Source: Noviluteimonas gilva (GTDB lineage Bacteria > Pseudomonadota > Gammaproteobacteria > Xanthomonadales > Xanthomonadaceae). From it: a stretch of 64,000 nt of DNA. The stretch spans positions 492,464-556,463 of the forward strand of contig NZ_WOXT01000001.1 in NCBI RefSeq assembly GCF_009740395.1. Reading direction: 5' to 3'. Shown here one piece after another: positions 1 through 64,000 of this stretch. The position numbers were made by a program, and so were the translations under genes. Position 1 is the first letter of the stretch, and the number at the start of each line of letters is the position of its first letter. A model generated the notes under the pieces. It saw nothing but the letters and a program-made list of their open reading frames with translations, had not been told where the DNA came from and did no database searches.

Positions 1-178
1 CATCGCGGAACCACGCCTTGTAACCCTTCGGCAGGAATTCGGGGCCGGAGACCTGGTGTTCCTGCGCCTTGGTTTCCTGGAGGCAGAGGACGTCGGCGCG
101 CTGGTCGGCGAACCAGTCGAAGAACCCCTTGCCCGCCGCGGAGCGGACGCCGTTGGCGTTGAAGCTGACGATGCGCAA
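1..178 (-). CDS. xthA: Exodeoxyribonuclease III, 5' part only
   Basis: The reverse strand encodes the N-terminal 59 or so residues of an exonuclease III / AP endonuclease of the endonuclease-exonuclease-phosphatase fold; the rest lies beyond the left edge. The visible part carries the family's opening strand with FNANGVRSA, the FFDWF helix and the LCLQETKAQ motif, whose Glu is a metal ligand in this family. The enzyme removes nucleotides 3' to 5' from duplex DNA and cuts at abasic sites during base excision repair. No ATG is suitably placed, so a TTG at 178 (giving LRIVSFNA) is the best start, as xthA products normally begin at that point. The gene is divergent from pyrE. Confidence 0.8.
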   Translation of the reverse strand, partial: MRIVSFNANGVRSAAGKGFFDWFADQRADVLCLQETKAQEHQVSGPEFLPKGYKAWFRD

Positions 179-295
179 ATCGTGGGACCCGTAACGAAGG
201 TGCAATGCCAAGCCTAGCCCATTCACGCGCACCGACGGGACCCCTTCGGCGCCGGGCCTTATCATTGGCTTCATCTCAACGCCCCACGGCCCCAC

Positions 296-955
296 GTGAC
301 CGACCACCGCGCCCGTTTCCTCACACTCGCGCTCCGTGCGCAGGCTCTGCGCTTCGGCGCGTTCACGCTGAAGTCGGGCCGCGAGAGTCCGTATTTCTTC
401 AACGCCGGCCGCTTCGATTCCGGCGCCGCGCTGGCCGAGCTGGCCGCGTGCTACGCCGACGCGGTCGACGAGGCGGGCGTCGAATTCGACGTTCTCTTCG
501 GCCCGGCCTACAAGGGCATCCCGCTGGCGACCGCGGTGGCCTGCGAATACGCGCGCCGCAGCCGCGACCTCCCGCTGTCCTTCAATCGCAAGGAAGCCAA
601 GGCGCACGGCGAAGGCGGCCTGCTGATCGGCGCGCCGCTGGCCGGCAAACGCGTGCTCATCATCGACGACGTGATCACCGCGGGCACCGCGATCCGCGAG
701 GCGCTCGGGATCATCCGCGACGTCGGCGGCATCCCGGCCGGCATCGTGATCGCGCTCGACCGCCAGGAGCGCGCCAGCGAAGCGCACGCGCAGTCCGCCG
801 CGCAGGCGGTGGCCGATGAACACGGACTGCCCGTCGTGGCCGTCGCGACCCTCGCCGACCTGCTTGCGTTTGCCGGCGAAAGCGCGGACCTTGTCGACCA
901 TCGCGATGCCCTGCTCGCCTACCGCGCGCGCTACGGCACCGCCACCGCGCCCTGA
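296..955 (+). CDS. pyrE: Orotate phosphoribosyltransferase
   Basis: This enzyme converts orotate and PRPP to orotidine 5'-phosphate in de novo pyrimidine synthesis and acts as a cytoplasmic dimer. The 219-residue product has the usual length. The substrate region [14 protein letters not shown], the loop [11 protein letters not shown] and the PRPP-binding motif [13 protein letters not shown] (about residues 119-131) are all present, followed by the LDRQER segment. The chosen start is a GTG that gives MTDHRARF; no ATG fits better. It is divergent from the exonuclease III gene, the same neighbour it has in other xanthomonads. The 117 bp between them shows no attenuator that I can recognise. Confidence 0.95.
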
Positions 956-995
956 CACGGCGCTTCGGGACAAACGCAGAACAGGGGCTGCGACC

Positions 996-1718
996 ATGCC
1001 TGCCAGCAAGACGATCACCACCGCCACATTGTTGCTCGCGCCGTTGTTCGCGCTTGCCCTCGTGTCCGCCGATGGGCACGCGCAGAAGCGCGGCGCGCAG
1101 CCGCAGAAGAACAAGAAACTCTATTGCTGGGAAGAAAACGGCGCGAAGGTCTGCGGCGATGCGCTGCCGGCCGAAGCCGCGGGCGCCCGTCGCACGGAGT
1201 TCAACGCCAGCGGCCGCCATACGGGCGAGATCGAGCGCGCGATGACGCCGGCCGAACGCGCCGAAGCCGCGGCGGCCGCCGCCGCCGACAAGGTGCGCGC
1301 GGAAAACGACGAAGCACGCTTACGCCGCGAGATGGCGATGGCCGAGTCGTACGCCACCGAGGAAGACCTGCGCAAGTCGTTCTCCGAACGCATCCTCCTG
1401 TTGGAGGAATCGCTGAAGGCCTCCGAGCTCGGCGTCGTCGGCCTGCGCCAGAGCCTGGTCGCGCTGCTGCGGCAGGCGGGCGAAAACGAACTCGCCGGCA
1501 AGCCGATCACGCCGGTCGCGCGCAAGAACATCAACACGCAGCATGCGGAATTGCGCCGCCGCGAGCGCCTGTTCGCGCAGCAGCGCGTGCAGCGCGCGAG
1601 CCTCGACGAAGAACTCGATTCGGTCCTGGCGCGCTATCGCGAAATCAAGCAGGGCCAGATGGCGCCGGCGCAGTCCGCCACGGCGCCTGCAACGCAGCCG
1701 CCCGCAACGGGCGGCTGA
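996..1718 (+). CDS. DUF4124-like exported protein with coiled-coil
   Basis: The 240-residue product starts with a Lys-containing n-region and a hydrophobic stretch ending near ADGHAQ, so it is probably exported. A short KLYCWEENGAKVCGDALP motif follows (about residues 42-58), resembling the DUF4124 periplasmic domain with its two cysteines. The rest is mostly charged helix rich in Ala, Arg and Glu, probably coiled coil, with a Pro/Ala/Thr tail. The start is the ATG at 996, preceded by AGGGG; upstream in-frame starts would lack the signal peptide. The function is unknown. It lies 40 bp after pyrE on the same strand and may be co-transcribed. Confidence 0.75.
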   Translation: MPASKTITTATLLLAPLFALALVSADGHAQKRGAQPQKNKKLYCWEENGAKVCGDALPAEAAGARRTEFNASGRHTGEIERAMTPAERAEAAAAAAADKVRAENDEARLRREMAMAESYATEEDLRKSFSERILLLEESLKASELGVVGLRQSLVALLRQAGENELAGKPITPVARKNINTQHAELRRRERLFAQQRVQRASLDEELDSVLARYREIKQGQMAPAQSATAPATQPPATGG

Positions 1719-1730
1719 TCCACCGAAGAA

Positions 1731-4118
1731 TCAGAACGGCAACACGAGATCCGGCCGCACCGCGAGCAACTGTTCGCGGAAGGCGGCCTGGATGCGCGCG
1801 AGTGATTCCTTGCTGTCGCCGTCGAAGCGCATCACCAGCACCGGCGTCGTGTTCGACGCACGCACCAAACCCCAGCCATCCGGCCAGTCGGCGCGCAGGC
1901 CGTCGATCGACGACAGGCGCCCACCTTCGAACTTCGCCTTCGCCTTGAACAGATCGACGAACGAATGCGGATCGTCGTTCGGCGCTGGCACCTTGATCTC
2001 CGGCGTCGACACGCCGTCGGGCAACGCGTCGAGCACTTCGCTCGGCGAGGCGCTGCGGCTTGCGAGGATTTCGAGCAGGCGCGCGGCGGCGTAGATGCCG
2101 TCGTCGAAGCCGAACCAACGCTCCTTGAAGAAGAAGTGGCCGCTCATCTCGCCCGCGAGCTCGGCGTCGGTCTCGCGCATCTTGGCCTTGATCAGCGAAT
2201 GGCCCGTCTTCCACATCAGCGGGCTGCCGCCGTGGCGCAGGATCTGGCCGGGCAGTCGGCCGGTGCACTTCACGTCGTAGACGATGACCGCGCCGGGGTT
2301 GCGTTCGAGCACGTCGGACGCGAACAGCATCAGCAGGCGGTCGGGGTAGATGTTGTGCCCGTCCTTCGTGACCACGCCGAGGCGGTCGCCGTCGCCGTCG
2401 AAGGCCACGCCGATGTCGGCGTCCAGGCGCTTGACCATCTTCACCAGGTCTTCGAGGTTGTGCGCCTCGCTCGGATCCGGATGGTGGTGCGGGAAGGTGC
2501 CGTCGACTTCGCAGTACAGCGGCATGACTTCCGCGCCGATCGCCGCGAGCACCTGCGGCGCGATCGCACCGGCGACACCGTTGCCCGCATCGACGACGAC
2601 CTTGAGGCGGCGGTCGAGCTGCACGTCGGACGAGATGCGGTCGATGTAATCCTTCGACACGTCGCGATGCTGCACGTTGCCCGGCGTGGGCGCTTCGTGC
2701 AGGCGGTCTTCGGCGATGCGCGCGTACAGGTCTTCGATCGCCTTGCCCGACAGCGTCTCGCCGCCGACGACGATCTTGAAGCCGTTGTAGTCCGGCGGAT
2801 TGTGGCTGCCGGTCACCGCGACGCAGCAACCCGTGCGCAACTGGTAGGCGGCGAAGTACACCACCGGCGTCGCCGCCAGGCCGATGTCGACGACGTTGCG
2901 CCCGGTCTTGCGCAGGCCGCGCACGAGGCCGTCGATCATGTCGGGGCCCGACAGGCGCCCGTCGCGGCCGACGATGATGTCGTGCAGGCCGCGCTCGGTC
3001 ATCAGCGAACCGATCGACTGGCCGATCAATTCGGCGACGCCCGCATCGAGCGTCTTCCCGACGATGCCGCGGATGTCGTAAGCGCGGAAGATCGATTTGT
3101 CGATGAGCACCTGGCCCGCGGGCGCGACCGGATCGACGGCGCGCGGCTTCGGCGCATCGCCGATCGGAACCGCGGCGGCGGACACCACCGGCGCAACGAC
3201 CACGGCCGCGGCCGGGGCAGAGGCGGGCGCGTTCGACTGCATCTGTTCGAGCGTCTGCGCTTCGGCTTCGTCTTCGGCGGCGACCGCGACGGCAGGCTTG
3301 CGTCCGGCACGCAACGCGAGCCAACCCAGCACCGCGAACCCCAGCGCCGCGACCCAGCACGGCATCGCACCGAGACCGAACGGCGCGTTGCCCGCGTCCG
3401 GCAAACCGGCGGCGATGCGCCAGCTGGTGCCCTTCACCGGCGTGGCGAGCACTTCGGCGCCGTTGGCGAGTTCCTTGTCGCCGCGTTCGACGACGCTATA
3501 GCTGCCCTGGCGCAGCGCGAGGTAACTGTCGTCGCGCACGTTGCCGCGCGTGATCGGGCCCGTCGCGCGATCCAGCGGCAGGCGCACGTACGCCACGCCC
3601 ACGCGCACCGGCCCGTTGTTCGCGGGCGCGGCAACGGCCAGGCGCGGACCGCCGCCATCGCGCACGATCGCGGCGACCGCCTTGTTCTCGGCGATCGCCG
3701 TTTCGGCGACGCCCACCTTGCCGAAGCCGAGCTTGGGCAACGCGCTGTATTCGGCTTCGAACCCGTCGGCGAAGATCTCTGAAGCCTCAGCGCCCGGCCA
3801 GCCCTGCCGCAGCGCGGTGGCCGCGCCCGGGAGGTTGCCTTGCGCAAGCGCGGCCTGCACGGCCGGCGACTTCAGGCGGGTATCGAGTTCGGCCAGTTCC
3901 TTGGCGACCGATTCGGAAATCTGCCTGGCGGCCTGGTCGCGCGACTTGGTGATCGTCGATTCGCGGCTTTGCGCCTGGTACTGCACCCACCCGCTCCACG
4001 CGAGCCAGAGCGCGAGCAGCCCGCAGACCACGGCCACGACCGGCATGAGCGGCTTGATCGCGCCGCCCGCCATGCCGAGTTTGCCCTTCGCCGGTGCGGC
4101 GGTGTCTTGTTCGGTCAT
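1731..4118 (-). CDS. algC: Phosphomannomutase/phosphoglucomutase with membrane-anchored N-terminal extension
   Basis: The C-terminal part (about residues 335-795) is a complete alpha-D-phosphohexomutase that interconverts 6-phospho and 1-phospho sugars for exopolysaccharide and LPS precursors (AlgC/XanA role). Visible sites are the phosphoserine loop TGSHNPP (Ser438), the metal loop DGDGDR (574-579), the sugar-specificity loop GEMSGH (656-661) and the phosphate-binding RASNTTP (753-759). Unlike Pseudomonas AlgC (about 460 residues), it has about 330 extra residues: a membrane helix at about 24-43, a roughly 200-residue presumably periplasmic region, a second helix at about 248-270 and an Ala/Pro/Val linker. 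The long form is known in xanthomonads; the role of the outer region is unclear. It is the last gene of coaC-coaB-dut-algC, 17 bp after dut. Confidence 0.93.
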   Translation of the reverse strand: MTEQDTAAPAKGKLGMAGGAIKPLMPVVAVVCGLLALWLAWSGWVQYQAQSRESTITKSRDQAARQISESVAKELAELDTRLKSPAVQAALAQGNLPGAATALRQGWPGAEASEIFADGFEAEYSALPKLGFGKVGVAETAIAENKAVAAIVRDGGGPRLAVAAPANNGPVRVGVAYVRLPLDRATGPITRGNVRDDSYLALRQGSYSVVERGDKELANGAEVLATPVKGTSWRIAAGLPDAGNAPFGLGAMPCWVAALGFAVLGWLALRAGRKPAVAVAAEDEAEAQTLEQMQSNAPASAPAAAVVVAPVVSAAAVPIGDAPKPRAVDPVAPAGQVLIDKSIFRAYDIRGIVGKTLDAGVAELIGQSIGSLMTERGLHDIIVGRDGRLSGPDMIDGLVRGLRKTGRNVVDIGLAATPVVYFAAYQLRTGCCVAVTGSHNPPDYNGFKIVVGGETLSGKAIEDLYARIAEDRLHEAPTPGNVQHRDVSKDYIDRISSDVQLDRRLKVVVDAGNGVAGAIAPQVLAAIGAEVMPLYCEVDGTFPHHHPDPSEAHNLEDLVKMVKRLDADIGVAFDGDGDRLGVVTKDGHNIYPDRLLMLFASDVLERNPGAVIVYDVKCTGRLPGQILRHGGSPLMWKTGHSLIKAKMRETDAELAGEMSGHFFFKERWFGFDDGIYAAARLLEILASRSASPSEVLDALPDGVSTPEIKVPAPNDDPHSFVDLFKAKAKFEGGRLSSIDGLRADWPDGWGLVRASNTTPVLVMRFDGDSKESLARIQAAFREQLLAVRPDLVLPF

Positions 4119-4135
4119 TCCTGCAAATCCCCCGT

Positions 4136-4597
4136 TTAACGCACGCCGGTATGGCCGAAGCCACCGCTGCCGCGCGCGCTTTCTTCGAAAGTATCCACTA
4201 CCTGCAACGTCGCGCGCACGATCGGCAACACGACCAGTTGCGCGATCCGGTCGCCCGGCGAAATCGTGAAGGACTCACGGCTCCGGTTCCACGTGCTGAT
4301 CATCAGCGGGCCCTGGTAATCGGCGTCGATCAGGCCGGTGCCGTTGCCGAGCACGATCCCGTGCCGGTGGCCCAGCCCCGAGCGCGGCAGGATCACCGCG
4401 CACAGCGTCGGATCGGCCAGGTGGATCGCCAGCCCTGAGGGAATCAGCGTCGTCTCGCCCGGTTCCAGCAGCAGCGGCGCGTCGAGCGCGGCGCGCAGGT
4501 CCAGGCCCGCGCTGTGTTCGGTGGCGTAGGCCGGCATTGGCCATTCGTCGCCGAAGCGCGGGTCCAGCACCTTCACTTCGAGCACCTTGTGCGTCAT
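4136..4597 (-). CDS. dut: Deoxyuridine 5'-triphosphate nucleotidohydrolase
   Basis: dUTPase hydrolyses dUTP to dUMP and pyrophosphate, keeping uracil out of DNA and feeding thymidylate synthesis; the family is a homotrimer. The 153-residue product contains the conserved motifs in order: HSAGLDL (motif 1), PRSGLG (2), [13 protein letters not shown] (3), GDRIAQLV (4) and the C-terminal [10 protein letters not shown] arm (5). The ATG overlaps the stop of the upstream coaB reading frame (ATGA), so translation is probably coupled. Reading this frame further upstream only reads antisense-like sequence, so the ATG at 4597 is the real start. Confidence 0.95.
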
Positions 4598-5262
4598 GCG
4601 TGCAATCGCTCCTCCACCAGGTCCAGCAGGGCATCGGCGAGCGCGGTCTTCGGCGCGGGGCCGAGTGCGCGTTCGCCGAGCGTTGAATGCGTGTCGCGCC
4701 AGTAGACGACCAGCGCATTGTCGTCGCTCTCGAAACCGCTGCCGGCCTGGCCGACGCGATTGGCCGCGATGAGATCGACGCGCTTGGCGTCGAGTTTGCG
4801 GCGCGCGTAGGTCGCGACATCGTCGGTTTCCGCGGCGAAGCCGACCACCACGCGCGGACGGCGCGCATCGCGCGCGACATCGGCGAGGATGTCGGGCGTG
4901 CGCACCAGGCGCAGCACGAGTGCATCTTCGCCGGGCACTTTCTTGATCTTCGACGTCGCCGTGCGCTCGGGCGTGAAATCCGCGACGGCGGCCGCGCCGA
5001 CATACACGTCGGCAGGCAGCGCATCGAGCACGGCCGCGTGCATCTGCGCTGCGGAACGCACGTCGATGCGCGCCACGCCCTCGGGCGTCGGCAAATGCAC
5101 CGGGCCGGCGACGAGCACGGTGTCCGCGCCGCGTCGCGCGGCGGCGGCGGCGATCGCGAATCCCATCTTCCCGCTGCTGCGGTTGCCGAGGAACCGGACC
5201 GGATCGAGGTCCTCGTAGGTCGGTCCCGCGCTCACGACGACGCGGAGGCCGGAAAGGCTCAA
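4594..5262 (-). CDS. coaB: Phosphopantothenate-cysteine ligase domain (CoaB), out of frame with CoaC
   Basis: This frame encodes the ligase half of CoaBC, which joins cysteine to 4'-phosphopantothenate using CTP in coenzyme A synthesis. Recognisable elements are the Rossmann entry [26 protein letters not shown], the AAVADF loop and [13 protein letters not shown], whose Lys is catalytic in the family. Most gammaproteobacteria encode CoaC and CoaB as one polypeptide. Here the CoaC frame ends in TGA at 5259-5261, while this frame is open through the junction. A TTG at 5262 overlapping that TGA (TTGA) is the only apparent start for a separate CoaB. The break lies next to a run of five C (G on the coding strand) at 5270-5274; one more G would give a normal fused protein. 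Confidence 0.82.
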
Positions 5263-5822
5263 GCGATCGCCCCCGCGAGCGCGGCGACGATGTCGAGCGG
5301 CTCGACCATGCGGCCGGGCCCGGATTCGCCTTCGGCGAGCGGCCCGTCGGCGGGGCCGACGATGCGGGCGCCACGTTCGCGCAGCAGCGCGACGTTCGCC
5401 TGCGTGGCAGGGTGCAACCACATGCGGTGGTTCATCGCCGGGCACAGCGTGATCGGCGCGGTCGTGGCCAGGCACAGCGTGCTGACCAGGTCGTCGGCGA
5501 ATCCGTGCGCGAGTTTGGCGAGCGTGTTGGCGGTGGCGGGCGCGACGAGGATGGCGTCGGCCCAGCGCGCGAGTTCGATGTGGCCCATCGCCTGTTCGGC
5601 CGCCGCATCCCACAACGAGGTCCGCACCGGCAGGCCCGAAAGCGCCTGGAAGGTCTGCGCACCGACGAAGCGCTGCGCGTTCTCCGTCATCGCGACCTGC
5701 ACCGTCGCGCCGGCGTCGCGCAGGCGGCGGACCAGGTCGGCGGCCTTGTACGCCGCGATGCCACCGCAGACGCAAAGCAGCACCTTCCGGCCATGCAGGG
5801 CGGCGACGGGTTCGGCCTTCAT
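5259..5822 (-). CDS. coaC: Phosphopantothenoylcysteine decarboxylase domain (CoaC)
   Basis: This is the flavin (FMN) decarboxylase half of CoaBC, which makes 4'-phosphopantetheine from phosphopantothenoylcysteine. The 187-residue product has the start region [16 protein letters not shown], the catalytic His in GHIELA (His81), the PATANTLAK loop, the substrate clamp PAMNHRMW (Asn131) and GPGRM near the end. The ATG at 5822 is chosen because the protein begins just before the first strand; longer in-frame extensions run into radC upstream sequence. It stops with ALAGAIA where the CoaB ligase domain would normally follow, so either it is a split gene or the sequence has a one-base indel. Divergent from radC; first gene of the coaC-coaB-dut-algC set. 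Confidence 0.85.
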
Positions 5823-5920
5823 CGGTCGGAAAACCCCCACGACGAAACAGGCATCCAGCTTACCCGAACCCCTCCATTCCCCCGATACACACCCCTCCGC
5901 CCGCACGACACCCTGTGGCC

Positions 5921-6610
5921 ATGCGCATCCGCGACTGGCCCACCCTCGAACGCCCACGCGAAAAACTCGCCGCCCGCGGCAATGCCGGCGCGCTGTCGGA
6001 CGCCGAGTTGATCGCCCTCTTCCTCGGGTCCGGCCTGCGCGGCCAGGACGCGGTGACCACCGCGCGCCACCTGCTGAATACGCAAGGGTCGCTGCGCGCA
6101 TTGCTGGATCAGCCCTTGCTGCTGATGGAGCAGCTGCCCGGCATCGGCCGCGCACGCGCCTGCCTGCTGCTGGCCGCGCTGGAACTCGGCCATCGGCACT
6201 ACGCCACCAATCTCGAGCCCGGCGAGCTGATGTCCGGCCCGGGCGTGGTCGGCGAATTCTTCCATCGGCGCCTGCGCGATCACCGCGCGGAAGTCTTCGC
6301 CGTGATGTTCCTCGACACGCGCCTGCGGATGATCGCCTTCGAAGAACTCTTCCACGGCACCGTGGACCAGGCGGACATCTATCCGCGCGAAATCGCCAAG
6401 CGCGCGTTGGCTCTCAATGCCGCGGCCGTGGTGGTCGGGCACAACCATCCCAGCGGCACGCCCGAGCCCAGCAACGACGATCGCAGGACCACCCTGGAAA
6501 TGCGGACGTCGCTGCGGCTACTCGGCATCCGCCTGCTCGACCACGTGATCGTCGGCGAAGGCCCGCCGCTTTCCATGGCCGCACGAGGGCTCTTCTCATG
6601 CGTGCCGTAG
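5921..6610 (+). CDS. radC: RadC family JAB/MPN-domain protein
   Basis: The 229-residue product has the standard RadC plan: an N-terminal helix-hairpin-helix-like region with LPGIGRARA, then a JAMM metalloprotease-like domain with the metal-binding HNHPSG, a Ser and an Asp about eight residues later (SNDD), and the conserved LLDHVIVGEG near the end. RadC was once linked to DNA repair, but its biochemical role remains unsettled. The ATG at 5921 is preferred over a GTG six bases upstream because it gives MRIRDWP. It is divergent from coaC and three bases upstream of a possible argS ATG, as in related genomes. Confidence 0.92.
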   Translation: MRIRDWPTLERPREKLAARGNAGALSDAELIALFLGSGLRGQDAVTTARHLLNTQGSLRALLDQPLLLMEQLPGIGRARACLLLAALELGHRHYATNLEPGELMSGPGVVGEFFHRRLRDHRAEVFAVMFLDTRLRMIAFEELFHGTVDQADIYPREIAKRALALNAAAVVVGHNHPSGTPEPSNDDRRTTLEMRTSLRLLGIRLLDHVIVGEGPPLSMAARGLFSCVP

Positions 6611-6646
6611 ACTATGCGACCGTCGTTTCGGCCTCCGGCAACCGTC

Positions 6647-8335
6647 GTGAAAGCTTCCATCAACGCCCTCGTCGAACAGGGCATCGCCGCGCTGCGCACC
6701 GCCGGCACGCTCCCCCAGGACCTGGACATTCCCGCCTTCGTGGTCGAGCGCCCCAACCAGCGCGCGCACGGCGACTTCTCCACCAATGCCGCGATGGTCC
6801 TCGCCAAGGCCGCGCGCACCAATCCGCGCGCGCTCGCGCAGGCGCTCGTCGCCGCGCTGCCTGCCTCGGACGATGTCGCGAAGGTCGAAATCGCCGGCCC
6901 GGGTTTCATCAACTTCCACCTGGCGCCGGCAGCCTATGGGCGCGAGTTGCGCGAGATCGTCGCGCGCGGTTCGGCGTACGGCCACAACACCAGCGGCGCG
7001 GGCCACACGGTCGGCGTGGAATACGTTTCGGCCAACCCGACCGGCCCGCTGCACGTGGGCCACGGCCGCGCGGCGGCGATCGGCGATTGCATCGCGCGCG
7101 TGCTGGCCGCCAACGGCTGGCGCGTGATGCGCGAGTTCTACTACAACGATGCCGGCGCGCAGATCGACAACCTCGCCAAGTCGGTGCAGGCGCGCGCGCT
7201 CGGCAAGACGCCGGACGATCCGTCGTGGCCGGAAGACGGCTACCGCGGCGAATACATCCTCGATGTCGCCAACGCCTACCTGCGCGGGGACACCGTCGAG
7301 TTCGAAGACCATATCGTCCACGCCGCGAAGGATCCGAACGACCTCGACGCCGTGCGTCAGTTCGCCGTCGCCTGGCTGCGCCGCGAACAGAACGCCGACC
7401 TCGCCGCCTACGGCGTGTCCTTCGACGTCTACTTCCTGGAGTCCTCGCTGTACACGCAGGGCATCGTCGAAGAAACCGTCCGCGAGTTGGTCGCCCACGG
7501 CCACACGTACGAGGAAGGCGGCGCGCTGTGGCTGCGCACGACCGACTTCGGCGACGACAAAGACCGCGTGATGCGGAAGTCCGACGGCACGTTCACCTAC
7601 TTCCTGCCGGACGTGGCCTACCACCGCTCCAAGTGGCAGCGCGGCTACGAGCGCGCGATCACCGAGCTGGGCGCGGACCACCACGGCTCGCTCGCGCGCG
7701 TGGTCGCCGGCCTGCAGGCGCTGGACTGCGGCATCCCGAAGAACTGGCCGGAGTACGTGCTCCACCAGATGGTCACCGTCATGCGCGGCGGCCAGGAAGT
7801 GAAGCTCTCCAAGCGCGCGGGCAGCTACCTCACGTTGCGCGACCTCATCGAGGAAGCCGGGCGCGATGCCACGCGCTGGTTCCTGGTCGCGCGCAAGCCC
7901 GACTCGCAGCTCACCTTCGACATCGACCTGGCGCGCTCGCAGAGCAACGACAACCCGGTCTTCTACGTGCAGTACGCCCACGCCCGCGTGTGCAGCCTGC
8001 TGCGCCAGGCCACCGAGAAGGGTTTCACCTTCGAGATGTCGAACGGCCTGCGCCACGTGGATACGCTGGTGGATGAACAGGCGCAGGCGTTGCTGGTGGA
8101 GCTCTCGCGTTTCCCGGAAGTCGTCGAAACCGCCGCCGTGACGCTCGAGCCGCACGCCATCGCGCAATACCTGCGTGAATTGGCGAATGCCTTCCACGTC
8201 TGGTACCACGCGCAGCCCATCCTGGTGGATGATGCGAACCAGCGCGACGCGCGTCTTGCGCTGAGCGTCGGCACCGGCCAGGTGCTGAAGAACGGTTTGG
8301 ATTTGCTGGGCGTATCGGCCCCGGAGAAGATGTGA
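6647..8335 (+). CDS. argS: Arginyl-tRNA synthetase
   Basis: ArgRS charges tRNA-Arg with arginine. The 562-residue product has the family's N-terminal Add1 domain with [12 protein letters not shown], the class I HIGH motif as HVGH within [13 protein letters not shown] (about residue 127 onward), the KMSKS-like loop as KLSKRAG (about residue 384), and the C-terminal anticodon-binding helices ending with the typical [13 protein letters not shown]. The GTG at 6647 gives MKASINAL, matching usual ArgS starts; an ATG 33 bases upstream is possible but adds an unlikely Arg/Pro-rich leader. Neither start has a clear Shine-Dalgarno. It follows radC and overlaps the start of the next gene by one base. 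Confidence 0.96.
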
Positions 8336-9084
8336 TGGCGGCACGACGCGGGAAGTCGCAGGCGAAGCGCAACGGGGGCGATTCCAACCCCGCCTGGATC
8401 TGGTTGTTCGCTGGGCTTGCGCTCGGTCTCGCGCTGGTCGTCGGCGTGCCCAAGCTTTGGCCGAAGGGCGACGGCGACGGCTTCTTCCGTCCGAAGCCCA
8501 ATCCGGATGCGCAGCCCAAGTCGACGACGAGCGCCGAAGAGGACGATGCGATCGTCCCCGAGTCCACGCCGTCGCCGGCCAAGGGCGACAAGCCGAAGGA
8601 AACGCAGTACGACTTCTACACGCTGCTGCCCTCCAACGAAGTGCCGCTGTCCGACGCCGAGCTCGCGGAAACCGCGCGCGCGGAAGAAGCGCGCGAGGCC
8701 GCGGCGACCAAGCAGCAGCAAGCCGCCGCCAATCCCGATGCCGCCGACATCGCGCAGCCGGCCGTCACCAGCAATGCCAACGCCTCGCCCAACACGCAGC
8801 CGCCGGCCACCACCGCCGCGTCGGTCACCAAGCCCGAACCGAAGGACGACGGCACGCGCTACCTGCTGCAGGCCGGCGCGTTCCAGGCCAGCGGCGATGC
8901 CGAAGCGGTGAAGGCGAAGATCGCGATGCTCGGTTTGAGCGCGCGCGTGGAATCGGCGCAGATCGCCGACAAGACCGTCTATCGCGTGCGCATGGGGCCG
9001 TACGGCAGTGCGTCCGAGCTCGCCGATGCCAAGAAGCGCCTGAGCGGCGGCGGCCTGCCGGCGATGGCGATCAAGGCGCGTTGA
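8335..9084 (+). CDS. SPOR domain cell-envelope protein (FtsN-like)
   Basis: The 249-residue protein has a short basic cytoplasmic start, one membrane helix (about residues 21-40), a long low-complexity periplasmic spacer rich in Pro, Ala, Thr and Gln, and a C-terminal SPOR domain (about 172-248) beginning YLLQAGAFQ and including VYRVRMGPY. SPOR domains bind glycan strands lacking stem peptides and locate proteins to the septum. The layout resembles FtsN or DedD, and the position after argS matches genes annotated as FtsN-like in xanthomonads, but I cannot say that it is the essential division protein. The ATG overlaps the argS TGA (TGATG); a GTG one codon earlier is possible. Confidence 0.85.
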   Translation: MAARRGKSQAKRNGGDSNPAWIWLFAGLALGLALVVGVPKLWPKGDGDGFFRPKPNPDAQPKSTTSAEEDDAIVPESTPSPAKGDKPKETQYDFYTLLPSNEVPLSDAELAETARAEEAREAAATKQQQAAANPDAADIAQPAVTSNANASPNTQPPATTAASVTKPEPKDDGTRYLLQAGAFQASGDAEAVKAKIAMLGLSARVESAQIADKTVYRVRMGPYGSASELADAKKRLSGGGLPAMAIKAR

Positions 9085-9097
9085 TCGCACGCGGGCG

Positions 9098-9661
9098 ATG
9101 ACACACGCGCACGTCTTCGTCGCGTCGTGCATCGCCTGGGCCATCAGCCAGTCGTGGATCGGCCTGCGTCGCTCCGGCGACAAGCGCAAGGCGCGCGACC
9201 ACGGCACGCTCAACATCCTGTTCGTCGTCATCTTCGCGAGCATGGCGCTCGCGCTCTGGCTGGCGATCCGCGACGACGGGCAACTCGCTGCACGCGACGC
9301 ACGCCTCGCTTGGTCGGGCATGGCCGTGATGGGCGCCGGCATGGCATTGCGCTGGTGGTCGGTGCACACGCTCGCGCGCTACTTCACCGTCGACATCGCC
9401 ATCCATCCCGGGCAGACGTTGATCCGACGCGGGCCCTATCGCCTGCTGCGGCATCCCGCGTACACCGGTGCGCTGATGACGGTCGCCGGCTTCGGCCTGG
9501 GCACCGGCGCATGGCTCCCCGCGCTCGTCGCCTTCGTGCCGACCGCGCTCGCATTCCTGCATCGCATCCGCGTGGAGGAACGCATGCTCGCCGACGCCTT
9601 CCCCGACGCGTGGCCCGACTACGCCGGCACCACCAAACGCCTCATTCCCTATCTCTGGTGA
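9098..9661 (+). CDS. Isoprenylcysteine carboxyl methyltransferase-family membrane protein
   Basis: The 187-residue protein has about five hydrophobic helices and the family's SAM-binding C-terminal block: RRGPYRLLRHPAYTG, then RVEERML, a spaced Trp and Tyr, and TKRLIPYLW at the end. This block is typical of the ICMT/PEMT-like membrane methyltransferases common in bacteria, whose substrates are mostly unknown. It begins 13 bp after the SPOR gene and ends just before an SDR gene, all on the same strand, so the three may be one transcript. The specific substrate is not inferable. Confidence 0.75.
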   Translation: MTHAHVFVASCIAWAISQSWIGLRRSGDKRKARDHGTLNILFVVIFASMALALWLAIRDDGQLAARDARLAWSGMAVMGAGMALRWWSVHTLARYFTVDIAIHPGQTLIRRGPYRLLRHPAYTGALMTVAGFGLGTGAWLPALVAFVPTALAFLHRIRVEERMLADAFPDAWPDYAGTTKRLIPYLW

Positions 9662-9665
9662 AACG

Positions 9666-10421
9666 ATGACCACGCCCCGCACAGCTTTCATCACCGGCGC
9701 GACCTCCGGCTTCGGTGCCGCGGCCGCGAAACGGTTCGTCGCGGGCGGCTGGAACATCGTCGCCACCGGCCGCCGCGCCGATCGCCTGCAAGCACTCGTC
9801 GACGAACTCGGCGCCGATCGCGTGCATCCGGCCGTCTTCGACGTGCGCGACGAGGCCGCGATGCGCGCATCACTCGACGCCATCCCGCCGCACTTCGCCG
9901 GCATCGATTTGCTCGTGAACAACGCCGGCCTCGCGCAGGGCACCTTGCCCGCGCAGAAAGCCGACCTCACCGATTGGCAGACGATGATCGACACCAACGT
10001 GCGCGCGCTCGTCGTGCTCACGCACGCGTTGCTGCCGACGCTGATCGAACGCCAGGGCGCGATCGTCAACGTGAGTTCGACGGCGGCGACGTACCCCTAC
10101 GCCGGCGGCAACGTCTACGGCGGCACGAAGGCCTTCGTCTCGCAGTTTTCGCTCGGCCTGCGCGCGGACCTGCACGGCACGGGCGTGCGCGTCACCGCGC
10201 TGGAGCCGGGCATGGCGGAAACCGAGTTCACGCTCGTGCGCACGCACGGCGACCAGGCGGCCTCGGATGCGCTGTACAAGGGCGCGCACCCGATGACGGC
10301 GGACGACATCGCCGACACGATCTGGTGGGTGGCGAATCTGCCGCCCCACCTGAACGTCAATCGGTTGGAGATGATGCCTACGCGGCAGTCGTTCGCCGGT
10401 TTTCAGATTGCGCGCGACTGA
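9666..10421 (+). CDS. SDR oxidoreductase, YdfG-like (probable NADP-dependent 3-hydroxy acid dehydrogenase)
   Basis: The 251-residue protein is a classical short-chain dehydrogenase: the cofactor motif TGATSGFG at the N-terminus, NNAG (about residue 86), catalytic Ser in NVSSTA, and YGGTK with the Tyr and Lys of the active site. The overall sequence, including the ending NVNRLEMMPT, resembles E. coli YdfG, which oxidises L-allo-threonine and other 3-hydroxy acids with NADP; substrate assignment here is by similarity only. It starts 4 bp after the methyltransferase gene. Downstream, it is convergent with speA across a palindromic repeat. Confidence 0.85.
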   Translation: MTTPRTAFITGATSGFGAAAAKRFVAGGWNIVATGRRADRLQALVDELGADRVHPAVFDVRDEAAMRASLDAIPPHFAGIDLLVNNAGLAQGTLPAQKADLTDWQTMIDTNVRALVVLTHALLPTLIERQGAIVNVSSTAATYPYAGGNVYGGTKAFVSQFSLGLRADLHGTGVRVTALEPGMAETEFTLVRTHGDQAASDALYKGAHPMTADDIADTIWWVANLPPHLNVNRLEMMPTRQSFAGFQIARD

Positions 10422-10437
10422 CGCAACCCCTCCCCGG

Positions 10438-10463
10438 CCCTCCCCTGCCTTCGCAGGGGAGGG
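10438..10463. repeat. REP-like palindrome, copy 1 (possible bidirectional terminator)
   Basis: An 11-bp perfect stem CCCTCCCCTGC / GCAGGGGAGGG with a CTTC loop lies between the convergent SDR and speA genes. It is preceded by GACGCAACCCCTCCCCGG, which is also found next to copy 2 in the opposite orientation. The same palindrome occurs at 37208, 37680, 37717 and 59991. There is no T-run, so whether it terminates transcription or mainly stabilises mRNA 3' ends is not clear. Confidence 0.85.
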
Positions 10464-10472
10464 AGAAGAGCT

Positions 10473-12359
10473 TCAGACGGGTTCGTCGCTCAGATACGTA
10501 TACGCAGTGAGCCCGGCTTCGAGCGCATCCTTCATCCGCGCGCTCTCTTCCGCCGGCAATCCCGCGTCGTCGACCTTCTTCGCGTACGCACTTCGCAACG
10601 CATCCAGCTTGTACCCGACGTAATCCAGCATCACGTCCGTCGTATCGCCACGACGTTGCTGGCTCATCGCATACCCATCGCCGTCGAGGTGCACTTCCAC
10701 CGCATCGGTATCGCCGAACAGGTTGTGGATGTCGCCGAGGATTTCCTGGTACGCGCCCACGAGGAAGAAGCCCAGGCGATAGATCTCGCCATGCCGCAAG
10801 GGATGCAGCGGCAACGAGCTGTCGAGGCCTTCGTTTTCCACGTACGTATCGATCTTGCCGTCCGAATCGCAGGTCATGTCCGCGATCACGCCGCGGCGCG
10901 CGGGCGCTTCGTCGAGGCGTTCGATCGGCACGATCGGGAACACCTGGTCGATCGCCCACACATCCGGCATCGATTCGAACACGCTGAAGTTGACGAAGTA
11001 CTTGTCGACCAGGCGCTCGTTCAACTCGTCCAGCAGGTCGCGATGCGAACGCTCGCCCACGTCCAGGCGCGCGCGCACGGCATGCGCGATCGCGTAGAAC
11101 AGATCGTCGATGCGCGCGCGATGCGTCAGGTCGATCTGGCCGAGCGCGTAGAGCGACAGGCCTTCGCCATGGTGGTGCTGCGCGTCGTGGAAAAGCTCCA
11201 CCGCCGGGCGCGAATCGAGTTCGTCGTGCAGCTCGCGCAAGTGGCGGATCACCGCGGGTTCGTCGTCGTGCATCGGCGGCACGCGGCCTTCCGGTGCTTC
11301 TTCCACTTCAGCGACGTTCGCGATCAGCACCGCGTGGTGCGCGGTCATCGCGCGACCGCATTCGGTGACGATGCGCGGCTGCGGCAACGCGTGCGCTTCG
11401 CAGGCTTCGGCGAGCGGCTGCACGATGTTGTTCGCGTATTGCGCGACGCCGTAGTTGATCGAGCAATAGCTGCGCGAACGCGTGCCTTCGTAATCGATGC
11501 CCAGGCCGCCGCCGACGTCCATGTACTTCACTTGCGCGCCGAGCTTGGACAACTCGACGAAGTAACGCACCGCCTCGCGCATGCCGTTGGCGATGTCGCG
11601 GACGTTGGAAATCTGCGAGCCCATGTGGAAGTGCAGCAGGCCCAGGCAGTCGCCGTGGCCGCTGTCGCGCAGCGTCTTCCACAGGTCGAGCACCTGGCGC
11701 GGCGAGAGACCGAACTTCGCCTTGTCGCCACCGCTGTTCTGCCACTTGCCCGCGCCGAGCGAGGCCAGCCGCATGCGCACGCCGATGCCCGGCCGCACGT
11801 CCAGCGCCTGCGCTTCCTCGATGACCAGCTTCAGCTCGCTGGGCTTCTCGACCACGATGTAGGTCTGCAGCCCGAGCTTGCGGCCGATCAGCGCGAGACG
11901 GATGTACTCGCGATCCTTGTAGCCGTTGCAGACGATGAGCCCGCCCGGCCGGCTCATCGCGAGCACGGCCATCAGTTCGGGCTTGCTGCCGGCTTCCAGG
12001 CCGAAGCCTTCGCCGTGGTGCGAGGCGAGCGTGCCCGCCACGCCGGCGTGCTGGTTGACCTTGATCGGATAGACCGCCGTGTAGCCGCCCTTGTAGTCCC
12101 AATCGGCCTGCGCCTGCGCGAAGGCAGACTGCAGCTTGCGCAGGCGGTCGCCGAGGATGTCGGGGAAGCGCACGAGCAACGGCAGCTTGGCGCCGTTGGC
12201 CTTGGCCCGGTCGACGACCTCCGACAGCGCGATCGCCGGGCCCTGTCCGCCGCGAGGCAACACCGTGACGCGCCCGGCGCCATCGACATCGAAATACCCC
12301 TCCGACCAATGCGGGATGGAGTAGGTCTTGCGGGCCTGGTCGACGGACCAACCGGTCAT
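10473..12359 (-). CDS. speA: Biosynthetic arginine decarboxylase
   Basis: SpeA is a PLP enzyme that converts arginine to agmatine, the first step of the agmatine route to putrescine and spermidine. The 628-residue product has the fold-III barrel with the PLP lysine in VYPIKVNQH (Lys100), the DVGGGLGIDYEG phosphate-binding region and the C-terminal CDSDGKID motif typical of SpeA. The ATG at 12359 gives MTGWSVDQARKTYSIPHW, a typical SpeA start; further in-frame extension is spurious. It is divergent from speE, with 124 bp between them, so the two polyamine genes probably share a regulatory region. Confidence 0.95.
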   Translation of the reverse strand: MTGWSVDQARKTYSIPHWSEGYFDVDGAGRVTVLPRGGQGPAIALSEVVDRAKANGAKLPLLVRFPDILGDRLRKLQSAFAQAQADWDYKGGYTAVYPIKVNQHAGVAGTLASHHGEGFGLEAGSKPELMAVLAMSRPGGLIVCNGYKDREYIRLALIGRKLGLQTYIVVEKPSELKLVIEEAQALDVRPGIGVRMRLASLGAGKWQNSGGDKAKFGLSPRQVLDLWKTLRDSGHGDCLGLLHFHMGSQISNVRDIANGMREAVRYFVELSKLGAQVKYMDVGGGLGIDYEGTRSRSYCSINYGVAQYANNIVQPLAEACEAHALPQPRIVTECGRAMTAHHAVLIANVAEVEEAPEGRVPPMHDDEPAVIRHLRELHDELDSRPAVELFHDAQHHHGEGLSLYALGQIDLTHRARIDDLFYAIAHAVRARLDVGERSHRDLLDELNERLVDKYFVNFSVFESMPDVWAIDQVFPIVPIERLDEAPARRGVIADMTCDSDGKIDTYVENEGLDSSLPLHPLRHGEIYRLGFFLVGAYQEILGDIHNLFGDTDAVEVHLDGDGYAMSQQRRGDTTDVMLDYVGYKLDALRSAYAKKVDDAGLPAEESARMKDALEAGLTAYTYLSDEPV

Positions 12360-12483
12360 CGGCGTGCTTCCTCGTGCTGGGGGATGGAAAGGGCGCGAAG
12401 TATAGGCCCCATGGCCCGAACGCACCGCCAAAACGGCCGACGCCCTACAATGCGCGCCCCCACGCCCCGCCGGACCCGCCGCG

Positions 12484-13332
12484 ATGACGCAACCCACCTG
12501 GATGTACGAGAACTTCGAGCCCGCCGGTTCGGCCATCGGCTATCGCATCACGCGCAAGCTCGACGAGGTGCAGTCGCCGTTCCAGAAGATCGAAATCTTC
12601 GAGAGCACCGACTGGGGCAACGTGATGCTGATCGACGGCGCGATGATGCTCACCACGCGCGACAACTTCCTGTACCACGAGATGATGTCGCACCCGGCGC
12701 TGTTCACGCATGGCGACCCCAGGCGCGTGGTCATCATCGGCGGTGGCGACTGCGGCACGCTGCGCGAAGTGCTCAAGCACCCGGGCGTCGAATCGGCCAC
12801 GCAGTGCGACATCGACGAGCAAGTCACGCGCATGGCGGAGAAGTGGTTCCCCGAGTTGTGCGATTCCAACAACGATGCGCGCGCCGAGTTGTTGTTCGAC
12901 GACGGCATCGCGTACATGGCCAATTGCCCGGCGGGCAGCGTGGACATCGTGATCGTGGATTCCACCGATCCGGTCGGCCCGGCCGAAGGCCTGTTCAACA
13001 AGGCGTTCTACGCCTCGTGCTTCCGCGCGCTGAAGGACGACGGCATCCTCGTGCAGCAGTCCGAGTCGCCGCTGGTGCTGCTCGAGTTGATCAAGGAAAT
13101 GCGCGGCGAAATGGGCAAGGCCGGCTTCACCACGTTCAAGACGCTGCCCTTCCCGCAGCCGTGCTATCCGACGGGCTGGTGGAGCTGCACGCTGGCGCGC
13201 AAGTCCGGCGGCTTCGACTACCGCGCCGTCGATGCGCGCGCGAAGACGTTCAAGACCAAGTACTACACCGCCGACGTCCACCAGGGCGCGATGGCGTCGA
13301 TTCCGTTCGTGGCCGAAGCGCTCGGCGAATAA
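12484..13332 (+). CDS. speE: Spermidine synthase
   Basis: SpeE transfers an aminopropyl group from decarboxylated SAM to putrescine. The 282-residue protein has the family signature VVIIGGGDCGTLREVLKHP, the FLYHEMMSHP region, the active-site acidic stretch DIVIVDSTDPVGPAEGLF, and the late QPCYPTGWWSC. It begins with MTQPTWMYENFEP, similar to other proteobacterial SpeE proteins. It is divergent from speA, which makes agmatine upstream in the same pathway. The intermediate steps (agmatine deiminase, N-carbamoylputrescine amidase, SAM decarboxylase) are not in the window. Confidence 0.95.
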   Translation: MTQPTWMYENFEPAGSAIGYRITRKLDEVQSPFQKIEIFESTDWGNVMLIDGAMMLTTRDNFLYHEMMSHPALFTHGDPRRVVIIGGGDCGTLREVLKHPGVESATQCDIDEQVTRMAEKWFPELCDSNNDARAELLFDDGIAYMANCPAGSVDIVIVDSTDPVGPAEGLFNKAFYASCFRALKDDGILVQQSESPLVLLELIKEMRGEMGKAGFTTFKTLPFPQPCYPTGWWSCTLARKSGGFDYRAVDARAKTFKTKYYTADVHQGAMASIPFVAEALGE

Positions 13333-13335
13333 CGT

Positions 13336-13354
13336 CCGGCGTTGTTCACGCCGG
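13336..13354 (+). terminator. Hairpin after speE
   Basis: A 7-bp perfect stem CCGGCGT / ACGCCGG with a five-base loop begins three bases after the speE stop codon. No T-tract follows, so an intrinsic terminator is only a weak suggestion; it may instead stabilise the 3' end. Confidence 0.35.
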
Positions 13355-13371
13355 GGTGTATAACCCTCGGC

Positions 13372-14217
13372 GTGAGCGACGAAACGGCATGGACGTGCCC
13401 GACCTGCGTTCGGGACGTGGCCACCGAGTACTGCCCGACCTGCGGCGAACGCCGCCTGCGGGCGCGCGACCTGCGCTTCCGCGGTTTGCTCGCGCAGTTG
13501 TCGCAGTCGGTCACCAACCTCGATGCGCGCCTGATCCGCACCGTGCGCTGCCTGTTCCGGCATCCGGGCCAACTCACGGTGCGCTACCTGCAGGGGCCGC
13601 GTAAGCCCTACATCGGGCCGATCGCGTTCTTCCTGCTGACCAACGTCCTGTTCGTCGGCATGGAAACGCTGACCGGATCGAACGTGTTCGCAACGCCCTT
13701 GGCGCAGCACCTGCGCAATCAACCGTGGAGCGAGTGGGTGCAGCCGATCATCGCCGATCACATCGCGGCGCGCGGGTCGACGATGGCTGCGTACGCACCC
13801 GTGTTCGACAAGGCGGTCGCCGACCATGCGAAGTCGCTCGTCGCGCTGATGGTGCCGCCGTTCGCCGTCATGGCCGCGATCGTCTATCGCCGGAGCCGCC
13901 GCCCGTTCGTCGCGCATGCGGCGTTCTCGCTGCACTTCCATGCGTTCATGTTGCTGTTGCTGAGCGTGGCCTTGCTCGTCCCGGCGCTCGACGTGTGGTT
14001 CGGCGGACGGGGCCTGTCCTCGCAACTGCTCGACAACGCCCTGGCGATCGCGCACCTGGTGCTGTGCGCGCTGTATCTGTACATCGCATCGGGGCCGGTG
14101 TACGGCGCGCGGGGCGCCGCACGCGTCGTGCAGGCGCTGATCCTGACCCTCGGCGCGATGCTCACCTTCCTCGGTTATCGCTTTGCGCTGCTGTGGATCA
14201 CGTTGTACTTCGACTGA
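13372..14217 (+). CDS. DUF3667 zinc-ribbon membrane protein
   Basis: The 281-residue protein begins with two CxxC pairs (CPTC and CPTC within about 22 residues), a zinc ribbon, followed by a soluble stretch with RGLLAQLSQSVTNLDARL and four or five membrane helices (including FFLLTNVLFVG, MVPPFAVMAAIVY and the last about 40 residues). This matches the DUF3667 family, which has no assigned biochemical function. The GTG at 13372 is used because it starts just before the zinc ribbon; a TTG ten codons earlier is possible. It follows speE but is separated by a hairpin. Confidence 0.7.
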   Translation: MSDETAWTCPTCVRDVATEYCPTCGERRLRARDLRFRGLLAQLSQSVTNLDARLIRTVRCLFRHPGQLTVRYLQGPRKPYIGPIAFFLLTNVLFVGMETLTGSNVFATPLAQHLRNQPWSEWVQPIIADHIAARGSTMAAYAPVFDKAVADHAKSLVALMVPPFAVMAAIVYRRSRRPFVAHAAFSLHFHAFMLLLLSVALLVPALDVWFGGRGLSSQLLDNALAIAHLVLCALYLYIASGPVYGARGAARVVQALILTLGAMLTFLGYRFALLWITLYFD

Positions 14218-14222
14218 GGCGA

Positions 14223-14977
<755 letters not shown>

Positions 14978-14987
14978 CGCCACCGTC

Positions 14988-16496
14988 ATGGGCTTATCGC
15001 TCGTGCACACGCGTGCACGCGTTGGCGTGCGCGCGCCTGCCGTCCGCGTGGAAGTGCATGTCGGGGGTGGCCTGCCCTCGTTGACGGTCGTCGGCCTGCC
15101 GCACGCCGCCGTGCGCGAGGCGAAGGACCGCGTGCGCGCCGCACTGCAGTGCGCGCAGTTCGCCTTTCCCGATGGGCGCATCACCGTCAACCTCGCGCCG
15201 GCGGACTTGCCCAAGCGTGGCGGGCGATTCGACCTGCCGATCGCGCTGGGCATCCTGGCCGCGAGCGGGCAGTTGTCGAACGATGCATTGCGCGATGTCG
15301 AGTTCCTCGGCGAGCTCGGCCTCACCGGCGAGTTGCGCGGCGTCGACGGCGTGCTGCCGGCCGCGATCGCCGCGGCGGAGGCGAAGCGGCGATTGATCGT
15401 GCCGCAGGAGAACGGGGCCGAAGCGGCGCTCGTCGCCTCGGCGGAGGTCGTGGTCGCGCGCACCCTGCTGGAAGTCTGCGCGGCGCTGGCCGGCGAGAAG
15501 ACCTTGCCGCGCGCGGAAGCCGTGGAGGTCGTTGCACGCCACGCGCCGGATCTGCGCGACGTACGCGGGCAACTGCGTGCGCGTCGCGCGTTGGAAATCG
15601 CGGCCGCGGGCCAACATCATCTCTTGTTCGTCGGCACGCCGGGCTGCGGCAAGACGCTGCTCGCTTCGCGCCTGCCGGGCGTGTTGCCGGAAGCGAGCGA
15701 AGTCGAAGCGCTCGAATCCGCGGCGGTCGCATCCATCAGTGGCCGGGGTGTCGACGCCGCGCGTTGGCGCCTGCGTCCGTTTCGCGCGCCGCACCACACG
15801 AGCAGCGCGGTCGCATTGATCGGCGGTGGGCCCGATGCGCGACCGGGCGAAGTCTCGCTCGCGCACAACGGCGTGCTGTTCCTCGACGAATTGCCCGAAT
15901 GGGGACACCACACGCTGCAAGTGCTGCGCGAACCGCTCGAATCGGGGACCGTCGTCGTGTCGCGCGCCGCCTCGCGCGCGGAATATCCGGCGCGCTTCCA
16001 GCTCGTCGCCGCGATGAATCCCTGTCCGTGCGGATGGGCCGGCGATGCGAGCGGCAAGTGTCGCTGTCTTCCGGAAGTCATCGATCGCTATCGCGCACGC
16101 GTGTCGGGTCCGCTGCTCGATCGCATCGACCTGCATGTCGATGTCCCGCGCGTGCCGCCCGAAACCCTGCGCGAAGAAGCGCCGGAAGGCGAAGCGAGTG
16201 AATGCGTGCGGGCCCGTGTCGTGACGGCCCGCCAGCGACAGATCGCGCGCGCCGGCATGGCGAACGCCTTGCTCGATGCGCGCGCGACCAACGCCACCTG
16301 TCGCCTCGCGCCGCACGACCGCGCGTTGCTCGAACGCGCGATGACCGCCTTCGATCTCTCCGCGCGCTCGCTGCATCGCATCCTGCGTGTCGCGCGCACC
16401 ATCGCCGACCTGGACGACAGCGATTTCATCGCAACGCAACATCTCGCCGAGGCCATCGGCTACCGCACCCTGGACCGCGGCGCTTCGGCAACCTGA
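14988..16496 (+). CDS. comM: ComM / YifB family Mg-chelatase-like AAA+ ATPase
   Basis: The 502-residue protein has the N-terminal Lon-substrate-like ChlI domain (VHVGGGLPSLTVVGLP), an AAA+ core with Walker A GTPGCGKTLL (about residues 216-225) and the sensor region FRAPHHTSS, GEVSLAHNGVLFLDELPE with Walker B, a Cys-rich insert CPCGWAGDASGKCRC, and the C-terminal Mg-chelatase domain. ComM is a hexameric helicase that promotes branch migration during natural transformation; proteins of this family occur widely, including in non-competent species. It lies 10 bp after ubiK. Confidence 0.93.
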   Translation: MGLSLVHTRARVGVRAPAVRVEVHVGGGLPSLTVVGLPHAAVREAKDRVRAALQCAQFAFPDGRITVNLAPADLPKRGGRFDLPIALGILAASGQLSNDALRDVEFLGELGLTGELRGVDGVLPAAIAAAEAKRRLIVPQENGAEAALVASAEVVVARTLLEVCAALAGEKTLPRAEAVEVVARHAPDLRDVRGQLRARRALEIAAAGQHHLLFVGTPGCGKTLLASRLPGVLPEASEVEALESAAVASISGRGVDAARWRLRPFRAPHHTSSAVALIGGGPDARPGEVSLAHNGVLFLDELPEWGHHTLQVLREPLESGTVVVSRAASRAEYPARFQLVAAMNPCPCGWAGDASGKCRCLPEVIDRYRARVSGPLLDRIDLHVDVPRVPPETLREEAPEGEASECVRARVVTARQRQIARAGMANALLDARATNATCRLAPHDRALLERAMTAFDLSARSLHRILRVARTIADLDDSDFIATQHLAEAIGYRTLDRGASAT

Positions 16497-16560
16497 GTTT
16501 TCACTCCGTGCGAAGGCGGGCGCTGTTACACCTCGCCCTCCCGCGCCCGAGAAACGCGTC

Positions 16561-16968
16561 ATGCCCGACACCGACAAGGATCTGATCGCGCTGGAACACC
16601 GCTTCTGGCAATCGATGGTCGACGGCGATACCGACACCGCGCTCGGCCTGCTCGCCGAGCCCGCGCTGATGGTCTCCAGCCACGGTTCGATGCAGTTCGA
16701 CCACGCCGGCTACCGCAAGATGGCCGAAGACCCACGCTTCGCGCTGAAGGCCTTCGACCTGTCGAATACGAAAGTGTTGCGACCGTCCGACGACGTCGCG
16801 ATCGTCACCTACGAAGTCGACCAGACCACCACCGCGGCCGACCGCGAGGAACGCGTGCGCATGTCCGATTCCAGCACCTGGGTGCGGCGCGACGGCAAAT
16901 GGCTGTGCGCGATCCACACCGAGACGGCGATGACCGACGCCCCGGCGAAACAGATGCAAGGCCACTAG
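16561..16968 (+). CDS. NTF2-like (SnoaL/DUF4440 type) protein
   Basis: The 135-residue protein has the cone-shaped NTF2-like layout: an N-terminal helix (DLIALEHRFWQSMVDGD), alternating strands, and the late DSSTWVRRDGKWLCAIHTET typical of DUF4440 proteins. These folds bind small molecules or form small enzymes; nothing visible fixes a function. The ATG follows comM by 64 bp. It is convergent with the DUF5694 gene, with under 20 bp between stops. Confidence 0.7.
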   Translation: MPDTDKDLIALEHRFWQSMVDGDTDTALGLLAEPALMVSSHGSMQFDHAGYRKMAEDPRFALKAFDLSNTKVLRPSDDVAIVTYEVDQTTTAADREERVRMSDSSTWVRRDGKWLCAIHTETAMTDAPAKQMQGH

Positions 16969-16987
16969 TGCGCGGCGCGCGGCGCCG

Positions 16988-17845
16988 TCATTCCGTCGGC
17001 GCGCCTTCCTGCAACCAGCGCTGCGTGTCCTGCACGCGGTACTTGCCCGAATCGGTCGCGAGCTGGCGCAGCCAGTTGCCGTGGCCGGCGCCGTAGAGCA
17101 CGAGCACCCGGTCGCCGGGTTCGGTGCGGCGCACGATGTTGTTGAAGATGGTCAGGTTGCGGCCGTACCAGAGCATGTCCCAGTTCGCGCCGATGGGATC
17201 GTCCGCCGTGCCGTACAGGCCGATGCGGAAATAGGCCTGCGCATTCGCACGCAGCCACTCGGGTGAATTCAGGCGCACGAGCATGTCGCCGATCGTGCCC
17301 GTGTCGAGCACGCGCTGGTCTTCGTCGTTCACCGCCTTGCCGATCGCGTCGTCCTTCGCGCGCTGCGCCTGCTGGCCGTGGCGTTCGATCGCCTTGGGCC
17401 AGTCGACGCTCGCCTCGTCCTTGATCGGGCCCATGTCGTTCCAATCGACCGCGACGACGCCATTCAGTTTTTCATCGCAAGCGATGCGGAAGCCGAGTTG
17501 CTCGGTTTCGTTGCGCGTCAACGGCCGCTTGCCGTGGCAGGAGGCGGCGAAGGCCTGGTCCAGCTTCGCCTGCGACGCGACGTCGGCTTCGACCATGATC
17601 TTCGTCGGCTTGAAGCGCGCGATGAGGCGCGCGACGTCCGCGATCTCGCGTTGGCGCTTCGCACTGAGCACGTCGTCGGCGCGCGTGTTGTGCACGTCGC
17701 GGCCCGGGTTGTTCATGTGGAAACTGCCGACGAACAGGAAATCCGCGTCGGGCTGCGTGTCCGTTGCGGGCGCCGCGATGGCGACGGAGGCGACCAGAAC
17801 CGTGGCGACGAGCGCCAGCGCAAACCGTCCATTGACTGCACGCAT
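16988..17845 (-). CDS. DUF5694 family exported protein
   Basis: The 285-residue protein has a clear signal peptide (basic MRAVNGRF, hydrophobic ALALVATVLVASVAIA, then APAT). The mature part begins DFLFVGSFHMNNPGRDVHN, matching the DUF5694 family, and contains KIMVEAD and, late, VLVLYGAGHGNWLRQL. The pattern VGSFHM plus GAGH is reminiscent of TraB/Tiki-like (erythromycin-esterase-related) folds, but that is a guess. The start is the ATG at 17845; translation upstream only gives unrelated sequence. It is divergent from the DUF4350 gene. Confidence 0.7.
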   Translation of the reverse strand: MRAVNGRFALALVATVLVASVAIAAPATDTQPDADFLFVGSFHMNNPGRDVHNTRADDVLSAKRQREIADVARLIARFKPTKIMVEADVASQAKLDQAFAASCHGKRPLTRNETEQLGFRIACDEKLNGVVAVDWNDMGPIKDEASVDWPKAIERHGQQAQRAKDDAIGKAVNDEDQRVLDTGTIGDMLVRLNSPEWLRANAQAYFRIGLYGTADDPIGANWDMLWYGRNLTIFNNIVRRTEPGDRVLVLYGAGHGNWLRQLATDSGKYRVQDTQRWLQEGAPTE

Positions 17846-17969
17846 CGATCGAATTCCTTTCTTCGTTGGCGGGGGGGTATCTGGATTCGGATGCGTGGCC
17901 CGCCGCCAGCGTTTACACGCGGCTGTTAACGCCGGCGCCCCGTCGCCCGTCAGGGAGGTAAAGGGCGCA

Positions 17970-18974
17970 ATGGAGTGGACGATGGGGCAACGCAAACGAT
18001 GGCGGTGGGTGCTGGCGACGCTGGCTGCGGTGCCGGTGCTGCTCGTCGGGACCTTCGGTTACGCCGCATGGAACGCGCAGCGCGCGGATTACGGGTGGCG
18101 GCCACTGCCTGCCCGGCCGGCCTTCGCGAAGGGCACCGGGCCGACGGTCGCGATCGACCACGGCCACCACAATGCGTCGACGGCAAACTGGTGGGGGCGG
18201 TACTGGCCATTCGGACAGTTGCTGCGCGCCGATGGCTATCGCGTTCGGTATTCCGATTCGGTGTTCACGCCCGCGATGTTGGCGAGCACGCAGGTGCTCG
18301 TGATCGCCAATGCCTCAGGTGGTGCGAAGCCGCAGTTCCTCGGGATCAATCTGCCTTGGGGCGGCGGGCTGGATCGAAGCGCGCCTGCGTTCTCGTCGCA
18401 GGAAATCGATGCGCTGAAAACGTGGGTCGCAAGCGGCGGACGACTGTTGCTGATCGCCGACCATGCGCCCTTCGGCGCGGCGAACGCGGCGCTGGCGGCG
18501 GCGTTCGGCGTGCGCATGCATGCCGGGTTCGCCGAAGTGCCGGGCGAGGTGTCGGATCCGCTGCGCTTCACGCGCGACAACGGACGACTGGATCCTGCGC
18601 ATCCCATCGTGTCGGGCCGCGACGGCGGCGCGCCGGTCACCTGCGTGCAGAGCTTCACCGGCCAATCGCTCGACGGGCCACCCGGCGCATCGATCCTGTT
18701 GCGCCTGCCGCGCGGTACCGTGGAAACCGTGGACGATCACGGCACGTTTCGCGAAACCCCGGCCGGCGCCGCGCAGGGCCTGGCGTTCGCGTATGGGCAA
18801 GGGCGTGTCGTCGTCCTCGGCGAAGCGGCGATGCTCACCGCGCAGGTCGCCGAGCGCAAGCCGTTCGGCATGCAGTCGCCGGATTGCGACAACGTGGCAT
18901 TTGCGCGCAACGTGCTGCGTTGGTTGAGTCAGCAGACACCAATTGAACCAGGAGACCACCATGTCGGGCGATGA
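17970..18974 (+). CDS. DUF4350-like membrane-anchored protein
   Basis: The 334-residue protein has an N-terminal membrane helix (about residues 13-32) followed by a large outer domain with a GATase-like or DUF4350-type core: TVAIDHGHHN, VLVIANASGG, LKTWVASGGRLLLIADHAPFG and GRVVVLGEAAMLTAQ. Such domains bind or sense ligands; no active-site Cys is evident. A GGGAGG and AAGGG precede the ATG. The 3' end overlaps the next gene by 14 bp, and four genes in a row (this one, a membrane protein, an ECF sigma factor, a small membrane protein) overlap or abut, suggesting one operon. Function is unknown. Confidence 0.65.
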   Translation: MEWTMGQRKRWRWVLATLAAVPVLLVGTFGYAAWNAQRADYGWRPLPARPAFAKGTGPTVAIDHGHHNASTANWWGRYWPFGQLLRADGYRVRYSDSVFTPAMLASTQVLVIANASGGAKPQFLGINLPWGGGLDRSAPAFSSQEIDALKTWVASGGRLLLIADHAPFGAANAALAAAFGVRMHAGFAEVPGEVSDPLRFTRDNGRLDPAHPIVSGRDGGAPVTCVQSFTGQSLDGPPGASILLRLPRGTVETVDDHGTFRETPAGAAQGLAFAYGQGRVVVLGEAAMLTAQVAERKPFGMQSPDCDNVAFARNVLRWLSQQTPIEPGDHHVGR

Positions 18975-19419
18975 GCTGGTGATGTTCGCGATACTGGTCG
19001 TCGGCATCGTGGCCATCGCCACCGTGCAGATCCTGCGGCGCAGATTGCAGGTGCGGCGCCGCATGGCGCGGGATGCAATGACGCTGCGCCTGGCCGAACG
19101 TTTTGGGGATGCGGATGCGTTCGTCGATTTCGCACGCTCGCCCGAAGGGCGCGCGCTGATGGAGAACGAGTACGCACCCGCGGCGATGGCGCACCGCATC
19201 CTCGGCCTGCTGCAGTTCGGCATCATCGCGTGCGCGATCGGTGCGGCGTTCCTCGTCAACGGCGTCGCGCCGCCGCCGGGCACCGACATCAACTTCGTGC
19301 GCGAAGCCGACAACGCGCGCTGGTGGGGTTGGCTGACGATCGGACTCGGCGTCGGGCTGATGATCGCGAGCGGTGTGAGTGCGTATGTCGCGCGTCGATG
19401 GCGCGTGCTGGGCGAATGA
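18961..19419 (+). CDS. Hypothetical membrane protein upstream of ECF sigma factor
   Basis: The 152-residue protein has three predicted membrane helices (about residues 6-24, 78-100 and 123-145), with a basic cytoplasmic-looking segment after the first. The ATG at 18961 has AGGAG six bases upstream and lies inside the 3' end of the DUF4350 gene. I do not recognise the family. The location directly before a sigma factor gene, whose ATG immediately follows this stop codon, suggests a sensor or anti-sigma role, but no such motif is visible. Confidence 0.6.
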   Translation: MSGDELVMFAILVVGIVAIATVQILRRRLQVRRRMARDAMTLRLAERFGDADAFVDFARSPEGRALMENEYAPAAMAHRILGLLQFGIIACAIGAAFLVNGVAPPPGTDINFVREADNARWWGWLTIGLGVGLMIASGVSAYVARRWRVLGE

Positions 19420-19896
19420 ATGATGCAGGGCGACGAGGGCTTCGCGTCCTTCTACGCGACGCACCATGCGGCGATCTGGGCGTACCTCGTGCGCCTGGGC
19501 GCGCCGCATGCGTTGGCGTCGGACCTCGCGCAGGACACCTTCGTGCGCTGGCTGGAGCGCGACGCCTCGGGATTCGATGGCAACGCGCGCGCCTACCTGT
19601 ATCGCATCGCGCTGCACCTGTTCATCGATCATGCGCGTCGCAACAAGCGCGAGGTGGCGTGGGATGTGGAAACAGACGTCGCTGCGCCGGCTTCGAGCGA
19701 CGATGCCATCCCGCAACACGTGTGGACGCGGCTGACGATGCGCGAACGCCAGTTGCTATGGCTGGCGTACGCCGAAGGCTTCACGCACGACGAGATCGCA
19801 TCGATCACGCAACTGGCGTCCGACAGCATCCGCGTGTTGCTGTCGCGTGCGCGGGCCAGGTTCCAGGGGTTGCAAGAGGGTGGCGGTGATGCATGA
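19420..19896 (+). CDS. ECF-type RNA polymerase sigma factor
   Basis: The 158-residue protein has sigma region 2 (FYATHHAAIWAYLVRLG, DLAQDTFVRWLER, ARAYLYRIALHLFIDHAR) and region 4 (MRERQLLWLAYAEGFTHDEIA, SIRVLLSRARARF), with no region 3, as in extracytoplasmic-function sigma factors. Such factors are usually held by an anti-sigma protein encoded next door. The ATG immediately follows the preceding stop codon (TGAATG), and the 3' end overlaps the next gene, so translation is coupled. Target promoters cannot be read from this window. Confidence 0.85.
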   Translation: MMQGDEGFASFYATHHAAIWAYLVRLGAPHALASDLAQDTFVRWLERDASGFDGNARAYLYRIALHLFIDHARRNKREVAWDVETDVAAPASSDDAIPQHVWTRLTMRERQLLWLAYAEGFTHDEIASITQLASDSIRVLLSRARARFQGLQEGGGDA

Positions 19897-20182
19897 CGAC
19901 AAAGACATCGCGGCGTTGTTCGAAGCGGACGCGCGCGGGCTTCGCGCGACTGCGCCGACGCCACCTCCGGCGTGGCGCGTCGTCCAGGCGACGCGCGCAC
20001 GCGCCGCGCATCGCATGGCCCGCCGATTGCGCTGGACATGGCGCATCGCGACGCTCGTGGTCGTCGCCGCCGCCATTCCGATCGCATTGCACGATCCGCG
20101 TGCGCTCCCGGGGCTCGTCGCGCCCCTGCTGCTGGGCGCGCTCGTCTGTTGGCGCGACGAACCGGGTGTCCCCGAACGTTAG
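19889..20182 (+). CDS. Small membrane protein after ECF sigma factor (candidate anti-sigma)
   Basis: The 97-residue protein has a soluble N-terminal half (MHDDKDIAALFEADARG, then a Pro-rich stretch) and two hydrophobic segments in the second half. A short cytoplasmic start followed by membrane helices, encoded immediately after an ECF sigma gene and overlapping it by 8 bp, is a common layout for anti-sigma factors, but no zinc-binding HxxxCxxC motif is present. The stop codon TAG at 20180-20182 overlaps the TAA of the convergent nrdB on the other strand. Confidence 0.55.
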   Translation: MHDDKDIAALFEADARGLRATAPTPPPAWRVVQATRARAAHRMARRLRWTWRIATLVVVAAAIPIALHDPRALPGLVAPLLLGALVCWRDEPGVPER

Positions 20183-21195
20183 AACGCGTGGTCGAACGCC
20201 ACTTCACCCTGCACGCCGACCTGATAGGCCGACACGCGCCGCTCGAAGAAGTTCGTCACTTCCTGCACGTCCTGCAGATCCATGAAGGGGAACGGGTTGC
20301 GCGAGCGATAGCGCGGTGGCATGCCGAGCTGCGCAAGTCGCTGGTCGGCGCAGTACTGCAGGTATTCGCGCATGTCGCGGATCGACAGGCCTGCGACGCC
20401 GCCCGACAAGGTGTCTTCGGCGAACGCGACCTCGCACTCCACCGCTTCTTCCATCATCGCGACGACCTGCGCACGGAACTCATCGTCCACCAAATCCGGC
20501 TCTTCCTCGCGCGCCGTGCGGAAGACATCGAACGCGAACGCCATGTGCCCGCTTTCATCGCGGAACACCCAGTTCGTGCCCGCGGCCAATCCATGCAGCA
20601 GACCGCGCGAACGCAGGTAATACACGTAAGCGAACGCGCCGAAGAAGAACAAGCCTTCGATGCAACCGGCGAAGCACGCAAGGTTCAACAGGAACTGCCG
20701 CCGCTGCGCGCGCGTTTCCAGGCGCTGCAGGTCGCTGATCGACGCCATCCACTTGAAGCAGAACGCCGCCTTGCGCTGGATCGACGGAATGTTGTCGACC
20801 GCCGCGAATGCGCGCGCGCGCTCGGCGGGATCGGGCAGGTAGGTGTCGAGCAGCGTGAGGTAGAACTGCACGTGCAGCGCTTCCTCGTACAACTGGCGCG
20901 AGAGGAACATGCGCGCTTCGGGCGCGTTGATGTGCTGATAGAGATTGAGCACGAGATTGTTGGAGACGATCGAATCGCCAGTGGCGAAAAACGCCACCAG
21001 ACGTTCGACCAGATGCCGCTCCGCCGGCCCGAACTTGTGCCGCAAATCGTTGAGGTCGAGCGAGAAGTCGACCTCCTCCACCGTCCACGTGTTGCGCACC
21101 GCGTTGCGGTACATCTCGTAGAAGTGCGGATAGCGCATCGGGCGCAGGGTGAGCTCGAAGCCCGGGTCGAGCAGCAGGGAACGGGCGGCGCTCAT
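20179..21195 (-). CDS. nrdB: Ribonucleotide reductase class Ia beta subunit
   Basis: NrdB carries the diiron-tyrosyl radical used by NrdA to reduce ribonucleoside diphosphates. The 338-residue protein has Asp74, the EEALH motif (Glu105, His108) and Tyr112 in the positions of the metal ligands and radical tyrosine of class Ia enzymes, and a second ligand set in GCIEG and RDESGH. The ATG overlaps the nrdA stop (ATGA). Its own stop overlaps that of the convergent small membrane protein gene. It should share the cobalamin riboswitch control of nrdA. Confidence 0.93.
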   Translation of the reverse strand: MSAARSLLLDPGFELTLRPMRYPHFYEMYRNAVRNTWTVEEVDFSLDLNDLRHKFGPAERHLVERLVAFFATGDSIVSNNLVLNLYQHINAPEARMFLSRQLYEEALHVQFYLTLLDTYLPDPAERARAFAAVDNIPSIQRKAAFCFKWMASISDLQRLETRAQRRQFLLNLACFAGCIEGLFFFGAFAYVYYLRSRGLLHGLAAGTNWVFRDESGHMAFAFDVFRTAREEEPDLVDDEFRAQVVAMMEEAVECEVAFAEDTLSGGVAGLSIRDMREYLQYCADQRLAQLGMPPRYRSRNPFPFMDLQDVQEVTNFFERRVSAYQVGVQGEVAFDHAF

Positions 21196-23579
21196 TGGCA
21201 GGCCTCGCAGGATTCGGGATTTTCGAGCGAGCAGGCGATGGCCTCAGCCGGCGTCGGCGCGGGACCGACCGTTGTCTTCTGGATCTTGGTCGCCGGACGC
21301 GAGCGCAGGTAGTACGTCGTCTTGATGCCCTGCTTCCATGCGTGCATGTACATCGACGACAGCGCGCCGATCGCCGGGCTTTCCATGAACAGATTCAGCG
21401 ACGCGGATTGATCGATGTATGCCCCGCGCGCGGCCGCCATGTCGATCAGCGCGCGCATCGGCAGTTCCCACGCGGTGCGGTAGATGTCGCGCAAGGTTTC
21501 CGGAATCGCGGCGACGCCTTGGATCGAGCCTTCCGCAAGCTTGATCGCATCGCGCATTTCCGGCGTCCACAGGCCGAGCTTCTTCAACTCTTCGGCCAGA
21601 TAGCGATTCACCTGCAGAAAGTCGCCCGACAGCGTTTCGCGCTTGAACAGGTTGCTGATCTGCGGCTCGACGCATTCGTAGCAGCCGGCGATGGAGGCGA
21701 TGGTCGCCGTCGGTGCGATGGCGACGAGCAACGAATTGCGCAGGCCGTGCGTCTGGATGCGTTCGCGCAACGCGTCCCATCGGCCGGTGTCTTCCGGCGC
21801 AACATTCCACGCATCGAACTGCAACTCGCCGATCGATGCGCGCGTATCGGAGAACGACGGATGCATGCCCCGCTCCACCGCCAGTTCGCAGGAGGTATCG
21901 AGCGCGTGGAAGTAGATCGTCTCGGCGATCTTCGTCGACAGAGCGCGCGCAGCTTCGCTATCGAACGGCAGGCGCAGCGCGAAGAACACATCCTGCAGGC
22001 CCATGCACCCCAGGCCCACCGGACGCCAACGCAGATTGCCGCGACGCGCGGTTTCGATCGGATAGAAGTTGAGGTCGATCACGCGATCGAGCTGGCGCAC
22101 GGCCAGGCGCACGGTTTCGGCAAGCTTGTCGAAGTCGAATCCGATCTCGGCGTCGACATGCCGCGCCAAATTGATCGACCCCAGGTTGCACACCGCCGTT
22201 TCCTCGGCGGACGTGACTTCCAAAATCTCCGTGCACAGATTCGACAAATGGATGACGTTCTGCGGGCGCAGCGTCTGGTTGCTCGCGCGATTGCACTTGT
22301 CCTTGAAGGTCATCCAGCCGTTGCCGGTCTGCGCGAGCGAACGCATCATCCGCGCGTACAACTCGCGGGCGCGGATCGTGCGCGTCGCCTTGCCCTGTGC
22401 TTCGGCTTGCTCGTAGGCGCGTTCGAACGCATCGCCATACAGATCCACGAATTCCGGCACCACGCGCGGATCGAACAGCGACCACGGCGCGTCCGCTTCC
22501 ACGCGACGCATGAACAGGTCGGGCACCCAGTTCGCGATGTTGAGGTTGTGCGTGCGGCGCGCTTCCTCGCCGGTGTTGTCGCGCAGTTCGAGGAATTCCT
22601 CGACGTCGGCGTGCCACGGCTCGAGATACACGCAGGCCGCGCCTTTGCGCTTGCCGCCCTGGTTCACGGCGGCGACGGACGCATCGAGCGTCTTCAACCA
22701 CGGCACGATGCCGTTGGAATGCCCGTTGGTCGACTTGATCAGCGAGCCGCGCGAACGCACGCGCGTGAAGCTCACGCCGATGCCGCCGCTGAATTTCGAG
22801 AGCTGCGCGATGTCGCCGTAGCGCTGGTAGATCGATTCCAGCGAATCCTGCGGCGAGTCGAGCAGGAAGCACGAGGACAACTGTTCGTGGTTGGTGCCGC
22901 TGTTGAACAGCGTGGGCGATGACGGCAGATAGTCGAGATGCGCCATCGCGCGATACAACGCGAGCGCGCCGGGCACGTCTTCGCCAAGCGCGCAGGCGAT
23001 GCGCAGGAAGAATTGCTGCGGCGTTTCGATGGCCTTGCGCGTGCGCGGGTGGCGCAACAGGTAACGGTCGTACAGCGTGCGCAGGCCGAAATAGTCGAAG
23101 CCCTGGTCGAGCATCGGGTCGATGGCGTCGTTGAGCTTGCGCGCATTGGCCTGCACGAATTCCAGCAGGCGATCGTTGATCAAGCCCACTTCGTGCCCGC
23201 GCGCGATGGATTGCGAGAAGGCGTGGATTTCCTGGCCCGCGACTTCCTTCGCGATCACCGCGGAGAGCAAACGCGCGGCCAAACGCCCGTATTCGGGTTC
23301 TTCGGCGGTGAGCAACGCGGCGGTGCGGATCGAGAGTTCGTCGAGTTCGCGCGTGGTCGCGCCGTCGTAAAGGCCGGAGATCGTGCGCGTCGCCACGCGC
23401 ATCGGTTCGACCGCATGCAGGCCTTCGGCCGCGCGCGTCACCGCACGGACGATCTTGTTGAGGTCGACGGCTTCGGACGCCCCATTGCGCTTGGTGACGC
23501 ACATGGTGGTGGCGGTGGGCGGTGGCGTGAGGTCGAATGCGGGCGCGACGACCGGTTCGGCGAGCGTGTCGTGTGACAT
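21192..23579 (-). CDS. nrdA: Ribonucleotide reductase class Ia alpha subunit
   Basis: The 795-residue protein has an N-terminal ATP-cone (about residues 24-115, starting VTKRNGASEAVDLNKI), the ten-stranded barrel with SSCFLLD, KFSGGIGV, SNLCTEI, CNLGSIN and the ATATIASIAGCYE region near the C-terminus, and a final pair of cysteines CEAC for reduction by thioredoxin or glutaredoxin. The enzyme makes deoxyribonucleotides aerobically. The ATG at 23579 has CGGAG upstream; translation can be read further, but only into the riboswitch leader. Expression is probably controlled by the cobalamin riboswitch at about 23.8-23.9 kb. Confidence 0.94.
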   Translation of the reverse strand: MSHDTLAEPVVAPAFDLTPPPTATTMCVTKRNGASEAVDLNKIVRAVTRAAEGLHAVEPMRVATRTISGLYDGATTRELDELSIRTAALLTAEEPEYGRLAARLLSAVIAKEVAGQEIHAFSQSIARGHEVGLINDRLLEFVQANARKLNDAIDPMLDQGFDYFGLRTLYDRYLLRHPRTRKAIETPQQFFLRIACALGEDVPGALALYRAMAHLDYLPSSPTLFNSGTNHEQLSSCFLLDSPQDSLESIYQRYGDIAQLSKFSGGIGVSFTRVRSRGSLIKSTNGHSNGIVPWLKTLDASVAAVNQGGKRKGAACVYLEPWHADVEEFLELRDNTGEEARRTHNLNIANWVPDLFMRRVEADAPWSLFDPRVVPEFVDLYGDAFERAYEQAEAQGKATRTIRARELYARMMRSLAQTGNGWMTFKDKCNRASNQTLRPQNVIHLSNLCTEILEVTSAEETAVCNLGSINLARHVDAEIGFDFDKLAETVRLAVRQLDRVIDLNFYPIETARRGNLRWRPVGLGCMGLQDVFFALRLPFDSEAARALSTKIAETIYFHALDTSCELAVERGMHPSFSDTRASIGELQFDAWNVAPEDTGRWDALRERIQTHGLRNSLLVAIAPTATIASIAGCYECVEPQISNLFKRETLSGDFLQVNRYLAEELKKLGLWTPEMRDAIKLAEGSIQGVAAIPETLRDIYRTAWELPMRALIDMAAARGAYIDQSASLNLFMESPAIGALSSMYMHAWKQGIKTTYYLRSRPATKIQKTTVGPAPTPAEAIACSLENPESCEACQ

Positions 23580-23780
23580 GGGTGGCTCCGTGATGGCGCA
23601 CCGGTGTCGTCGCTCCCTCGGCGATCGACAGTCGGTCGTTGGAACCACACGATGGGAAAGCGGTGTCGCAGCGATCGCGACGCGCACGCGATGAAAAGCG
23701 GCGGCCGATGCGGCGTCACCAGCCATCTCCCCCCGGAGATTCCGCGGCCGGCACCGCGCGGCGTGCATCGCGCGGTTGTC
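23580..23780 (-). other. nrdA leader downstream of the riboswitch
   Basis: About 200 bases separate the riboswitch from the nrdA ATG. They hold several short GC-rich inverted repeats (for example CTCCGGGGGGAG near 23.74 kb) and a GCCGCCGCTTTT stretch near 23.7 kb, which could be part of a terminator, but no clean stem followed by a U-run is present. No gene is supported here. A translational or Rho-dependent expression platform would also fit. Confidence 0.4.
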
Positions 23781-23945
23781 GGCAGGTCTTCGGGCTCGTG
23801 GACACGGATCGGGCGATGCCCGAACCACCTACTCGTCGCCGCTTCCCGGGACCACCGCCCCAGTGCGTGCGCGACTTCGTTTCCACCTACCGCTGCGGGG
23901 CAGCGCCGGATTCGGACCGGCTTCCCTTTTCATCCGCGAACCTGC
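23779..23945 (-). promoter_or_regulatory. Cobalamin (B12) riboswitch upstream of nrdAB
   Basis: Read on the minus strand, this region begins GAAAAGGGAAGCCGGT, continues through AATCCGGCGCTGCCCCGC, and ends GAGCCCGAAGACCTGCC. These are the most conserved blocks of the adenosylcobalamin riboswitch, including the B12 box region, in the right order and about 150 bases apart. It lies in the leader of nrdA, about 200 bases upstream of the ATG. The expected effect is repression of the B12-independent reductase when B12 is available. The exact P1 boundaries are approximate. Confidence 0.92.
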
Positions 23946-23966
23946 GCCCGCGGAACCGACGACCAC

Positions 23967-23994
23967 AAGATATCGCGGTTGGCAAAGTTGTCAA
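23967..23994 (-). promoter_or_regulatory. Sigma-70-like promoter for the riboswitch-nrdAB transcript
   Basis: On the minus strand TTGACA (23994-23989) is followed by a 16-base spacer and TATCTT (23972-23967). Transcription would start near 23960, just upstream of the riboswitch aptamer, which is the expected position. The same short A/T-richer interval also lies upstream of the divergent antiporter gene. Confidence 0.6.
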
Positions 23995-24065
23995 TCGACG
24001 ATCTTGGGGTGCGACGGCAAGCGACGGTCGCCGTTACACTCGACCACAGCCGACAAGGAGTCCGC

Positions 24066-25805
24066 TTGGAGCACCTGCACGCCATCGACCTGCGCCTGCT
24101 CTTCGGCGCGCTTCTCATCCTGCTGGGCATCGCCTCGTCGCTGCTCGCGCGTCGCTTTGGCGCTCCCTTGCTCCTCGTGTTCCTGTTGCTCGGCGTCGTG
24201 CTGGGCGAAGACGGCCCGGGCGGCATTCGGTATTCGGACCTGGGCTTCACGTATTTCGTCGGCGCGCTCGCGCTTGCGGTGATCCTGTTCGACGGTGGCT
24301 TGCGCACGCGCGCGGCGCAGGTGCGCGGCGCCGTCCTGCCGTCGGTCGTGCTCGCGACGGCCGGCGTCGTCATCACCGCCGCGCTCACCGCGGTGGCGGC
24401 GGTGTATCTGCTGGACCTGCCATGGCTGGAAGCCTCGCTGCTCGGCGTCGTCGTGTCGTCGACCGACGCGGCCGCGGTGTTCTTCCTGTTGCGCGCAGGC
24501 GGCCTGCATCTGGAACGCCGCGTCAATGCGACGCTCGAAGTCGAGTCGGGCAGCAACGATCCGATGGCGATCTTCCTCACGCTCGCGATGACGACCTGGA
24601 TCGCCGGCACAGGCACGCACGATCCGTGGATGCTCGCGCTGCAACTGGGCTGGGCGATCGGCGCGGGTCTCGTTGCGGGTTATCTCGGCGGGCGTTTGAT
24701 GGTGTGGACGCTCAACACCTTCGAACTTCCACCGGGGCTGCATCCCTGGCTCGCGCTCTCCGGCGCGGTCGCGTTGTTCTCGGTGACCAACCTCGTCGGC
24801 GGCAGCGGTTACCTCGCGGTGTATCTGGCGGGCATCGTCGTCGCGAACCGCCCCATGCGCGCGCGCAGCGAAGTGCTCTCCGTGCAGGATGCGGCGACGT
24901 GGTTCGCGCAGTTGGTGATGTTCCTGCTGCTCGGCTTGCTCGTCACGCCGCACAACCTGCTCAAGTTGTTGTGGCCCGCGCTCGGTGTCGCGGCGTTCCT
25001 GATGTTCGTCGCGCGACCCGCGGCAGTGATCGCGTGCCTCGCGCCGTTCGGTTATCGCCGACAGGAGATCGCCTTCATCTCGTGGACGGGCTTGCGCGGC
25101 GCGGTCGGCATCTTCCTCGCGTCGATCCCGCTGCTCGCGGGCCTGCCGAATGCGACGGTCTATTTCAACGTCGCGTTCGTCGTCGTGTTCGTCTCGCTGG
25201 TCGTGCAAGGTTGGTCGCTCGGGCGCGCCGCGCACCTGTTCGAAGTCGCAGTGCCACGCGCGGACCCGAACACGCGTCGCATCCAACTCGACCTCCCCGG
25301 CCAGCTCGAATACGACATGGTCGGCTACCGCATCGCCGCGGGCAGCGCGGTGTTGCGCGGCGCCGCCCTGCCTGGCCGCGTGCGCCTGGCGATGATCGTG
25401 CGCGAAGGCCGCGTGCTGCTGCCCGACGAAGCCGGCGCGTGGCTCGCGAACGATTACGCGTACGTGCTCGCGCCGACCGGCCAGGCACCGCGCCTGGATT
25501 GGCTGTTCGCCGAAGGCAGCATGGCGCGCGTGGCCGAGCAGGATCTGTTCGGCAGCTTCACCTTGCCCGGCGATGCGCCGCTCGGCGAGATCGCGTCGTT
25601 CTATGGCCTGCAGATTCCGGCGCGCTTCAACCACGCGACCGCGGCGCAGTTGTTCGATGAGCGATTCGATGAGCAGCCGCAGGTCGGCGATCGGCTCGCG
25701 CTCGGGAAAGCGGTTTTGGTCGTGCGGTCGTTGAAGGACGAGCGCGTGGCGCAGGTGGGGTTGAAGTTTGCGGGGGTGGGGGAGCGGCTACTCGGCGGGC
25801 GGTGA
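24066..25805 (+). CDS. cvrA: Potassium/proton antiporter, CvrA/NhaP2-like
   Basis: The 579-residue protein has about 12 membrane helices of the CPA1 family (residues 1 to about 390) with DGGLRTR, VVSSTDAAAVF, ESGSNDPMA with the conserved Asp and acidic residues, and TGLRGAVGIFLA, followed by a soluble C-terminus with a TrkA-C/RCK-like segment and a CorC-HlyC-type end, as in NhaP2/CvrA. These proteins exchange K+ (or Na+) for protons. The start is a TTG at 24066: AAGGAG lies five bases upstream, no ATG fits, and the sequence LEHLHAIDLRLLFGALL leads straight into helix 1. It is divergent from nrdA. Confidence 0.88.
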   Translation: MEHLHAIDLRLLFGALLILLGIASSLLARRFGAPLLLVFLLLGVVLGEDGPGGIRYSDLGFTYFVGALALAVILFDGGLRTRAAQVRGAVLPSVVLATAGVVITAALTAVAAVYLLDLPWLEASLLGVVVSSTDAAAVFFLLRAGGLHLERRVNATLEVESGSNDPMAIFLTLAMTTWIAGTGTHDPWMLALQLGWAIGAGLVAGYLGGRLMVWTLNTFELPPGLHPWLALSGAVALFSVTNLVGGSGYLAVYLAGIVVANRPMRARSEVLSVQDAATWFAQLVMFLLLGLLVTPHNLLKLLWPALGVAAFLMFVARPAAVIACLAPFGYRRQEIAFISWTGLRGAVGIFLASIPLLAGLPNATVYFNVAFVVVFVSLVVQGWSLGRAAHLFEVAVPRADPNTRRIQLDLPGQLEYDMVGYRIAAGSAVLRGAALPGRVRLAMIVREGRVLLPDEAGAWLANDYAYVLAPTGQAPRLDWLFAEGSMARVAEQDLFGSFTLPGDAPLGEIASFYGLQIPARFNHATAAQLFDERFDEQPQVGDRLALGKAVLVVRSLKDERVAQVGLKFAGVGERLLGGR

Positions 25806-26972
25806 CTTGCGCGGCCAGGCTTTGCGGTTCGGATCGAATTCCGACGTCACCATCTCATCGGATCGAATCCCAAAGCCACACACCGCCAACGGGCCTTCGA
25901 CGAAATGGGTGAGGCCGAAGGCCTGTTCGAGGTCGACTTCGTTGATCGCGGCCGTGATGTAAGCGCCGAGGCCAAGTTCGATCGCGCTGAGGAACAGCGT
26001 CTGCGACAAATGTCCGATGTCGAGGATCGTCACCCGGTAGGCCTTCGGGTGGTTGCGGTACTTCCAGAAGTTGCGTTCGAACCGCGGCGCCAACGCCACG
26101 AGGACGTGCGCATCGGCGAACCACTGCTGCCCGCCAACCGCATAGAACGCGAGCTTCGCCAGATCGTCGACGGGCGGCAGCGGTTGCAGCGCGTGGTCGC
26201 CGGGGCGGTAGTGATACAGGCCCGGTGCGAGGCCTTCGACGTTCTGCACGATCAGATACGCCTCGGTCGGGTGCATCGCGCCACCGGACGGGCTCGTGCG
26301 CTTGATGACTTCGAAGTCGTCGGCGGCCTGTACTTGCCCGCGCGCGCCGAACACGCGCTCGAGTACGTTCGCGAACTGCGCGCGAGGCAATGCGCGCGTG
26401 GTGTCGAAGTTGCGGCAGGTACTGCGCAAGTCGAGGAGGTCGTCGAAGCCCGTGTACGCGGCGCGTTCGAGCACGATGCGATCTTCCGACGCGCCGCGAT
26501 CCAGGAACGTCGGCGGCGGCACGCCATAGGCATTGCGCAAACCCAGCGGCGAATAGAGGCCGGCCTCCTGCACTTCCGCCGCCGCGTCGATGCCTGCCCA
26601 TCGCGAGGCCGCATGGCTCACCGACGACAGGCCATACCACTGCACGTCGCGAAACCGCGTGTCGGCGTGGTGATTGGACGCGTGTTGCGCGTCGTCGCAG
26701 ACGATGAGGCCAAGCGCCACCAACGCGGCGATGCACGCCGCGCCATGCGCCTGTTCGAGCGCATCGAAGTCCACCCATGCCGTCGCGCCCAGCGCGCCGG
26801 CGACCATCGCCTGTTGCGCGTCGATCGCCACGGGTTCCGACAGATGCGGCGCGTGCGCGAACCAATGCACCTGGTTCACCACGCCGGTGCCGCCGCCCAG
26901 TAGATCGTCCAGTTCGAAATGGGCGACTTCCCGCGGCTCCAGCCACAACACCGCACAACGCCTTGCCTTCAT
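25788..26972 (-). CDS. SagB/ThcOx-type flavin dehydrogenase, putative peptide maturation dehydrogenase
   Basis: The 394-residue protein has an N-terminal region of about 175 residues, containing a helical segment with ACIAALVALGLI, and a C-terminal nitroreductase-fold domain (about residues 181-370). The latter has LRSTCRNFD, the SGGAMHPTEAY motif (229-239) and GHLSQTLFLSAIELGLGAY (320-338), typical of the FMN-dependent SagB/ThcOx family. SagB proteins oxidise azolines to azoles in modified peptides such as streptolysin S. I recall a xanthomonad subgroup named putative peptide maturation dehydrogenase that travels with the precursor family seen next door. It is divergent from the precursor gene across 154 bp. 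No YcaO or other cyclodehydratase is present in the window, so the reaction is unknown. The ATG at 26972 is preceded by a G-rich SD-like stretch. Confidence 0.85.
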   Translation of the reverse strand: MKARRCAVLWLEPREVAHFELDDLLGGGTGVVNQVHWFAHAPHLSEPVAIDAQQAMVAGALGATAWVDFDALEQAHGAACIAALVALGLIVCDDAQHASNHHADTRFRDVQWYGLSSVSHAASRWAGIDAAAEVQEAGLYSPLGLRNAYGVPPPTFLDRGASEDRIVLERAAYTGFDDLLDLRSTCRNFDTTRALPRAQFANVLERVFGARGQVQAADDFEVIKRTSPSGGAMHPTEAYLIVQNVEGLAPGLYHYRPGDHALQPLPPVDDLAKLAFYAVGGQQWFADAHVLVALAPRFERNFWKYRNHPKAYRVTILDIGHLSQTLFLSAIELGLGAYITAAINEVDLEQAFGLTHFVEGPLAVCGFGIRSDEMVTSEFDPNRKAWPRKSPPAE

Positions 26973-27126
26973 TCTCGTGCCCCCGCTCGGAGCGACGACC
27001 TTAGAGTTGGCGCGCGGGGCCCGCAAGCGCGGATTTGCGTGTCGCCCGGCGCCACGCGCTTGTGACCGGCGTCGAACAACGGTAGCGTCGCGCACCGGGG
27101 GTTTCACTCACACAAGGGGTTTCAAG

Positions 27127-27459
27127 ATGGCGATGAAGAAGGGTGGTCCGACCGAGCCGCTCGACCACAAGGTGGTCAAGACGCTGCTCGACCGACTGTC
27201 GACCGACGATGATTTCCGCGACCTGTTCCAGAACGACGCGCATGCCGCGCTCGTCGAAGCAGGCTGGAAGGCCCCGGCTTCGGCCGCGAGCAGCCTCGCG
27301 CCCGTCGAGGCGTCGAAGATCTCGGGCGGCAGCTGCCTGATGAAGTCCGGTGCCACGCTGGCGTCGAAGGAAGACATCGCCGCCGCGCGTCCGCAGCTCG
27401 AGCGCACGCTGGCCGCGATCGTCAATTTCGACGCACCGCGCGCGCTCTACGCCGACTGA
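27127..27459 (+). CDS. Putative modified-peptide precursor with NHLP-like leader
   Basis: The 110-residue product is not an enzyme. Residues about 14-47 (LLDRLSTDDDFRDLFQND, AHAALVEAGW) match the leader pattern of nitrile-hydratase/Nif11-type precursor peptides: leucines, FR, an Asp before an AL pair and a Gly-Trp. A linker rich in Ala and Ser leads to ISGGSC (Gly67-Gly68, Ser69, Cys70), a possible leader cut after the Gly-Gly, then a 40-residue tail with the only Cys at its start. As I recall, this corresponds to the putative modified peptide family of xanthomonads. The ATG has AAGGGG eight bases upstream. Divergent from a SagB-like dehydrogenase and convergent with the cyclase/TPR gene. Confidence 0.82.
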   Translation: MAMKKGGPTEPLDHKVVKTLLDRLSTDDDFRDLFQNDAHAALVEAGWKAPASAASSLAPVEASKISGGSCLMKSGATLASKEDIAAARPQLERTLAAIVNFDAPRALYAD

Positions 27460-27479
27460 AAATCCGATTCGTTGGATCG

Positions 27480-27512
27480 AAGGGGCGGGATCAGTGCGAT
27501 CCCGCCCCTTTT
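27480..27512. terminator. Bidirectional intrinsic terminator between precursor and cyclase genes
   Basis: A perfect 13-bp stem AAGGGGCGGGATC / GATCCCGCCCCTT with a five-base loop is followed by TTTT on the plus strand, 20 bases after the precursor stop. The same palindrome has AA on its left side, giving a short U-run on the minus strand. The cyclase gene's stop codon lies inside the stem. It should strongly insulate the precursor transcript. Confidence 0.9.
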
Positions 27513-30184
27513 GCTTTCTGGAGATCGCGCGAAAGCGCTTCGGTGCGTTGCGCCAGCGACGGCGGCAGGGTCGCACGCGGCCAGGCGCGCTCGAACTGTT
27601 GCAGCGACTGGGCCGCATCCGCGGAGTTGCCGTCCGCGTTCGACAGCTCGGCCATCTCGAGCAGTGCCACGTTGCTGTCGGCCAGGTTGAGCATCGAGGG
27701 CAGGTAGTCCAGCCCCATTTCGACGTACGCGCGACCGCGATGGGAGGCGATCCAGCGTGCTTCGGCGCGGGCGGTCGTCGTGTCGTCTGCCGCGCGCGCG
27801 GCACGCAACAAGGCGGCGTGTACGGGGAACGAGGTTTCGGCGCGCGCGGCCAACGGCTTGAGTCGCGCGACGGCGAGTGCGGGCTTGTTGGCGAGGCGAT
27901 CGCGCTCGGCCAGCAATGCTTCCCGCATATCCGTCAGCGGCGGATATCCGGCGATGCCGCTGCCGTCGATCTGCGCCAGCGCGCGGTCGAGCACGGACGC
28001 CGAGTCGATTCGCGCGGCCAGATAGCCGACTTGCAGTGAGAGCAGTTGGTCGTACTTCGGGTACGCGGCCTGCAACGCCGCTGCGTTTTCGCGCACGTCG
28101 GCCAGGCGCGCCAGCAAACGCTTCTCCATGGCGTCCTTCGACGCTTTTCCTGCGAGCGCATCGAGCGCATCGCTTCGCAGCGACGCGGCACGCCCTGCAA
28201 CGAGCGGCTCGGCCTTGCCGGCCAGCGTGCTGGCCTCCCGCGCAGCCTCGCCCGCGGCCTTCCAGTCGCCGCGATCGATCGCGAACAGCATCCGGTTGTA
28301 GGGCCGCGCGATATCGTCGGTCGCAACGCCGCTGCCCTTGCGCTGCGTCATCATTTCGTCGACGCGTTTCCATTGCCGCTGCGCGGCGAAGGGATAGATC
28401 TGGTCGAACATGCGCGTGCGGAAGGCGGGGTTGCTGCCTTCTGCGTCCCGGAAGGCGCGGTCCGCGTCGGAATAGTGCTCCAGGCCCAGCTGCAACATGC
28501 CCAGGAGGAACATTGCATGCGCGCGGCGCTCGTACTGCGGGACGGCCGCGGCCTTCGCGTGCGGGATGCTGACGGCGTACTCGTTCGCGTAAAACATCCC
28601 GTTCTGCGCCAGCCCGAACTGCGCCAGGTGCGCGTCGGGATAGGTTTCGATCATCTGGCGCCAGCGTTGCAGGAGCGGCGCGACCGGACCGAACAACGCG
28701 AGGTTTGCGTCCAGCAGGTACTTCTCGCGCGCACTCAGGTGATCGCGGAGTGTGTTCGCGCGCTCCATCGCACTGCGCGTCGCCGGCAGGTCGCCGAACT
28801 TCCCGTGCATCTGGCCGATGGCAAGCCAGCCCAGCGCGAACTTCGGGTCCAGCTCGACGGACTTCTCATAGAACGCCAGCGCATCGCGATCATTGCCTTT
28901 CGCACGATTGCGATTGCCCAGCGCATACGCCTTGAGTGCATCGAGGTTCGGCGTGCTCACTTCCGGAAGCGGCGCCGATGTCTGTTCGATCGAGGCCACC
29001 GCTTCGCCGAGCTTCTCGCGCAATTCGCTGGTGACCTTGTCGATCGACGTGAGCGTCGACCCCGCCCCCACCCCATCGAACGACTCGGCATACACCGTCG
29101 TCTGCGTATGCGGATCGATCACCTCGGCGCTCACGCGCACGCGGCCGCCGACTTCGGCGACGGTCGGCAGGATCACCGCGCGTGCGCCGTCGCGGATCGC
29201 GATTTCACTGGCGGTCTCGCGGTCGAGCGTAGTCGCGGGGCCACGTTTCATCAGCGCGAGCGTGTCCCTGACCTTGAGGTCGCTCAGCACGTTGACGTAA
29301 CGCGATTGCTCCAGGCTGATGCGGAAGGCCTGTTCGAGCGATTCATCGAGCACCGGTTGACCGGTGAGATTGCGCAGATCACCGACGACCACCCAATCGC
29401 GTTCGTTGAACGCAATTGCGGGCGTCGGGCGCGCCAGGAACCACGCGCCCGTGGCGAGGCCCGCGACGAGGAAGAGTTCCGCGGCGACCGCCGTCGGGCG
29501 ACGCCACACGGGAATGTCGCGCCACGCCTTGCCGCCGTTCTGTTTCGGCGCGCGCAGCGGTGCGAATCCCGGTTCGCCGACTTCGAAGACTTCCTGGCCA
29601 TCGGGCACGCCTTTGAATCGCCAGCGGCCGTGCGATTTCCAGATGAGGTGTTCGCTACGATCGCCGAGTTCGCGCGCAGCACGACGTGCGAGCGGTTCTG
29701 CAGTCGCAGACAACAGGATTTGACCCGGGCGCGCGAGCGTCATCAGGCGTCCCGCGAGCGGTTTTGCGAGGCCTTCGACTTCCAGCGGTTTCGCACCCGC
29801 TTGCACCGCGGCTTCGCTGTTCTGCCACGTCAGCACTTCGCCGACATGCAAACCCGCGCGCGCTTGCAGCAGGAGTTTGCGATCACGCACCTCGGGGCGA
29901 TCGCCGAGTTCGCGCAGTCCGCGGGTGTAATCGAGTGCGAAACCGAGACCATCGACCGGGCGTTCGAACAACAACAACAAGCCGTCGCTGCGATCGATCA
30001 GGCGACCGCGCCAGCGTTGCTGCAAATCGAGGACGAGTCGATCGTGTGCGCGGAACAACTCCGCGGCCGGTTTGTCGCCGAGGCGTTCGACCAGCAACGT
30101 GGAGTCGCACAGGTCGGTCAAAAGCAGGGTGCGGACCTGCGGGCTGCTCGCCGGATCGAAGCCGGCTTGCGCGAAGTCATTCAT
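27491..30184 (-). CDS. Nucleotide-cyclase/TPR protein, putative peptide modification system cyclase
   Basis: The 897-residue protein has three parts. Residues about 15-200 form a class III adenylyl/guanylyl cyclase-like catalytic domain with LLTDLCDST (Asp24) and DRSDG (Asp67) at metal-ligand positions, plus LLLQARAGLHVGEV. One membrane helix follows (about 225-250), then an FlgO/TolB-like alpha-beta domain (about 260-390) with a GARAVILPTV segment, then a long TPR-like helical region to the end. As I recall, this matches a family named putative peptide modification system cyclase that accompanies the precursor family next door. Whether it makes cAMP, cGMP or acts otherwise is not known. The ATG has AAGGA upstream. 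It lies 23 bp after a CNB-GGDEF gene and is convergent with the precursor gene. Confidence 0.85.
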   Translation of the reverse strand: MNDFAQAGFDPASSPQVRTLLLTDLCDSTLLVERLGDKPAAELFRAHDRLVLDLQQRWRGRLIDRSDGLLLLFERPVDGLGFALDYTRGLRELGDRPEVRDRKLLLQARAGLHVGEVLTWQNSEAAVQAGAKPLEVEGLAKPLAGRLMTLARPGQILLSATAEPLARRAARELGDRSEHLIWKSHGRWRFKGVPDGQEVFEVGEPGFAPLRAPKQNGGKAWRDIPVWRRPTAVAAELFLVAGLATGAWFLARPTPAIAFNERDWVVVGDLRNLTGQPVLDESLEQAFRISLEQSRYVNVLSDLKVRDTLALMKRGPATTLDRETASEIAIRDGARAVILPTVAEVGGRVRVSAEVIDPHTQTTVYAESFDGVGAGSTLTSIDKVTSELREKLGEAVASIEQTSAPLPEVSTPNLDALKAYALGNRNRAKGNDRDALAFYEKSVELDPKFALGWLAIGQMHGKFGDLPATRSAMERANTLRDHLSAREKYLLDANLALFGPVAPLLQRWRQMIETYPDAHLAQFGLAQNGMFYANEYAVSIPHAKAAAVPQYERRAHAMFLLGMLQLGLEHYSDADRAFRDAEGSNPAFRTRMFDQIYPFAAQRQWKRVDEMMTQRKGSGVATDDIARPYNRMLFAIDRGDWKAAGEAAREASTLAGKAEPLVAGRAASLRSDALDALAGKASKDAMEKRLLARLADVRENAAALQAAYPKYDQLLSLQVGYLAARIDSASVLDRALAQIDGSGIAGYPPLTDMREALLAERDRLANKPALAVARLKPLAARAETSFPVHAALLRAARAADDTTTARAEARWIASHRGRAYVEMGLDYLPSMLNLADSNVALLEMAELSNADGNSADAAQSLQQFERAWPRATLPPSLAQRTEALSRDLQKAKGAGSH

Positions 30185-30207
30185 GCACGATCCTTTGCAT
30201 CACGCGC

Positions 30208-31233
30208 CTAGGCCGGCGCGAGCGCGTCGTCCTGCCATTCCACACGGTTGCCACCAAGTCGCTTGGCGCGATAGAGCGCGGCATCGGCGAGGGCGTACCA
30301 GTCGTCCCATTCGGTGTCGGGAGTGACCAGGCAGGCGCCGACGCTGAGCGTGGCGATCTGCGGCGGCGAAGGCTGCATCTCGTGCAGGGCATGTGCGGTG
30401 GTCGTGATGAACTCGGCGACGCGCATGACGTCGTCGCGATGCTCGCCCTTGATCATCAGGCAGAACTCGTCGCCGCCCAGGCGGCAGGCGATGTCGTCCG
30501 GGCCGGCGGCCGAGCGCAGGATGTTGGCGACGCCCTGCAGCACGCGATCGCCGACGAGGTGCCCGTGATCGTCGTTGATGTTCTTGAAGCGGTCGCAGTC
30601 GATCAGCAGCAGGCCGCGGCCGGGCTGTTCATCGGTGCGACGGCGCTGTTGCAGATGCAGGTGGAAGCCGCGGCGGTTCGCAAGGCCGGTGAGTTCATCC
30701 GTTCGGGTGAGTTCTTCGGTCTGCGTGAGGCGGTGCGTGGTCGCGCGCAGCGTGTCGAGTGCGGTCTGCAGGTCGAGGTTGCGGCGGCGCAGGCGGCCGA
30801 TGAGGCTTTGTTCGTTCAGCACCACGCGCATGATGGCGCGGCGCAGGAAGTGGGCGAGCAGGCGCGGGTCGCGTTCGACCAGCGTTTCGAATTCCTGCTG
30901 GCGCAATTCGACCAGCACGCCCGGGCTCGACACGGTGGCGTCCGCACTGCGTGCGTGGTCGCCGATCAGCAGGCCGAGCTCGCCGAAGAACTCGCGCGCG
31001 CCGAGGCGCTTGGCGACGAGGTCGTCGCCGAAGTCGAGATCCACCGAACCTTGCGAGATGACGTACATCGTCGTGCCGAGGTCACCACGGCGAAACAATC
31101 GCTCGCCAGGCTCGACGCGACGCTGCTGCCCGATTTGCGCGAACAGCGCGTACTCCTCCGCAGTCAGGGACGCGGCGGGTTCGAGAACTTCGATGTCAGC
31201 TCGGCGCCGACGAGGCGCACGGTCGCGATTCAC
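30208..31233 (-). CDS. Cyclic-nucleotide-binding domain / GGDEF diguanylate cyclase
   Basis: The 341-residue protein joins a cyclic-nucleotide-binding domain (about residues 17-125; phosphate cassette FGELGLLIGDHARSA) through a coiled linker to a GGDEF domain (about 175-335). The active-site GGDEF is intact, so it should make cyclic di-GMP from GTP. The RxxD inhibitory site five residues before GGDEF is absent, so product feedback is unlikely. The GTG at 31233, with GGGGGA eight bases upstream, is preferred; an ATG at 31287 would add 18 residues. It reads directly into the cyclase/TPR gene 23 bp away, suggesting that one protein's product (a cyclic nucleotide) could be the other's ligand. That link is inference. 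Confidence 0.85.
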   Translation of the reverse strand: MNRDRAPRRRRADIEVLEPAASLTAEEYALFAQIGQQRRVEPGERLFRRGDLGTTMYVISQGSVDLDFGDDLVAKRLGAREFFGELGLLIGDHARSADATVSSPGVLVELRQQEFETLVERDPRLLAHFLRRAIMRVVLNEQSLIGRLRRRNLDLQTALDTLRATTHRLTQTEELTRTDELTGLANRRGFHLHLQQRRRTDEQPGRGLLLIDCDRFKNINDDHGHLVGDRVLQGVANILRSAAGPDDIACRLGGDEFCLMIKGEHRDDVMRVAEFITTTAHALHEMQPSPPQIATLSVGACLVTPDTEWDDWYALADAALYRAKRLGGNRVEWQDDALAPA

Positions 31234-31381
31234 ACTTCGATCCCCCGACGTGACCGGCGGCCGAGGATACCACCTGAATGAGTTCATCTCTGGAGCTACG
31301 GATTGGGGCGACCTGTCCGGCCGCCGCCAACCCTGTTCACCCCGCCACGGTCGATGGCGGGTTCAAGAACTGTGCAGCCTG

Positions 31382-32689
<1,308 letters not shown>

Positions 32690-32719
32690 CGTGGTGCTCC
32701 TTGTCGTGTGACCCGACGG

Positions 32720-34351
32720 TCAGTCGATCCGTGCGTAGGCCGGAAGGGTGAGGAAGTCTTCGAGCGTGTCTGCGTGGGTGAGGGTTTCGAGCAACTCGAT
32801 CGCCTCGTTGATGCGGGCGCCGCCGGGAAGCTGCATGCGGTCGGCGAACTTGCTGGGCAGGCCGATCAGGGCGCGTTCGAGCAGCGCGAAATCGATCGGC
32901 GAGCCGTCGTCCAGGTGCAGCGGCGGGTCGCTGTGCAGCCACTGCCAGAGTTGGGAGCGGGAAATCTCGGCCGTCGCGGCGTCTTCCATCAGCCAGTGGA
33001 TCGGCACGCAGCCGTTGCCGTCGAGCCAGGCGGCGAGATAGCGCACGCAGACTTCGACGTTGTTTTCGAAGCCGGCGCGGCTGATCGTGCCGAGGGATGG
33101 CTTGAGCAGCGCGTCGCGCAACTCGGCATCGGATTTCGCGCGCACGTCGTTGCGCAGCACGAATTGTTGGTGCGCGCCGAGCATCCAGGTATCGAACACG
33201 TCGCGCGCCAGCGGAATCAGCGCAGGATGCGCGACCCACGTGCCGTCGTGGCCGGCGCCGACTTCGCGCACCTTGTCGGCGCGCACGCGTTCCATCGCGC
33301 GGGCGTTGGCGGCTTCGTCGCCGGCGATCGGCACCTGCGCGGCCATGCCGCCCATCGCGTGCGCGCCGCGGCGGTGGCAGGTGTGGATGAGGAGTTCGGA
33401 GTAAATCTTGAGGAAGGGCTGCGTCATCGTGACCTGTGCGCGCTCGGGCAGGACGCGGTCGCGATGGCGGCGGAAGGTCTTCAGGTAGGAAAAGATGTAA
33501 TCCCAGCGGCCGCAGTTGAGCCCGACGATGCGCGTGCGCAGTGCGTGCAGGATCTCGTCCATCTCGAACACCGCCGGCAGCGTTTCGATCAGCACCGTGA
33601 CCTTCATCTGGCCTTCGGGCAGGCCGAGCGCGCATTCGATGTGCGCGAGCACGTCTTCCCACAGCGCGGCTTCTTCCATCGACTGCAACTTCGGCAGGTA
33701 GAAATACGGGCCGCGGTCCATCGCCGCGAGCGCGCGGGCGTTGTGGAAGGCGAACAGGCCGAGGTCGAAGAGCGATGCGGAGATCGGTTGACCATCGACG
33801 CGCAGGTGTTTTTCATCCAGATGCCAGCCGCGCGGGCGGACGATCAGCACCGCTTGTTCGGCCCAGGGCTTGAGCACGTAGTGCTTGCTGCCGTCCGGCG
33901 CCATCCAGTCGAGCGTGCCGGCCACCGCCTTGCCCAGCGCGCGCTGGCCGGTGAGCAGGTTGTCCCAGGTGGGCGAGGTCGAATCCTCGAAATCGGCCAT
34001 GTAGCAGTTCGCGCCGGAGTTCAGCGCGTTGATGACCATCTTCGGATCGGTGGGGCCGGTGATCTCGACGCGGCGGTCGAGCAGCGCCTTCGGAAGCTCG
34101 GCCACGCGCCAGTCGCCGGAACGGAGGTGCGCGGTGTCGGTGCGGAAGTCGGGGAGCGCGCCGGCGTCGAAGGCGGCCTGGCGGACGCGGCGGGCGGCGA
34201 GGCGTTCCTGCCGCCGAGGTTCGAAGGTGCGATGCAACTGGGTGAGGAAGGCGAGCGCGGCGGGGGTGAGGAGGTGTTCCTGCCCCGCGATCGAGCGGGT
34301 CGTCGTGACCCCCGGCGAGAGGCTGTCCTGGTCCTGCAGTACTGCCGACAT
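32720..34351 (-). CDS. aceB: Malate synthase A
   Basis: AceB condenses glyoxylate with acetyl-CoA to malate, completing the glyoxylate shunt with AceA. The 543-residue length and motifs (DFEDSTSPTWDN, RPRGWHLDEKH, LPKLQSMEEA, GRWDYIFSYLK) match the A form, rather than the longer malate synthase G. The ATG at 34351 has AAGGA eight bases upstream; a start 20 codons earlier would lack a ribosome site. It is divergent from a LysR regulator gene. Confidence 0.95.
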   Translation of the reverse strand: MSAVLQDQDSLSPGVTTTRSIAGQEHLLTPAALAFLTQLHRTFEPRRQERLAARRVRQAAFDAGALPDFRTDTAHLRSGDWRVAELPKALLDRRVEITGPTDPKMVINALNSGANCYMADFEDSTSPTWDNLLTGQRALGKAVAGTLDWMAPDGSKHYVLKPWAEQAVLIVRPRGWHLDEKHLRVDGQPISASLFDLGLFAFHNARALAAMDRGPYFYLPKLQSMEEAALWEDVLAHIECALGLPEGQMKVTVLIETLPAVFEMDEILHALRTRIVGLNCGRWDYIFSYLKTFRRHRDRVLPERAQVTMTQPFLKIYSELLIHTCHRRGAHAMGGMAAQVPIAGDEAANARAMERVRADKVREVGAGHDGTWVAHPALIPLARDVFDTWMLGAHQQFVLRNDVRAKSDAELRDALLKPSLGTISRAGFENNVEVCVRYLAAWLDGNGCVPIHWLMEDAATAEISRSQLWQWLHSDPPLHLDDGSPIDFALLERALIGLPSKFADRMQLPGGARINEAIELLETLTHADTLEDFLTLPAYARID

Positions 34352-34416
34352 GGTCGAGTCCTTGCGAATGCCTGAGGAGCCGACCGTACGAGCCAGTACT
34401 GTATTGGACAAAACAG

Positions 34417-34437
34417 TTATCGCAATGCTATTGATAA
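34417..34437. promoter_or_regulatory. Likely LysR operator between aceB and lysR-type gene
   Basis: TTATC-N11-GATAA is a perfect inverted repeat with the T-N11-A spacing of LysR-family sites. It lies in the 108-bp divergent region, 23 bases before the LysR gene. An overlapping partial repeat ACTGT-N10-ACAGT (34398-34417) lies beside it. The placement fits autoregulation plus control of aceBA. Confidence 0.6.
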
Positions 34438-34459
34438 GCCTCGCTTATATGAAGATCGC

Positions 34460-35437
34460 ATGATGGCGAAATCGAAGCCTGATGGCCCGGATTTCGAGGC
34501 CGCCGCCCCGCGTTTTGCCTACAAGGCGGACCGGCTGAAGCCCTTGCGGGCCTTTTGCCAGACCGCGCGGCTGGGCTCCGTCTCACGCGCGGCCGAGGCA
34601 CTCTACGTGTCCCAGCCGGCGATCACCCTCCAACTGCAGGCGCTCGAGCGCGAATTGGGGGTCAAGCTCTTCGATCGCGTGGGCCGCCGGCTGACCCCGA
34701 GCCGCGAAGGCCAGGTGCTCTACGAACTGGCCAAGCCCCTGGTCGAGGGCATCGACGGGCTGGATGCGGTCTTCCACGACAAGGTCCAGGGGCTCGATGC
34801 GGGCGAACTCAACGTCGCCGCAGGCTCCTCGACGATCCTCTATCTGTTGCCCGGCATCGTCGAAGCCTTCCGCCAGCGGCGGTCCGACGTGCGCCTGACG
34901 CTCCACAACGTCACCGGCGCGAGCGGCCTGGACCTGTTGCGCACCGACGCTGTCGACCTCGCCGTGGGCTCGATGCTCGAAGTCCCTGCCGACCTGCGCT
35001 ACATGCCGGTCTATCGCTTCGAGCCGATGTTGATCACGCCGCTGGACCATCCGCTCGCGCACAAGACCGACCTCAAGCTCGAGGATCTCTCGCCCTACGG
35101 CCTGATCCTGCCGCCCAAGCGGCTCACGACTTATCGCCTCGTCGACCTGGTGTTCCAGCAGAACCGCGTGCCCTACACCGTCGCGCTCGAAGTCGGCGGC
35201 TGGGAAGTGATCAAGCAGTACGTCGCGATGGGTTTGGGGATCAGCATCGTCACCGCGATCTGTTTGACCGAAGCCGATCGCACGCGGCTCGCGGCGCGTT
35301 CGCTCGCGCAGTACTTCCCGTCGCGCAGTTACGGCGTGGTGGTGCGCAAGGGCAAGTTCCTGTCGCCGCAGGCGCGTGCGTTCATCGAGTTGATCCAGCC
35401 CGACGAGTTCGCCCAGGGCGGGCATTCCGAACGCTGA
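34460..35437 (+). CDS. LysR-family transcriptional regulator
   Basis: The 325-residue protein has a typical LysR winged helix (about residues 25-85: LRAFCQTARLGSVSRAAEAL, SQPAITLQLQALERELG, FDRVGRRLTPSREG) and a periplasmic-binding-like effector domain with GSSTILYLLPGIVEAF, LDLLRTDAVDLAVGSM and VAMGLGISIVTAICLTEAD. The divergent location suggests that it controls the glyoxylate shunt genes aceB and aceA; the effector is unknown (acetate- or glyoxylate-related metabolites are plausible). Two in-frame ATGs occur at 34460 and 34463. Confidence 0.88.
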   Translation: MMAKSKPDGPDFEAAAPRFAYKADRLKPLRAFCQTARLGSVSRAAEALYVSQPAITLQLQALERELGVKLFDRVGRRLTPSREGQVLYELAKPLVEGIDGLDAVFHDKVQGLDAGELNVAAGSSTILYLLPGIVEAFRQRRSDVRLTLHNVTGASGLDLLRTDAVDLAVGSMLEVPADLRYMPVYRFEPMLITPLDHPLAHKTDLKLEDLSPYGLILPPKRLTTYRLVDLVFQQNRVPYTVALEVGGWEVIKQYVAMGLGISIVTAICLTEADRTRLAARSLAQYFPSRSYGVVVRKGKFLSPQARAFIELIQPDEFAQGGHSER

Positions 35438-36052
35438 TCAGGGCGTGCCGTGGTGCTTGCCCTGCCACGGGCGATACCAGGTGCGGATGCGCTGGATGTC
35501 GGCGTGCATGTCGTCGCTGAGTTCGAACACCGGCCCGATGCCGATGATGCGATCGGGATAGTGGAAGTACGCGGGCACGACCGGCACGCCGGCGGCCTTC
35601 GCGATTTTCCAGAATCCGGGTTTCCAGAGTTCGACCGGTTTGCGCGTGCCTTCCGGCGCGAGGCCGAACCAGAAGCGGTCGCTCGTGGTGATCAGCTGCG
35701 CGGCCTGCTCGACCACGCCGGCCGCCGCGCTGCGATCCACCGCGATGACGCCGAGCTTGCGCAGGATCGGGCCCATCGGCCACCAGAAGAGCTGGTGCTT
35801 GCCGAGGATGCGGATGTCGAGCCCGAGCGCGAGTTTCGCCGCGAAGCCCCACACGCCATCCCAGTTCGACGAATGCGGTGCGCCGATGAGCACGGCGCGC
35901 GGCAAATCCGGGAACGCGCCGACCATGCGCCAGCCGCCCATCCGCAGCAACGTTCGGCCGCACCAGCGCGCAAAGCGATTGTCCTTCACGCGCGGCAACG
36001 ACGGCGGCAGCGTCAGCACGTGCCCGGGTGGGTCGAGAGGTGGTGGCGACAT
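35438..36052 (-). CDS. Lysophospholipid acyltransferase-family protein
   Basis: The 204-residue protein has the acyltransferase motif HSSNWD (H-x4-D), a conserved ILGKHQLFWWPMGPILRKLGVIAVDRS block, and APEGTRKP (block III). This places it among the PlsC-like acyltransferases, where a shorter subgroup (DUF/1-acyl-glycerol-phosphate-like) is common; the acyl donor and acceptor are not determinable. Start at MSPPPL (36052) is chosen over later GTG codons. Its stop codon abuts that of the convergent LysR gene. Confidence 0.75.
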   Translation of the reverse strand: MSPPPLDPPGHVLTLPPSLPRVKDNRFARWCGRTLLRMGGWRMVGAFPDLPRAVLIGAPHSSNWDGVWGFAAKLALGLDIRILGKHQLFWWPMGPILRKLGVIAVDRSAAAGVVEQAAQLITTSDRFWFGLAPEGTRKPVELWKPGFWKIAKAAGVPVVPAYFHYPDRIIGIGPVFELSDDMHADIQRIRTWYRPWQGKHHGTP

Positions 36053-36071
36053 TCCCTTGTGTCCTGCGCTC

Positions 36072-36497
36072 TCAGTCGTCCCAGGTGCGGCGCGCACCAC
36101 GTGAGGATTTGATCGTACTGCGCACGCGCTTTTCGTCCAGCCTGCGCAGCTTCGCGCCGTGCGATGGCTTGGTGGCGATGCGTTTCTTCGGCACGTGCAA
36201 CCCGCTGGCGATGAAGGCCGCGAGCCGCTCGCGCGCGTCGTCGCGATTGCGGTCCTGCGTGCGGAAGCGCTGCGCACTGAGCACGAGCACACCCTCGCCC
36301 GTGAGCCGGCGATCGCGCTTGGCGAGCAGGCGCGCGCGCAGGGGCTCGGGCAACGAGGGCGAGTTCGCGATATCGAAACGCAACTCGACCGCGGTGGCCA
36401 CCTTGTTGACGTTCTGCCCGCCTGGGCCCGACGAACGCACGAAGCGTTCGACGAGTTCCTCGTCGGGGAGTTCGAGACCGGGCGCGATTTCCAGCAT
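36072..36497 (-). CDS. arfB: Alternative ribosome-rescue peptidyl-tRNA hydrolase
   Basis: The 141-residue protein carries the release-factor-like GGQ motif as RSSGPGGQNVNKVATAVELRF and a basic C-terminal tail (KKRIATKPSHGAKLRRLDEKR, ending in Arg-rich sequence) that enters the empty mRNA channel. ArfB (YaeJ) hydrolyses peptidyl-tRNA on ribosomes stalled without a stop codon, as a backup to tmRNA. The ATG at 36497 gives MLEIAPGLELP, a standard start. It is next to truC on the same strand. Confidence 0.9.
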   Translation of the reverse strand: MLEIAPGLELPDEELVERFVRSSGPGGQNVNKVATAVELRFDIANSPSLPEPLRARLLAKRDRRLTGEGVLVLSAQRFRTQDRNRDDARERLAAFIASGLHVPKKRIATKPSHGAKLRRLDEKRVRSTIKSSRGARRTWDD

Positions 36498-36510
36498 GTC
36501 GGCGACTGTA

Positions 36511-37269
36511 TCAGGCGTCGGGTGTGTCGCCGAAGAGGGCGATTGCCCGGGCGAATTCGGCATCGAACGGTGCACGCACGTCGATGCGCGCACCGGTGGC
36601 GGGATGGTCGAACGCCAGGCGACGCGCGTGCAGCAGCATGCGGTGGATGCCCAGCATGCGGAACGCGCGATTGTGTCGCCCGTCGCCGTGGCTGGTGTCG
36701 CCGATCAGATGATGCGAGACGTGCTTGAGGTGGCGACGGATCTGGCGGAAGCGGCCCGTCAGCGGATGCGCGCGCAGGAGCGCGTAGCGCGAAGTCGGGA
36801 AATGCGCGGACGGGAATTCGAGTTCGCAATGGGCGATGCGTTCGAACGCGGTGGTCGCAGGCTTCTTCAGCGGCTTGCCCGGCCCGCCGTCGAGCGGATG
36901 GTCGATGGTGAAGCGCTCCTCCGCCGGCCAACCGCGACAGACGGCGACGTAGTCCTTCTCGACATCGCGCGCCATGAGCGTCTTGCCGAGCGCGGAGGCG
37001 GTCTCGCGATCGAAGGCGAGGAGCAGGCACCCGCTGGTGGCGCGATCGAGGCGATGGACGAGGAAGATGGGTTTGCCGAATTGCTCGCGCAGGCGATCGG
37101 CCGCGAAGTCGGTTTCGCCGCGGGCCAGCGCGGAGTCGTGGACCATCAGGCCGGCGGGTTTGTCGACGACGGCGAGGAATTCGTCGACGAAGACCGTCTG
37201 CAGTTCCCCCTCCCCTGCGGAGGCAGGGGAGGGCCGGGGAGGGGTTGCGTCATCGAGCCCGTTCATCAC
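36511..37269 (-). CDS. truC: tRNA pseudouridine synthase (TruC type), repeat-encoded N-terminus
   Basis: The protein is an RluA-family pseudouridine synthase with the catalytic Asp in HRLDRATSG, the VDKPAGLMVH loop, RYALLRAHPLTGRFRQIRRHL and HRMLLHARRL. Length and sequence best match TruC, which modifies U65 of certain tRNAs. Oddly, residues about 7-23 (ATPPRPSPASAGEGEL) are translated from a copy of the GC-rich palindrome found at several gene ends in this window. The fold begins with VFVDEFLAVVDKPAG just after it. No better start lies inside the repeat, so the repeat appears to have been captured as coding sequence. It overlaps the DUF559 gene by 20 bp. Confidence 0.85.
   Translation of the reverse strand: MMNGLDDATPPRPSPASAGEGELQTVFVDEFLAVVDKPAGLMVHDSALARGETDFAADRLREQFGKPIFLVHRLDRATSGCLLLAFDRETASALGKTLMARDVEKDYVAVCRGWPAEERFTIDHPLDGGPGKPLKKPATTAFERIAHCELEFPSAHFPTSRYALLRAHPLTGRFRQIRRHLKHVSHHLIGDTSHGDGRHNRAFRMLGIHRMLLHARRLAFDHPATGARIDVRAPFDAEFARAIALFGDTPDA
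37208..37233. repeat. REP-like palindrome, copy 2 (inside truC)
   Basis: CCCTCCCCTGC / GCAGGGGAGGG with a GGAG loop, in inverted orientation relative to copy 1, with the same flanking CCGGGGAGGGGTTGCGTC on its right side. It lies entirely within the 5' end of the truC reading frame. Confidence 0.85.
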
Positions 37270-37594
37270 ACACCTTGAGAATTACGCCAAGCACCGCGTC
37301 GCGTTGTTGCAGCAATGCGTTGTTCCAGAACCGCAGGACACGATACCCGTTTGTCTCCATCCGACGTGTACGCAAGGCGTCGTACGCGCGTGCGTCCGCA
37401 TGCTGGCTGCCATCCAACTCGACGACGACGCGTGCTTCAACGCAGGCGAAGTCGGCAATGTAGCCGGCGATCGGATACTGCCTCCTGAAACGATGACCAC
37501 CGAGGCGGCGAGCGCGCAGGTGACGCCAGAGCCTGCGTTCGCAAAGCGTTGCGTTGTTGCGAAGTAGGCGGGCGTGGATCCAGATGGGCTGCAT
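37250..37594 (-). CDS. DUF559 family endonuclease-like protein
   Basis: The 114-residue protein has the DUF559 pattern: RNNATLCERRLWRHLRARRLGG, HRFRRQYPIAGYIADF, the nuclease-like acidic core VVELDGSQH, and YRVLRFWNNALLQQRD near the C-terminus. These small proteins share the fold of very-short-patch repair endonucleases (PD-(D/E)xK superfamily) and are often found singly in genomes; the biological target is unknown. The ATG at 37594 is the start; truC begins inside its last codons. A tandem pair of the repeat palindrome lies upstream. Confidence 0.82.
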   Translation of the reverse strand: MQPIWIHARLLRNNATLCERRLWRHLRARRLGGHRFRRQYPIAGYIADFACVEARVVVELDGSQHADARAYDALRTRRMETNGYRVLRFWNNALLQQRDAVLGVILKVCDERAR

Positions 37595-37679
37595 CTGAGC
37601 AGCATGGTTGCGATGCGCGATCGTTGTCTGTCGGGGAAAACTGATTTTGCGCGCTGAAGTCGACTCGACCCCTCCCCAG

Positions 37680-37742
37680 CCCTCCCCTGCCTTCGCAGGG
37701 GAGGGAGCACTCCCAGCCCTCCCCTGCCTTCGCAGGGGAGGG
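37680..37742. repeat. REP-like palindrome, tandem copies 3 and 4
   Basis: Two identical 26-base palindromes (CCCTCCCCTGC, CTTC loop, GCAGGGGAGGG) lie at 37680-37705 and 37717-37742 in direct tandem with a 37-base period, separated by AGCACTCCCAG. They fill the gap between ubiB and the DUF559 gene, which are on the same strand. The second copy overlaps no codons of ubiB, whose stop codon follows at 37747. Confidence 0.9.
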
Positions 37743-37746
37743 GGTA

Positions 37747-39417
37747 CTACTTCCTGCGTGGCCAGGCCGCCAGCAATGCCCACGCGCCGCCGAGCGCGGC
37801 GATCCACACGGCCGCGGGCAGGCCCACGATGCGCGGGCCGCCGGCTTCCATGCCGTAGAGCACCGCGGCGACGACCAGCAAACCGGTACCCAGGATCGCG
37901 GAGATCGTGCGGCGTTGCGCGCCGCGGATCATCTGCGTGAGGTCGCGGATGTCCTGCGAACGCATCTGCAACGAGTGCTGGCCTTCGACCTGTTGCGTCA
38001 ACCACGAGTGCAGCAAACGCGGCATCTCCGGCGCGCGCGTCACCATTTCGGGCAGGCGCTTGCGGAACTCGGCCATCAGCTGTTGCGGGCTGTAGCGCTC
38101 GACGAGGATGCGTTCGAGCACCGGGCGCGCGACGGCCCAGATGTCGATGTCCGGGTCGAGTTGGCGGCCGACGCCTTCGATGTTCAACAGCGTCTTCTGC
38201 AGCAGGATCAACTGCGGCTGCAACGTTAGTTCGTAACGCTGCGCGGTGCGGAACAGCTTGAGCAGCACTTCGGCCAGCGAGATCTCGGACAAGGGCCGCG
38301 TGAAGTACGGCTCGCACACGGCGCGCGTGGCGGCTTCGAGCTCGTCGATGCGGATGTGCGACGGCATCCAGCCGGCCTGCACGTGCAGCTCGGCGATGCG
38401 GCGATAGTCGCGGTTGAAGATCGCCATGAAGTTTTCCGCGAGGTAGTACTGATCCTCGCTGGACAGCTGGCCCATGATGCCGAAGTCGAGCGCGATGTAG
38501 CGCGGGTCGGTCTTGCGGCCTGCATCGACCCAGATGTTGCCGGCGTGCGCATCGGCGTGGAAGAAGTTGTCGCGGAAGACCTGCTGGTAGAACACGCGCA
38601 CGCCTTTCGCCGCGAGCGCCTTGCGGTCGATGCCGGCGGCGTCGAGCGCGGCGATGTCGTCGCTCGGGATGCCGCGCACGCGCTCCATCGTCAGCGCGCG
38701 TTCGGCGGTGTGCGACCAGATCGGCTCGGGCACGTAGAGATCGTTCGAATCGAGCCAATTGCGTCGAAGCACCGACGCATTCGCTGCTTCGCGCTGCAGA
38801 TCGAGTTCGGCCGCCAGCGTGTTTTCGATCTCCGCGACGATCTCGCGCGGGCGGATCTTGTCGGCGGACGGATGCGTTCGGTCGACGAGCGCGGCGATCG
38901 ACTTCAACAGCGAGATGTCGCCGCGGATCTGCTTCTCGATATCGGGGCGCAACACCTTGACCACGACTTCGCGCGGCGGCGCATCGCCCACTGCGTGCAG
39001 CGTGGCGGCATGCACCTGCGCGATCGACGCGGAGGCCAGCGGCGTCGTGTCGAAACTCGCGAATGCGACGTCGATCGAACGCCCCAGCGATTGTTCGATC
39101 AGCACGCGCGCGGTGTTGCCATCGAACGGCGCGACGCGATCCTGCAGCAGCGTGAGTTCCTCGGCCACGTCGGGCGGCACGAGGTCGCGGCGCGTGGACA
39201 GGATCTGGCCGAACTTGACGAAGATCGGGCCGAGTTCCTGCAGCGCCAGGCGCAAACGCACGCCGCGCGATTGACACGCGATCTCGCGCGACGCACGCGG
39301 CACGAACGGACGCATCAAGCGCAGCCAGCGTTCGGCCGGCGTGTCGTCCAGCAGATCGTCGAGGCGATAGCGCAGCAGCACGCGACCGATGCGCGCGGCG
39401 CGCAGCACGGGCGTCAT
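37747..39417 (-). CDS. ubiB: UbiB atypical kinase for ubiquinone biosynthesis
   Basis: The 556-residue protein is of the ABC1/ADCK family: the KxGQ motif in [16 protein letters not shown], the Ala-rich loop SASIAQVH, the [22 protein letters not shown] and DFGIMGQL kinase-like segments, and two C-terminal membrane helices. UbiB is needed for ubiquinone synthesis, probably as an ATPase supporting extraction of membrane intermediates. The ATG overlaps the ubiJ stop (ATGA). Transcription would read into the tandem palindromes just downstream. Confidence 0.94.
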
Positions 39418-40058
39418 GCGACGCCTCCGCGGACTTTCAGGCGGCGTACGCGTGCGGAGAGACGTTCGACGTCGTCGCGCAGGTGATCGACGTCGTCGAG
39501 GAACGCATGCAGTTCGGCCTTCGCGACGACATCGCGCGATTCTTCGGTGACGTATTCGGCCGCGCTGCCGGCGACGCTCTTGCCCGCGGCCTTCGCTTCG
39601 CGCAACGCGGCGGCGACGCCCTTGGCGACCTGCACGCCGAGGATTTCGCCGAAGACCGAGACGAAGGGCTGCTGCCAATCCGGATCGAAGCGTTCGGCCA
39701 TGCGTTGCAGACGGCGCGCGAGATCCGCATCGCCCGACACGCGCACGCGACCGACCGGCGGTGCGTCTTCGCGCTTGAAGAACGGCAGTTGCGAAATCAA
39801 TCCGCCGATCGTGCCGCGCACGCCGAGGTCGGGTTCGCGCGCCACGTCGGCCGGGCCGACGACCAGGCGCTCGCCTTCCACGCGGACTTCCGCGGCCAGC
39901 GCGGGCGCTTCGACCGCGAGCTGGATGCGGCGGCCGTCGAGTGGCTTGAGCGCGGCGCGCGTGTCGGGATCCAGCGCGAGCGCGCGATTGAGCGCAGCCT
40001 CGAGCGCACGCCCGGCGTGTTGGCGCCAGTTGAAGCCGTCGGGGGTCGAGGCGGTCAT
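39414..40058 (-). CDS. ubiJ: Ubiquinone biosynthesis accessory factor UbiJ (SCP2 domain)
   Basis: The 214-residue protein has an N-terminal SCP2-like sterol-carrier fold ([19 protein letters not shown], then [16 protein letters not shown], then [14 protein letters not shown]) and a charged C-terminal helical tail ([23 protein letters not shown]). UbiJ binds lipids and, with UbiK, organises the ubiquinone synthesis complex. It is translationally coupled to ubiB. UbiK is encoded at 14.7 kb, so all three accessory/assembly genes are in the window, at two places. Confidence 0.9.
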
Positions 40059-40068
40059 GCCGTCGATT

Positions 40069-41067
40069 CTAGCGGAGGCGCGCGTGAGCTTCGGCCAGAT
40101 GGCGCAGGCCATCGAGGATGGTGACCTTGGGGACGTAGCCGAAGTCGCGCGTGGCCGGGCCCATGTCGTACCAGTGCGCGGTGGCGAGCTGTTCGGCCAG
40201 GAAGCGCGTCAGCGGCGGCTCGCCGCGCAAGGGGAGCATCGACCAGGCGGTCTCGCACACGGCGCCGATCGCGTAGGCCGTGCGGAAGGACAGGTGTTTA
40301 TCCACCGTGGGCGCGCCCACCGCGCGCAGCAATGCATTCACCAGCTTGGCCGCCTCCATGGGTTCGCCGTTGCTGATGAAGTACGCGCGGCCCGCGCACG
40401 CGGCGCCCGGCACGAGATGGTGGAAGGCATCGATGTGCGCCTGCGCGGCATTGTCGATGTAGGTCGTATCGATCAGGTTCTCGCCGCTGCCGACGATGCG
40501 CAGCCTGCCGGCGCGCGCGCGATCGGCCAGGCGCGGAACGAGTTGGTTGTCGCCCGGGCCCCAGATCAGGCGCGGGCGCAATGCGACGGTCGCGAGGTTC
40601 GCGTCGTTGGCCGCGAGCACTTCCTGCTCGGCGATCGTCTTCGTCGTCGCGTAGGCGGCCTTGAACCCGGAACCGTAAGGCACGGTGTCGGCGGTACCGC
40701 CTTCGACCGGATGCGTTGCGCGATGCGTGACGCTCGGCGTCGAGGTGTACACCAGGCGTGCGATGCCGTGCGTGCGGCAGGCATCGAGCACGTTGCGCGT
40801 GCCGAGCACGTTCGCGCGGAAGTAGTCGTCGTACGGGCCCCACGCGCCGGCCTTCGCCGCATTGTGGAAGATCGCGCCGACGCCCTGCGCGGCGTTGACC
40901 ATCGCATCGCGGTCCGCGAGATCGCCCTGCACCTGGTGCACGCCCAGCGCATCGAGCGCCGGATAGAGCCCGCGATTGAAGCTGACGACGTCGAACCCGC
41001 GCTCGACGAGGTTGCGGCACAGCGCCTGCCCGAGGAATCCACCACCGCCGGTGACCAGGACTTTCAT
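40069..41067 (-). CDS. oleD: 2-alkyl-3-oxoalkanoate reductase OleD
   Basis: The 332-residue protein is an extended-type SDR with the cofactor motif [15 protein letters not shown] and YATTK (Tyr and Lys of the active site). As the fourth gene in oleA-oleB-oleC-oleD order it is OleD, which reduces the 2-alkyl-3-keto acid made by OleA to the beta-hydroxy acid, with NADPH. The ATG at 41067 overlaps the oleC stop. It is convergent with nothing and lies 10 bp from ubiJ's start, on the same strand. Confidence 0.92.
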
Positions 41068-42701
41068 GCGCGTCCCTTCAGTTTGTTCGCCGCCCACACG
41101 GCCAGCTTCTCACGCCCGATCTTGGCGTTGTGGCGGATGTCGACGGGGAAGCCGGGGTGCGGCAGGAAGTGCTGGATTTTCGCGGTGTGGACGTGGCCTT
41201 CGGCGATGTGGCGGAGTTCGTGCGCGACATCGGCGCCGTCGCTGCCGGCGGCAAGCTCATAGCAGAGTACCGGCGTTTGCGCGCCCTTCGTTCCGATGCC
41301 GACCAACGCCGTGCGCTTGACGCTCGGATGCAGGTTGAAGATCGGTTCGACCTGTTCGGTGCAGAGCGTCGCCGTGTCGTCGATCACCACGCGCTGCGTC
41401 TTGCGCCCGCAGAACCACAGGCGCCCCTCCCCATCGATCCAACCCAGGTCGCCCATGCGATGCACGATGCGTTCACCGCTCGCGGTGACCTCGCGGATCT
41501 TCGAAAGCTTCGTCGCGGCGTCGCGCCGGAAATACGTGTCGGTCGCCGTCGGACCGGCGACGGTGATCTCGCCAACCTGTCCCGGCTTCACGAGCAACGC
41601 ATCGGACCAGTGTTCGATCGCGTCGTCGTCGATCTGGATGATGCGAACTTCGTTCGGCGGCACCGGGCGGCCGACGCAAGTGCCTGCGCCGTGCTCGGTC
41701 GCTTCGCGCGTGGCCTGCAATTCGCGGCCTTCGATCACGCTGACGGGCAGGCATTCGGTGGCGCCGTAGGGCGTCCAGAGTTGCGCATCGTCGGGCAACA
41801 GTTCGCGCATGCGCGCGACGACATCCGGCGGCACCGGCGCACCGGCGGACAACACGCGCTTCACCGTCGGCAGATGCGCGCCGTGTCTTGCAAGCACTGC
41901 GACCAGCGCAGGCGAACCGAACAACTGCGTCACGCCGAAGCGTTCGATCGCCTGCAGCAAGCGCCGCGGATCCGCTTTCGCCGGTCGCGTGGGATCCATG
42001 TCGGGAATGATCGACGTGACACCGAGCGCGGGATCGAACAACGCGAACGGCGGGAATGTCGGCAGATCGACACCGCCGGCTTCCAGCCCGAACGCATCGC
42101 GCAACATGCCGACCTGCGCGACGAAATGGCGATGGCGATACACCACGCCCTTCGGCACGCCGGTCGAGCCGCTGGTGAAGAGGATCGCGGCGACGTCGTC
42201 GGGTTGCGTGTCGGCGAGTTGCGGGCCAGCGTTGGCGCCGTCGCGCTCGATGTCGGCGAGCGTCGCGTCCGACAGGATCGCGCGGCGACCGGTGGTGATG
42301 CGGATATAGGCGCTCGGCGCCCAGCGCAGCAACACGCGCGCGAAATTCGCGAGCGGAATGCCGATGAACGCATCGGGTGCGGCTTCGTCCAGGCACTGCT
42401 TCAGCGCGCGCTTGTCGATGCCCGGATCCACCAGCACCGGCACCGCGCCCGCCTTGAACAGCGCGAACATCAGCAGGAAAAACTCGGGCGTCGGCCGCAC
42501 CATCACCACCGTGCGAGTGCCGCGCACGATGCCGCGACGCGCCAGGCCCGCGGCGATCGCATCGCTGCGGCGGTCGAGGTCGGCGTAGGTGATCGCGATG
42601 TCGTAACGGCCGTCGCGGCCCGGGCAACGCATCGCCACCTGCTCCCCACGCTCGCGTGCGAGCGCAGGCAGCGATGCGGCGATGTTGCAGGTGGCGCTCA
42701 C
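41064..42701 (-). CDS. oleC: Olefin beta-lactone synthetase OleC
   Basis: The 545-residue protein is an ANL-superfamily adenylating enzyme with the P-loop [17 protein letters not shown] (about residues 175-191), the A5-like TPYGATE and the A8-like [17 protein letters not shown]. OleC converts the beta-hydroxy acid from OleD to a beta-lactone using ATP. The ATG at 42701 overlaps the oleB stop, and the stop overlaps the oleD start, so the genes are translationally coupled. Confidence 0.93.
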
Positions 42702-43603
42702 GTCAGCGGATGACGATCCAGGAACGTGCGGATGGCCGGCACGAGGACTTCATGTTTGTCCTCGAGCACGTAATGGTTGGCGTCGTCGAAGGCTTGCACT
42801 TCCGCATTCGGCCACGCGCGCGTGAACGTATCCAGGCAGTGCTTGTCGAACACGAAGTCGCGCAGGCCCCAGCCGATGAACGCGGGACGATTGGCGAAGG
42901 CCTGCAGCGCGCGGCCGCCGGCGGAGACGAGCTCCCATGCCGGATCGCCTTCGCGCAGCGGGATGTCCTGCACGAAGCGCAGGGTCGCGATGCGGTTGTC
43001 CCAGGTGTCGTACGGCGCGACGTAGGCGCGGCGCACGTCGGCCGGCATGCGGCGTTCGACGCCGACATACGACGCGATGCCCGAGAACGCGTTGAAACCT
43101 CGGATCGCGAACGCACCGAGTTTCGAATCGCGCCCGAGCGACAACTGCCACGGCATCGGCTTGGCGTCGGGCAGCGTGAACGTCGCGGTGTTGAGCACCA
43201 CCCAGCGCTTCACGCGCAGCGAGTGGCGCATCGCCCAACCCATGCCGATCATGCCGCCCCAATCGTGGACGGCGAGCGTCACCGGGCCATCGATGCCGAG
43301 CGACGTGAGCAATGTTTCGAGGTCATCGACGCGCGATTGCAGCGTGTAGCGATACGCCGCGTCGTCGGGCTTGTCCGACAGGCCCATGCCGACGTGGTCG
43401 GGCACGATGCAGCGATAGCGATCGCGCAGGCCGAGCACGAGATGGCGCCAGTAGTAACTCCACGACGGATTGCCGTGGAGCATGACCACCACTTCGCCGT
43501 CGCGCGGGCCTTCGTCGAGATACGACAGCGCGATGCCGTCGCGGATGGAGATCCGCTTCGGCGTGAACGGGTAGTCGGGGAACGGCTTGCCGTCCCGCTT
43601 CAC
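42698..43603 (-). CDS. oleB: Beta-lactone decarboxylase OleB (alpha/beta hydrolase)
   Basis: The 301-residue protein is a haloalkane dehalogenase-like alpha/beta hydrolase: HGNPSWSYYWR at the oxyanion region, the nucleophile Asp114 in VHDWGG, and a late His (NHYVLED). OleB decarboxylates the beta-lactone from OleC to give the internal olefin. It starts with a GTG that overlaps the oleA TGA (GTGA) and is read as LVKRDGKPFPDYPF; no ATG is suitable. Confidence 0.92.
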   Translation of the reverse strand: MKRDGKPFPDYPFTPKRISIRDGIALSYLDEGPRDGEVVVMLHGNPSWSYYWRHLVLGLRDRYRCIVPDHVGMGLSDKPDDAAYRYTLQSRVDDLETLLTSLGIDGPVTLAVHDWGGMIGMGWAMRHSLRVKRWVVLNTATFTLPDAKPMPWQLSLGRDSKLGAFAIRGFNAFSGIASYVGVERRMPADVRRAYVAPYDTWDNRIATLRFVQDIPLREGDPAWELVSAGGRALQAFANRPAFIGWGLRDFVFDKHCLDTFTRAWPNAEVQAFDDANHYVLEDKHEVLVPAIRTFLDRHPLT

Positions 43604-44616
43604 CAGACGACTTCTGCCATGGAGCAGTTCAGGCCCGAGCCGATGCCGAGCAGCGCGATGCGGCTGCCCTTCTTCAGGCGGCCCATCTCGCGCAGCTTGG
43701 ACAGCACGATCGGCACCGAAGCCGGACCGATGTTGCCGTGCTCGTTGAAGATGGTCAGCACCTTCTTCGGGTTGATGCCGAAGGCCTTCACGAAGGCCGC
43801 CGTGTGCACCTGGCTGACCTGGTGGATGACGAACTCGTCCATCTCGTCGGCGACCCAACCCAGCGCGATCTTCGCCGCGGCCCACGTCTTCTGCGCGAGC
43901 TTGAGGCCTTCGATCAGCAGCATGCGGGTGTCGGTGACCATGCGGTCGAGGTTGCCGCGGCACAGCTTGTTCCACTCGGTGGCCGCCCGCGTGACGCCGC
44001 CCTTGTAGCGCGGCGCGCCCGGGACGAGTTCGGCGCGCGCGAGCACCATCGCGGCGGCGCCGGAGCCCAGCGTCAGCGTCGCGACTTCATTCTTGAATTC
44101 TTCTGCGGTCGTTTCGGCGCGCAACAGGCGCTCGACGGTCCGCTCGTACGCAAGGTCGGCGGTCTCGCCGTCGACGACGAGCGCGTAGTCGATCTCGCCG
44201 CGTTCGATCATGCGGCTGGCGATGTCCATGCCGTTGAGGAACGCAAGGCACGCATTGGCCACGTCGAAGTTCTGGCACATGTCGGACAGGCCGAGGTTGC
44301 CGCTGACGATCGAAGCGGTCGACGGCTCCAGGAAATCGCGGCTCACCGACGTGTTGACGAGCAGGCCGACCTTGTTCGGGTCGATGCCGGCGTCGGCAAG
44401 CGCCTTCACCGCGGCGAGCGTCGCCGCGTCGGAAGCCAGCATGCCTTCATCCCACAAGCGGCGCGCATGGATGCCCGCGACGTCCTTCAACACGTCGGTC
44501 TTGATGCCGAGGCGATCGAGCGTGGGCTTGAGGCGGGCGTTGATTTCGTCCGAGCTCAATCGGCGCGGGGCGTCGACGTGGGCGAGGCCGGCGATGGCGA
44601 CGTGTTGGAACAACAT
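43600..44616 (-). CDS. oleA: Acyl-CoA condensing enzyme OleA
   Basis: The 338-residue thiolase-fold protein is closely similar to Xanthomonas campestris OleA, with the same length, start (MLFQ) and ending (GSGLNCSMAEVVW). It joins two long-chain acyl-CoAs in a Claisen condensation to make 2-alkyl-3-ketoalkanoate. The catalytic Cys is in DVANACLAFLNG (Cys123 here, called Cys143 in the structural literature), the His in FVIHQVS and the Asn in EHGNIGPAS. It is the first gene of the oleABCD operon. A GC-rich hairpin lies about 45 bases upstream of its start. Confidence 0.96.
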   Translation of the reverse strand: MLFQHVAIAGLAHVDAPRRLSSDEINARLKPTLDRLGIKTDVLKDVAGIHARRLWDEGMLASDAATLAAVKALADAGIDPNKVGLLVNTSVSRDFLEPSTASIVSGNLGLSDMCQNFDVANACLAFLNGMDIASRMIERGEIDYALVVDGETADLAYERTVERLLRAETTAEEFKNEVATLTLGSGAAAMVLARAELVPGAPRYKGGVTRAATEWNKLCRGNLDRMVTDTRMLLIEGLKLAQKTWAAAKIALGWVADEMDEFVIHQVSQVHTAAFVKAFGINPKKVLTIFNEHGNIGPASVPIVLSKLREMGRLKKGSRIALLGIGSGLNCSMAEVVW

Positions 44617-44832
44617 GGGCGATGCCTTGCAGGTTCGGAAGCGGGGCTTTGGTGCGAGTGCTCCGCGTACGGCAGCGTACTGCTGGTTCGCGGAGCCCGT
44701 CAGGATACCGGCTTCACCGCCGCTGCACACGGTTCGGGGCTGTCCCCGGGCCGCGATGGACCCGAGGATTCATGAAGTTGAGCGGTTCAGCCGGTTTGGG
44801 ACGGGGCGGGAACGGCTGTTACTTACCTGCTT

Positions 44833-45141
44833 TTACTTGCATTTCCAGGCCGCGTAACGCTGGCTGCCGTCGGCGGGCGGGCCGAGCGCCTGGACCGTGT
44901 CCGCGCCCAATCCGGGCGCTTCGTTGCGGGCCAGCGTCTCCAACTCGTCCTGCACGCGCAGGGCATTGCGGTCGTAGAAGGCGACGCTGTCCTTCACGGA
45001 CACCTCGACCTCGCCCCGCTTCTCGCACCCGGCGGGCACGCCCTGCACCACGGTCACCGCGCTCGCGCCCGGTGCCATGTGGACCCACGTGCACGCCGGA
45101 AGCGTGCACACCAGGGCGAGCGCCACGATCTTGAGGCGCAT
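44833..45141 (-). CDS. DUF4156 family small lipoprotein
   Basis: The 102-residue product has a signal peptide ending in a lipobox (LPAC; Cys16 or so), then a compact domain with VQGVPAGCEKRGEVEVSVKDSV, resembling DUF4156 envelope lipoproteins. Their function is unknown. The ATG at 45141 directly overlaps the stop of the M16 protease gene (TGATG), so the two are probably co-expressed; a GTG one codon earlier is possible. Confidence 0.7.
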   Translation of the reverse strand: MRLKIVALALVCTLPACTWVHMAPGASAVTVVQGVPAGCEKRGEVEVSVKDSVAFYDRNALRVQDELETLARNEAPGLGADTVQALGPPADGSQRYAAWKCK

Positions 45142-48020
45142 CACTTCTTCGCCGCCGGGGCCGTGGCCGCGCCGCCGACCGGCTTGCCGTCGGCATCGAC
45201 CACCGACACTGCGCCGATGTTCAGCGCGCGCACCGGCTGCTCGATCTTCGACAGATCGCCGACGACGACATAGGTCAGCGCATTCGGATCGATCGCCTTG
45301 GCCGCCTGCGCGACCTGCGCGGCGTCGAGGCCTTCGACTTCCTTCATGCGCTGCACGACGTAATCGTCCGGGCGGTCGTAACGCACGATGCCGCCGATGG
45401 TCGACATCACCGCGCCGGCGGTTTCGTACGAACCGGGCATGCCGCGGATCTCGGTGTTCTGGATGCGCGTGACTTCCTCGGGCTTCGGCGGTGCCTTGCC
45501 GTCGGCGTACTCGGTGATTTCACGGCGCAGCTCGGCGAGCGATTCGGCCGTCTTGTCGATCTGCACCGGCGCGAACGCCATCCACGGGCGCTGGCCCAGC
45601 GCGTTCGACGCCATGCTGTACGCGCCGTAGGCCCAGTGCTTGTCTTCGCGCAGGTTCATGTTGAGGCGCGAAGAGAACTCGCCACCCAGCACGCTGTTGG
45701 CGAAATCGACCTTCACCGCACCGGCATCCTTGCTCGACGGAATTACCTGACCGACGTAGAGATTGGCCTGCACCGCACCCGGCTGGTCGATCAGGAACAC
45801 GCGCGGCTGCTTCGGCAGCGCGACGGGCGTCGGCGCGGCGAGCTTCGGCGCGCTGCCTTCGACCTTCCAGTCGCCGAACTTCTTTTCCAGCATCGGCGTG
45901 ATTTCGGCGAGCGTGGTGTCGCCGACGATCACGAGCGTCGCGTTGTCCGGACGCACCCAAGCCTTGTGGAAGTCGACCAGGTCATCGCGCGTGAGCGAAC
46001 CGATCGAGGCTTCGGTGCCCGTGCCGCTGAAAGGAATCGCGTACGGATGATGGTCGCCGTACAACAACGGCGGCAACACGCGCATCGCGGCGCCCTGCGG
46101 CTTGGCCTTCTCCTGCTTGATGCCCGCGATCCACGTCGCCTTGACCCGATCGATTTCCTTCTGGTCGTAACGCGGATTGCGCAGCATCGTGGCGAACAGG
46201 TCGAGCGAGGGATCCAGCTTTTCCTTCAGCGCCGACAGATACGCCGTCGCGCCATCGAGCGACGCCGACGCACCGAGGTTGGCGCCCAGCGCTTCGGCGC
46301 GGTTGCCGAACGCGAGCGCGTCCATGTCGCCGGCGCCTTCGTCGAGCATGCCCATCGCGAAGCCCGAGGTGCCGAGCTTCTTGCCCTGGTCGGAGGCATA
46401 GCCGCCGCCGAACATGTAGCTCATCTGCACGACCGGAATGTCGTGGCGTTCGGCGAGGATCACCTTGGTGCCGTTGCTCAAGGTCGCGCGCTGCAGCGCC
46501 GGGAACTTGAGCGACGGGAAGTCGTCGGTGACCGGCACGCCCTTGCTGCGATCGACCGTGCTGGCGGTGGTCTTGTACTTCGGATCGGCCTTCGGCAATT
46601 CGAACGGCGCCGGCGTTCCGGCCGGATCTTCCGGCAGATCCTTGCGCGTGCCCGGCTGCACGACCAGCACGTGGTCGCCCTGCGCGAGCCATTCCTTGCC
46701 GGCCTTCTGGATGTCGGCGACCGACGCGGTCTCGATGGTCTTCAGGCTCTCGCGGAAGCAACCGGGGTTGTTGGTGTAGATCGCGCACTCGGCGAGCGCG
46801 TCGGCCTTGCCGCCGAAGCCGCCGATGCGTTCGATGCCGCGCACGAAGCCGGCCTTGAACACGGTGCGGGCCTGTTCGAGTTCCGCCGCCGTCGGGCCTT
46901 GCGCGATCAGGCGCTTGAGTTCTTCATCGATCGCGGCCTCGACCTTCGCTTCGTCCACGCCCTGCTTCACGTCGGCCTGGATGAGGAAGTTCGAACCCAG
47001 CTGCGAGGCGTCGACGTAGGCCGACACGCTGTCGACGGTCTTGTCGTCGAACAGCAAACGCTTGTCCAGGCGCGAAGACTTGCTGCCGCCGAGCACCTGC
47101 GCGAGCAACTGCAAACGCTCGACGTCGGGCGCACCGTACTGCGCGACATTCCACACGCGATAGATGCGCGTCTGCGGCACCTTGTCTTCCATCGTCGCGC
47201 GCGTGGTCTGCGTGCGCCTGGCCGGATCGACCTTCGGCTGCGCCATCGTCGGGCTGGCCGGGATGTCGCCGAAGAATTCCATGGCCTTCTGCTTCGCCGT
47301 GGCCACGTCGATGTCGCCGGCGAGCACGAGCACGGCGTTGTTCGGGCCGTACCAGGTGCGGAACCAGTTCTTGACGTCCTCGAGCTTGGCGGCGTCCAGA
47401 TCGTTCATCGAACCGATCGTGGTGTGGTGGTACGGGTGGCCGGCCGGATACATCGTCTTCTGCAGCACTTCCCACACCTGGCCGTAGGGCTGGTTCTGGC
47501 CCTGGCGCTTTTCGTTCTGCACCACGCCGCGCTGTTCGTCGAGCGTGGCCTGGTCGATCGCGCCGAGCAGGTGGCCCATGCGGTCGGATTCCATCCACAG
47601 CGCGGTGTCGAGCGCGGTGGTGGGGACGTTCTCGAAGTAATTCGTGCGGTCGGTGTTCGTCGTGCCGTTGAGGTCGGTGGCGCCGACGGTTTCCAGCGGC
47701 GGGAAGAAGTCGCCCTTGTGGTTCTCCGAACCGTTGAACATCAGGTGTTCGAACAGGTGCGCGAAGCCGCTGCGACCCGAGGGTTCGTCCTTGCTGCCGA
47801 CGTGGTACCAGAGATTGACCGCGACGATCGGCGCCTTTCGGTCGGTGTGCACGACCACGCGCAGGCCGTTGGGCAGCGTGAAGGTCTCGTACGGAATGTC
47901 GACGGTGGACGCGGCGGGCGTCTTCGCCTGCACGGGCGCGGGCGCGAAGGCCGCGCCGCCGAGGGCGACGGACAGTGCGAGCGCGAGGGCGCCGGTGGCG
48001 AAGGGACGGGTCGGGGTCAT
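45141..48020 (-). CDS. M16 family zinc metallopeptidase, two tandem domains, exported
   Basis: The 959-residue protein has a signal peptide (cleaved after PVQA or so), then two M16 halves. The N-terminal half is catalytic, with HLFEH (residues 88-92, the inverted zinc motif HxxEH) and a later metal-binding Glu in VQNEKRQ. The C-terminal half lacks this motif and has RYDQKEIDRVK, LVIVGD and QANLYVGQVIPS, a typical non-catalytic partner. Such proteases act in the periplasm or at the outer membrane and probably degrade peptides; the substrate is unknown. AGGAG precedes the ATG at 48020. The DUF4156 lipoprotein gene follows without a gap. Confidence 0.88.
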   Translation of the reverse strand: MTPTRPFATGALALALSVALGGAAFAPAPVQAKTPAASTVDIPYETFTLPNGLRVVVHTDRKAPIVAVNLWYHVGSKDEPSGRSGFAHLFEHLMFNGSENHKGDFFPPLETVGATDLNGTTNTDRTNYFENVPTTALDTALWMESDRMGHLLGAIDQATLDEQRGVVQNEKRQGQNQPYGQVWEVLQKTMYPAGHPYHHTTIGSMNDLDAAKLEDVKNWFRTWYGPNNAVLVLAGDIDVATAKQKAMEFFGDIPASPTMAQPKVDPARRTQTTRATMEDKVPQTRIYRVWNVAQYGAPDVERLQLLAQVLGGSKSSRLDKRLLFDDKTVDSVSAYVDASQLGSNFLIQADVKQGVDEAKVEAAIDEELKRLIAQGPTAAELEQARTVFKAGFVRGIERIGGFGGKADALAECAIYTNNPGCFRESLKTIETASVADIQKAGKEWLAQGDHVLVVQPGTRKDLPEDPAGTPAPFELPKADPKYKTTASTVDRSKGVPVTDDFPSLKFPALQRATLSNGTKVILAERHDIPVVQMSYMFGGGYASDQGKKLGTSGFAMGMLDEGAGDMDALAFGNRAEALGANLGASASLDGATAYLSALKEKLDPSLDLFATMLRNPRYDQKEIDRVKATWIAGIKQEKAKPQGAAMRVLPPLLYGDHHPYAIPFSGTGTEASIGSLTRDDLVDFHKAWVRPDNATLVIVGDTTLAEITPMLEKKFGDWKVEGSAPKLAAPTPVALPKQPRVFLIDQPGAVQANLYVGQVIPSSKDAGAVKVDFANSVLGGEFSSRLNMNLREDKHWAYGAYSMASNALGQRPWMAFAPVQIDKTAESLAELRREITEYADGKAPPKPEEVTRIQNTEIRGMPGSYETAGAVMSTIGGIVRYDRPDDYVVQRMKEVEGLDAAQVAQAAKAIDPNALTYVVVGDLSKIEQPVRALNIGAVSVVDADGKPVGGAATAPAAKK

Positions 48021-48124
48021 GCGGAAGAGGCTCCTGGTCGCAAGGCGATCTGTACGACCTTCGATCCTAGCCCGCCCCCGGCGCCGATACACTAGGTCGG
48101 ACGGCACACCCGACAAGGACGCGC

Positions 48125-48832
48125 ATGGCCACGCCAGCCCACAGCCTCGTCACCGGCGCCAATCGCGGCCTCGGCCTCGCATTGGTGCGCGGGTTGCTCG
48201 CGCGCGGCGACCGCGTCGTCGCCACCGCGCGCCATCCGGGCAAGGCCACCGCCCTGAACACGCTGACCGGTGAATATCCGGGGCGCCTGCATGTCTTGCC
48301 GCTCGATGTCGCATCGGACAAATCGCGCGGGGAACTCGCGCGCGAGTTGCCGCTGGTGCTCGACGACGCGAAATTGGGCCTGATGATCAACAACGCCGGC
48401 GTGCTCCACAGCGGAGAACGCTGGGGGAAATTGAGCGCGGAGGTGGTCGAGGACAGCCTGCGCATCAATGCGATCGGGCCGCTGCTCCTCGTGCAGTCGC
48501 TGGAGCATTTGCTGGAAGACGGCGCGACGGTGGCGAACATCTCGACACAGATGGCGTCGCTGAGTGCGCGCAACGAGTTCCGTTCGCCGAGCTATTCGAT
48601 GAGCAAAGTCGCCCAGAACATGGCGACGGTGCAGCTCGCCCTCGCGCTGAAACCGCGCGGGATCAAGGTCGTTGCCCTCAGTCCGGGGTGGGTCCGTACC
48701 GACATGGGCGGCGCGGGCGGCGAAATCGCACCCGAGGAATCGGCCGCGGGGTTGTTGGAGACGATTGGCGCGTTGAAGGACGCCGACAGCGGCCGTTTCC
48801 TCGATTGGCGCGGACAGCCGATGGCCTGGTGA
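48125..48832 (+). CDS. SDR oxidoreductase, C-factor-like
   Basis: The 235-residue protein has the Rossmann motif TGANRGLGLALVRGLL, NNAG, and SYSMSKVAQN with the catalytic Tyr and Lys. It resembles the CsgA/C-factor-type SDRs; substrates of these are largely unknown. AAGGA precedes the ATG. It is divergent from the M16 gene with 104 bp between them. Confidence 0.8.
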   Translation: MATPAHSLVTGANRGLGLALVRGLLARGDRVVATARHPGKATALNTLTGEYPGRLHVLPLDVASDKSRGELARELPLVLDDAKLGLMINNAGVLHSGERWGKLSAEVVEDSLRINAIGPLLLVQSLEHLLEDGATVANISTQMASLSARNEFRSPSYSMSKVAQNMATVQLALALKPRGIKVVALSPGWVRTDMGGAGGEIAPEESAAGLLETIGALKDADSGRFLDWRGQPMAW

Positions 48833-48966
48833 GGGCGCGGACGTCCGCGGACACTCCCTACGCCGCAGGCAATTCTTTTCGAATCAACACGTTAACCATT
48901 GGCATATCTCGTGCATCCAAAGGGATATCCGGGCAATGACGTCCGACGATTCGAAAGGAGTTCGCC

Positions 48967-49206
48967 ATGTCCCTCCACACCCAGATCAAGCGCGGCTTGC
49001 TCGCCCTCCCCGTCGCCGCCCTGCTGATCCTGTTCGGTGCGATCGCGCCGGCCGGTGCCGCCGCGCCGTCGGAGGATTGCCTGGCCGCCGCGGCCGCCGC
49101 CGCTGCCGAGGAAGCGCCGGTCGAGCGTCGCGTCGATTTCCATTCGATGCTGCCGGGTGCGTTGCACGTGCTGCGCAAGGTCGAGATCCCGACTGTTAAT
49201 GGGTAA
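48967..49206 (+). CDS. Small exported protein of unknown family
   Basis: The 79-residue product has a strong AGGAG before its ATG, a signal peptide (basic start TQIKRG, hydrophobic ALPVAALLILFGAIAPAG, probable cleavage after AAA), and a short mature part with a run of eight Ala (about residues 40-47), one Cys and a DFHSMLPGALHVLRKVEIP tail. I recognise no family. A promoter-like A/T-richer stretch (TTCTTTTCGAATCAACACG to AACCATTGGC) precedes it at 48.87-48.9 kb. The good ribosome site and signal peptide make it a credible gene. Confidence 0.65.
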   Translation: MSLHTQIKRGLLALPVAALLILFGAIAPAGAAAPSEDCLAAAAAAAAEEAPVERRVDFHSMLPGALHVLRKVEIPTVNG

Positions 49207-49241
49207 AGCAGGCAAGGGTTGATCCGTCGCACAATGTGCGG

Positions 49242-49706
49242 ATGTTCGATGTCGTCCTTTTCCAACCCGAGATCCCGCCGAACACCGGCAACGTGATCCG
49301 CCTGTGCGCCAACACCGGCGCACGCCTGCATCTGATTCGCCCGCTCGGCTTCACGCTCGAAGATGCACAACTGCGCCGCGCGGGCCTCGACTATCACGAA
49401 TACGCCAAGCTCCAGGTCCATGACTCTCTGGACGATGCATTGGCGGCGATCGCGCCCAAACGCCTGTTCGCACTGAGCACGCGCGGCCGCACGCGATTCG
49501 ACACACCGCACTACGGCGAAGGCGATGCCTTCCTGTTCGGCCCCGAGACGCGCGGTTTGCCCGACGACGTGCTCGCGCAGGTGCCGGAAGCGCAACGCCT
49601 GCGCCTGCCGATGCGGCCCGACAATCGCAGCCTGAATCTTTCGAACGCCGTCGCGGTCGTGGTTTTCGAAGCGTGGCGCCAGCACGGATTCGCCGGCGGC
49701 GGCTAA
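49242..49706 (+). CDS. trmL: tRNA (cytidine(34)-2'-O)-methyltransferase
   Basis: TrmL methylates the wobble nucleotide of two leucine tRNAs, using SAM. The 154-residue protein has the SPOUT knot features: PEIPPNTGNVIRLCANTGA near the start, FGPETRGLP, and NLSNAVAVVVFEAWRQ at the end. The ATG at 49242 is preferred over a GTG two codons upstream. Its stop overlaps that of the convergent otsA. Confidence 0.93.
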   Translation: MFDVVLFQPEIPPNTGNVIRLCANTGARLHLIRPLGFTLEDAQLRRAGLDYHEYAKLQVHDSLDDALAAIAPKRLFALSTRGRTRFDTPHYGEGDAFLFGPETRGLPDDVLAQVPEAQRLRLPMRPDNRSLNLSNAVAVVVFEAWRQHGFAGGG

Positions 49707-51067
49707 CCCGACAGCGCTTCGAGGAATTTGTGGCGCCACAAGGTGATGTCGTAACGGCGCAAGCGCTTGAGCAACGCGTTCCAGCGTTCCTTGCGTTCAG
49801 TTGCCGGCATCGCATGTGCTTGCGCGAGTGCATCGGCCACGCCGTCGAGGTCGTACGGATTCACGATCAGCGCTTCCTTCATCTCCGCCGCAGCGCCCGC
49901 GAACCGGGACAACACCAGCACGCCCGGCGTTTCCGGATCCTGCGAGGCGACGAACTCTTTCGCGACGAGGTTCATGCCGTCGCGCAGCGGTGTCACCAAT
50001 CCGATGTCGGCGCTGCGATAGAAGCCCGTCAACACACCGTGCGAGAAGTCGCGATTGACGTAGCGCAACGGCGTCCAGTCCGGCGATGCGTGGCGGCCAT
50101 TGATGTGCCCGGCGAGACCTTCCAGTTCGCGGCGCAGCGCCTGGTATTCCGGCACTTCGCTGCGCGAGACCGGTGCGAGCTGCAGATACGTGATCTGGCC
50201 GTGGAGGTCGGGGTAGCGATCGAGGAAGTGCTCGAACGCGCGGAAACGATCGGGCAACCCCTTGGAGTAATCGAGACGATCCACGCCGATGGTCAGCACG
50301 CGCGCGCCCAGGCTTTCGCGCAAACGCTGCACCGAGGCGCGCGTGCTCGCGGCCTTCGCCTGTCGCGCGATGTGTTCGGTGTCGATGCTGATCGGGAACA
50401 CGGCCGCGCGGAACTCGCGCCCATCCGCGGTGCGCATGCGCCCATCCGAGAACGCCTTGCCGCCGATGTACAGGCGCACGTAGCTCTGGAAGCGATCCAG
50501 GTCGCGCTCGGTCTGGAAGCCGACGAGATCGTAGGAGGCGAGCGAGCTGAACAACACTTCGTGGTTCGGCAGCGCCGCGAGCAGATCCGATGAAGGCATC
50601 GGCACGTGCAGGAAGAAGCCGATGCGATTGCCGACACCCAGTTCGCGCAAGCGCTGCGCAAGCGGAATCATGTGGTAATCGTGCACCCAGACGATGTCGT
50701 CCTCGCGCAATTGCGCGGCGAGCTTTTCGGCGAACAAGGCATTGACGCGCCGATACCCATCCTGCGTGTCGCGCCGGTAGTCGACGAGATCCAGGCGGAA
50801 GTGCAGCAACGGCCAGAGCGTGCGGTTCGCGAAGCCGTTGTAGTAGTGGTCGAAGTCCTCGACCGACAAATCCATCGTGCAATAAGTCGTATTGCCGTTC
50901 TCGGTCGTGTGCAAGGTGCCGGACGCATCCTTCGTCCGCTTGCCGCTCCACCCGAACCACATGCCGCCGTGTTCCTTGAGCGCCGCGCGCATCGCCACGG
51001 CCAGTCCGCCCGCGCGATGCTCGTTCGGCATCGCCACGCGGTTGGACACGATGACGAGGCGACTCAT
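49703..51067 (-). CDS. otsA: Trehalose-6-phosphate synthase
   Basis: OtsA joins UDP-glucose (or ADP-/GDP-glucose) and glucose-6-phosphate to trehalose-6-phosphate. The 454-residue protein has the GT20 features: SNRV and [10 protein letters not shown] at the start, [32 protein letters not shown], and [11 protein letters not shown] at the donor site. Its ATG follows GAAGGG and lies 13 bp after the GH15 stop. It is the third gene of otsB-GH15-otsA. Confidence 0.95.
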
Positions 51068-51080
51068 CGTCGGCCCTTCA

Positions 51081-52865
51081 TTACGTCGCCTCCTGCCAGG
51101 GGCGCGACAAGCGCATCGCGGCGCTGATCAGCCCGACGTGCGAATACGTCTGCGGGAAGTTGCCCCACGCTTCGCCATCCTCGAAGCCGAGGTCTTCCGA
51201 CAACAAGCCCAGTGGGTTGCGCCGCGCGAGCACGCTCTCGAACAGCGAGCGCGCTTCGTCCGTGCGACCGATCGCCGCGAGCGCCTCGACGTACCAGAAC
51301 GTGCAGATCGTGAAGCTGGTTTCCGGCGCGCCGAAATCGTCGGGCGCGATGTAGCGATACAACCCGTGGCCGCGCCGCAATCCCTTGCCGATGGCTTCGA
51401 CCGTCGCGACGTAACGCGGATCGCTCGCTTCGATGAAGCCGGTATCGGCGAGCAACAGCAAGCTCGCATCCAGGCGATCACCACCGAATGCATCGGCGAA
51501 GTGACCCGCCTCTTCGTTCCAGGCCTTCTCGATGATCGTCGCGTGGATGCGATCCGCGCGCCCGCGCCAATGTTCGACGCGATCGCCGAGACCGAAGCGT
51601 GCGGCGATCTTCGCGAGGCGGTCGCACGCGGCCCAACACATGACCGACGAGTACGTGTGGACCGACGTGCGGCCGCGGAACTCCCACAAACCGGCATCGG
51701 GCTGGTCGTGCATCAACCACGCCTGTTCGCCGAGCGGTTCGAGGCGTGCGAAGGTCGACGCATCGCCCGGTTGTTGCAGGCGCTGGTCGAAGAACAACTG
51801 CGTCGAGGCAAGCATGACGCTGCCGTACACATCGTGCTGCACCTGTTTCCACGCCAGGTTGCCCACGCGCACCGGGCCCATGCCGCGATAGCCTTCGAGC
51901 CCTTCGGCTTCGTCTTCGTGCAGCGCCGCTTCGAAACCGATGCCGTACACCGGCTGCAGGTCGGCGCGCTCGCCCGTGACGAGGTTGAAGATGTAGCGGA
52001 TGTACTCCTCCATCGTCGCCGTCGCGCCCAGGCGATTGAGCGCGCGCACGACGAAGGCCGCATCGCGCAGCCAGCAATAGCGGTAATCCCAGTTGCGCTG
52101 CGTGTGCGGCGCTTCGGGGATCGACGTGGTCATCGCCGCGATGATTGCGCCGGTGTCTTCGTACTGGCAAAGCTTCAACGTGATCGCGCTGCGGATCACC
52201 GCGTCCTGCCATTCGAGCGGGATGGAGAGATATCGCGTCCACTCGCGCCAATAGATCGTCGTGCGTTCCTCGGCGTCGCGGATGAAGGCGCCGATCGGTT
52301 GCGTCAGCGTTTCGTCGGGGCCAAGGACGAAGTGCAATTCGCGATCGAGCACGAAGGGGAGTTCGTCGCGCAGCAAACGCAGCGACAGGTCGGTGGTCAA
52401 ACGCAGCACATGACCCGGCAACAGCCAGCGCATGTGGTTGCTGCCCCACGTGCGCTCGGGTTCGCGCGCGCCCCACTCGGCGAGCGGCTGCAGCTTGATG
52501 CGGATGCGTGGCGCGCCGGCGAGCGGACGCACGCGCCGATACAAACCGACCGGTCGATAGAGACGGTTGTAATGTCGCCAGCGCGGCGCGAAGTCGGTGA
52601 TTTCCACCACGCCGCCGCTCCTGTCGCGCAGGATCGTGCGCAGGATCGCGGTGTTGGGAATGTAGTGTTGTTCGCTGTCGGCGAAGTTCTCGATCTCGAT
52701 GCCCCACATGCCGCCGTCGCGCTTGGGCGAAAGCAGCGCGCAGAACGCGGGGTCGCCATCGAATGCGGGAAGACAACACCAAACCACCGTGCCGCTCGCA
52801 TCGAGCAGCGCGCCGAAGGTGCCATTGCCGATGACGCCGAGGTCCAGGTTCGCCGGTCGGATCAT
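51081..52865 (-). CDS. Glycoside hydrolase family 15 protein (glucoamylase/trehalase-type)
   Basis: The 594-residue protein has the two-domain GH15 plan: an N-terminal beta-sandwich (IGNGTFGALLDASGTVVWCCLP) and an (alpha/alpha)6 barrel (NWDYRYCWLRDAAFVVRALNRL) with WGNFPQTYSHVGLISAAMRLSR at the C-terminus. Characterised relatives cleave terminal alpha-glucosidic bonds; a bacterial branch hydrolyses trehalose. Sitting between otsB and otsA, with an ATGA overlap to otsB, it is more likely a trehalase-type or other trehalose-cycle enzyme than a starch glucoamylase, but this is inference. It has no signal peptide, so it acts in the cytoplasm. Confidence 0.88.
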   Translation of the reverse strand: MIRPANLDLGVIGNGTFGALLDASGTVVWCCLPAFDGDPAFCALLSPKRDGGMWGIEIENFADSEQHYIPNTAILRTILRDRSGGVVEITDFAPRWRHYNRLYRPVGLYRRVRPLAGAPRIRIKLQPLAEWGAREPERTWGSNHMRWLLPGHVLRLTTDLSLRLLRDELPFVLDRELHFVLGPDETLTQPIGAFIRDAEERTTIYWREWTRYLSIPLEWQDAVIRSAITLKLCQYEDTGAIIAAMTTSIPEAPHTQRNWDYRYCWLRDAAFVVRALNRLGATATMEEYIRYIFNLVTGERADLQPVYGIGFEAALHEDEAEGLEGYRGMGPVRVGNLAWKQVQHDVYGSVMLASTQLFFDQRLQQPGDASTFARLEPLGEQAWLMHDQPDAGLWEFRGRTSVHTYSSVMCWAACDRLAKIAARFGLGDRVEHWRGRADRIHATIIEKAWNEEAGHFADAFGGDRLDASLLLLADTGFIEASDPRYVATVEAIGKGLRRGHGLYRYIAPDDFGAPETSFTICTFWYVEALAAIGRTDEARSLFESVLARRNPLGLLSEDLGFEDGEAWGNFPQTYSHVGLISAAMRLSRPWQEAT

Positions 52866-53665
52866 GCGTGCACTCCATCATGGGCGGTGGCGCGCGCGAG
52901 CCAGGCGCGCACCGCGGCGGGATCGGGAAGGCGCCAACGCGCGGCGCTCGGGGCGCGATCGCCGACGAGCACGCTCAATCCCTGGTAGGCGTTGACGATC
53001 GAGAACGCATGCTCGTCGGTGAGATCGTCGCCGACGAACACCGGCGTGCGATCGCGGAACGGCGCTTGCGCCATGAAGCCTTCGACCGCCGTGCCCTTGT
53101 CGGGCGAGGATGCGCCGCCGGGGCGCAGTTCGAGCACCATGTCGCCGCCCTGCACGCGATAGTCGGGCAACACGCGCAAGGCCGCTGCGGCGAATGCACG
53201 GAACGCGTCGCGCGCATCGGGCGCGGCGCGCCAATGCAGCGCGAGGTTGGGGCCCTTGCGTTCGACGATCGCGCCGGGGTAGTTGATCGCGACGTGTTGC
53301 GCTTCTGCGTAGATGCCGATGAGCGATTCCGGCGCGACGGGCGGAAACGTGCGGCGTCCATCGGGTTCGCGTCGTTCCAGCCCGTGCATGCCGGCCGCGG
53401 GAATCGCGCGCAAGTCGCCGAACACGTCGTCGATCGCATCCAGCGAGCGACCGCTCACGAGCGCGAGCGCGCCGCCCAGCATCTCCGACAAGCGAACGAT
53501 GTCGCGTTGCAAATGCGCAGGCACGATCACTTGCGAAGGATGCGGCGCGAAGTCCAGCAAGCATCCATCGACATCGAGGAACAAGGCCCAGTCGGGCGCG
53601 GGCGACGGCGGCAAGGGAAGCACGCCGTCGCGTTGGGGCGCATCACGCGATTCCATCCCGCTCAT
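52862..53665 (-). CDS. otsB: Trehalose-phosphatase
   Basis: OtsB is a HAD phosphatase that removes phosphate from trehalose-6-phosphate. The 267-residue protein has motif I as DVDGCLLDF (the usual Thr after Gly is Cys), motif II as VSGRS, KGTAVEGFM and motif IV GDDLTDEHAF. It begins at the ATG at 53665 or nine bases later at 53656. It overlaps the GH15 start and is first in the operon otsB-GH15-otsA. The Thr-to-Cys change is noted because that Thr normally hydrogen-bonds the phosphate-carrying Asp; the remaining motifs are intact. Confidence 0.9.
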   Translation of the reverse strand: MSGMESRDAPQRDGVLPLPPSPAPDWALFLDVDGCLLDFAPHPSQVIVPAHLQRDIVRLSEMLGGALALVSGRSLDAIDDVFGDLRAIPAAGMHGLERREPDGRRTFPPVAPESLIGIYAEAQHVAINYPGAIVERKGPNLALHWRAAPDARDAFRAFAAAALRVLPDYRVQGGDMVLELRPGGASSPDKGTAVEGFMAQAPFRDRTPVFVGDDLTDEHAFSIVNAYQGLSVLVGDRAPSAARWRLPDPAAVRAWLARATAHDGVHA

Positions 53666-53715
53666 TCTCCCGATTTGCCGTGAGGCTCGGGTGGACGTGG
53701 GGTGATCGCGTGATG

Positions 53716-54279
53716 TCACGCGTCCTGTTCGTCGCCCACGTCGCCGATGTCGCGATCGGAGATGTCGACGCGATCGGAGCTCGAAAAACCGCTGCCCTGC
53801 TGATCGAAACCGGAACGCACCGCTTCCCCGGGCTTGCCGAACGCAGCGACGGATTCGCCGATCGTGATGCGATTGTGGACATCCTTCACGCCGGCGATGT
53901 TCCAGGCGATCTCTTCGGCATCGTGCTTCATCGGCCGCTCGGGAACCCATCCGTTGAGCGTGACGACACCGTCGGTCACCGCGGCGATGACCGCGGTCGC
54001 GTTGATCGTGTCTGCGCCGGTGAGGCGTTCGTGCAGCAATTCACCGATGCGCTCGTCGCTGCGCCAATTCTGTGTCGGGCCGACGCCGCGATAGCTGACG
54101 GCCCCATCGGCGACGGGTGCGAAATCGCGATTGGTCACCGACGGCAGTCCATCGTAGAGCTCGCGGTCGCGACGATCGATGCGCACATCCTCGTCGCGCG
54201 GACGATGCGCCATGCGCGGATCGCGATGTTCGATGGCGTGGCGTTGTGGGGGTGGATCGCCCTGGTGGTCGCGCGGCAT
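53716..54279 (-). CDS. BON domain protein
   Basis: The 187-residue protein starts with a charged low-complexity region (MPRDHQGDPPPQRHAIEHRD), followed by one BON domain (about residues 74-142: DERIGELLHERLTGAD, VVTLNGWVPERPMKHDAEEIAWNIAGVKDVHN). A tail with little order follows. BON domains attach to phospholipids and are common in osmotic-stress proteins such as OsmY. No signal peptide is visible. The ATG at 54279 has AAGGAG seven bases upstream. Next to trehalose and other stress genes, this supports a role in osmotic or desiccation stress. Confidence 0.8.
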   Translation of the reverse strand: MPRDHQGDPPPQRHAIEHRDPRMAHRPRDEDVRIDRRDRELYDGLPSVTNRDFAPVADGAVSYRGVGPTQNWRSDERIGELLHERLTGADTINATAVIAAVTDGVVTLNGWVPERPMKHDAEEIAWNIAGVKDVHNRITIGESVAAFGKPGEAVRSGFDQQGSGFSSSDRVDISDRDIGDVGDEQDA

Positions 54280-54410
54280 GACTCGCTCCTTGTGCTTCAT
54301 GAACGTGATGAAGCTAGCGCGGCGTTGGGCTGCGCGGCGTGATGGATGATTCATGCCGGTTCGACGCATCGGTCGATAACGTCGAAGCCTTCCTCGACGA
54401 CAGGTGCGAC

Positions 54411-55403
54411 ATGGCCGAGCAGAAAACCGGCAAGGGCGCCGGCGAAGCGACCGCACGCAAGCATCGTGCCGCCCAGGCCGAGCAGGACGCGAAGGATGCC
54501 AAGCAATCCAAGGCAGCCAAGCCGGCGAAGAAGCCGACGCAAGCCGGCCTTCGAAAGCAACCGACGCAACTGCCCGCGCAGCACATCGCCAAGCCCGGCA
54601 ACGAGCATGACTTGCAACTCGAGCCGCGCTTCCTCGCACCGGATTACGTCGGCAGCAACAAGCTGGACGGCATGTCGGCGATCGTGACCGGCGGCGACTC
54701 GGGCATCGGACGCTCCGTCGCGGTGCTGTTCGCACGCGAAGGCGCGGACGTGGCGATCGTGTATCTGTCCGAACACGAGGATGCGCGACTGACGAAGGAA
54801 TGCGTCGAACGCGAAGGCCGCAAATGCCTCTTGATTCCCGGCGACGTGAAGTCCGTGCGCTTCTGCGAACAAGCGGTGGAGAAGACCCTGAAGGCCTTCG
54901 GCAAGCTCGACGTGCTGGTCAACAACGCAGCCTTCCAGCTGCACAGCGAGCGCATCGAAGACATCAGCGAAGAGCGCTTCCAGGAAACGCTGCAGACCAA
55001 CATCGGCGGTTACTTCCACATGGCGCGCGCGGCGTTGCCGCACATGGAAGAAGGCGGGTCGATCATCAACTGCGGTTCGGAAACGGCGCTGTTCGGCAGC
55101 AAGCAATTGCTCGATTACTCGGCGACCAAGGGCGCGATCCATGCGTTCACCAAATCGCTCGCGGCGAACCTGCTGGATCGCGGCATTCGCGTGAACGCGG
55201 TGGCGCCCGGACCGGTGTGGACGCCGTTGAATCCCGCTGACGCGCCCGCGGAGAAAGTCGCGGAGTTCGGCAAGAAGAGCGACATGGGGCGGCCTGCGCA
55301 ACCCGAGGAGATCTCGCCGGCGTTCGTGTTCCTCGCATCGCCCGTGACGGCGTCCTACGTGAACGGCGTGATTCTCCCGGTGATGGGTGGGCCGCGCGGT
55401 TAG
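54411..55403 (+). CDS. SDR oxidoreductase, YghA/Gsp39-like stress type
   Basis: The 330-residue protein has an N-terminal Lys/Ala-rich extension (about residues 1-50), then a standard SDR with GGDSGIGRS, NNAAFQ, catalytic Ser in NCGSETA and the YSATK active site, ending YVNGVILPVMGG. The C-terminal part matches the YghA/general stress protein 39 group, of unknown substrate. The ATG at 54411 has AGGTG upstream; an earlier in-frame ATG at 54339 lacks one. It is divergent from the BON gene. Confidence 0.82.
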   Translation: MAEQKTGKGAGEATARKHRAAQAEQDAKDAKQSKAAKPAKKPTQAGLRKQPTQLPAQHIAKPGNEHDLQLEPRFLAPDYVGSNKLDGMSAIVTGGDSGIGRSVAVLFAREGADVAIVYLSEHEDARLTKECVEREGRKCLLIPGDVKSVRFCEQAVEKTLKAFGKLDVLVNNAAFQLHSERIEDISEERFQETLQTNIGGYFHMARAALPHMEEGGSIINCGSETALFGSKQLLDYSATKGAIHAFTKSLAANLLDRGIRVNAVAPGPVWTPLNPADAPAEKVAEFGKKSDMGRPAQPEEISPAFVFLASPVTASYVNGVILPVMGGPRG

Positions 55404-55529
55404 CGACCGTTGCGCGAGCCTGAATGCGACGCACACGCGCGTAAACGCTTGCACGCACGCCTCGTATACGGTCGCGTCGCTAACGTAGGCCCTCGGTCGC
55501 CGCTGTCGTGCGGCCCTTGGGAATGCAAC

Positions 55530-56594
55530 TTGAAAATCGCGCAGATCGCCCCGCTCTATGAAGCGGTTCCGCCGAAACTGTACGGCGGCACGGAACGGGT
55601 GGTGGCCTGGCTCACCGATGCTTTGGTGGATGCCGGCCACGAAGTCACGTTGTTCGCTTCGGCCGAAGCACAGACGCGCGCCGACTTGGTGTCGGTGCGC
55701 GACCAGGCGATCCGCCTGGATCCGGCCGATCTCAAATCCGACCTCGCAGCGCACATGAGCATGTTGCACGACGTGCGGCAGCGCATGGATGAGTTCGACG
55801 TGCTGCACTTCCACGTCGACATGATCCAGTTCCCGTTCTTCGCCGATTGCGCGTCGCACACGCTGACGACGCTGCATGGCCGTCTGGATCTGAAGGATCT
55901 GCCGGGCGCCTATCGCCGCTGGCATCAGTTCCCGCTCGCGTCGATCTCCAACGATCAGCGCCGCCCGCTGCGCAACGCGAACTGGATAGGCACGGTCCAC
56001 CACGGTCTTCCGGCGACGTTGTTGCCATTCAATGCCAATCCGCGCGGCGACTATCTCGCCTTCCTCGGCCGCATTTCGCCGGAGAAGCGGGTGGATCGCG
56101 CGATCGCCATCGCACGGCGCGTGGGGATGCCGCTGAAGATCGCTGCGAAGATCGACGGCCAGGACAAGGCGTATTACGAGCGCGAGATCGCACCGTTGCT
56201 GGAAGGCGCGTCCGATGTCAGCTTCGTCGGCGAGATCGGCGATGCGCAGAAGCCCGAGTTCCTCGGCAACGCGGCCGCGTTGTTGTTCCCGATCGATTGG
56301 CCCGAGCCTTTCGGCATCGTGATGATCGAAGCGATGGCGTGCGGCACGCCGGTGGTTGCGTGGCGTTGTGGTTCGGTGCCCGAGGTGATCGACGAAGGAC
56401 AGACCGGGCGCATCGTCGACAACGAGGACGACGCGGTCGCCGCGACGCGCGAAGTGATGCGCTACGACCGCGCCGCGGTGCGTGCGGTCTTCGAGCGCCG
56501 CTTCACCTCGGAAGTCATGGCGGAGCGCTACGTGCGGCTCTATTCGCAACTCGTGCGAGGCCGGTCGCAGGACCTCGGCCTGCGCATGGCCTGA
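55530..56594 (+). CDS. Glycosyltransferase family 4 protein
   Basis: The 354-residue protein is a GT-B glycosyltransferase: KIAQIAPLYEAVPPKLYGGTER, VVAWLTDALVDAGHEVTLFA, GRISPEKRVDRAI and EPFGIVMIEAMACGTPVVA (the Glu-containing donor site). The start is a TTG at 55530 (LKIAQIAPLY), because the family starts there and no ATG is near; a longer upstream reading is unlikely. It ends 6 bp before the debranching-like gene, so the two likely act together in making or trimming a stress or storage glycan. The substrate is not known. Confidence 0.85.
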   Translation: MKIAQIAPLYEAVPPKLYGGTERVVAWLTDALVDAGHEVTLFASAEAQTRADLVSVRDQAIRLDPADLKSDLAAHMSMLHDVRQRMDEFDVLHFHVDMIQFPFFADCASHTLTTLHGRLDLKDLPGAYRRWHQFPLASISNDQRRPLRNANWIGTVHHGLPATLLPFNANPRGDYLAFLGRISPEKRVDRAIAIARRVGMPLKIAAKIDGQDKAYYEREIAPLLEGASDVSFVGEIGDAQKPEFLGNAAALLFPIDWPEPFGIVMIEAMACGTPVVAWRCGSVPEVIDEGQTGRIVDNEDDAVAATREVMRYDRAAVRAVFERRFTSEVMAERYVRLYSQLVRGRSQDLGLRMA

Positions 56595-56600
56595 TCGCGC

Positions 56601-58730
56601 ATGGATCCGGCGGCGACCGCCGCGCTGTATTCGACCCATGTCCTGAAGGACGGCGACAGCTTCCTCGTCGCCAACGGTTACGGCGATGTCGAGGAAGGCA
56701 GCACCGGGTTGTTCCGCGACGACACGCGCTTGCTGTCGATGTTCCGCCTGCGCCTGGGCGAGACGCAACCGGCGTTGCTGAGCGCCGCGGTCACCGCGGA
56801 CAACGTGTTCTTCCTCGCGCACATGACCAACCGCCAGTTGCCGCCGCTCGGCGAAACCGCGGCGGCAGCGCATGGCCTCATCCATCTGTTGCGCGCGCGG
56901 TTCCTGTTCGAAGAACGGTTGTTCGAGCGCATCACCCTGATGAATTACGGCACGAGTGCGTTCGTCGCGCCGCTGCGCATCGAGGTGGCCGCGGATTTCC
57001 GCGACATGTTCGAGGTGCGCGGGCAGGTGCGTGCGGCGCGCGGCAAGTTGCTGGATCCCGAGGCGTCCCTGGGTCCGCGCGGCGTGACATTCAGTTACGA
57101 AGGCCTCGACAAGCTCGTGCGCAAGTCGGCGATCGCATTCTCGCAGCCGGCGACGCACGTGGACGGCGCGACGTTCGAATTCCTGCTGCAGCTGGTGCCG
57201 GGCGTCGATCAATCGCTGTTCATCGAAGTCGGCAGCGAACCGGGCGGTCCCCTGCCCTCGCGCGAACGACATCGCGATGCCGCCGCGAAGGCACGCAAGC
57301 GCATGCGCTCGCGCGGTCGCCGTGGCGCACGCGTGCGCAGCAGCGGGCCGTTGTTCGACGCGTGGATGCAGCGCTCGCGCGCGGATCTCGCATTGCTCAC
57401 GAGCGAGCTGGAAACCGGGCCGTATCCGTACGCGGGCATCCCCTGGTTCTCGACGCCCTTCGGCCGCGATGCAGTAATCACAGCGCTGCAAACCTTGTGG
57501 CTGGATCCCGGCATTGCGCGCGGTGTGCTCGGCTTTCTCGCCGCGCACCAGGCGCAGGAAGAGTCGTCGTTCCTGGATTCGGCGCCCGGCAAGATCATGC
57601 ACGAGACGCGACGCGGCGAGATGTCGGCGCTGCGCGAGTTGCCCTTCGGCCGCTATTACGGCGGCGTGGATACGACGCCGCTGTTCGTGATGCTCGCCGG
57701 CGCGTATGCGCGACGCACGGGCGATGCGGCGTTCGTCGACACGCTGTGGCCGGCGTTGCTTGCCGCGACGGGTTGGATCGAGCGCGTGTGCGACGCCAAC
57801 CGCGACGGGTTCCTGGACTACGCGCGCGGTGAATCCACCGGCCTGTCCAACCAGGGCTGGAAGGACAGCGAGGACTCGGTGTTCCATGCGGACGGGCGCT
57901 TCCCGAAGGGACCGATCTCGCTCGTCGAAGTGCAGGGCTATGCGTACGCGGCCTTTCGCGCGATGGCCGAGCTCGCAGAGTTGCGCCGCGACGAGACCGG
58001 CATGCAGGTGTGGGCCGGACGTGCGGCGCGGATGCAGGCGGCGGTCGAAGCGAAGTTCTGGATGGAAGATCAGGGCTTCTACGGCATCGCGGTCGATGGC
58101 GACGGCGCGTTGTGCGCCGTCCGATCGAGCAATCCTGGCCACTTGTTGTATTGCGGATTGCCGAACGCAACGCGCGCGGCCGCCGTGGCCGGGCGCTTGA
58201 TGGAACACGATTTCCACACCGGTTGGGGACTGCGCACGCTCGCCTCGGGCCAGGCGCGTTACAACCCGATGAGTTACCACAACGGGTCGATCTGGCCGCA
58301 CGACACCGCGTTGTGCGCCGCGGGCATCGCGCGCTACGGCCATCGCGATGCCGCCGTTCAATTGCTGCGCAGCGCGTTCGAGGCCGCGGTCAACTTCGAC
58401 ATGCGCCTGCCTGAATTGTTCTGCGGTTTCCGACGCGTGCAAGGTGCGCCGCCGATCGCCTACCCCGTCGCGTGCATGCCGCAAGCCTGGGCCGCGGGCG
58501 CACCGTTCATGCTGTTGCAGGCGTGCCTGGGCGTGGAGATCGATGGCCTGCGCGGCGAGATCCATGTCGAACGCCCGCGCTTGCCGGACGGCATCGACGA
58601 AGTGCGCCTGCACGATGTGGCGCTGGGTGGCGATCGCGTGGACTTGTTGTTCCGTCGCGTCGGCGAGCGCGTTGGGATGTTCGTGGACGGGAAGAGCGCG
58701 GGCACGCCGCCGGTGCGGTTGCGCAGCTGA
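56601..58730 (+). CDS. Amylo-alpha-1,6-glucosidase-like glycogen-debranching protein
   Basis: The 709-residue protein begins with a glycogen debranching enzyme N-terminal domain (about residues 15-215; VLKDGDSFLVANGYGDV, LFRDDTRLLS) followed by a basic linker and an (alpha/alpha)6 barrel (about 260-680) with PWFSTPFGRDAVIT, GGVDTTPLFV, NQGWKDSEDSV, EVQGYAYAAFRAMAEL and NPMSYHNGSIWPHDTAL. These are conserved in amylo-alpha-1,6-glucosidases. The gene is joined to a GT4 gene, a common bacterial pair. It is convergent with amtB, stops one base apart. Confidence 0.88.
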   Translation: MDPAATAALYSTHVLKDGDSFLVANGYGDVEEGSTGLFRDDTRLLSMFRLRLGETQPALLSAAVTADNVFFLAHMTNRQLPPLGETAAAAHGLIHLLRARFLFEERLFERITLMNYGTSAFVAPLRIEVAADFRDMFEVRGQVRAARGKLLDPEASLGPRGVTFSYEGLDKLVRKSAIAFSQPATHVDGATFEFLLQLVPGVDQSLFIEVGSEPGGPLPSRERHRDAAAKARKRMRSRGRRGARVRSSGPLFDAWMQRSRADLALLTSELETGPYPYAGIPWFSTPFGRDAVITALQTLWLDPGIARGVLGFLAAHQAQEESSFLDSAPGKIMHETRRGEMSALRELPFGRYYGGVDTTPLFVMLAGAYARRTGDAAFVDTLWPALLAATGWIERVCDANRDGFLDYARGESTGLSNQGWKDSEDSVFHADGRFPKGPISLVEVQGYAYAAFRAMAELAELRRDETGMQVWAGRAARMQAAVEAKFWMEDQGFYGIAVDGDGALCAVRSSNPGHLLYCGLPNATRAAAVAGRLMEHDFHTGWGLRTLASGQARYNPMSYHNGSIWPHDTALCAAGIARYGHRDAAVQLLRSAFEAAVNFDMRLPELFCGFRRVQGAPPIAYPVACMPQAWAAGAPFMLLQACLGVEIDGLRGEIHVERPRLPDGIDEVRLHDVALGGDRVDLLFRRVGERVGMFVDGKSAGTPPVRLRS

Positions 58731-58731
58731 G

Positions 58732-59961
58732 TCAGATTTCGTACGCCGATTCGCCGTGCGCGCTGATGTCGAGGCCTTCGCGCTCGCTGTCGTGATCCAC
58801 GCGCAGCCCGCGCAGGCGTTTGGCGATCTGGAACGCGAGGAACGCCACCAGCCCCGACCAAACGAGCGTGATGCCCACGCCCGCGAATTGCACGGCCACC
58901 TGGCGCGCGATGTCGAAGTCCGCTGCGCCCGTGCCGCCGAGCGCCGGTGCCGTGAACACACCGGTCAACACCGCGCCGACGATCCCGCACACGCCGTGGA
59001 TGCCGAAGACGTCGAGTGAATCGTCGGCGCGCAGATGGCGCTTGAGTGCGTTGACGCCCCAGAATCCCGCGGCACCTCCGCACGCGCCGATCACCATCGC
59101 ACCACCGACGCCGACCGTGCCGCACGCGGGGGTGATCGCGACCAATCCGGCGACGGCGCCTGAAGCAGCACCCAACATCGACGCGCGTCCGCGCAGCACC
59201 GCTTCGATCGCACTCCATACGAGCACGGCAGCCGCCGCGGCGAGCAAGGTGTTGACGAGCGCGAGTGCGGCGACGCCGTTGGCTTCCAGCGCGGAGCCCG
59301 CGTTGAATCCGAACCAGCCGACCCACAACAGCGACGCACCGACGTACGTCAGCGGCAAGTTGTGCGGCGAAAGACGCTCACGACCGAAACCGATGCGCGG
59401 CCCGAGCATGTACGCACCGACCAGCCCCGCGACGCCCGCATTGATGTGCACGACGGTGCCGCCCGCGAAATCGAGCGCACCGAGCTTGAACAGGAATCCG
59501 TTGCCGGCCCACACCATGTGCGCGAGCGGCAGGTAAGCGAAGGTGAACCACAACGCCGCGAACAACAGCACCGCCGCGAACTTCGCGCGCTCGGCGATCG
59601 CACCGACCACCAGTGCGCAACTGATCGCCGCGAATGCGCCCTGGAACGCAACGTACGCCAGTTCGGGAATCAAGACGCCCTGCGTGAAGGTCGCCACGGT
59701 CGACGAAGGCCCGACGCCCGCGAGCATCGCCTTGCCGAACCCGCCGATCCACGCGTTGCCGCCGTCGAAGGCGAGCGAGTAGCCGTACGCGACCCACAGC
59801 ACCAGGGCGAGCGAGGCGACGACCAGGACCTGCATCAACACCGAGAGGATGTTCTTCGCGCGGACGAGGCCGCCGTAGAACAGCGCGAGGCCGGGGACGA
59901 TCATCAGCATCACGAGCACGGTGGAGATGAACATCCACGCGACGTCGCCCTTGTCGACCAT
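58732..59961 (-). CDS. amtB: Ammonium transporter
   Basis: The 409-residue protein is an Amt/MEP/Rh channel with 11 predicted membrane helices; it has no signal peptide. Conserved segments include GLALFYGGLVRAKN, DFAGGTVVHINAGVAGLVGAYMLGPR with the pore His, SLLWVGWFGFNAGSAL and DVFGIHGVCGIVGAVLTG with the second pore His. It moves ammonium into the cell and is normally shut by unmodified PII, whose gene is at 14.2 kb. ATG at 59961 gives MVDKGDVAW. It follows glnA on the same strand, with a palindromic repeat in the gap. Confidence 0.92.
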   Translation of the reverse strand: MVDKGDVAWMFISTVLVMLMIVPGLALFYGGLVRAKNILSVLMQVLVVASLALVLWVAYGYSLAFDGGNAWIGGFGKAMLAGVGPSSTVATFTQGVLIPELAYVAFQGAFAAISCALVVGAIAERAKFAAVLLFAALWFTFAYLPLAHMVWAGNGFLFKLGALDFAGGTVVHINAGVAGLVGAYMLGPRIGFGRERLSPHNLPLTYVGASLLWVGWFGFNAGSALEANGVAALALVNTLLAAAAAVLVWSAIEAVLRGRASMLGAASGAVAGLVAITPACGTVGVGGAMVIGACGGAAGFWGVNALKRHLRADDSLDVFGIHGVCGIVGAVLTGVFTAPALGGTGAADFDIARQVAVQFAGVGITLVWSGLVAFLAFQIAKRLRGLRVDHDSEREGLDISAHGESAYEI

Positions 59962-59990
59962 GCGTCTTCTCCGAAGCAACCCCACCCCGG

Positions 59991-60016
59991 CCCTCCCCTG
60001 CCTTCGCAGGGGAGGG
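59991..60016. repeat. REP-like palindrome, copy 5 (glnA-amtB gap)
   Basis: CCCTCCCCTGC, CTTC loop, GCAGGGGAGGG, preceded by CCCCACCCCGG. It occupies the 66-bp interval between the glnA stop and amtB start, which are on the same strand. A stable hairpin here could lower amtB expression relative to glnA. Confidence 0.88.
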
Positions 60017-60027
60017 AGCGCAGCGAA

Positions 60028-61437
60028 TTACAGCGTGTAGTACATCTGGTACTCGAGCGGATGCGTCGCCCCGCGGAAGCGCGTGACTTCCTGCATCTTC
60101 AGCGCGATGTAGCCGTCGATGAAGTCGTCGGTGAACACGCCGCCGGCCTTGAGGAACTCGCGGTCCTTGTCGAGCGCTTCGAGCGCCTGGTCCAGCGAGT
60201 GGCACACGGTGGGGATGTTCTTCTCTTCTTCCGGCGGCAGGTCGTACAGATCCTTGTCGCTCGGTGCGCCCGGGTCGATCTGGTTCTTGATGCCGTCCAG
60301 GCCGGCCATCATCAGCGCGGCGAAGATCAGGTAACCGGAGTTCATCGGATCGGGGAAGCGGATCTCGATGCGGCGCGCCTTCGGGTTGGCCACGTACGGG
60401 ATGCGGCACGAGGCCGAACGATTGCGCGCCGAGTAGGCGAGCATCACCGGCGCTTCGTAACCCGGCACCAGGCGCTTGTAGGAGTTGGTCGTCGAGTTGG
60501 CGAACGCGTTGATCGCGCGCGCGTGCTTGAAGATGCCGCCGATGTACCACAGCGCCATCTGCGACAGGCCGCCGTAGCCGTCGCCCGAGAACAGGTTCAC
60601 GCCGCCCTTGGCGAGCGACTGGTGCACGTGCATGCCGCTGCCGTTGTCGCCGACGAGCGGCTTGGGCATGAAGGTGACGGTCTTGCCGTTGCGGTGGGCG
60701 ACGTTCTTGATGACGTACTTCATCGTCAGCAGTTCGTCGGCCTTCTTCACCAGCGAGTTGAACTTGGTGCCGATTTCGCACTGGCCCGCGTTCGCGACTT
60801 CATGGTGGTGCACTTCGACTTCCATGCCGACCTGTTCCAGCGTCTTGCACATTTCGGCGCGCAGGTCGTGCAGCGAGTCGAGCGGCGCGACGGGGAAGTA
60901 GCCGCCCTTCACCATCGGACGGTAGCCGGTGTTGCCGCCTTCGTATTCGCGGCCCGAGTTCCACGCGGCTTCTTCCGAATCGACGTGGAAGAAGGTGTGG
61001 CCCATGTCGTTGGCGAAACGCACGCTGTCGAAGATGAAGAACTCGGGTTCCGGGCCGAAGAAGGCCTGGTCGGCGACGCCGCTGGACTTGAGGAAGGCTT
61101 CGGCGCGCTTGGCGACGCCGCGCGGATCACGGCCGTAGGCCTGCATCGTCGCCGGATCGAGGATGTCGCACGTCAGCACGAGCGTCGGGTCGGCGGTGAA
61201 CGGATCGAGGAAGGCGGTGCTGGCGTCGGGCAGCAGCACCATGTCGGACTCCTGGATGCCCTTCCAGCCCGAGATCGACGAGCCGTCGAACATCTTGCCG
61301 TCCTCGAACAGCGCGGCGTCGACGATCGACTTCGGGAAGGTCACGTGGTGCTGCACACCACGCATGTCGCAGAAGCGCAGGTCGACGAATTCGACCTTGT
61401 GGTCCTTGATGAGCTTTTCGACGTGTTCGAGGGACAT
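60028..61437 (-). CDS. glnA: Glutamine synthetase, type I
   Basis: GlnA makes glutamine from glutamate, ammonium and ATP. The 469-residue length and sequence match the dodecameric GSI-beta form: [16 protein letters not shown], the metal-binding [15 protein letters not shown] and [10 protein letters not shown], with the adenylylation Tyr in [10 protein letters not shown] (Tyr398). It should be regulated by adenylylation through GlnE and PII, and transcriptionally by NtrC. A sigma-54 promoter and an NtrC-like site lie upstream. The ATG is at 61437. Confidence 0.97.
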
Positions 61438-61493
61438 GGCGGATTTCCTGGGACGGGTACGGGGCCGGCACGCAGCCGGGATGTCCTAGGGAG

Positions 61494-61509
61494 AGCAAGG
61501 GCCGTGCCA
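61494..61509 (-). promoter_or_regulatory. Sigma-54 promoter of glnA
   Basis: On the minus strand TGGCACGGCCCTTGCT matches the sigma-54 consensus TGGCACG-N4-TTGCW at every fixed position, with the -24 GG and -12 GC ten bases apart. Transcription should start near 61485, about 48 bases before the glnA ATG. Confidence 0.88.
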
Positions 61510-61571
61510 GCCCCGGAGCCATGCCAACCGATTGATTCGAAAGCAATTCCGCGGGACTGCCGCCGAACGCA

Positions 61572-61588
61572 TGCCCCCAGATGGTGCA
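61572..61588. promoter_or_regulatory. NtrC-like enhancer site for glnA
   Basis: TGCCCCC-N3-TGGTGCA matches the NtrC consensus TGCACCA-N3-TGGTGCA with one perfect half (TGGTGCA, 61582-61588) and one half with 5 of 7 bases. It lies about 87-103 bases upstream of the expected start, a usual enhancer distance. A second perfect half-site TGCACCA lies at 61604-61610. Confidence 0.65.
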
Positions 61589-61702
61589 GCCGAATGCGAT
61601 CCTTGCACCAATCCAACGCGAAACCGGCCGTGACGCCGCGCCCCACGCGCGATGCCCTACGATGCGCCCTTCGCCCACTCCCGACCCGACGACGCCTTCC
61701 CC

Positions 61703-62533
61703 ATGACCGACTTCCTCGCCGCGCTCCTGCTCGGCATCATCGAAGGCATCACCGAGTTCCTCCCGATTTCCTCCACCGGCCACCTGCTCATCGCCGAGCG
61801 CTGGCTGGGACACCGCAGCGATCTGTTCAACATCGCGATCCAGGCCGGCGCGATCCTCGCGGTGGTGCTGATCTATCGCGAGCGCCTGTGGCAACTCGCC
61901 GACAGCTTCCTGCATCCGGGCAAGGCGCAGCCCGTGCACGGACAACCGCCGCGCGATTACGCGATCAAGCTCGCGGTGGCGTTCGGCGTGACGGCCGTGC
62001 TCGGCGTCATCGTGAAGAAGCTCGGGTTCGAATTGCCGGAGGAAGTCGCGCCGGTGGCGTGGGCGCTGGTGATCGGCGCGGTGTGGATGGTGGTCGCCGA
62101 ACAACTGGCGGCCAAGCGCGCGCTCACGCTCGGCGAGCGCGCGACGATCACCTGGACGGTCGCGATCCTCGTCGGCGTGGCGCAGGTGGTGGCCGGCGTG
62201 TTTCCGGGCACGTCGCGTTCGGCGTCCACGATCTTCGTCGCGTTGTTGTTCGGCGTGACCGACCGCAAGGCGGCGACGGAATTCGCGTTCCTCGTCGGCA
62301 TCCCGACGATGTTCGCGGCCACCGGCTACGAGTTGCTCGACGTCGCGCGCGACGGCGGCCTGGCCGGCGAAGACTGGGGCTCGCTCGCCGTGGCCTTCGT
62401 CGCGTCCGCGCTGACGGCCTTCGCCGCGGTGAAGTGGTTGCTGCGCTACATCCAGACACACACCTTCACGGTGTTCGCCGTCTATCGCGTGATCCTGGGC
62501 GTCGCGCTGTTGCTGCTGGTGCCTGCGCGCTGA
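61703..62533 (+). CDS. uppP: Undecaprenyl-diphosphate phosphatase
   Basis: UppP (BacA) dephosphorylates undecaprenyl diphosphate to recycle the lipid carrier of peptidoglycan and other polymers. The 276-residue protein has about seven or eight membrane helices, the catalytic EGITEFLPISSTGHL near the start and FPGTSRSAST. The start at 61703 (MTDFLAALLLG) is preferred over an earlier in-frame ATG. It is divergent from glnA and convergent with the SDR gene. Confidence 0.94.
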   Translation: MTDFLAALLLGIIEGITEFLPISSTGHLLIAERWLGHRSDLFNIAIQAGAILAVVLIYRERLWQLADSFLHPGKAQPVHGQPPRDYAIKLAVAFGVTAVLGVIVKKLGFELPEEVAPVAWALVIGAVWMVVAEQLAAKRALTLGERATITWTVAILVGVAQVVAGVFPGTSRSASTIFVALLFGVTDRKAATEFAFLVGIPTMFAATGYELLDVARDGGLAGEDWGSLAVAFVASALTAFAAVKWLLRYIQTHTFTVFAVYRVILGVALLLLVPAR

Positions 62534-62537
62534 GCGA

Positions 62538-63299
62538 TCAGAGCGTGCGGGTCTGTCCGCCGTCGACGTCGACGATCGCGCCCTGCATGTAGCTCGCCGC
62601 GTCGGACGCGAGGAACGCGACGACCGAGGCGATCTCCTGCGGCGTGCCGAAGCGCGCGACGCGCAACTCGCGTGCGAGTTCTTTCGACGCCACGTCCGCG
62701 GCGATCCCGCGTTCGGCCGCAAGGCGATCGATGCGCACCTGCGTGCGTTCGGTGGCGATGCTGCTCGGGTTGATCGCGTTGACGCGCACGCCATCGCGCA
62801 CGCCGCGGTCGGCGAGCGCCTTCGTGAGATTGAGTAGTGCTGCGTTGACGCTGCCGCCGATGGTGAATTCGGCGTTGCCCGTGCGCCCGCCGATGCCGGC
62901 GATATTGACGATGCAGCCGCGCGATTCGACCAGATGCGGCCAAGCCGCGCGAGACAGTCGCACCGCACCAAAGAACTTCAGCGCGAAACCATCGGCCCAC
63001 GCCGCGTCATCGAACGCGAAGAAATCCCCGCGCGGCGTGGCGCCCGCGTTGTTGACCACGATGTCGATCCGGCCGAACCGCGCGAGCGTCGCTTCGACGA
63101 GTTGCGCTGCTGCATCGGGTTGCGAGAGATCGCACGCATGCGCGAGGCCGGACACGGGCAGCGCATCGACCATCGCGTCCAACGCTTCCTGCGAACGCGC
63201 CGCCGCGACGACATGACAGCCAGCCTCCGCAAGCGTCCGCGCGATCGCCGCGCCAATGCCGCGACTCGCGCCGGTGACGATCGCGACGCGCGCGCTCAA
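62538..63299 (-). CDS. SDR-fold protein lacking the Ser-Tyr-Lys triad
   Basis: The 253-residue protein has a good nucleotide-binding start (VAIVTGASRGIGAAIARTL) and NNAG, and a typical ending (FLASDAASYMQGAIVDVDGG). But the catalytic positions are altered: the Ser after the central strand is missing (NIAGIGGRTG), and where YxxxK is expected there is GGSVN (IGGSVNAALLNLTKAL), so the Tyr is Gly and the Lys is Asn. The fold is clear, the reaction is not. The start is a TTG that overlaps the stop of the upstream PEBP gene (TTGA), so translation is probably coupled. Confidence 0.75.
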   Translation of the reverse strand: MSARVAIVTGASRGIGAAIARTLAEAGCHVVAAARSQEALDAMVDALPVSGLAHACDLSQPDAAAQLVEATLARFGRIDIVVNNAGATPRGDFFAFDDAAWADGFALKFFGAVRLSRAAWPHLVESRGCIVNIAGIGGRTGNAEFTIGGSVNAALLNLTKALADRGVRDGVRVNAINPSSIATERTQVRIDRLAAERGIAADVASKELARELRVARFGTPQEIASVVAFLASDAASYMQGAIVDVDGGQTRTL

Positions 63300-63913
63300 C
63301 CCGCGTTGACCTTCGGATTCAGCGAGTAAGTGCCGTAGATCGCCGCTTCGGTGACCTCGTGCGGCTGCAAGGCATGGAAGACATCGGCGGCGGTGAACTT
63401 CGCCGGCAAATCGAGCTTCGGCACGCGCAGCGCGAACAGGCGGAAGAAATAACGATGCGTGCGCAGGTCGTTGAACGGCGGATACGGGCCGTCGTAACCG
63501 CTGTAATCGCCCTGCATGTCCGCGTTGCCCGCGAACCAACCGGTGTAATCGTTCAGGCCCTGGCGCGAACCTGCGGGGCCCGACGGCGCTTGCTTCCCGT
63601 GCGCGGTCACGCCATCGCTGCAACTGCCTGCTTCGATCGAATACACGCTCGCCGGAATATCCACCATCACCCAATGCACGAAGTCCGCGCGCGGTTGGTC
63701 GACGGGAATCTCCATGTCTTCGCGGCCGACGGTGCTCGCGATCGTCGGCGCATCGGTGTCGATGCACATCAGCACGAACGACTGCGTCTCCGCCGGCGCG
63801 TCCGACCACGCCAGGTGCGGGTTGCGATTGGCGCCGAACCCTTCGGGCGTGCCCATCGCGAATTCGGCGGGAATGCGGCCACGGTGCGCGAAACTCTCGC
63901 TGCTCAGGCGCAT
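63296..63913 (-). CDS. YbhB/YbcL-type PEBP family protein
   Basis: The 205-residue protein matches the phosphatidylethanolamine-binding-like family of bacteria (E. coli YbhB and YbcL): ANRNPHLAWSDAP, CIDTDAP (the ligand pocket DxDAP), FVHWVMVDIP, GPYPPFND, and HRYFFRLFAL. The bacterial role is unclear; some bind small anions or inhibit eukaryotic kinases. AAAGGAG precedes the ATG at 63913. It is translationally coupled with the downstream SDR. Confidence 0.88.
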   Translation of the reverse strand: MRLSSESFAHRGRIPAEFAMGTPEGFGANRNPHLAWSDAPAETQSFVLMCIDTDAPTIASTVGREDMEIPVDQPRADFVHWVMVDIPASVYSIEAGSCSDGVTAHGKQAPSGPAGSRQGLNDYTGWFAGNADMQGDYSGYDGPYPPFNDLRTHRYFFRLFALRVPKLDLPAKFTAADVFHALQPHEVTEAAIYGTYSLNPKVNAG

Positions 63914-63931
63914 GTCGAAACTCCTTTGTCG

Positions 63932-64000
63932 TCAGGCCATGGCCGGCGATGGTGCCATGGCCGGCTCGATCGCGCTGTCGAGTTGCTCGGCGACCCAGCG
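63932..64000 (-). CDS. 3' end of an unidentified gene
   Basis: Reading the reverse strand from the right edge gives about 22 codons, RWVAEQLDSAIEPAMAPSPA and two more, ending in TGA at 63932-63934, 18 bases before the PEBP start codon. The close spacing suggests one operon. Too little is present to name the product; the frame is inferred from the stop and the position before the PEBP ribosome site. Confidence 0.4.
   Translation of the reverse strand, partial: RWVAEQLDSAIEPAMAPSPAMA

What the first reader, a model, noticed from the sequence alone, without database searches (positions are those of the whole stretch)
25788..31233. Putative modified-peptide cassette joined to nucleotide second-messenger genes
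A SagB/ThcOx-type flavin dehydrogenase (25788-26972) is divergent from a 110-residue peptide gene (27127-27459) with an NHLP-like leader. The peptide gene is convergent with an 897-residue protein (27491-30184) combining a class III nucleotide cyclase domain, a membrane helix and a TPR-like region, which sits directly downstream of a CNB-GGDEF protein (30208-31233). From memory, the first three resemble xanthomonad families named only as putative peptide maturation dehydrogenase, putative modified peptide and putative peptide modification system cyclase; no product or chemistry is known to me. The mix of a precursor, an oxidoreductase and a nucleotide cyclase with no YcaO, radical SAM or lanthionine enzyme is unusual. 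Either the TPR/cyclase protein is itself a maturation enzyme, or the peptide is a signal whose production is linked to cyclic-nucleotide levels.
Basis: partly seen in the sequence, partly recalled or inferred. Interest (0 to 1): 0.9.

Follow-up and report, generated by a model that had tools for sequence, protein, structure and literature searches.

The report
Swappable peptide and receptor cyclase
Next to a known bacterial cyclic-GMP switch sits a small, probably modified peptide, and the peptide, its likely modifying enzyme and the outer half of the cyclase change together between related species, which suggests that the peptide is the unknown signal that the cyclase senses.

Summary
The four genes are real and correctly placed. 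Three match NCBI families TIGR04511 (SagB-like dehydrogenase), TIGR04509 (NHLP-related peptide) and TIGR04510 ("peptide modification system cyclase"); the fourth is CNB-GGDEF. The cyclase/CNB-GGDEF pair corresponds to XC_0250/XC_0249 of Xanthomonas campestris, a published cGMP-to-c-di-GMP pathway (EMBO J 2013) with no known input; its main text mentions neither peptide nor dehydrogenase. The order CNB-GGDEF > cyclase > < peptide, dehydrogenase holds in nearly all loci examined. New here: in five of seven genera the CNB-GGDEF and cyclase domains are 90-95% identical (medians) while the cyclase's predicted periplasmic TPR half falls to 24-61%, together with the peptide and, often, the dehydrogenase. 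In two genera these form clear discrete types that move as a block: two Xanthomonas-like genomes share an identical cyclase domain and 92-95% identical flanking DNA around a 3.3 kb stretch without any DNA match. This resembles the "pherotypes" of peptide quorum sensing (ComQXPA). Best reading: a modified peptide is the ligand of a receptor guanylate cyclase. Not shown: export, chemistry, binding. Physical linkage of the swapped genes is the main caveat, and one genus does not show the coupling.

The parts
25788..26972 (-). SagB/McbC-type FMN dehydrogenase (TIGR04511), 394 aa; invariant Lys304-Tyr305 at about 26058-26063
   Evidence: K304 and Y305 in 136 of 136 aligned rows; AlphaFold model pLDDT 92.3, nearest folds McbC, ThcOx, BmdC and plain FMN nitroreductases
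27127..27459 (+). NHLP-related precursor peptide (TIGR04509), 110 aa: conserved leader residues 12-46 (27160-27264), poorly conserved linker 47-69, second conserved stretch 70-96, type-specific tail from residue 97 (27415-27456)
27491..30184 (-). Receptor-like class III guanylate cyclase (TIGR04510; XC_0250 orthologue), 897 aa
   Evidence: residues that XC_0250 needs are conserved; cyclase fold plus helical repeats in the model
29540..30145 (-). Cytoplasmic cyclase domain, residues 14-215; within-genus median identity 72-95%, 90% or more in six of seven genera
29429..29497 (-). Single membrane helix, about residues 230-252; mean net charge +3.5 on the N side and -0.8 on the C side, so N-terminus in
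   Evidence: a hydropathy peak here in 83 of 83 proteins, another peak elsewhere in 2 of 83
27620..28984 (-). Hypervariable TPR ectodomain, residues 401-855, predicted periplasmic
   Evidence: within-genus medians 34-70% (residues 401-600) and 24-60% (601-855) beside cyclase domains at 72-95%; helical repeats in the model
26963..28534 (.). Divergent island of the window against its congener L034: blastn finds 85% identical DNA up to inside the TPR region and 83% from the dehydrogenase start on, nothing between
   Evidence: coordinates converted from the flipped excerpt
30208..31233 (-). CNB-GGDEF diguanylate cyclase, XC_0249 orthologue, with the cGMP-binding residues
   Evidence: F73, E90, L91, H98, E146 (XC_0249 numbering) in 129 of 129 rows, N145 in 117 of 129, GGDEF in 128 of 129

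Best explanation
The four genes are one signalling unit. The dehydrogenase binds the leader of the NHLP-like peptide and oxidises it; the peptide (probably its C-terminal tail) reaches the periplasm, of the same or of a neighbouring cell, and is bound by the TPR ectodomain of a single-pass receptor guanylate cyclase; the cyclase makes cGMP, which binds the CNB domain of the adjacent CNB-GGDEF protein and raises c-di-GMP, setting biofilm and related traits. Ligand, enzyme and receptor ectodomain exist in distinct types (pherotypes) that are exchanged as a block, while the cytoplasmic relay stays constant. Shown by others in the Xanthomonas orthologues: cGMP synthesis, cGMP binding, c-di-GMP activation. 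Shown here: gene association, topology prediction, residue conservation, co-varying types and block exchange. Inferred: oxidation of the peptide, its export, its binding to the ectodomain, that binding controls cyclase activity, and that types do not cross-talk.
For: Gene order CNB-GGDEF > cyclase > < peptide with dehydrogenase beside it: of 138 non-redundant loci, the peptide is convergent with the cyclase in 133 of 136 with room, a dehydrogenase lies within 4 kb in 130 of 132, CNB-GGDEF lies directly upstream in 125 of 135 by a strict rule, and in three more with a few bases of overlap or a broken cyclase frame. Relay residues conserved. One membrane helix with positive-inside charges. Within genera CNB and cyclase domain are conserved but ectodomain, peptide and often dehydrogenase are not. 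Ectodomain-peptide identity correlation, controlling for CNB and cyclase identity: 0.98, 0.98, 0.94, 0.90, 0.88 in g7, g18, g16, g45, g30, permutation p 0.0005 each, and 0.75 in g1 (p 0.024). L044/L144: 92.4% DNA identity over 4.4 kb, then no match for about 3.35 kb, then 95.3% over 4.3 kb; cyclase domain 100%, ectodomain 32%, peptide 42%, dehydrogenase 47%. On the CNB+cyclase DNA tree none of six multi-genome types is one clade, each rejected by the AU test, p 0.018 to 4.6e-117. Similar types recur outside the genus (four clusters span genera at a 45% cut, none at 55%). The tail is 84-91% identical within a type and 19-27% between types in g7 and g18. Ectodomain goes with the tail more than with the leader, dehydrogenase with the leader more than with the tail.
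Against: Ectodomain, peptide and dehydrogenase are contiguous, so a block exchange would couple them without any binding; the tail/leader contrast has the same confound, as the tail lies next to the ectodomain gene end and the leader next to the dehydrogenase. Genus g51 (5 genomes) shows no ectodomain-peptide coupling (r 0.06, partial -0.35) but strong peptide-dehydrogenase coupling (0.96). 23 of 392 close within-genus pairs are discordant between ectodomain and peptide. In g16 and g30 the ectodomain also follows the cyclase domain (partial 0.40 and 0.61). On the tree the types are scattered but not at random: 14 changes against 17.0 in shuffles, as low in 1 of 200. Export is unexplained: I ran no signal-peptide predictor, the GG motif is not a family feature, and the genome's two C39 peptidase matches are small stand-alone ORFs, not peptidase-transporters. 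Substrate and product of the dehydrogenase are unknown. One genome (G054, locus L074) keeps cyclase and CNB-GGDEF without peptide or dehydrogenase. In Xcc the cyclase domain alone restored biofilm in the mutant, so the ectodomain is not needed for activity when expressed so.
Confidence: 0.5

Rival explanations
1. Linkage only: one of the three genes is under diversifying selection (for instance the dehydrogenase/peptide product as an antimicrobial or surface factor) and the ectodomain hitch-hikes, without ligand-receptor contact.
For: The three parts are contiguous; recombination tracts cover all or most of them; ectodomain-dehydrogenase coupling is nearly as strong in two genera (g7 0.88, g18 0.97); in g51 the peptide goes with the dehydrogenase and not with the ectodomain.
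Against: The left edge of the variable part lies, depending on the genus, between the membrane helix (about residue 230) and the first repeats (about 410), never inside the cyclase domain in the averaged profiles. In the window against L034 the block stops at the dehydrogenase start, yet ectodomain and peptide are both in it. Peptide-ectodomain coupling exceeds peptide-dehydrogenase coupling in g7, g16, g45, g30 and g1, is equal in g18 and reversed in g51. The neighbouring segment 262-395 of the same protein couples less to the TPR part (0.32) than the peptide tail does (0.60).
Confidence: 0.27
2. Output model: the cGMP/c-di-GMP relay controls production of the peptide, and the TPR ectodomain binds the peptide during maturation or export (scaffold or immunity).
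For: Shared locus; TPR domains often bind peptides (recalled); co-variation of ectodomain and peptide also fits a scaffold or export partner.
Against: The single membrane helix puts the TPR part on the opposite side from the cyclase domain and, presumably, from the cytoplasmic FMN enzyme. Published XC_0250 and XC_0249 mutants affect biofilm and many genes elsewhere, more like a sensory relay.
Confidence: 0.15
3. The small protein is not a modified peptide but a folded partner subunit of the dehydrogenase or the cyclase.
For: Two conserved stretches that look helical, no conserved Cys/Ser/Thr-rich core, no conserved cleavage motif.
Against: Passes the NHLP-related RiPP model; conserved leader, free linker and type-specific tail; multiple copies: eight matches over 50 bits in locus L071, nine TIGR04509 matches in that genome, five near-identical copies in L059; dehydrogenase fold nearest to peptide and carrier-bound azoline oxidases, with plain nitroreductases close behind.
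Confidence: 0.15

Closest known systems
XC_0250/XC_0249 cGMP to c-di-GMP pathway of Xanthomonas campestris pv. campestris (An et al. 2013, PMC3770947)
   Same: Residues named for XC_0250 and XC_0249 fit the L043 and L044 proteins in the published numbering from a Met; the L043 cyclase read from that Met is 886 aa (887-residue frame less one), the length given for XC_0250. The L043 CNB domain matches PDB 5h5o over all 129 residues; the tool names no species for 5h5o, and the paper's own entry 4KG1 was not listed. Window proteins carry the same residues.
   Different: The main text leaves the TPR part uncharacterised, names no input and has no occurrence of dehydrogenase, RiPP, XC_0251, XC_0252, periplasm or transmembrane; figures and supplements not seen.
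NCBIfam TIGR04509/TIGR04510/TIGR04511 (putative peptide modification system)
   Same: All three window proteins score far over the cut-offs.
   Different: The names imply that the cyclase serves peptide modification; the listing says nothing of receptor, topology, types or cGMP.
ComQXPA quorum sensing of Bacillus (PMC4408185, passages read; abstract start)
   Same: comQXP highly polymorphic and incongruent with the strain tree (gyrA); groups communicate within but not between groups. That only the sensor part of ComP varies is recalled.
   Different: Isoprenyl transferase and histidine kinase there; flavin dehydrogenase and guanylate cyclase here; no sequence relation is claimed; activation specificity untested here.
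McbC, ThcOx, BmdC azoline oxidases
   Different: They act on heterocycles made by another enzyme; no YcaO match anywhere in this genome.
Animal receptor guanylate cyclases (natriuretic peptide receptors; recalled)
   Same: Peptide outside, one membrane helix, cyclase inside, cGMP as messenger (if the model holds).
   Different: Helical repeats outside here; no kinship of ectodomains claimed.

Membership tests
TIGR04509/04510/04511 cassette | Each protein over the curated cut-off and genes adjacent | tested here: met
   (71.1, 984 and 486 bits); adjacency
XC_0250/XC_0249 pathway | Cyclase residues reported as needed in XC_0250 (D41, D71, L73, A150, L157, A161) | tested here: met
   By the spacing these are window D37, D67, L69, A151, L158, A162; D37 in 83, D67 in 84, A151 in 84 and A162 in 81 of 85 rows, L69 in 61 and L158 in 71
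XC_0250/XC_0249 pathway | cGMP-contact residues of the CNB domain | tested here: met
   F73, E90, H98, E146 in 129 of 129 rows, N145 in 117; the window has all
XC_0250/XC_0249 pathway | Makes cGMP and raises c-di-GMP in this organism | not testable with these tools
   needs enzymology
Azole-forming RiPP system (LAP/TOMM) | SagB-type dehydrogenase | tested here: met
Azole-forming RiPP system (LAP/TOMM) | YcaO cyclodehydratase | tested here: not met
   PF02624: 0 matches in the own genome; control rings in 5 of 14
NHLP/Nif11-type exported RiPP | NHLP-clan leader | tested here: met
   TIGR04509 71.1 bits over its cut-off; NF038399 28.9 bits is under its cut-off of 40
NHLP/Nif11-type exported RiPP | Conserved GG cleavage site | tested here: not met
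   The window peptide has GG at 67-68, but these columns are G in 9 and 15 of 78 filled rows, of 96
NHLP/Nif11-type exported RiPP | C39 peptidase fused to an ABC transporter in the genome | tested here: not met
   Two PF03412 matches, in ORFs of 161 and 231 aa
Pherotype system like ComQXPA | Enzyme, precursor and receptor sensor part polymorphic together while signalling parts are conserved | tested here: met
   in six of seven genera; not in g51; discordant pairs; the dehydrogenase is outside the island in the window against L034
Pherotype system like ComQXPA | Peptide activates only the receptor of its own type | not testable with these tools
   needs conditioned-medium or synthetic peptide assays
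ComQXPA (by descent) | ComQ isoprenyl transferase and ComP histidine kinase | tested here: not met
   dehydrogenase and cyclase instead
Pycsar anti-phage system | CNB protein with a TIR or membrane effector domain | tested here: not met
   PADLOC matches lie only in the CNB part (residues 30-136), the other half is GGDEF
RRNPP peptide receptors | TPR fold like Rap/PlcR/NprR | tested here: inconclusive
   none in the 50 rows shown, which are filled by cyclases and eukaryotic repeat proteins

The most novel reading that the evidence does not exclude
Lysobacteraceae have a peptide-hormone-like system of a kind I know from no bacterium: an oxidised NHLP peptide is the pheromone of a single-pass receptor guanylate cyclase whose TPR ectodomain, peptide and modifying enzyme form exchangeable pherotypes, some older than the genera that carry them, feeding a constant cGMP-to-c-di-GMP relay that controls biofilm and, in plant pathogens, virulence.
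Probability: 0.42. Interest if true: 0.93.

Novelty: new variant of a known kind. Interest (0 to 1): 0.86.

Why it matters
cGMP signalling in Xanthomonas has a known relay and known phenotypes, but a 2019 review still calls the TPR part of the cyclase a domain of uncharacterised function (PMC8042644, passages). This locus supplies a concrete candidate ligand, its likely modifying enzyme and the receptor surface, and the natural types give ready-made specificity tests. If right, it would be a peptide-gated receptor guanylate cyclase in bacteria, a signalling role for a SagB-family RiPP without YcaO, and a Gram-negative counterpart of Bacillus pherotypes that joins peptide communication to c-di-GMP.

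Tried and rejected
Conserved exporter in the neighbourhood: none recognised; the neighbours that recur are aceB/aceA on the CNB side and a comM-like gene on the other, all named by eye from sequence, not by a family search, and many smaller or wrong-frame clusters were not identified. PCAT-type export: not supported. Anti-phage Pycsar: rejected. Azole RiPP in the strict sense: no YcaO. GG-cleaved core: the motif is not conserved. Cyclase as maturation enzyme: disfavoured, see rivals. RRNPP structural kinship: none seen among the rows shown. Tail/leader partial correlations look like RiPP logic but are confounded by gene geometry, so I do not lean on them. The N-terminal domain of the dehydrogenase was not searched on its own. 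Radical SAM and lanthionine enzymes were not searched for.

Limits of the counts: loci were chosen by me for strong cyclase matches (one or two per genus, seven within-genus sets) plus the 34 loci, so they are not a random sample. One search left out near-identical ectodomains (over 99%); one search also left out rearranged or broken loci (L059, L066, L071, L073, L076, L077, L120, L126, L127) and kept 115 of 121. One search used 26 of 27 rows of g7 and g18 (L128, whose ectodomain equals that of L129, left out); 11 of its 23 inner branches are weakly supported. Types were defined at 55% ectodomain identity before the tree was built. Each genome stands for one species, so variation inside a species was not seen. 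The literature lists were capped (20 of 84 and 12 of 222 papers shown). XC_0250 itself was not fetched; its identity rests on numbering, length, adjacency and the 5h5o match.
Full report
Observation. The ORFs are as described. NCBIfam names the three proteins SagB_rel_DH_2 (TIGR04511), NHLP-related RiPP peptide (TIGR04509) and putative peptide modification system cyclase (TIGR04510), all well over the cut-offs; the fourth is CNB plus GGDEF. Pfam sees no cyclase domain in the 897-aa protein at E 0.01. Among 297 genomes of the family the three models are over cut-off in 182, 185 and 184; peptide and strong cyclase matches disagree in 5 of 297. In a sample of the whole phylum TIGR04509 is over its cut-off in 8 of 398 genomes, all in the window's order.

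A published pathway. PMC3770947 (whole main text read) shows that XC_0250, a class III cyclase with TPR repeats, makes cGMP, and that XC_0249, a CNB-GGDEF protein, binds cGMP and then makes more c-di-GMP; both affect biofilm and virulence. The residue numbers given for both proteins fit, from a Met, the L043 and L044 proteins; read from that Met the L043 cyclase is 886 aa long, as XC_0250 is; and the L043 CNB domain matches PDB 5h5o over its whole 129 residues (species of 5h5o not shown by the tool). I infer that genus code g18 is Xanthomonas or very near, and that XC_0250 is a TIGR04510 protein. The window proteins carry the same residues. Searches for XC_0250, XC_0249, neighbouring locus tags, the TIGR names, and combinations of NHLP, SagB, cGMP and pherotype (lists of 56 and 81 capped) showed no paper that joins the cGMP pathway to the peptide; the library lacks most subscription papers.

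Architecture. In 138 non-redundant loci the usual order is CNB-GGDEF > cyclase > < peptide, then dehydrogenase. Peptide convergent with the cyclase in 133 of 136 with room; dehydrogenase within 4 kb in 130 of 132; CNB-GGDEF directly upstream in 125 of 135, plus L185 and L186 (overlap of a few bases) and L076 (cyclase frame in pieces). Without CNB-GGDEF: L056, L059, L071, L073, L077, L125, L126. In 7 of 130 loci the first dehydrogenase is on the peptide's strand.

The new result. In seven genera I compared congeners. Medians for CNB, cyclase domain, ectodomain 401-600, ectodomain 601-855, peptide, dehydrogenase: g7 93, 95, 38, 25, 37, 55; g18 93, 94, 44, 24, 39, 49; g16 92, 95, 61, 40, 49, 70; g45 90, 92, 40, 32, 39, 75; the window's genus g1 93, 93, 45, 35, 65, 62; g30 72, 72, 34, 24, 35, 47; g51 71, 90, 70, 60, 35, 52. 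In g7 and g18 the values are clearly bimodal (matrices); elsewhere more graded. At 55% ectodomain identity there are 6 types among 15 genomes in g7, 4 of 12 in g18, 3 of 17 in g16, 9 of 12 in g45, 10 of 17 in g30, 3 of 5 in g1, 1 of 5 in g51; no type spans genera at that cut, four clusters do at 45%. Controlling for CNB and cyclase identity, ectodomain and peptide correlate at 0.98, 0.98, 0.94, 0.90 and 0.88 in g7, g18, g16, g45 and g30 (p 0.0005 each) and 0.75 in g1 (p 0.024); g51 shows none (-0.35) though peptide and dehydrogenase go together there (0.96). Ectodomain against cyclase domain: about 0 in g7 and g18, 0.26 in g45, 0.09 in g1, 0.02 in g51, but 0.40 in g16 and 0.61 in g30. At a 60% cut 369 of 392 close pairs are concordant (86 both high, 283 both low); 16 are ectodomain-low/peptide-high (12 in g45, 4 in g1) and 7 the reverse, 5 of them in g51.

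Block exchange. L044 and L144 have identical cyclase domains; their DNA is 92.4% identical over 4366 bp up to some 50 codons past the membrane helix, without any blastn match for about 3.35 kb, and 95.3% identical over 4282 bp from about 166 bases after the matched end of the dehydrogenase. Point mutation is a poor explanation for such an island; recombination is a good one. In the window's genus the island against L034 is shorter, from the TPR region to the dehydrogenase start, and against L183 the peptide itself still aligns at 71%. A CNB+cyclase DNA tree of 26 genomes separates members of every multi-genome type; holding any of the six together is rejected (AU p 1.4e-5, 4.6e-117, 1.2e-73, 0.018, 1.7e-4, 1.8e-4), though types are more clustered than in shuffles (14 changes against 17.0). 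A type with a short peptide tail occurs in L053 (more distant), L066, L080, L081, L082 and L121: L080 is 97% identical to its congeners L036 and L078 in the cyclase domain but 16-31% in the TPR region, where it is 42-51% identical to L082 and L121, outside its genus.

Reading. Co-variation of a precursor, its enzyme and only the outer half of a receptor, with a constant inner relay, is what I recall of ComQXPA pherotypes; the passages read confirm polymorphic comQXP, incongruent with gyrA, and group-wise specificity (PMC4408185). The simplest mechanism is that the peptide is the ligand of the ectodomain. Against over-reading: the parts are neighbours, so linkage alone would couple them; export is unexplained; nothing shows the modification. 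The contrast (115 loci: ectodomain with tail 0.55 beyond leader, with leader 0.38 beyond tail; dehydrogenase with leader 0.48, with tail 0.36) fits leader-for-enzyme and tail-for-receptor, but the gene geometry predicts the same.

Verdict. Ordinary in its parts, since each is named or published, but the join is new to me and makes an open question, what switches on cGMP synthesis here, directly testable.

Noticed in passing
window 31382-34411 (-): Isocitrate lyase and malate synthase (aceA, aceB, named by eye) lie directly upstream of CNB-GGDEF on the same strand; ORF clusters that include this region recur in 66-67 of 83 loci, so the signalling unit usually sits beside the glyoxylate shunt and might be co-transcribed with it.
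   Followed up: partly
L059, L071, L073, L065, L066: Loci with several peptide genes: five near-identical copies in L059, eight over 50 bits in L071, four in L065; L071, L073 and L066 also have more than one dehydrogenase, L073 two cyclases.
   Followed up: no
L126: Three cyclase genes and two peptide genes with one dehydrogenase and no CNB-GGDEF in the fetched stretch: receptor amplification without the usual relay nearby.
   Followed up: no
L074: Cyclase and CNB-GGDEF kept without peptide or dehydrogenase: its ectodomain would be a test of relaxed constraint.
   Followed up: no
window 30208-31233, before GGDEF: The inhibitory RxxD site known from other diguanylate cyclases (motif recalled) seems absent upstream of GGDEF (sequence printed).
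   Followed up: no
window 27491-30184, residues D24 and R146: By my reading of class III motifs (recalled), the first metal aspartate is D24 and the transition-state arginine R146, in 84 and 83 of 85 rows, whereas PMC3770947 assigns these roles to other positions.
   Followed up: no
L141: The dehydrogenase match is only a fragment (98 bits) beside full cyclase and peptide matches.
   Followed up: no
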